Positions 1-20,921 of a stretch of DNA of 20,921 bases are shown here, in pieces. Each line of letters opens with the position of its first letter. Position 1 is the stretch's first letter. Under the pieces are notes generated by a model. That model was not told where the DNA came from. It did no database searches and worked only from the letters and a program-made list of their open reading frames with translations. The position numbers were made by a program, and so were the translations under genes. The DNA comes from a virus, in the IMG/VR virus record IMGVR_UViG_3300028864_000111, positions 1-20,921 of that record; one strand, 5' to 3'.

Positions 1-1
1 G

Positions 2-1225
2 ATGAATCTTACTGTTACGGCCGTTACAACGTCTGACACCTATTCTACTCAGCCTCAAAACGGTGGCGGGGTAGTACAATATAACTCACCTACAGCTAGC
101 TCAGGGTCAACCGGTGGTGGTCGATTCAACCAGGCACAAAATGAAGCTGTTATCAATGCCGAGCATGTTGTCCATCTAGGCTTATCTGAAGGACTAGATA
201 CAAACTGGCCTTTCGGGACGTCAGTACTAGAAACAATCTTCAAAGTATTCAAGCAAAAGGAACTTCTAGAAGATGCTGTTCTTATCTATCGTATCCAACG
301 TGCTCCAGAACGTCGAATTTTTAAGATTGACGTCGGTAATATGCCATCTCACCTTGCTATGGCTTTTGTGGAGCGAGTGAAGAACGAGGTTCACCAGCGT
401 CGTATGCCGTCACAGTCAGGAAATGGTGGCAGCATGATGGATGCCACCTATAACCCACTGTCGATGAACGAAGACTTCTTCTTCCCACAAGCAGAGAACG
501 GTAGAGGCTCTAGCGTCGACGTTCTACCAGGTGGTCAACAGTTAGGTGAAATTACAGACTTACGTTTCTTCACAAACAAGATGTTCCGCGGTCTTAGAAT
601 TCCGTCGAGCTACCTACCTACACAACCAGATGAAGCAGCAAACAATTTCAGCGATGGCAAGGTTGGAGTAGCTATGATACAAGAGTGGCGGTTTAATCAG
701 TATTGTACTAGGTTGCAGAACTTAGTTGTAGAACCGCTAAATCGCGAATTTAAGATGTTCTTACGTTTCCGTGGTATCAACATTGACAGCAGCGTTTTTG
801 ATCTTACTTTCAACGAGCCACAAAACTTCACATCGTATCGCCAAGCAGACATCGACACAGCACGAATCAATGTGTTTAGTCAGATGGAACAGATCCCATA
901 CATGTCAAAACGCTTCATGATGAAGCGTTACTTAGGCATGACTGTAGAAGAAATGCAAGAGAACGAAGAGATGTGGGCTGAGGAACACGCAGAAGCAGAA
1001 ATTAGCACAGATCAATCACCAACGTTACGAAGCGTTGGCGTTTCGGGCGGTGGAATCAGTTCTGACATAGATAACGTTTCAATGGATGGTAGTGACCTGG
1101 GCGGAGAAGACATGGGTGGTGGTGAAGGTGCCCCAGCAATGGGTGGTGAGATGGGTGGAGCACCAGCAGGCCCAGCAGCTGGTGGCGCAGCAGCGCCAGC
1201 GGGACCAAGCACTAGTGTCTTGTAA
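2..1225 (+). CDS. gp20: Portal vertex protein, gp20 family (5' partial)
   Basis: This is the C-terminal part of a T4-type portal protein, the dodecameric ring at the capsid vertex through which DNA is packaged and to which the tail attaches. The visible 407 residues carry the family's conserved core, including YRIQRAPERR at about 96-105 (T4 has YRLTRAPERR), followed by an I-D-V-G-N segment, a Met/Gln-rich stretch and a long conserved region with VVEPLNREFKMFLRFRG. T4 gp20 is 524 residues, so roughly the first 100-150 residues lie upstream of the window. The ATG at base 2 is an internal codon in this reading, not a supported start. The last ~45 residues are an unusual low-complexity tail rich in Gly, Ala, Met and Pro. 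A small conserved gene follows 32 bases later behind its own late promoter. Family assignment is firm; the start is unknown. Confidence 0.95.
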   Translation: MNLTVTAVTTSDTYSTQPQNGGGVVQYNSPTASSGSTGGGRFNQAQNEAVINAEHVVHLGLSEGLDTNWPFGTSVLETIFKVFKQKELLEDAVLIYRIQRAPERRIFKIDVGNMPSHLAMAFVERVKNEVHQRRMPSQSGNGGSMMDATYNPLSMNEDFFFPQAENGRGSSVDVLPGGQQLGEITDLRFFTNKMFRGLRIPSSYLPTQPDEAANNFSDGKVGVAMIQEWRFNQYCTRLQNLVVEPLNREFKMFLRFRGINIDSSVFDLTFNEPQNFTSYRQADIDTARINVFSQMEQIPYMSKRFMMKRYLGMTVEEMQENEEMWAEEHAEAEISTDQSPTLRSVGVSGGGISSDIDNVSMDGSDLGGEDMGGGEGAPAMGGEMGGAPAGPAAGGAAAPAGPSTSVL

Positions 1226-1226
1226 C

Positions 1227-1244
1227 CCAAAATATTACTTTTGG
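1227..1244 (+). repeat. Small hairpin before late promoter
   Basis: Inverted repeat CCAAAA/TTTTGG around a 6-nt loop (1233-1238), placed between the gp20 stop and the late promoter at 1246. It is weak (AT-rich stem, no T-run after it). It could be a 3'-end stabiliser for the gp20 message or chance. Confidence 0.4.
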
Positions 1245-1245
1245 C

Positions 1246-1253
1246 ATAAATAC
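1246..1253 (+). promoter_or_regulatory. Late promoter ATAAATAC
   Basis: Matches the T4 late -10 box (TATAAATA) and the ATAAATAC motif repeated through this window. The next start codon is at 1258, only four bases downstream, about where transcription should begin. No Shine-Dalgarno sequence fits between. Confidence 0.75.
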
Positions 1254-1257
1254 TTTC

Positions 1258-1509
1258 ATGTATATTTCTGAGTTATTCCTACCTGAAGAAAAATCTGATG
1301 TAATCGAACCGACGCCACCTGGCTATGCTTCTGAGGAAGATGACCAGTCAACGTTGAAATTATCAGACATGAGGAAAACTCGACTTACGTTAGCACAAAT
1401 TAACAAACTTCGAATTCTTAACGACATTCGAACAGTTGAGCATAGCCAAAAAGTTAAGTCGCTAGCCGCACAATATAAGGCCCCAGCTGAAGATGGCGGA
1501 GGCATGTAG
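1258..1509 (+). CDS. Small conserved protein between gp20 and gp67-like gene
   Basis: An 83-residue protein with an acidic N-terminal third and a basic, helical segment (MRKTRLTLAQINKLRILND at about 38-56) ending in a Gly-rich tail. From memory, small proteins with an R-K-x-R-L-T-L-x-x-I-N-x-L-R signature occur directly after gp20 in many cyanophage and marine T4-like genomes, where they are usually listed as hypothetical or virion proteins. A structural or assembly role fits the position but the function is not known. The start is set by the late promoter box that ends four bases before the ATG. There is no ribosome-binding site, so the message may be leaderless. It does not overlap its neighbours. 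Confidence 0.75.
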   Translation: MYISELFLPEEKSDVIEPTPPGYASEEDDQSTLKLSDMRKTRLTLAQINKLRILNDIRTVEHSQKVKSLAAQYKAPAEDGGGM

Positions 1510-1570
1510 TCGAGAATTGTCTCCTACATAATCTATCGAAAAAATCCAACGCATTAAATTTAGAGTGATA

Positions 1571-1603
1571 TTAGTCAGAAGATGATAGGCATCTTCTGAC
1601 TAA
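1571..1603 (+). terminator. Perfect 14-bp hairpin, terminator-like
   Basis: TTAGTCAGAAGATG (1571-1584) and its exact reverse complement (1590-1603) flank a 5-nt loop, followed by the U-rich ATTTCTT. It lies in the 198-base gap after the small gene at 1258-1509. An intrinsic terminator or mRNA 3'-end stabiliser is likely. The T-tract is imperfect, so termination strength is uncertain. Confidence 0.6.
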
Positions 1604-1607
1604 TTTC

Positions 1608-1660
1608 TTAGAATTGAGTTAAAATATGGCAAAAAACGGCTATTTAACCCCCAATTCTAA
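1608..1660 (+). repeat. Second hairpin in tandem, abutting late promoter
   Basis: TTAGAATTG (1608-1616) pairs with CAATTCTAA (1652-1660). The stem extends imperfectly through GTTAAAATA against TATTTAAC. It begins five bases after the preceding hairpin and ends eight bases before the late promoter at 1669. No T-tract follows, so a role in RNA processing or promoter architecture is as likely as termination. Confidence 0.5.
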
Positions 1661-1668
1661 ATAACGTA

Positions 1669-1676
1669 GTAAATAC
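1669..1676 (+). promoter_or_regulatory. Late promoter GTAAATAC for capsid core genes
   Basis: Member of the repeated late-promoter set, 31 bases upstream of the gp67-like start. It leaves room for a normal leader with AAGGAG at 1694-1699. It probably drives the run from the core protein through gp23. Confidence 0.75.
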
Positions 1677-1707
1677 ACTTATACATTACCATAAAGGAGT
1701 TTGTAAA

Positions 1708-2670
1708 ATGAGTAAGAACAAATTTGAGACACTGATCGAATACATCATTAACGATGACGAAGCTAAGGCTAAAGCATTGTTCCATAAAATTGTTATTGAG
1801 AAATCGCGTGACATTTATGAGAGCCTAACAGAAGATGACGAGCCGGTTGAAGCTGGTCAAGACGTTGAAGGTTTAGAAGATGAAATCGTCGGCGACGAAG
1901 AAGGTACTGAAGATGAATTCGAGATGGATGGAGAAGAAATCCCAGGTGACACTGACGCTCTAGACGGCGAAGCAGTTGCGGCTGATGGTGAAGAAGGTCT
2001 TGAAGATCGTGTTATGGATCTAGAAGATGCTATCGACGAGCTCAAGGCAGAATTTGATGCACTTATGGCTGAAGAAGGCGATGAGCCAGAACATGCTGAC
2101 TTAGCTGGAGACGGCGAAGTTGCAGGTGACGAATTTGCAGCTGACGACGAATTTGCAGCAGACGATGAAGTTGCTGACGAAGATGAATTTGTTGACGACG
2201 AAGAAGTTGTTGACGATGAGCCAAAAGAATCCACTTCGATCTACGGCGAATCCCGTAACCAACGTAAATCACCGTCAGATCTGATGCGTGAATACGTAGA
2301 AAAAGTTACCGTGTCTAAGCCAGTTGAAGGCGATGCAGTTGGTGCTGGTACAGCAGGCGGCGCGAAAGTTGCAGTGAACACAAAGTCCACAACAATCGGC
2401 GGCAAGAACGACATGGGTGGTACAGCTAAGAACATCGCTCAAGGCGGTTCAGAAGCAGTTCCAACAGGTCCGAAAAAGCCAAGCAATGCATACGCTAAGG
2501 GCGAAAAGAAAATGGGTCAAGACAAGTATGAAAATTCCCCAGGTGCAAACACCAAGGGTTACGATACTAAGAAGTCTGCTCCAGTTAAGAAAGAAGAAGC
2601 TGGTACGAACGATACAAGCATTGTCGGTGAATCCCGCCGCGCACGTAAACCAGCAGTTCGCAAGGGTTAA
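1708..2670 (+). CDS. gp67: Prohead core protein, gp67-like, extended
   Basis: The first ~40 residues (helical, including LIEYIINDDEAKAKALFHKI) resemble T4 gp67, an 80-residue internal prohead core protein with a short helical N-terminus followed by an acidic tail. Here the protein is 320 residues. An extremely acidic stretch at about 41-173, with a repeated EFAADD unit near 142-153, is followed by a basic, Gly/Lys-rich half at about 174-320. A short motif occurs twice, TSIYGESR (176-183) and TSIVGESR (near 303-310), each followed by basic residues; these may be protease gp21 sites or core-binding elements. Start choice: AAGGAG eight bases upstream and a late promoter before it. Gene order (portal, core protein, protease, scaffold, capsid) supports the call. 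The assignment rests on N-terminal similarity, charge pattern and position, since the length is well beyond T4's. Confidence 0.8.
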   Translation: MSKNKFETLIEYIINDDEAKAKALFHKIVIEKSRDIYESLTEDDEPVEAGQDVEGLEDEIVGDEEGTEDEFEMDGEEIPGDTDALDGEAVAADGEEGLEDRVMDLEDAIDELKAEFDALMAEEGDEPEHADLAGDGEVAGDEFAADDEFAADDEVADEDEFVDDEEVVDDEPKESTSIYGESRNQRKSPSDLMREYVEKVTVSKPVEGDAVGAGTAGGAKVAVNTKSTTIGGKNDMGGTAKNIAQGGSEAVPTGPKKPSNAYAKGEKKMGQDKYENSPGANTKGYDTKKSAPVKKEEAGTNDTSIVGESRRARKPAVRKG

Positions 2671-2676
2671 TTAGTA

Positions 2677-3306
2677 ATGTCGTCCTATTTAAGAGAAAAC
2701 CTAACTTTTGATCATGCTCGGATGGAAATCATCAACGAGGATGATTCGAAGAACGGCGGTAAGTCTCTTAAGATGAAAGGAATTTTCATTCAAGGTGGGG
2801 TAAAGAACGCAAACCAACGCGTCTACCCCGTGAATGAAATTACTAAAGCTGTAAGCACCATCATGGAACAAGTCAAAGGTGGCTATTCTGTGTTAGGTGA
2901 AGTTGATCACCCAGATGATCTCAAAATTAACTTAGACCGCGTTAGCCACATGATTACAGATATGTGGATGGACGGACCAAACGGATTCGGGACGCTTAAA
3001 ATCCTCCCGACCCCAATGGGCAATCTAGTTAAGACCATGCTTGAGTCAGGTGTGAAGCTTGGTGTGTCGAGTAGAGGATCGGGCAACGTTGATGAAGGTT
3101 CAGGTCACGTGAGTGATTTTGAAATTATCACAGTTGACGTCGTTGCTCAACCGTCCGCCCCACAAGCTTATCCTAAGGCGATTTACGAAGGCCTGCTTAA
3201 CATGAAGAACGGTCACCGCGTGCTAGAAATAGCTGGTGATGAACGTGCTCAAAAGTTTTTGAAAGAACAAGTAGTAAGGTTGATTAAGGACATGAAACTG
3301 CGATGA
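2677..3306 (+). CDS. gp21: Prohead core protease gp21
   Basis: T4 gp21-type serine protease that cleaves scaffold, internal proteins and the major capsid protein during head maturation, typically after (I/L)-x-E. It has 209 residues, close to T4 gp21 (212). The likely catalytic residues are visible: His78 in LGEVDHPD (71-80 region) and Ser131 or Ser132 in GVSSRGSG (129-136), matching the His and Ser of the family. A conserved N-terminal region with GGVKNANQRVYP at about 40-51 is also typical. It starts seven bases after the core protein stop, with AAGGG at 2662 serving as a plausible ribosome-binding site. It overlaps the next gene by ATGA, so the two are translationally coupled. The call is secure. 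Confidence 0.95.
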   Translation: MSSYLRENLTFDHARMEIINEDDSKNGGKSLKMKGIFIQGGVKNANQRVYPVNEITKAVSTIMEQVKGGYSVLGEVDHPDDLKINLDRVSHMITDMWMDGPNGFGTLKILPTPMGNLVKTMLESGVKLGVSSRGSGNVDEGSGHVSDFEIITVDVVAQPSAPQAYPKAIYEGLLNMKNGHRVLEIAGDERAQKFLKEQVVRLIKDMKLR

Positions 3307-3521
3307 GCGATAGTAACTTTTTTCGTAAATACGCAGACTTAGTTGAAGGAACAACTATAACCGAGTCTGCAAAAACGTTTGTTACTACGTTAGAATTTGA
3401 TCATCGAGATTCACCAGAAGTAGTAATGAAGCAGGTAGCTAAATTGCTAAAGACGGTTGGACTATCAGTTGTTCCTGAAAATACTGATGCTGATTTTTAC
3501 AGATTTAAGATTTTGAAATAA
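3303..3521 (+). CDS. Small protein with prohead-leader-like N-terminus
   Basis: A 72-residue protein overlapping the gp21 stop by ATGA, so probably translationally coupled to the protease. Its first residues, MSDSNFFRKYADLVEG, closely match the start of the protein at 8889 (MIDSTFFRKYSDMIAEAE). In both, an (L/I)-x-E site for gp21 cleavage follows the FFRKY block: here LVE at 13-15 and ITE at 19-21. This recalls the T4 capsid-targeting sequence that sends internal proteins into the prohead and is removed by gp21. The remaining ~50 residues (LEFDHRDSPEVVMKQVAKLL) form a small alpha/beta-looking domain that I do not recognise. Packaging inside the head is an inference. Confidence 0.75.
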   Translation: MSDSNFFRKYADLVEGTTITESAKTFVTTLEFDHRDSPEVVMKQVAKLLKTVGLSVVPENTDADFYRFKILK

Positions 3522-3585
3522 GGACATGAAGCTACGTTAGTAGCAAGCATGTTAGAGCGTAGTTAGCTCAAAGAGGATCCAATAG

Positions 3586-3605
3586 AACGTGAAGTTCACG
3601 TTTTT
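3586..3605 (+). terminator. Hairpin plus T-run upstream of gp22 (weak)
   Basis: AACGTGA (3586-3592) and TCACGTT (3596-3602) form a 7-bp stem with a 3-nt loop, ending in a run of five T. It lies in the 120-base gap before gp22, which also holds a smaller hairpin, GCTAC/GTAGC, at 3531-3544. It may be a partial attenuator or processing site that sets gp21-versus-gp22 dosage. Confidence 0.4.
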
Positions 3606-3641
3606 GAAGATAAAAGAAGTAAATTTTTAAGGAGTATGTTA

Positions 3642-4952
3642 ATGCCAAATATTGCCATTAATTCGTTGCTCGAAAGCGGAGGCTTAAACGCGGAAACACG
3701 CGAAGCCATTACTGAAGCTTGGACATCTCAGCTTGCTGAGGCCAAAGAGCTTGCACGTAGTGAACTTCGTGAAGAATTCGCCCGTCGCTATGAACACGAT
3801 AAGAGTGTAATGGTTGAGGCTTTAGACAAAATGGTAACAGAATCCTTGCAGCAAGAAGTTGCTGAGTTCAAGGAAGAAAAGCAAGCTCTAGCAGAAGACC
3901 GCGTGAAGTTTCAAACATTCATGCGCGGTTCAAGCAACAAGTTCAATGATTTCATGGTCGAGAAACTGGCCGAGGAAATTAAAGAGCTTCGTAGTGATCG
4001 TAAAATCCAAAAAGAAGGCTATGCAAAGTTAGAAAAATTTGTCATGCGTCAACTGGCTGGTGAGATCGCAGAGTTTAACAATGAGAAACAAGGGTTAGCT
4101 GAAGACCGTGTGAAGTTCCAATCATTCATGCGTGAGTCCAGCGGCAAGTTCAACAAGTTCATGGCTACCAAGCTAGCTGAAGAAATTCAGGAACTACGTA
4201 AAGACCGCACCATCCAAACAGAATCTGTTGGTAAGTTAGAGAAGTTCGTCATGAACCAACTAGCTGGTGAGATCGGCGAATTTGCAGCAGACAAGCAAGA
4301 CCTGGCAGAAACAAAAGTACGTTTGATCACTGGCGCAAAAACAAAACTCGCCGAAATGCAAACCACGTTTGTGAAGCGTAGTGCATCTCTAGTTAAGAAT
4401 GCTATTACCTCAAGTTTGAAGGCTGAATTAGGACAGCTAAAAGAAGACATCACTGTCGCCCGTGAAAACATGTTCGGACGTAGGTTGTTTGAAGCATTTG
4501 CTAGTGAGTTCTCAGTTACACACTTAAATGAGAACAAGGAAATTGCAAAATTATCCTCATTAGTCAAAGCTAAGAACCGCCAGCTCGAAGAAGCTAAACA
4601 GGTTGCAGCTAAGTCGGTCCAATTAGTTGAATCTAAGAACCGTGAACTAAAAGTCATTCAAGAAAGTGCAAGTCGTAAGCAGGTGCTAGCCGACCTCTTA
4701 GGGCCACTCAATAAGGAAAAATCATCGGTGATGATGGATCTTCTTGAAAACGTACAGACCAATAAATTGCGTTCTGTATACGATAAGTATCTACCAGCAG
4801 TGCTGAACCAAGCAAAGCCAGTATCCGCGCCTAAAGCAACGGTATTAGCTGAGTCAAGAACAGCGGTGACGGGTGATAAAACTGCTAAACCAGCCGTACA
4901 ATACGACACAGATAACGTTGTCGAAATTCGTCGGTTAGCAGGGCTGAAGTAA
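3642..4952 (+). CDS. gp22: Prohead core scaffolding protein gp22
   Basis: Main scaffolding protein of the prohead core, around which gp23 assembles; in T4 it is digested by gp21 after assembly. Position between gp21 and gp23, length, high Glu/Lys/Ala content and near-continuous predicted helix support the call. It has 436 residues from the ATG at 3642, clearly longer than T4 gp22 (269). The extra length comes partly from an internal 69-residue tandem repeat (nucleotides 3855-4061 and 4062-4268, with a partial third copy). Likely gp21 sites include AITE|A near residue 25. An in-frame ATG at 3636 is one base after the AAGGAG (3629-3634) and too close. The ATG at 3642 has seven-base spacing and gives an N-terminus of MPNIAINSLLES, so I chose it. 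Confidence 0.88.
   Translation: MPNIAINSLLESGGLNAETREAITEAWTSQLAEAKELARSELREEFARRYEHDKSVMVEALDKMVTESLQQEVAEFKEEKQALAEDRVKFQTFMRGSSNKFNDFMVEKLAEEIKELRSDRKIQKEGYAKLEKFVMRQLAGEIAEFNNEKQGLAEDRVKFQSFMRESSGKFNKFMATKLAEEIQELRKDRTIQTESVGKLEKFVMNQLAGEIGEFAADKQDLAETKVRLITGAKTKLAEMQTTFVKRSASLVKNAITSSLKAELGQLKEDITVARENMFGRRLFEAFASEFSVTHLNENKEIAKLSSLVKAKNRQLEEAKQVAAKSVQLVESKNRELKVIQESASRKQVLADLLGPLNKEKSSVMMDLLENVQTNKLRSVYDKYLPAVLNQAKPVSAPKATVLAESRTAVTGDKTAKPAVQYDTDNVVEIRRLAGLK
3855..4268 (+). repeat. 69-residue tandem repeat inside gp22
   Basis: Two adjacent units of 207 bases (3855-4061 and 4062-4268) encode near-identical helical segments with LAEDRVKFQ(T/S)FMR, KLAEEI(K/Q)ELR and KLEKFVM. A third, shorter copy starts at 4269 (EIGEFAADKQDLAE). 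The DNA of the copies has diverged more than the protein, so the duplication is old and under protein-level selection. Confidence 0.85.
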
Positions 4953-4973
4953 AAATCTTAGGAGAAATAAAAA

Positions 4974-6149
4974 ATGTCAACATTACTAGAAAGCCGTTGG
5001 AATGAAACCAAGGAGGCCCTGTTAGAAGGTTTGCAAGGTTCACGTCGTTCGTCCATGGCTGTTATTTTAGAAAACACCCGTCGTCACTTAGCTGAAAATG
5101 CTACAGCCGGCGGTACACAAGCAGGTAACGTCGCAACATTGAATCGCGTTATTCTTCCAGTAATTCGTCGAGTTATGCCGACTGTTATTGCGAACGAAAT
5201 CGTTGGTGTTCAGCCAATGACCGGTCCAGTTGCACAGATTCACACTCTACGCGTTCGCTACGCAGACAACATGGCAGATGGCTCCGGCTATAACACCAGC
5301 GTTAAAGCAGGCGACGAAGCATTGAGCCCATTCAAGATTGCTACGGCATACTCGGGTTCGAGCGCAACAGGTCGTGCTGATAATACAGCCGCTCTTGAAG
5401 GCGTTCCAGGCAAGCGTATCAATGTGCAAATCTTGAAACAAGTTGTTGAAGCCAAAACGCGCAAACTATCAGCACGTTGGACGTTTGAAGCAGCTCAAGA
5501 TGCACAAGCTATGCACGGTCTTGATGTTGAGGCAGAAATCATGGCAGCATTAGCACAGGAAATCACGGTTGAAATCGACCAAGAAATCCTCGGTTCGTTA
5601 CGCGCACTTTCGGCAACGGAAGAAACGTATGACCAAGCAAACGTAAGTGGTACAGCTACTTTCGTTGGTGATGAGCACGCTGCTTTGGCAGTTCTTATCA
5701 ATCGCGTTGCTAACAAGATTGCACAACGCACACGTCGCGGCGCAGGTAACTGGGCAGTGGTTTCGTCAGCAGCATTGACGGTTCTTCAGTCAGCAACGAC
5801 ATCGGCTTTTGCACGCACCACAGAAGGCACTTTTGAAGCACCGACTAACACTAAGTTCGTTGGTACACTGAACAGCGCAATGAAGGTGTATGTGGACAGC
5901 TATGCAAGCGATTCGACTCCGATCTTGGTTGGTTACAAGGGTACCTCGGAAGCAGACGCAGCAGCGTTCTATTGCCCATACGTTCCGTTGATGAGCTCTG
6001 GAGTCATCCTGGATCCGAACACGTTCGAACCAGTTGTTGGCTTTATGACACGTTACGGGTATGTGGAACTCACGAATACGGCAAGTTCCTTAGGGAATGC
6101 CGGCGACTATTTGGGAGAAATTGCGATGTCGAATTTATCGTTCCAATAG
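4974..6149 (+). CDS. gp23: Major capsid protein gp23
   Basis: Major head protein of T4-like phages. Diagnostic sequence: RRVMPTVIANEIVGVQPMTGP at about 65-85, the family's NLIAYDICGVQPMTGP equivalent, followed by a TLRVRYADN segment. A predicted gp21 cleavage site lies at LAE|N (39-42); T4 gp23 is likewise trimmed at its N-terminus after an acidic residue. The conserved C-terminus has FMTRYGYVEL. At 391 residues it is much shorter than T4 gp23 (521), so insertion-domain or loop segments are probably missing. AGGAG at 4960-4964 fixes the start. A strong terminator follows 46 bases after the stop, ending the capsid operon. Confidence 0.96.
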   Translation: MSTLLESRWNETKEALLEGLQGSRRSSMAVILENTRRHLAENATAGGTQAGNVATLNRVILPVIRRVMPTVIANEIVGVQPMTGPVAQIHTLRVRYADNMADGSGYNTSVKAGDEALSPFKIATAYSGSSATGRADNTAALEGVPGKRINVQILKQVVEAKTRKLSARWTFEAAQDAQAMHGLDVEAEIMAALAQEITVEIDQEILGSLRALSATEETYDQANVSGTATFVGDEHAALAVLINRVANKIAQRTRRGAGNWAVVSSAALTVLQSATTSAFARTTEGTFEAPTNTKFVGTLNSAMKVYVDSYASDSTPILVGYKGTSEADAAAFYCPYVPLMSSGVILDPNTFEPVVGFMTRYGYVELTNTASSLGNAGDYLGEIAMSNLSFQ

Positions 6150-6194
6150 GCAACTATAGGACGATCGGCAAAACGATCTTTTCAAGTATCACAG

Positions 6195-6223
6195 ATAAAA
6201 CCACCTTCGGGTGGTTTTATTTT
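6195..6223 (+). terminator. Intrinsic terminator after gp23
   Basis: A perfect 11-bp stem, ATAAAACCACC (6195-6205) against GGTGGTTTTAT (6210-6220), closes a C(TTCG)G tetraloop and is followed by T-rich sequence. It is symmetrical enough to work on both strands, but only the + direction has a gene ending here. Confidence 0.92.
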
Positions 6224-6281
6224 GGCTGAATATTCTCCAAAAAAGTTGACAATGATAACTAAAGAATGTAAGCTAAATAAT

Positions 6282-6297
6282 ATCACTGAAATGTGAT
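6282..6297 (+). repeat. Small hairpin before late promoter
   Basis: ATCAC/GTGAT stem with a 6-nt loop, eight bases before the late promoter at 6305. It is one of several short dyads found just upstream of late promoters here; it could be chance. Confidence 0.3.
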
Positions 6298-6304
6298 GTT
6301 AGTC

Positions 6305-6312
6305 ATAAATAC
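6305..6312 (+). promoter_or_regulatory. Late promoter ATAAATAC for homing endonuclease
   Basis: Same octamer as at 1246, with the same four-base gap to the start codon (6317) and no Shine-Dalgarno sequence, suggesting a leaderless message. Confidence 0.72.
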
Positions 6313-6316
6313 TATT

Positions 6317-7273
6317 ATGAAACCATACACATACCTCATTAAATTTCTACCGACAGGACGATGCTACTATGGATCGCGCTACGCTAATGTCAAGTTAAAA
6401 AGAACAGCTGAAGAAGATCTAATGTTGAAATATCCTACAAGCTGTAAGGAGATACAACAGTTAATCAAAGAATATGGATTAGAATCGTTTTCTTGGGAGG
6501 TTAGACAAAAGTTTGACACTCCGGAAGAAGTTGTTGCCTGGGAAAAGAAGGTGTTGCGCAGATGTAAAGTATTAGAGCGTCAAGACAGGTGGATGAATGG
6601 TAACATCGCTGGGCATATAATCGCAACACCTTCGGTATGTAAAAAGATTAGTGAGTTTCATAAAGACAAGCCCAAATCAGAAGACCATAAGAATAAGATC
6701 AGTGTAGCAAACAAAGGTAAAGTTAAAGGTCCTCAATCTGCAGAGCATCGGTTAAAAAACTCGTTAGCAAACTCTGGTGTCAACAATCCTATGTATGGTG
6801 TTCCTTGTTCTGAAGAAAGAGCAGCAAAGATAGGCGCAGCAAACAAAGGCAAAGTAGCCTGGAACAAAGGTGTTCCTCGCACTGAAGAGCAGAAACAAGC
6901 ACAACGAGAAAAGATGACTGGTAGAAAAATGCTACCCGAACAAGTAGCAAAGCAAGTAGCATCAAGGACAGGAAAGCCAAGATCCGAAGAAGCAAAAAAC
7001 AATATATCTAAGGCTCTAAAAGGCAAGTCTAAAGGACCGATGTCTAAAGAGGAAAAATTAAAGAGGTCAGTGGCACTCAAAGGTAAAGCAAAGCCGGAAG
7101 GATTTGGCGATAAAGTAGCATCGAGAATGAAAGAAGAATTTACAGAGAACAACCCTAACAAGCGAGAAGACCTAAAGAAATGCTGCCCTTACTGTAATCA
7201 GGTCTTTGGCCCGTCTAACTATACACGTTGGCACGGTGATAATTGTAAACTTAAAGGAGAGCAAAATGACTAG
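6317..7273 (+). CDS. GIY-YIG homing endonuclease with NUMOD3 repeats and zinc finger
   Basis: A 318-residue free-standing homing endonuclease, a selfish gene that cuts phage lacking it and spreads by repair. A divergent GIY-YIG domain covers about 1-95: YLI at 6-8, CYYGSRY at 16-22 (the YIG half) and a Glu-containing AWEKK at about 74-78. Then comes a run of NUMOD3-type DNA-binding repeats at roughly 115-265, each with a Ser-Glu-E/D-x-(K/R) block followed by a (N/L)KGK element. The C-terminus is a zinc finger with Cys290, Cys293, His306 and Cys310 (CCPYC...RWHGDNC). It sits directly after the major capsid gene, a common site for such genes in T4-like phages. Start: the ATG at 6317 is four bases after the late promoter box; earlier in-frame ATGs at 6293 and 6296 lie upstream of that promoter. 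The last codons overlap the start of the next gene. Confidence 0.9.
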   Translation: MKPYTYLIKFLPTGRCYYGSRYANVKLKRTAEEDLMLKYPTSCKEIQQLIKEYGLESFSWEVRQKFDTPEEVVAWEKKVLRRCKVLERQDRWMNGNIAGHIIATPSVCKKISEFHKDKPKSEDHKNKISVANKGKVKGPQSAEHRLKNSLANSGVNNPMYGVPCSEERAAKIGAANKGKVAWNKGVPRTEEQKQAQREKMTGRKMLPEQVAKQVASRTGKPRSEEAKNNISKALKGKSKGPMSKEEKLKRSVALKGKAKPEGFGDKVASRMKEEFTENNPNKREDLKKCCPYCNQVFGPSNYTRWHGDNCKLKGEQND

Positions 7274-7637
7274 AACTGAATTCTTAGCGTGGGTTAAATC
7301 AACTGGATATATGGCTCCTATATCTACGTTTGCTAATGACAAATTTGCAGAGATTAAAGAGCTTGAAACGGTCGCAAAAACTTATTCGACATCCGAGTTA
7401 GAGAACGAAATAGAAGAATTGTATGACTCGTTACGTTCTCAACATTCTGATGATGTATGTTGGGATATAACGTGTAAAGATAGAATTCGTGAGGTTTATG
7501 ATTTGCCGTTAGGCGCAGTAATAACACGAGAACAAATATACGATTGGATTCGAGACGGCAGATGGACAACTGATGAAGGTGTAGATTTTTTAAATTCTGA
7601 GCAATACGAAGAGATTAGAGTATTGAGAAGTCGATAA
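7266..7637 (+). CDS. Unrecognised small protein
   Basis: A 123-residue protein that I do not recognise. It is acidic, without membrane segments or signal peptide, and predicted mainly helical. Residues about 35-60 are Glu-rich (ELENEIEELYDSLRSQ) and may form a short coiled coil; a later segment reads REQIYDWIRDGRWTTDEGVDFL. The start at 7266 is set by AAAGGAG about seven bases upstream and by overlap with the end of the endonuclease gene, so the endonuclease probably inserted directly in front of this gene. It is followed four bases later by the next small gene. Confidence 0.75.
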   Translation: MTRTEFLAWVKSTGYMAPISTFANDKFAEIKELETVAKTYSTSELENEIEELYDSLRSQHSDDVCWDITCKDRIREVYDLPLGAVITREQIYDWIRDGRWTTDEGVDFLNSEQYEEIRVLRSR

Positions 7638-7641
7638 AGAT

Positions 7642-7989
7642 ATGTCGAAAAAATATAAGAAGGCTAAGTTTGAGATTGAAACAGATCCGATCTATAGTAA
7701 GGCATCCGCCACAGAACAATTCAACAGGGCTAAACAGTTTTTTGGACATAAAAATCTCCGTATCTTTTTGCACGAACATATTCGTGGAAATAACCCAGGG
7801 CTAAAATATTATATAATCACTATTGGCGGTAAAAAAGCAGAAGATGTTATTGTTGCAGAATCAATTAGATTAGATGGGTGCGAAATACCGCTTGGTGTGA
7901 ATGCTATGGATTATATGACTGACCGGTTTGCTAAGAAACAAGTCTGGTTAGGAATGAAGGGCCGTCTGGACGGCACAGAAGAATTATAG
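7642..7989 (+). CDS. Unrecognised small basic protein
   Basis: A 115-residue basic protein that I do not recognise. It starts with a Lys-rich stretch (MSKKYKKAKFEIETD), followed by a small alpha/beta-like domain with KYYIITIGGKKAEDVIVAES. It begins four bases after the preceding stop. The ribosome-binding site is weak (AAAGA only), so expression probably depends on coupling to the upstream gene. Its last codons overlap, in another frame, the remnant zinc-finger tail at 7970-8095. Confidence 0.65.
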   Translation: MSKKYKKAKFEIETDPIYSKASATEQFNRAKQFFGHKNLRIFLHEHIRGNNPGLKYYIITIGGKKAEDVIVAESIRLDGCEIPLGVNAMDYMTDRFAKKQVWLGMKGRLDGTEEL

Positions 7990-8095
7990 CCGGCGTGAAA
8001 AGCTACTCTGCCCCCATTGTAACAAAGAAGTAGCCGTCAATGGATACGCCCGCTGGCACGGCGATAACTGCAAGATGAAAGGAACAACAGAATGA
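7970..8095 (+). pseudogene. Remnant C-terminal zinc finger of a second homing endonuclease
   Basis: A reading frame without a plausible start, open only from about 7958, encodes RREKLLCPHCNKEV and then YARWHGDNCKMKG before stopping at 8093-8095. This is the same zinc-finger tail as the intact endonuclease at 6317-7273 (CPYC...RWHGDNCKLKG), with all four metal ligands kept. As there, the stop codon overlaps the ATG of the next gene and supplies its AAAGGA ribosome-binding site. The catalytic and NUMOD3 parts are missing. I read it as the 3' scar of a deleted or replaced endonuclease. A functional use as a translated leader cannot be excluded. Confidence 0.75.
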
Positions 8096-8625
8096 AATAT
8101 GATGAATTTCGCGGTATAGATGTAATGGCAGATATGGAACAACGGATACAAGAATCGATCAACGAGAGTCGACCTAATCTCACTGAATCTATTGCTGATG
8201 ACCAGAAAGAGATTGAGGTGTTCGTTACTATGTCGTCAGGCAACTCTATCTCAGAATCTGATCTGGTGATCGGACGATTTTATCACCCTGTGTTGTTTTC
8301 TTCGATGTTACCAAAAAAACTCATTCAAACGACCATAACAACTAGGTGCGCTGAGTTTCTAGGAAATTCAGGTGGTAGGTTAGAATTTAAGTTTGACGAC
8401 AGCAACCGATCAATGTTTTTTCCGTCTGATTTAGGGTTAGCTAACAGTAAAAACTGGCATAGATTTGTGTATCTAGGAAAAAATCATTTAGATTCGTTTG
8501 CTGTAACACTAATGATGAAGTTTGCTAATCGTGATTGGATACTGAATACAACCGCATATTCGGATCGCGGTGAATGTAACCCGATATCTAACCTGTCTTT
8601 TGTTCCTAGACTAAGTAACGAATGA
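8092..8625 (+). CDS. Unrecognised protein, 177 residues
   Basis: A soluble 177-residue protein that I do not recognise. The N-terminal ~45 residues are acidic and helical (MADMEQRIQESINESRPNL). The remainder looks alpha/beta, with FDDSNRSMFFPSDLGLANSKNWHRFVYLG as its most distinctive stretch. No signal peptide, membrane segment or catalytic motif is evident. The start at 8092 has AAAGGA at 8078-8083 with eight-base spacing, embedded in the remnant zinc-finger tail. Its stop overlaps the next gene's start by ATGA. Confidence 0.72.
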   Translation: MKYDEFRGIDVMADMEQRIQESINESRPNLTESIADDQKEIEVFVTMSSGNSISESDLVIGRFYHPVLFSSMLPKKLIQTTITTRCAEFLGNSGGRLEFKFDDSNRSMFFPSDLGLANSKNWHRFVYLGKNHLDSFAVTLMMKFANRDWILNTTAYSDRGECNPISNLSFVPRLSNE

Positions 8626-8825
8626 TAACCATAAGGCATATCCTAGCCAGCCAAGCAACCGCATACGTCATCCGTCAACGTATGTCAACCTCGCCAGAGC
8701 TAAAATACAAGCAATGGCTAGCAGATCAGGGGGCATCGATCCGTTATAACGACAGTGACGGTAAGTATTGGCTAGACTTTGCAGACGAGAAAGAGTACCT
8801 GATGTTTGCGTTGAGATGGTTATAG
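8622..8825 (+). CDS. Unrecognised 67-residue protein
   Basis: A small protein overlapping the preceding gene by ATGA, with no ribosome-binding site of its own, so translation is presumably coupled. It has a basic helical first half (MITIRHILASQATAYVIRQRM), then an acidic/aromatic half (SDGKYWLDFADEKEYLMFALRWL) resembling the small phage proteins that report a sequence position or residue accessibility only weakly. I assign no function. Coding is supported by overlap geometry and absence of a competing frame. Confidence 0.6.
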   Translation: MITIRHILASQATAYVIRQRMSTSPELKYKQWLADQGASIRYNDSDGKYWLDFADEKEYLMFALRWL

Positions 8826-8833
8826 CACTAACG

Positions 8834-8852
8834 TATTACTACAGTTGTAATA
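8834..8852 (+). repeat. Small hairpin before late promoter
   Basis: TATTAC (8834-8839) and GTAATA (8847-8852) around a 7-nt loop, eight bases upstream of the late promoter at 8861. An alternative pairing, CTACA with TGTAG (8839-8843/8855-8859), is mutually exclusive with it. Confidence 0.35.
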
Positions 8853-8860
8853 TATGTAGA

Positions 8861-8868
8861 GTAAATAC
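8861..8868 (+). promoter_or_regulatory. Late promoter GTAAATAC
   Basis: Member of the late promoter set. The box is embedded in a short palindrome, GAGTA-AA-TACTC (8859-8870). GGAG at 8877-8880 then gives a normal leader for the gene at 8889. Confidence 0.72.
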
Positions 8869-8888
8869 TCGTATATGGAGACATTGCT

Positions 8889-9254
8889 ATGATAGACTCG
8901 ACCTTTTTCAGAAAATACTCAGACATGATTGCTGAGGCTGAACTCGCAGATAAAGACTACGACAAAGACGGTAAGATAGAAAGTCCGAAGGATGAGTATT
9001 TCGGAAGTAAATTCCGTGCGGCATGTCTAGACGATAGCGGTAAACCACTCGAAGAAAAGTGGGAGAAAGAAACTTCAACACCCGACAGTAAGAAGGGCAT
9101 GTTCAAGGGTAAGACAAAAGCTGAACTCCAAAGTCAACTAAGCAAGCTAAAAGCGAGTGGCCCTCACGAAAAAGGTAGCGCAGCATATACAAAAGAGAAA
9201 GAGCTAATGTTTGCTCGTCGAGCTAAATCAGGTTGGGGCAAAGTATCGAAGTAG
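8889..9254 (+). CDS. Small basic protein with prohead-leader-like N-terminus
   Basis: A 121-residue lysine-rich protein whose N-terminus, MIDSTFFRKYSDMIAEAE, parallels that of the small protein beside gp21. The gp21-type site I-A-E|A (14-17) is the same as in T4 internal-protein leaders. Removing it would leave a basic, DNA-compatible protein. Next come an acidic loop with a D-x-D-x-D-G pattern (DYDKDGKIES at about 23-32, calcium-loop-like but lacking the usual twelfth-position acid) and a C-terminal domain (GKTKAELQSQLSKLKASGP... RRAKSGWGKV) that I recall from other T4-like phage proteins. An internal head protein is the favoured reading. It has its own late promoter and GGAG. It ends four bases before the convergent glycosyltransferase gene. 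Confidence 0.78.
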   Translation: MIDSTFFRKYSDMIAEAELADKDYDKDGKIESPKDEYFGSKFRAACLDDSGKPLEEKWEKETSTPDSKKGMFKGKTKAELQSQLSKLKASGPHEKGSAAYTKEKELMFARRAKSGWGKVSK

Positions 9255-9258
9255 TTTC

Positions 9259-10143
9259 CTAAAATCCGCCAACAGTCAGATTGTCTGACAAATACCGGTC
9301 AATAAACTCGAACTCAGCATCACTACACACTGGCTTAACGATACTCTTCTTCGGATCTTTCGGACAAAACCAGAGTTGACCGTGCGCCTTCTTCACAACG
9401 TAGTTCCTTAGATACTTGTTATTCCCATATCCGTGTTCTAATGAACTAATCATCTGCCTTAGATACTCTGGGCTCCATTGTAACAGCTCGTCTACGTTGT
9501 TGGGGATGTAGGTTTTTTGATCTAAGTGAAAAAGGTGTGTTTCGTTTGGTGTGCCGAATATGTCTCGTAATGGTTCTCCGTTAGTCTGATGATGCCAAGG
9601 AAACGTGATGGTCGGTATCTGAAGAACGTGAGCTAAATGTGCTATCCCACCTTCGTAGCCTATCACTGCGGCGCATTGGGATTTTAAGAATTCAACAAGT
9701 TCAGGTAACTGCATCTGGACATGATTGAGAATGATTACTTTGTATCCTGCTAATGTTGCGATTGTAGTTAGATGATCGTAGATAGACTGCGAGTAATACC
9801 GGTTGTTAGGAAACACGTTGTTTGGTATATCAGATTCTAACTCTTGGGTGACATTCCCGTTGTATCTAGTTAGAACGATTACGTTCTTCTTAGATTGGGT
9901 AAGACCGACGGGAAAATACTGGCTAACAACTTTAGAAAAATCAGACGATCCTAGGGCAGTGTGATCAATGCTACTTGTAGTGAGTGAAATGTTAGGCAAA
10001 TCGAAGATAGGCAGAAGCTGTTTGTAAATCGAAGTAGATTCGTTGGTGATGATAGTTACTTGGGTATTGGCGGAGTTTATAAGACTCAGGATGTTGATAG
10101 CGGTTCCTAGTCCGACCCAAGGGTTGCATTCGACGGTAATCAT
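9259..10143 (-). CDS. GT9/heptosyltransferase-like glycosyltransferase
   Basis: The only minus-strand gene, 294 residues. The segment IGYEGGIAHLAHVLQIPTI at about 161-179 matches the nucleotide-sugar-binding end of GT9-type (ADP-heptose:LPS heptosyltransferase-like) GT-B enzymes, which have a D-G-G-x-x-H-L-A-x-x-x-x-x-P-x-(I/L) pattern. An N-terminal GLGTAINIL (11-19) fits the first Rossmann fold's Gly-rich loop. No signal peptide or membrane segment is seen, so it should act in the cytoplasm on a lipid-linked or phage-protein acceptor. It starts three bases after a minus-strand late promoter with no ribosome-binding site, and it diverges from the SGNH hydrolase gene. Overall similarity to GT9 is modest, so donor and acceptor cannot be named. 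Confidence 0.7.
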   Translation of the reverse strand: MITVECNPWVGLGTAINILSLINSANTQVTIITNESTSIYKQLLPIFDLPNISLTTSSIDHTALGSSDFSKVVSQYFPVGLTQSKKNVIVLTRYNGNVTQELESDIPNNVFPNNRYYSQSIYDHLTTIATLAGYKVIILNHVQMQLPELVEFLKSQCAAVIGYEGGIAHLAHVLQIPTITFPWHHQTNGEPLRDIFGTPNETHLFHLDQKTYIPNNVDELLQWSPEYLRQMISSLEHGYGNNKYLRNYVVKKAHGQLWFCPKDPKKSIVKPVCSDAEFEFIDRYLSDNLTVGGF

Positions 10144-10146
10144 ATG

Positions 10147-10154
10147 GTATTTAT
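10147..10154 (-). promoter_or_regulatory. Late promoter ATAAATAC (minus strand) for glycosyltransferase
   Basis: On the minus strand this reads ATAAATAC, then CAT, then the ATG at 10143. The three-base spacing and lack of a Shine-Dalgarno sequence imply a leaderless or nearly leaderless mRNA. Confidence 0.72.
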
Positions 10155-10161
10155 CTATGTG

Positions 10162-10169
10162 GTAAATAT
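10162..10169 (+). promoter_or_regulatory. Late promoter GTAAATAT for SGNH hydrolase
   Basis: Late-type box directly followed by ATGATG. The second ATG (10173) is three bases from the box, mirroring the minus-strand promoter 8 bases away. Confidence 0.62.
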
Positions 10170-10172
10170 ATG

Positions 10173-11102
10173 ATGTTCACACGTATTGTTGATTTCAGAA
10201 AAAATTCAGTAGCTCAATGGGCCCCGACTGATTCGGAGAAAAATTACCGACCAAACCAGGAGGGCGGGACGCTAAATTATTCTAAGGACGCGTTTGACTA
10301 CCAATATAATTCTGATGGATTTCGTTGCTCTGAGTTTACTGAAAAATCAGATTTTCCTATCTTATATGCCGGATGTAGTTTTACAGAAGGTATCGGCTTA
10401 CCGTTAGATCATTGTTGGCCACATTATTTTTCTGAGATAGTGAAAGAGCAACCAGGCAACGAAAATTTTACGATGCCACTGCATTCTGTAGCAGTAGGCG
10501 GAACCGGGGTCGATTTTGCAGCAGATATGATCACGAGATTTACGCCTATAGTCAAACCGAAATTGATTGTTGGATATTTTTGTAGTATGTATCGACGTGA
10601 GTTTTGTATGCAGGATTATCATCTGCAACAGTGGTTTCCTAACATAGAGACTTTGCCACCCTTTAAAAAAGAGCTGCAGAAGATATTCTCAGATCAACAA
10701 TTTGCGTTATATCAGACGTTTCGCAGCTTGCAAACGATTAGCCTTTCCGCCCAATTGCATAGGAGTAAGGCGTTTGTTTTCTTTGACGACGATACCTGGT
10801 TAACTGAGGAATTTGCTGCCCTATTCCCAGAAGTAACAATCCGACCAGTTCCTATAGTTCTTACTCCGGCTACTCGTGAGCTAGATAGCCTGCCGCTTAT
10901 GGCCAGGGATAATGCCCATCACGGTGCAAAATGGCAGCATTCTTTAGCAACGCTAATGGCTGATACTGTGATTCCGACGATTAATCCATCATATCGAACA
11001 AGATCGACGTTTCTACCACCCTTACTAACTAACCACCCACCTTCTCCTTCTCTTGCGGTTCGGGTATTGAAGGAAATACCTCGTCCATCTTGGTTGACCT
11101 AG
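10173..11102 (+). CDS. SGNH/GDSL-like hydrolase
   Basis: A 309-residue protein (310 if the ATG at 10170 is used) with the block pattern of SGNH hydrolases, a fold of esterases and sugar O-deacylases/acyltransferases. With numbering from 10170: block I GCSFTEG (68-74) with nucleophile Ser70; a VAVGGTG block (107-113) giving an oxyanion Gly; and the C-terminal D-x-x-H at Asp247/His250 in RDNAHHG. The preceding YNSDGFR (46-52) motif is typical of related phage and polysaccharide-locus proteins. No signal peptide is seen. The divergent glycosyltransferase suggests a shared role in surface-glycan modification or a glycosylated virion part, but the substrate is unknown. There is no ribosome-binding site; the promoter box ends 3 bases before this ATG. 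Confidence 0.75.
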   Translation: MFTRIVDFRKNSVAQWAPTDSEKNYRPNQEGGTLNYSKDAFDYQYNSDGFRCSEFTEKSDFPILYAGCSFTEGIGLPLDHCWPHYFSEIVKEQPGNENFTMPLHSVAVGGTGVDFAADMITRFTPIVKPKLIVGYFCSMYRREFCMQDYHLQQWFPNIETLPPFKKELQKIFSDQQFALYQTFRSLQTISLSAQLHRSKAFVFFDDDTWLTEEFAALFPEVTIRPVPIVLTPATRELDSLPLMARDNAHHGAKWQHSLATLMADTVIPTINPSYRTRSTFLPPLLTNHPPSPSLAVRVLKEIPRPSWLT

Positions 11103-11120
11103 CCTATCGCTGTTGCTACA

Positions 11121-11128
11121 ATAAATAC
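11121..11128 (+). promoter_or_regulatory. Late promoter ATAAATAC
   Basis: Exact copy of the common octamer, 18 bases before the start at 11147, with GGAG at 11136-11139 in the short leader. It may also drive metK, since no better box lies between. Confidence 0.75.
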
Positions 11129-11146
11129 TATAACTGGAGAAAGAAA

Positions 11147-11452
11147 ATGGCTGATATCGTTAGTGACGTAATGGATGATGGAACGATCCGAGTTTTTGAC
11201 CTTGATGTCTGCCAAGCCCACGCTGAAGCCATCCTTGATGAGCTATGGGAGAAGGAAGGCAAAGTCCTAAACCTTGACTACTATTCAACAGTGTTCGCTC
11301 TATTCGCAGAGACCGTCCACCACCTGACCTCTTCGGGATGGTCCACAGAAGATCTTATCTGTGCAGTGATTGATAATTCTGACGCAGACGACGTTGGCGA
11401 ATTCATTGACACGAACGACGAACGCCCAAACAGGGACGACGAGGAAGATTAA
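11147..11452 (+). CDS. Small acidic conserved phage protein
   Basis: A 101-residue acidic protein ending in a run of Asp/Glu. A central helical core, LFAETVHHLTSSGWSTEDLICAVIDNS (about 49-75), resembles a family of small cyanophage/marine myovirus proteins that I recall as hypothetical; no function is assigned. The start at 11147 is chosen over the upstream in-frame ATG (11090) because the late promoter and GGAG lie between them. The upstream option would also overlap the hydrolase gene. It precedes metK by 68 bases. Confidence 0.75.
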   Translation: MADIVSDVMDDGTIRVFDLDVCQAHAEAILDELWEKEGKVLNLDYYSTVFALFAETVHHLTSSGWSTEDLICAVIDNSDADDVGEFIDTNDERPNRDDEED

Positions 11453-11477
11453 CCAAACCGGTTGCTATCCCTATTCT

Positions 11478-11504
11478 GTTAGTGTTACAGTGAATAATAC
11501 TAAC
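11478..11504 (+). promoter_or_regulatory. Hairpin directly upstream of the metK ribosome-binding site
   Basis: GTTAGTGTTA (11478-11487) pairs with TAATACTAAC (11495-11504) over ten positions, with one G-U wobble and a 7-nt loop. The GGAG at 11505-11508 is the very next sequence. A short alternative stem, CTGT/ACAG (11476-11479/11487-11490), would compete with it. The structure could modulate metK translation. By eye I see no match to a known SAM riboswitch class. Confidence 0.45.
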
Positions 11505-11520
11505 GGAGAATCACCTATTT

Positions 11521-12681
11521 ATGTCTAACGACTTCCTATTCACATCAGAATCAGTTTCAGAGGGCCACCCAGATAAGGTTGCTGATCAGATCTCGGACTC
11601 AATCCTTGACACAATTTTAGCAGTAGATCCAAAAGGGCGTGTCGCCTGTGAGACCCTTGTATCAACAGGCCTTGTGGTCATCTCAGGAGAGATCACAACT
11701 AATGCTCACATCAACTATCGCGAGGTAGTTCAGGACCGTGTTCGACGGATCGGATACACTGATTCGGAGATTGGCTTCGACTATAAATCGTGCGCTATCC
11801 TCACAGCTATCAATCGTCAATCACCAGACATCGCCCAAGGCGTGAACGAAGGCGAAGGTATTGACTTAGACCAGGGTGCCGGCGATCAGGGACTGATGTT
11901 TGGCTACGCCTGTAACGAAACACCTACTCTGATGCCATTGCCTATCTACTACGCCCACAGGCTTATGGAGAAGCAAGCCTCTGTTCGCCGAGCAGGCAAC
12001 CTGCCGTGGCTTCGCCCTGATGCTAAGAGCCAGTTATCAGTTCACTATGTTGACGGTAAGCCACAGTCGATCGACACTGTCGTCATCTCTACGCAACACA
12101 ATCCGGACGTATCGCACGCTCAGATCGAAGAAGCAGTGATCGAGCTCATCATCAAGCCAATCCTACCACCAGAACTGCTCACTAGTAAGACACGATACCT
12201 CATCAACCCGACTGGGCGTTTTGTTGTAGGCGGACCAGCCGGCGACTGTGGTCTCACTGGGCGCAAGATCATTGTTGACTCATATGGTGGTACTGCTCGT
12301 CACGGTGGTGGTGCATTCTCTGGCAAAGATCCGTCGAAGGTCGACCGTTCTGCAGCCTACGCAGCACGATGGGTGGCGAAGAACATCGTAGCCGCAGGTC
12401 TCGCTGATCGCTGCGAAGTGCAGGTAGCCTACGCGATTGGAGTGGCGAAGCCAGTCTCCTTGATGGTAGATACCTTTGGGACCGGTAAAATCTCAGATGA
12501 GCGGATCGCCGCAGCGGTGGTTGCTACCTTTGACCTCCGTCCTAAGGCGATTATCAAAGATCTCAACCTGCTTCGACCGATCTACACTAAGACCGCAGCC
12601 TATGGCCACTTCGGACGCGAACTGCCGGAATTCACTTGGGAGATGACCGATAAGGTCGACTTCCTCCGCTCATTCCTGTAA
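11521..12681 (+). CDS. metK: S-adenosylmethionine synthetase (MetK)
   Basis: Makes S-adenosylmethionine from ATP and methionine in the cytoplasm (EC 2.5.1.6). The 386 residues match the usual bacterial length (E. coli 384). Signatures are all present: EGHPDK (14-19) with His16 and Asp18; GAGDQG (119-124); RPDAKSQ (165-171); the [16 protein letters not shown] block (262-277) with Lys269, Lys273 and Asp275; and Arg248/Lys249. No truncation or missing key residue is visible, so it is probably active. The N-terminus ([21 protein letters not shown]) and overall sequence look most like betaproteobacterial MetK from memory, pointing to host capture. It has a GGAG 12 bases upstream, just after a hairpin. 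It lies among virion genes, suggesting late expression; SAM may supply phage methylation or offset host SAM depletion. Confidence 0.96.
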
Positions 12682-12690
12682 AAACGACGC

Positions 12691-12735
12691 TATAAGTTAT
12701 GATGGCATAAATAACTATGTTCATCATAACTTATA
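12691..12735. repeat. 14-bp perfect inverted repeat surrounding a late promoter
   Basis: TATAAGTTATGATG (12691-12704) and CATCATAACTTATA (12722-12735) are exact reverse complements, separated by 17 bases that contain the late promoter box. Upstream-arm transcripts ending metK could form a hairpin here, and as DNA it is a symmetric protein-binding site or cruciform. It lacks a T-tract, so simple termination is less likely. Confidence 0.75.
12707..12714 (+). promoter_or_regulatory. Late promoter ATAAATAA within the dyad
   Basis: Late box (last base A rather than C) in the loop of the 14-bp dyad. The gene at 12788 has its AAAGGAG at 12771-12777, so its leader is about 65-70 bases long, longer than that of other late genes here. 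A second small hairpin (ATGGT/ACCAT, 12753-12769) lies in this leader. Confidence 0.65.
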
Positions 12736-12787
12736 CGGAACCCATTCTGTGTATGGTCTAGAACACCATTAAAGGAGAAATAAAATC

Positions 12788-13240
12788 ATGGGACGTCCAC
12801 TTAATATCCGCCGCTTAGCCGGCAACGTAGCAGAAGGCGGCAAGCAGCTAGCAGTCCGCGCCAAGATTACAACAAACCACCGCTCAGCATCACTCATCCG
12901 TCAAAAAAATTCGACCAGCTTTAAGGTGTTGGATAGTTCAGGCGAGACTGGTGTTTGCCGATTAGTCAACAAAACAAACAATGATCTTCAAGCTGGCGAG
13001 ATGACTCTTTCGGTCACCCCAGCAACAGGTCCAACTTTCCGCGCAGCTCGCATCACCAACAAGTTCGTATGGGACTTCGCTGGGAATCGTTCACGTTGGT
13101 CGTTTAACCCAGTATCAGGCAAAGTGTTGGTTGGTAGCGAATACGACGCTCCCGATGCAGGCGACACGCCACAAACTCCGCCGGTTGTTGAACCAACCCC
13201 GACTCCAGATTACGTTCCACCAGTCGCTCCACCAGTGTAA
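12788..13240 (+). CDS. Small virion-associated-type protein with proline-rich tail
   Basis: A 150-residue protein beginning MGRPLNIRRLAGN. A middle domain, roughly residues 20-115, is beta-rich with a conserved feel (TGVCRLVNK... WDFAGNRSRWSFNP). The tail from ~118 is proline/threonine-rich. From memory, proteins starting MGRPLN and containing a T-G-x-C-x-L-V block and a D-F-(A/S)-G-N-R-x-x-W motif occur near structural genes in marine T4-like phages, without known function. A head or tail decoration role is a guess. AAAGGAG lies 10-16 bases upstream. An intrinsic terminator follows 18 bases after the stop. Confidence 0.75.
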   Translation: MGRPLNIRRLAGNVAEGGKQLAVRAKITTNHRSASLIRQKNSTSFKVLDSSGETGVCRLVNKTNNDLQAGEMTLSVTPATGPTFRAARITNKFVWDFAGNRSRWSFNPVSGKVLVGSEYDAPDAGDTPQTPPVVEPTPTPDYVPPVAPPV

Positions 13241-13258
13241 GTTAGCCCTATTGCACAA

Positions 13259-13285
13259 TAAAACGGCACTTCGGTGCCGTTTTTT
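13259..13285 (+). terminator. Intrinsic terminator
   Basis: AAAACGGCAC-TTCG-GTGCCGTTTTTT: a GC-rich six-pair core (13264-13269 with 13274-13279), extended by A-T pairs, a UUCG tetraloop and a six-T run. It separates the gene at 12788 from the tail-fibre cluster and its late promoter. Confidence 0.95.
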
Positions 13286-13312
13286 ACGACTTACGTGATG
13301 TTTGCTAGCGCC

Positions 13313-13320
13313 ATAAATAC
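13313..13320 (+). promoter_or_regulatory. Late promoter ATAAATAC for tail-fibre cluster
   Basis: Exact octamer 19 bases before the start at 13340, with AAGGA at 13329-13333. It is the first promoter of the run from 13340 to 14809. Confidence 0.75.
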
Positions 13321-13339
13321 ATGATACGAAGGAAAAAGT

Positions 13340-14047
13340 ATGAGCGCACAAATCGTTAAGAAAATATCATCACCATACCTGCTAACATCTGCGAACGCAT
13401 CTCCTACATTATTTACGATAGGTAAAGCTGCATCACATAACGCAGAGGTGACAATCAACGGCAATCTAACAGTGTTAGGTTCGCAAACTACTATCTCCAC
13501 AGTGAATACTGATATCGTCGATAACGTTATCACTTTGAACGCCGGATTAAAACTAACTGATCCACCAGTCGGTCTTATGGCAGGTATAGAAATAAATCGC
13601 GGTGCTGGTGATGCAGGTTCACCTAACGGGTTTGCTGGCAACGCGACTTTACGATGGAACGAAAGCATTCACAGTTGGGAACTAACTAACGACGGTGGTC
13701 TGTCATTTAGTGCTATTTCAACTATCGCCGCTGGCAAAAAGTATATTTCGGATATAGTCGAAGACCTAACTCCACAGCTTGGCGGAAACCTAGATACAAA
13801 TGGCAGCACTATAACATCGGTTGGTTTAGCTGACGTTATCATTAGCCCTGCTAAAAATTTGCAAGTCACCTCACCGATTCAACTAGTTGAGCTAGCAACT
13901 CAACCACCTACAGAAGTCGGAGCTCGTCTTATATATGGTGGACCAGTTGATGGCGGCGGCACAGGCGTATATGTTACCCATAACACCGATCAGAATCAAG
14001 AGCTTATTTCTAAGAAAAAAGCAATCTTGTATTCCCTCATATTTTAA
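13340..14047 (+). CDS. Virion/tail-fibre-like structural protein
   Basis: A 235-residue protein with the beta-rich, Asn/Thr/Gly-rich style of phage fibres. Residues about 36-70 (INGNLTVLGSQTTISTVNTDI... VITLNAGL) carry the repeated fibre element 'NGNLTVxGxxTTIxTxNT(D/Y)xxxN', followed by MAGIEINRGAGDAGSP and LRWNESIHSWELTNDGG, a motif for a beta-strand turn ending in a short Trp hairpin. The same arrangement recurs in the partial gene at 19987, so the two are paralogues. It could be a fibre, a neck/baseplate decoration or an adhesin connector; the exact position in the virion is unknown. It starts after AAGGA behind a late promoter and precedes the next gene by 13 bases. Confidence 0.78.
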   Translation: MSAQIVKKISSPYLLTSANASPTLFTIGKAASHNAEVTINGNLTVLGSQTTISTVNTDIVDNVITLNAGLKLTDPPVGLMAGIEINRGAGDAGSPNGFAGNATLRWNESIHSWELTNDGGLSFSAISTIAAGKKYISDIVEDLTPQLGGNLDTNGSTITSVGLADVIISPAKNLQVTSPIQLVELATQPPTEVGARLIYGGPVDGGGTGVYVTHNTDQNQELISKKKAILYSLIF

Positions 14048-14060
14048 TTAGGATAATGCA

Positions 14061-14372
14061 ATGTCAATAAAAAGCACAACTTTATCGGGCGGCACGCCAA
14101 CAACTATTTACCAAAGTGCTGGTCGAACAGCAGTTACTACTAGCTATTTCTGTAATCGGGGGACAACGTTGGCGCTAGTCAATATTCACTTAGTCCCATC
14201 AACTGGAATTGCTTCGGCCGATAATCTTATCTATTGGCAACTGGAGATTGACGTAAACGATACTTACGTGATAGACACAGAACGGTTGATATTTGATGAC
14301 GGAGATTCGATAGTAGCTTTATCGTCAGAAATAGATACAATAGTTGCTACAGTTAGCCACGTTGAGGTGTAA
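14061..14372 (+). CDS. Small virion-type protein
   Basis: A 103-residue protein, predicted nearly all beta. From memory, a pattern of TTIYQS(A/P)..., then FCNRGTTLALVNIHLVPS and FDDGDSIVALSSEIDTIVATVSHVEV, recurs in a family of small marine/T4-like virion proteins with an unassigned role. AGGA at 14049-14052 precedes the start. The next gene begins two bases after its stop, so they are co-expressed. Confidence 0.7.
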   Translation: MSIKSTTLSGGTPTTIYQSAGRTAVTTSYFCNRGTTLALVNIHLVPSTGIASADNLIYWQLEIDVNDTYVIDTERLIFDDGDSIVALSSEIDTIVATVSHVEV

Positions 14373-14374
14373 CA

Positions 14375-14809
14375 ATGGGACGATTAGTTAAAAATACACA
14401 GATCCACACTGGCAGTTACGCTATTCGTATGCCACTAGGATCATATACAGTAGGCCCACAACGACCACAATGTGGTCAAGTGAGATTCAATGAATCTAAC
14501 AACAATCTTGAATTATTCTATAACGGTATGTGGCATCACGTAGGCACGACTGGTCGAGTCGCAATATTTAAAGACACATTTATTGGCGACGGAGTAAAAA
14601 CAGACTTCGACATGTTTAATGCTCCGACGGGAGATGAAAGATATTTCCCGGGTATGGAAGCAGACATGCTAGTTTTTGTGGGTGGTGTTTTTCAAGAGCC
14701 GTCAGTCTCGTATCGGGTAGACGGATCAGTGATCACGTTCACAGGAACTCCGGATTTAGGCATCCCGATTGTGGTTCTTCACAATTTTAACAGCACAAAC
14801 GTAAGATAA
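14375..14809 (+). CDS. Fibre/baseplate-type protein with conserved fibre modules
   Basis: A 144-residue protein with two recognisable phage-fibre elements: GQVRFNESNNNLELFYNGMW at about 34-53 (a 'YNGxxW' module) and FIGDGVKTDF at 69-78, with YRVDGSVITF at 113-122. Both elements reappear in the protein at 18254, as YNGTDW and TGDGVATNF...YTVAGSVITF, so the two share a domain. Position: two bases after the previous gene, GAGGTG as ribosome-binding site. The role is structural by analogy; the host receptor or binding partner cannot be told. Confidence 0.75.
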   Translation: MGRLVKNTQIHTGSYAIRMPLGSYTVGPQRPQCGQVRFNESNNNLELFYNGMWHHVGTTGRVAIFKDTFIGDGVKTDFDMFNAPTGDERYFPGMEADMLVFVGGVFQEPSVSYRVDGSVITFTGTPDLGIPIVVLHNFNSTNVR

Positions 14810-14817
14810 GTATCACG

Positions 14818-14825
14818 GTAAATAG
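14818..14825 (+). promoter_or_regulatory. Late promoter GTAAATAG
   Basis: Late box with a G at the last position, 18 bases before the start at 14844; GGAG at 14835-14838. It is a weaker match than its fellows but at the same type of position. Confidence 0.6.
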
Positions 14826-14843
14826 TATATAGATGGAGCACAT

Positions 14844-17800
14844 ATGGCAATTGGACGCGTAGCAGGACCGTTACTTTATTCAGATTTAGATCGACAAGGG
14901 GTCGATTTACAGTTCAGCACGGGCAACCAACCATTGCTCTACTTAGACTTTGCTAGCTTCCGAGCAGCAATCAACGCCGACACGCACGATACCATCGAAA
15001 CCTTCACAGTTAACGGAAGTTCGTTATTGTCAGATATAAAGATTGATGGTACAACGATATCATCAGTTACTGATATGACGATTCATGCTACTGGTGACAT
15101 TCGTATAGGCGGAGCAGATCAAGTAAAAATCTACGGCGGGTCAAACAATTTCATAATGACCACTGACGGCAATGGTAATCTGTCCTGGCAGGATATTAAT
15201 GCCCTAGCAGACGAGTTGAATTTAACAGCTACTAATATCAACTTAGGTACGACTACTGACGGATCGGTTGTTGATTATTCAGCATACAGATACTGGAATG
15301 CAGATACCACGATTGCTGATGCAGTTGACAATCTAAATCAGGTCATGCTTAACGTTTACCAAGGCACGTTTGTTGGTCAAGCAGACTTCATAGCAAACGT
15401 AAGTTCGGGCCCTAGCCCTCTTACAGTCTCGTTCACAGCAAATAACGTGGTTGGTAATCCCACTGAATACCTTTGGGAGTTTGGGGACGGTTCTACTAGC
15501 ACTGATCTAAATCCGACATACACGTACGACTATGCTAGCGGTGGTCAGTTTTCGGTATATTTCAAAGCCAGTAACCCGTTAGGCACTCGAGCTGCACAAG
15601 GTAGACTAGGTGATGGACAATTAGCTCAAGGTAGCTATGCTGATTCATTGAAACAAAATTTTATCACGGTTTACACTCCGACACCAACTGCGTCCTTTAC
15701 TGTTACCCAGTCGATTGATACTGGTGGTACAGTAACATTTGAAAACACTAGCTTCTATGGATCTAGTTATTCAGTCTATTGGGGAGATGGCACTAGCTCA
15801 GCTGTGATAGACAATGCGTCTCCTGGGAGCCCAGGAAATGGACCGCTAACACACACCTACACTAACGCCAGCGGCGACGAAAGGTTTTCGGTAACGTTAG
15901 CAACATTTAGCGCCACTGCTGGCCCAGGCGGAGTGACTACAACATCTGCACCAACGTTTGTTTATGTTTATAGCACTCATACACCACAGTTTATTGCCAA
16001 CAAGACCGAGGGAAATAATCAGCATTCTACTATCCCGCATGGCTTAGTAGTCACGTTTACGAATATCACCGGAACTGCACCAGGAGAGACTCTTTTATTT
16101 GCAAATAACCGATACCGTTGGGTATGGGGTGATGGAACAACGTCTTTTGTTGATATCGGTTCCGGTAACGCAGGCGATACAACTCAGTTAATTCAACATG
16201 CGTTTGCATTAGTAGATCCTAAGGTAGAGCAAACATTTACAGTGACGTTAGAGGTCATTAACGGTCATTCATCATCACCTTTCGTTAGCGCATCGTGGCC
16301 AGTCACTGTTCATCCAGCCCCAACATCGTTGTTTAGCGGAATCTTCGCAACAGCCAGTGACAGGACCGGGGATACAGCGCAGACTGGGTACTTATTCACT
16401 GATCTTCTAGGCCGAAATCGTAGCGCAGCAACATTTACTAATCAGTCAATAAATGCTGACGTGTCGACATGGACATTTGGCGATAGCACAACGGCTGGCC
16501 CACTTGTAGATAGTGACGCAGGTGGTACAGGCGGAGCCACGTTAGCTCATTCTTATTCGAGCGTTGGACCATTCTCTGTATCACTATTGGCTCATGGTCC
16601 GTCTAGCATCAACGCTAGTGACGATACCTTAGTTAAACCAAACTATTTGACAGTGCTATCACCGCCATCACCACCAGCTGGCTTGAGCTCAAAAGCAATA
16701 TCGTTGACTAATGTTGGTACCACACCTTTACTTGTGGCTAATGCAACCAACCATACAGTTCCATCAACTATGCCGACCCCAGGAACAGCAGTGACACGTA
16801 TCACTACAGTGAATCCAGTAGCAACCTCCGTAGCCCAAGATGCTTATAATGCGTCATCGGGTGATATATATGCGATCATCAACGGAACGCCGGAAGCAGT
16901 GGTTCCACTAAGTGGTGCTGACGAGACCGGTACTTACGGTTCGTTAATAATCACAGCAGACCGAGATGCCCATGTGGTATCGCCTGCTATTTATCCATCT
17001 GCCTTCTACTCAGTAGTGAGCGCTAAGATATCAAAAACAAACAGCACTGTTCCAGTAGGCTTTAACTCTTATCAAATCGGCCACTCTACATCTGGTAATA
17101 CCAACGCCTTAAAATTTGTTAAAGACGATGTGATCCTGCCACCAACGTTAGATATTTCTTCTGCTGTGGCTAGCACTACGAATCTTGGCTCACCGCGATA
17201 CATCTCCGGAGTACCATACTTTAACACCGGCGGGACTATCGCAGTCTCGGGCATTACAGCAGGTGACTGGATTGGCCAGACCTATCTAGGCTCTACTACG
17301 CCGATGAATGTAACCCCGGCGAGTTCGATTGAAGGCACAGGATCAATAATCGCATCACAAAGCAAAACCTACGCTAACATTGATAATCTAGGCGGTTCGT
17401 TCTTAGCATTAGGTATACCACTAGCTGATACAGGTAAGACTTCTGCTTCTCCGTACACGTTAGGTTCTATCCCAGTTACGGTTAACGGGGCAGTCGCTGC
17501 AACCAGTCGAGTGGCATTGGCATTATCGAACGTCAACGGAACCAGCACCCTTGTAACTCTGCCGACACTAATCAACGTCTACGCCATCCCGATTGCAGGG
17601 TTCGATGAAACCTCGATCCCAGTTAGCCCGACGTTGGGAGGAACCTACACAGACAACGGTAAGCGAATTTTCGTTAGTGGTGCATCTGGAGCACATCCAA
17701 TTCTATCGTCAACGACAGATTATTTTAGCAATTCACCGTTCATTGGTGCGATCAACATTGAGGGTACTGACGAAGCAGTCGTCCGTTATGGGACCTTAGC

Positions 17801-18245
17801 CCACAACGTGATCGATTATTCAACCTACCTCCCAGCAGGACCGAACTGCTCTGGCAGAACAGGACCACAGTATTTCCGCTTCGCCTTCAGAAGGACAACT
17901 ATGGCGAATTTCACCGTCACCTTCACTGGTAAGATTTCTGGTATGATGATCGCTGCACCAGCAACGCAGATCGATGCTACCTCCACCTTAGACGGATGGC
18001 TAGATGCTACCTTAGTCTACGCTGGCGCCGGTGTCCCAGGAGCCTGGACAGCATCAGGCGGTAACGGATCCAACGGATGCGCGAAAACTGCTGGTGACGT
18101 AGTACCTACTGGCCAGATCGTAACGAATAAGGCCTGCAAGTTGACACTAGGTAGTGAAAATTCGAGTAACGCATATAAGAATGAAATTATAGTAAGCATC
18201 GCCTTGAATGCTGGCGATAGCATCACTGCAATCAGTATAAGTTAG
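14844..18245 (+). CDS. Large virion structural protein with four PKD-like domains
   Basis: At 1133 residues this is the largest product in the window, probably a tail-fibre or adhesin component. Residues 1-55 have a marine-phage virion motif (GRVAGPLLYSDLDRQGVDLQF). A beta-helix-like DIKIDGTTISSVTDMTI (64-80) follows, shared with the 18254 gene. Four PKD-type Ig-like domains, marked by the W-x-(F/W)-G-D-G/S motif, lie at about 183-275, 281-375, 380-490 and 495-605 (WEFGDG 211-216, VYWGDG 311-316, WVWGDG 426-431, WTFGDS 543-548). The rest is beta-rich; YISGVPYFNTGGTIAV and the closing segment (QYFRFAFRRTTMANFTV, GWLDATLVYAGAGVPG) match virion proteins of cyanophages/pelagiphages from memory. 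No signal peptide. PKD domains in virions usually support contact with carbohydrate or the host surface. The next gene starts 8 bases after its stop. Confidence 0.88.
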   Translation: MAIGRVAGPLLYSDLDRQGVDLQFSTGNQPLLYLDFASFRAAINADTHDTIETFTVNGSSLLSDIKIDGTTISSVTDMTIHATGDIRIGGADQVKIYGGSNNFIMTTDGNGNLSWQDINALADELNLTATNINLGTTTDGSVVDYSAYRYWNADTTIADAVDNLNQVMLNVYQGTFVGQADFIANVSSGPSPLTVSFTANNVVGNPTEYLWEFGDGSTSTDLNPTYTYDYASGGQFSVYFKASNPLGTRAAQGRLGDGQLAQGSYADSLKQNFITVYTPTPTASFTVTQSIDTGGTVTFENTSFYGSSYSVYWGDGTSSAVIDNASPGSPGNGPLTHTYTNASGDERFSVTLATFSATAGPGGVTTTSAPTFVYVYSTHTPQFIANKTEGNNQHSTIPHGLVVTFTNITGTAPGETLLFANNRYRWVWGDGTTSFVDIGSGNAGDTTQLIQHAFALVDPKVEQTFTVTLEVINGHSSSPFVSASWPVTVHPAPTSLFSGIFATASDRTGDTAQTGYLFTDLLGRNRSAATFTNQSINADVSTWTFGDSTTAGPLVDSDAGGTGGATLAHSYSSVGPFSVSLLAHGPSSINASDDTLVKPNYLTVLSPPSPPAGLSSKAISLTNVGTTPLLVANATNHTVPSTMPTPGTAVTRITTVNPVATSVAQDAYNASSGDIYAIINGTPEAVVPLSGADETGTYGSLIITADRDAHVVSPAIYPSAFYSVVSAKISKTNSTVPVGFNSYQIGHSTSGNTNALKFVKDDVILPPTLDISSAVASTTNLGSPRYISGVPYFNTGGTIAVSGITAGDWIGQTYLGSTTPMNVTPASSIEGTGSIIASQSKTYANIDNLGGSFLALGIPLADTGKTSASPYTLGSIPVTVNGAVAATSRVALALSNVNGTSTLVTLPTLINVYAIPIAGFDETSIPVSPTLGGTYTDNGKRIFVSGASGAHPILSSTTDYFSNSPFIGAINIEGTDEAVVRYGTLAHNVIDYSTYLPAGPNCSGRTGPQYFRFAFRRTTMANFTVTFTGKISGMMIAAPATQIDATSTLDGWLDATLVYAGAGVPGAWTASGGNGSNGCAKTAGDVVPTGQIVTNKACKLTLGSENSSNAYKNEIIVSIALNAGDSITAISIS

Positions 18246-18253
18246 GGGTAAAA

Positions 18254-19903
18254 ATGACGATTAGTGTTAACCAGCAAGTTGACTTTTTATGGAAGAAGAT
18301 TGGATTCGGGGTAGCCAAGACTGACGTACCTTCAATCAAGGACGCTACTAATGAAAGTATAATCAGCTCCCCATTTATCCCTGGCCATAAAATTTGGGCA
18401 GATGCTATCTTAGTTCCGCCAGTTAAACCTGCAGTAACCTCGGCAGTCGTTCATATTCATGCGCAAAATACTAATTCAGCATTAGAGTGTACGATGGACA
18501 TCACCTCTACACCGTATCGCACCTGGTTTACCGGATTTCAAGATTGGATTCCTATCGAATTTGGATCAACATACCAGGTGAAGGTGTTCTTAGCTCCAAC
18601 CGGAAGCTCTACACCAGAAACAACTGGTATCCAACTCTATGCAGCGGGAACAAACAACGACGACGAATGGTATTTTGATTACGAGGCTGGAGTCCTTAAC
18701 TTCATCGGCACAACCCTGCCGGCCCAGACCTGGATTGGGAAGAAAATATTTGTTTGCGGCGCTAGATACGTAGGCATTAAGGGTATGAGTCAATCTGCTT
18801 CGTCGCTCATAGGTAATATCACTATTTCAGGCGATACAATATCGTCCATCAACGATTTATACATTGCACCAGCCACAGGAAATATTAACATCTCTGGGGC
18901 AACGATCCAAAACGCAGCCTACCCGACGATGCCAACTGACGTTGCTACGTCGCAGTATGTTATCGACGAAATTTTAGCATTGCACCCGAACACAATTTAT
19001 CAAGGTGATTCGATTCTTCGGATGAGCGACCCAACAGGTAACGCCGGTGTGCTGACGTTGCACATGGACGGAAGCTTAGTTTGGTCAGTGACAGGTGCAG
19101 GTACTACCTTAGGTGATATCACTATCAATGGCGATACTATCTCGTCGATGAACGACATTCACATTGCACCGGCTGCCGATAAGGTCATCATTGCAGATTA
19201 TTCAACAGCGTTAGGCATGCCAGCCGGAACTAGTGCAGAAAGACCGCCAGCACCACAACTAGGGTTCACACGATATAACACTAGCTTAGGATCTCTAGAA
19301 TGGTACAACGGTACTGACTGGGCAGGCCCGCAATCGTCAATCACTAGCCAGGTTCTTACAGGTGATGGTGTAGCGACGAATTTCAATCTTACACAATCGA
19401 CTCACCAAAATAACATCCTCGTCACGATTCAAGGTGTAACGCAGGTTCCGGGTGTATCATACACGGTCGCTGGTAGCGTGATCACATTCAATGAAGCACC
19501 AGTGATGAATGAAAAGGTCGAAATACGATTCATCAGCCAGTCAGTAACCCCGACGTTGCCTATCGGACAGCTAACAGACACGGCAGTGATCGATCCACCA
19601 CCGCATATTGTGAACATGAACAACGTAGTCTTAGATTCGTTCCCGATAGCATCATATCGCGCAGCAAAATATGTCTTATCAATCGTAGCCGCTGATGGAA
19701 ACGCTCAAATGGCCGAGATCCTTATGACCCACAACGGGACGACCCAAGCCTTGTGTCAAGTAACTTCTACTGATATGACCGCCGGCGGGACGACCGTCCT
19801 GACCTATGTAGCACAAATTGCTTTAGGATCCTGTGAGCTTCTAGCGATTAGCACCACCCCTCTCACAACAGTTAAGATGCAGAAAACCTACTTCGTCCTT
19901 TAA
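18254..19903 (+). CDS. Virion structural/fibre protein with repeated modules
   Basis: A 549-residue structural protein. Its N-terminus (NQQVDFLWKKIGFGVAKTD, about 6-24) is shared with cyanophage-type virion proteins as I recall them. A beta-sandwich-like middle is followed by two near-copies of an element, NITISGDTISSINDLYIAP (188-206) and DITINGDTISSMNDIHIAP (288-306). A third copy is in the PKD protein (64-80). The second half contains YNGTDW (351-356) and TGDGVATNF (369-377), also found in the protein at 14375. The C-terminal ~110 residues (from PPPHIVNMNNVVLDSF) are beta-rich. A GGGG-type ribosome-binding site lies 8 bases after the previous stop. Host-contact or baseplate role is inferred. 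Confidence 0.82.
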   Translation: MTISVNQQVDFLWKKIGFGVAKTDVPSIKDATNESIISSPFIPGHKIWADAILVPPVKPAVTSAVVHIHAQNTNSALECTMDITSTPYRTWFTGFQDWIPIEFGSTYQVKVFLAPTGSSTPETTGIQLYAAGTNNDDEWYFDYEAGVLNFIGTTLPAQTWIGKKIFVCGARYVGIKGMSQSASSLIGNITISGDTISSINDLYIAPATGNINISGATIQNAAYPTMPTDVATSQYVIDEILALHPNTIYQGDSILRMSDPTGNAGVLTLHMDGSLVWSVTGAGTTLGDITINGDTISSMNDIHIAPAADKVIIADYSTALGMPAGTSAERPPAPQLGFTRYNTSLGSLEWYNGTDWAGPQSSITSQVLTGDGVATNFNLTQSTHQNNILVTIQGVTQVPGVSYTVAGSVITFNEAPVMNEKVEIRFISQSVTPTLPIGQLTDTAVIDPPPHIVNMNNVVLDSFPIASYRAAKYVLSIVAADGNAQMAEILMTHNGTTQALCQVTSTDMTAGGTTVLTYVAQIALGSCELLAISTTPLTTVKMQKTYFVL

Positions 19904-19918
19904 TCTATATACAGATTA
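19901..19918 (+). repeat. Hairpin at the stop of the 18254 gene
   Basis: TAATCT (19901-19906, which begins with the stop codon) and AGATTA (19913-19918) pair around a 6-nt AT-rich loop. It is a minor structure preceding the late promoter at 19956, and could stabilise the mRNA 3' end. Confidence 0.35.
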
Positions 19919-19955
19919 TATCTTAGTCGTAAGCGGGTGTTTCTGCGGTAATCAG

Positions 19956-19963
19956 GTAAATAC
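19956..19963 (+). promoter_or_regulatory. Late promoter GTAAATAC for final gene
   Basis: Box 23 bases before the start at 19987, followed by AAGGAG at 19973-19978; the usual leader geometry of this phage's longer-leader late genes. Confidence 0.75.
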
Positions 19964-19986
19964 ATTTATGTTAAGGAGTCACTACT

Positions 19987-20921
19987 ATGGCCGTCACACG
20001 CATTAAGAATAATCAAATCTTCGATAAAACAATTACACAAGCTAAAATTGCAGATGCAACTTTGGTCGGTACGTTGTTTAATCCTAACTTAACCTTAAAC
20101 TCTAACGTTACTATCGTTGGTAATTTAGCAGTTATGGGCGATTCGAGCACGATCTCGAGTACAAATACTTATGTGAACGATCCGTTGATCGTTTTCAACA
20201 ATGGATTTACTGGAATGCCGACCGCAGACGTTGGTATCTTGATCAATCAAAACTTAAATGGTGTCGGAGGTACTAACACTGCCTGGATCTGGAGCGAATT
20301 GCACCAGCAGTTTGAAGCCATTCACACAACTGAAACTGGCGGCACAATAGGGGTCATTAACAACAGCGGGTATGCTTCAGCTAAAGTAGGCAACATTTCA
20401 GTTGTTGCTACTTCGACGTTAGGCAATATTGCAATCGAGAACAACGATATCTCAGCAGTCAACGCTGATGGCAGCGTAAATTTACTACCGAATGGTACTG
20501 GCGCTGTTGTTGCTGGAAGCAAAGTTCTACCATCAACAACTGGCGTTTACGATATTGGTTCGTCGACTTACCGTTGGAATCAAGTCTATGCTAAGACAGT
20601 AGACGTTGGTGGTGCTGTTATCTCGACCTCCGGTAACAACGTAACGATTACTCCTCCGAGTGGCGGACAGACAGTTGTTGCTAATTTAGCAATCACTGGT
20701 ACAGGTAGCTCGTTCACAGGTAACGTTACTTCTGGTAACGTAACGATCACTGGCGGCACAATTAACGGCACAACGATTGGCGGAACAACACCGTCAGACG
20801 CAACATTTACATCGATTATTGATACTGGCGCATTGACGGCAAACGGCGCTAACGCAGCGATCAGCTTGGCTCCTACCGGAACAGGCACAGTAACGATCAA
20901 CCCAGCAACAGCAGGCACGAT
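19987..20921 (+). CDS. Tail-fibre/virion structural protein (3' partial)
   Basis: Open reading frame without stop up to the window end (311 codons seen). N-terminal residues 1-32 (MAVTRIKNNQIFDKTITQAKIADATLVGTLF) precede a fibre element at about 43-75 (TIVGNLAVMGDSSTISSTNTYVNDPLIVF) that is homologous to residues 37-68 of the gene at 13340. WIWSELHQQFEAIHTTETGG follows, as in that protein. A later fibre module, GVYDIGSSTYRWNQVYAKTV (near 182-201), is widespread in phage fibres. From about residue 210 the sequence becomes short Gly/Thr/Asn repeats such as GNVTxTGG(T/N)IN, typical of a beta-helical stalk. AAGGAG at 19973-19978 fixes the start. The rest of the gene, likely the receptor-binding end, is outside the window. 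Confidence 0.88.
   Translation, partial: MAVTRIKNNQIFDKTITQAKIADATLVGTLFNPNLTLNSNVTIVGNLAVMGDSSTISSTNTYVNDPLIVFNNGFTGMPTADVGILINQNLNGVGGTNTAWIWSELHQQFEAIHTTETGGTIGVINNSGYASAKVGNISVVATSTLGNIAIENNDISAVNADGSVNLLPNGTGAVVAGSKVLPSTTGVYDIGSSTYRWNQVYAKTVDVGGAVISTSGNNVTITPPSGGQTVVANLAITGTGSSFTGNVTSGNVTITGGTINGTTIGGTTPSDATFTSIIDTGALTANGANAAISLAPTGTGTVTINPATAGT

Follow-up and report, generated by a model that had tools for sequence, protein, structure and literature searches.

A candidate divergent pair of leaderless T4-type late promoters between two cargo genes of a T4-type phage

In a T4-type phage known from an IMG/VR record, a glycosyltransferase-like gene and an SGNH-like hydrolase gene are arranged back to back, and their start codons (10143 on the minus strand and, most likely, 10173 on the plus strand) are separated by 29 bp. 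How can both genes be transcribed and translated from so short a region? The window, meaning the whole stretch of DNA analyzed here, is identical with the record and comprises 20,921 bases. It contains T4-like gp20 and gp23 genes (Table 1), and other T4-like genes lie around both of them. Relatives with a capsid protein 79–88% identical include contigs of 318–374 kb, so this phage probably belongs to the jumbo phages. The window itself is a fragment, and the search for gp55 covered the contigs of 11 relatives. Homologues matching T4 gp55 are present in 10 of them, nine with E values of 8.5e-7 to 6.5e-6 and one (contig G001) weakly at 0.006. Both open reading frames described in the original prediction are present, and the glycosyltransferase-like gene is the only minus-strand gene of the window with supporting evidence.

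The two opposing late boxes that had been predicted between the genes, GATAAATA and GGTAAATA, are also present, both inside the 29 bp. They show one and two departures from TATAAATA, respectively; neither box begins with T, and at −12 the plus box carries G instead of A. Simulation of the region with a Markov model gave a chance probability of approximately 0.001 per side for a box so placed, and boxes on both sides together occurred in none of 200,000 simulations. The boxes had been described as lying 3 bases from the start codons. They are indeed close, but the spacing is 4 nt, provided that the second ATG of the hydrolase frame is used. This second ATG (10173) is most likely the start, because it is placed 4 nt from the box, compared with 1 nt for the first ATG (10170). 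The N-terminus of the hydrolase is alignable with its homologue in L024 from about residue 10. The 7-bp inverted repeat enclosing the region, to which a role in the shared promoter had been attributed, is real as a sequence, but at least one such repeat is expected by chance with P = 0.21 in the Markov model of the region, and we rejected it as a regulator site. Of the 81 loci, the window alone has an outward-facing pair of boxes separated by 5 bp; near-identical box pairs were found elsewhere once whole genomes were examined.

Table 1 Features of the divergent region, of other late genes in the window, and of the cargo slot in relatives
Feature	Position	Strand	Remarks
gp20 portal	2-1225		T4-like
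gp67-like head gene, ATG 1258	1245-1509	+	CATAAATA at 1245-1252, 5 nt upstream; conserved in the clade
gp23 major capsid protein	4974-6149		T4-like
NUMOD3/GIY-YIG homing endonuclease	6304-7273	+	CATAAATA at 6304-6311, 5 nt before in-frame ATG 6317
Glycosyltransferase-like gene, 294 aa	9259-10143	-	Predicted leaderless late mRNA
7-bp inverted repeat ATCATAT/ATATGAT	10139-10174		Arms 10139-10145 and 10168-10174; judged incidental
T4-type late box GATAAATA	10155-10148	-	4 nt (CCAT) before ATG 10143
Spacer, 5 bp	10156-10160		Between the upstream edges of the outward-facing boxes
T4-type late box GGTAAATA	10161-10168	+	4 nt to ATG 10173, 1 nt to ATG 10170
SGNH-like hydrolase ORF, 310 aa	10170-11102	+	Opens at the first ATG, 10170
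SGNH-like hydrolase gene, 309 aa	10173-11102	+	From the second ATG; predicted leaderless late mRNA
Contrast gene of ordinary late form, ATG 11147	11120-11452	+	AATAAATA at 11120-11127, 19-nt leader, GGAG
TPR repeat protein with GT9-like C-terminal part	L064:9144-10334	-	In the slot of the window's glycosyltransferase
TPR repeat protein with GT9-like C-terminal part	L079:13140-14345	-	In the slot of the window's glycosyltransferase
Chitinase-like gene	L007	-	Slot behind gp23
Fatty-acid desaturase	L020		Slot behind gp23
Radical SAM/B12-binding protein	L012:12006-13913		Cargo behind gp23

Late boxes of T4 start at −13 (PMC2988020), and gp55 reads the adenines at −12, −9, and −8 (PMC7892883). With an 8-bp box, the last base is then −6, so that the A of an ATG placed 5 nt after the box is at +1. 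The position of the boxes predicts the same paired RNA starts, near 10143 and 10173, as had been proposed earlier. The original prediction had missed that boxes so near to the ATG would leave no leader and no Shine-Dalgarno sequence; within 20 nt before either start, no Shine-Dalgarno sequence was found. We propose that the 29 bp constitute a divergent pair of leaderless T4-type late promoters serving two cargo genes, and we estimate the probability of this reading at roughly 75%. Two gp55-dependent late promoters, each with one 8-bp box, would start RNA on the A of the ATG or one base away from it, and the mRNA of each gene would be leaderless, lack a Shine-Dalgarno sequence, and be translated from its 5′-terminal AUG. 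A polymerase occupies much more than 5 bp, so that one polymerase would cover both boxes and transcription of the two genes would alternate, not run simultaneously. Against this reading, the spacing here is 4 nt whereas the commoner value in the clade is 5, so that, without a shift of the start by one base, the exact +1 would be base two of the ATG. The departures of both boxes from TATAAATA also count against it, as does the alternative ATG of the hydrolase, 1 nt from the plus box.

Within the window, the leaderless form without a Shine-Dalgarno sequence is seen in four late genes (the gp67-like gene at 1258, the endonuclease gene at 6317, and the two divergent genes), and six late genes have a box 19–32 nt upstream, with a Shine-Dalgarno sequence in all six. 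The open reading frame of the homing endonuclease, directly behind gp23 (6293-7273), opens with GTG at 6293. Its likely start is ATG 6317, which agrees with the N-termini of its relatives and would make this gene leaderless as well.

The arrangement of a box directly at the ATG appears to be a recurrent class of late genes in the clade, a point that was also absent from the original prediction. Across 80 related loci or contigs and the window, 37 of 245 NATAAATA boxes (15%) have an ATG exactly 5 nt behind them, a count that, like those that follow, includes many homologous genes of related phages and not only independent events. An ATG at 3, 4, 6, or 7 nt is found behind 7, 8, 2, and 3 boxes, respectively. 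In a control with 20 permutations of the same letters, 0.4–4.7% of the motifs had an ATG at 5 nt. A second, broad peak of ATGs at 17–26 nt behind NATAAATA corresponds to the ordinary leadered class. The reading frames behind [AG]TAAATA boxes were also inspected, a frame of at least 50 aa being counted as open. Such a frame is opened by 13 of 14 ATGs at 4 nt and 44 of 48 at 5 nt (57 of 62 together), compared with 3 of 31 at 0–3 nt and 13 of 40 at 6–12 nt. At 4–5 nt, the open frames across the clade start with ATG in 57 cases, with TTG in two, and with GTG in none, and this near-absence of GTG and TTG is expected of leaderless translation. A Shine-Dalgarno-like word precedes only 6 of the 57 genes at 4–5 nt, versus 56 of 122 in the class at 17–30 nt, and all 44 genes of the 5-nt class have a T or C immediately before the ATG.

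The gp67-like gene behind gp20 illustrates the conservation of this arrangement. A profile search found it in 52 members of the clade, and [AG]TAAATA stands 4–5 nt before the conserved Met in 32 of them and 6–8 nt before it in 5 more, while most of the other members have CTAAATA or TTAAATA in the position of the box. The box is kept in the 32 members though the surrounding sequence varies. In Phosso and Vibrio phage 2.275.O, the orthologous gene is preceded by a Shine-Dalgarno sequence instead, and a search for gp67 among cultured phages found nothing. In the whole contigs of 12 relatives, ATAAATA-N5-ATG occurs at 43 sites, compared with 10 for the reversed control and 6 for the N9 spacing. 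Of 40 N5 sites inspected, 34 lead into a frame of 50 aa or more, and a further two begin similar short ORFs. The families that recur at N5 sites across contigs are gp67-like, gp25-like, nucleotidyltransferase-like, and GIY-YIG-type endonuclease genes, the names other than gp67 being our own reading of the proteins. The enrichment is uneven among relatives: G003 and G010 have no site at 5 nt, and some relatives prefer 4 nt, as does G001, the contig of L004, with ten N4 sites. One leaderless-form gene (L124, on the contig of L005) encodes a product that seems to resemble a family-17 type glycosyltransferase.

The pattern extends to a cultured phage. Pelagibacter phage HTVC008M has nine ATAAATA-N5-ATG sites, compared with one reversed, and all nine ATGs (at 6280, 7562, 16007, 18916, 19456, 31132, 49760, 75559, and 142360) are CDS starts in an annotation made by others; the genes include those for a CsgF-like protein, the DNA end protector, the tail tube cap, and a baseplate wedge. 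PA5oct has eight sites versus four reversed. No excess of 5-nt sites was found in syn9, P-SSM2, KVP40, phiM12, Aeh1, Phosso, or Vibrio phage 2.275.O. None of the 65 NATAAATA boxes of T4 is followed by an open frame of at least 50 aa at 0–11 nt, and none of the T4 matches at 5 nt opens a 50-aa frame or is located at a CDS start. The candidate promoters described here thus share with the T4 late promoter (TATAAATA, dependent on gp55, gp33, and gp45) the box, the role in late genes, the use of either strand, and gp55 homologues in the relatives of the phage. They differ in that T4 has the ATG at least 12 nt behind NATAAATA wherever a frame of at least 50 aa follows, whereas the distance here is 4–5 nt and leaves no leader. 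The late promoters of cyanophages also use NATAAATA (PMC2984593), but in syn9 and P-SSM2 boxes 5 nt from an ATG are not above the reversed control. Leaderless mRNAs of bacteria and phages, such as those of mycobacteria (PMC4633059), are similar in the predicted 5′-terminal AUG, the lack of a Shine-Dalgarno sequence, and the near-exclusive use of ATG; the class predicted here from sequence differs in being tied to a phage late sigma-like factor and in comprising only part of the late genes. A search of mainly non-subscription literature found no paper on leaderless T4-type late genes.

Divergent pairs of this kind also occur elsewhere. At 150978-151010 of G001, a leaderless-form pair, its boxes separated by 3 bp and each 4 nt from its ATG, lies between a gene whose 160-aa product looks to us like a small terminase and one for a PP-loop-like protein (296 aa). 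The boxes of a second pair on the same contig (34502-34543) are 12 bp apart and serve two endonuclease-like genes. In HTVC008M (18914-18945, locus L137), the minus box TATAAATA abuts the plus box TCTAAATA, each 5 nt from an ATG, and the genes that start at 18916 (minus) and 18943 (plus) encode the DNA end protector and a head closure protein.

The strongest arguments for the leaderless reading are the almost complete openness of the frames at 4–5 nt, the annotation of HTVC008M, and the absence of the pattern from T4. The boxes could be real late promoters while translation relies on longer RNAs started upstream, the near boxes being weak or making untranslated RNAs internal to genes. The exact T4 spacing, which puts +1 one base inside the ATG at 4 nt, would suit this explanation, but a longer RNA is no help to starts that have no Shine-Dalgarno sequence before them, the next NNTAAATA box on the minus strand upstream of the glycosyltransferase-like gene is 1.4 kb away at 11523, and by-products would not be expected to have open frames behind 57 of 62 ATGs; we regard it as unlikely. 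It is less probable still that the AT-rich stretch is an element of translation, such as an A/U-rich standby site or an S1-binding site, and not a promoter. A/U-rich sequence near the AUG can aid initiation. Against this explanation, the order ATAAATA is specific, with no peak in any of the 20 permutations, the same box also serves leadered genes at 17–30 nt, and the relatives have gp55 homologues. That the boxes and their spacing are a coincidence in AT-rich DNA is very improbable: the 7-bp palindrome is indeed at the level of coincidence, but the simulations speak otherwise for the boxes on each side and on both, and a similar geometry is found in relatives.

Both genes would be late cargo, placed in a variable slot that separates the major capsid gene from the fibre genes. 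The region behind gp23, up to the fibre-like genes, is different in almost all relatives, where it contains GDSL hydrolases, homing endonucleases, and assorted cargo (Table 1), and this slot is a hot spot for cargo. A unit of a protein of approximately 328 aa and a GDSL hydrolase recurs behind gp23 in L005, L009, L040, and L045. The 328-aa protein gave no match in Pfam and PDB searches; an HITEKTF motif gives it a GT10-type look, which we note as a lead only. The glycosyltransferase and the hydrolase of the window had been proposed to form a self-contained module. We rejected the pair as a mobile unit: searches of IMG/VR, GTDB contigs, and the phage collection gave no homologue of the glycosyltransferase, and homologues of the hydrolase are located directly behind gp23 in L024 and L047 without it. 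Glycan-modifying cargo is thus a theme of the slot, and the pair in the window is a local combination. Behind the pair lies a full-length S-adenosylmethionine synthetase gene (metK-like, 11521-12681; Pfam E 2.4e-70, C-terminal domain), whose GC content of 0.51–0.54 is above that of the preceding cargo. A fibre-like protein of 1133 aa (14844-18245) has homologues in relatives that are alignable only in part, which suggests modular exchange.

The assignment of the hydrolase to the SGNH type, as originally predicted, is fairly well supported. Family-model searches gave no direct family match for the protein itself, while the homologue in L047 matches Lipase_GDSL_2 (E 8.6e-6). In a low-confidence structure model (pLDDT 42.7), all 13 PDB matches at E ≤ 0.001 in Foldseek are SGNH esterases or TesA (best E 3.7e-5), and the hydrolase profile A1 matches SGNH chains at E values of 0.004–0.1. 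Block I (GCSFTEG) is present, and its nucleophile Ser is invariant in three homologues; block V is present as D-x-x-H (ARDNAHHG) with invariant Asp and His. Block III (GxND) is absent and is replaced by a strand followed by R-x-E, and because its Asn is missing we call the protein SGNH-like, not a proven member. When its profile was compared with that of the L009 GDSL family, blocks I–III aligned in register but the score was not significant. In summary, the protein resembles the SGNH/GDSL hydrolases of the TesA type in blocks I and V, the Gly of block II, and its fold matches, and it differs from them in lacking GxND and in having long N- and C-terminal extensions.

The assignment of the other protein to GT9 is only weakly supported. 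Residues 143–180 match the C-terminal motif of GT9 in Pfam (E 0.0095) and in the NCBIfam model TIGR02193 (E 0.0017), both below the cut-off; the score for PF01075 is 15.7 bits against a cut-off of 22, and we rejected clear membership in GT9. The structure model is of low confidence (pLDDT 41.5), and its best Foldseek match is the heptosyltransferase TibC (E 0.012). Similarity to the GT9 heptosyltransferases WaaC and TibC lies in the C-terminal motif GxxHLAxxLxIPTI and the best fold matches. The sub-threshold scores are a difference, and a possible second one is the N-terminal glycine loop, which in a weak alignment reads GLGT compared with GLGD, with its Asp, in the TPR-GT9 proteins of relatives. 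The alignment to these proteins in L064 and L079 was poor and was left out of the modelling. The protein is probably a GT-B-like, heptosyltransferase-like enzyme and not a proven member of GT9.

The products of the pair most likely act on glycans, either those of the virion fibre or capsid or those of the host envelope. An action on the envelope, by which LPS or O-antigen would be altered and competing phages excluded, is a possibility that we hold only tentatively against decoration of the virion. Heptosyltransferase-like matches and an esterase-like fold suit LPS modification, and glycosyltransferase-like and hydrolase genes recur in the slot, but late timing and the location between capsid and fibre genes fit modification of the virion at least equally.

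We consider it rather probable that at least two T4-type lineages, the uncultured jumbo clade and HTVC008M, use one promoter type for both leadered late genes with a Shine-Dalgarno sequence and leaderless late genes, with a unit of promoter and start codon of approximately 16 bp. This putative unit would serve core genes (gp67-like, gp25-like, and gp48), cargo, and homing endonucleases, and could be packed back to back into less than 30 bp. A pelagimyophage study reported that published methods failed on the late promoters of these phages (PMC7029224), and boxes located on start codons might explain the failure. The rule of a box, 4–5 nt, and an ATG would correct start-codon calls and late-promoter predictions, and the reading is directly testable in the cultured phage HTVC008M. 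If it is true, a short, self-contained signal would allow cargo genes to establish themselves on either strand with no need of a ribosome-binding site, and a class of late phage mRNAs without leaders would follow a leaderless route of translation alongside the Shine-Dalgarno-led translation of the infected cell.
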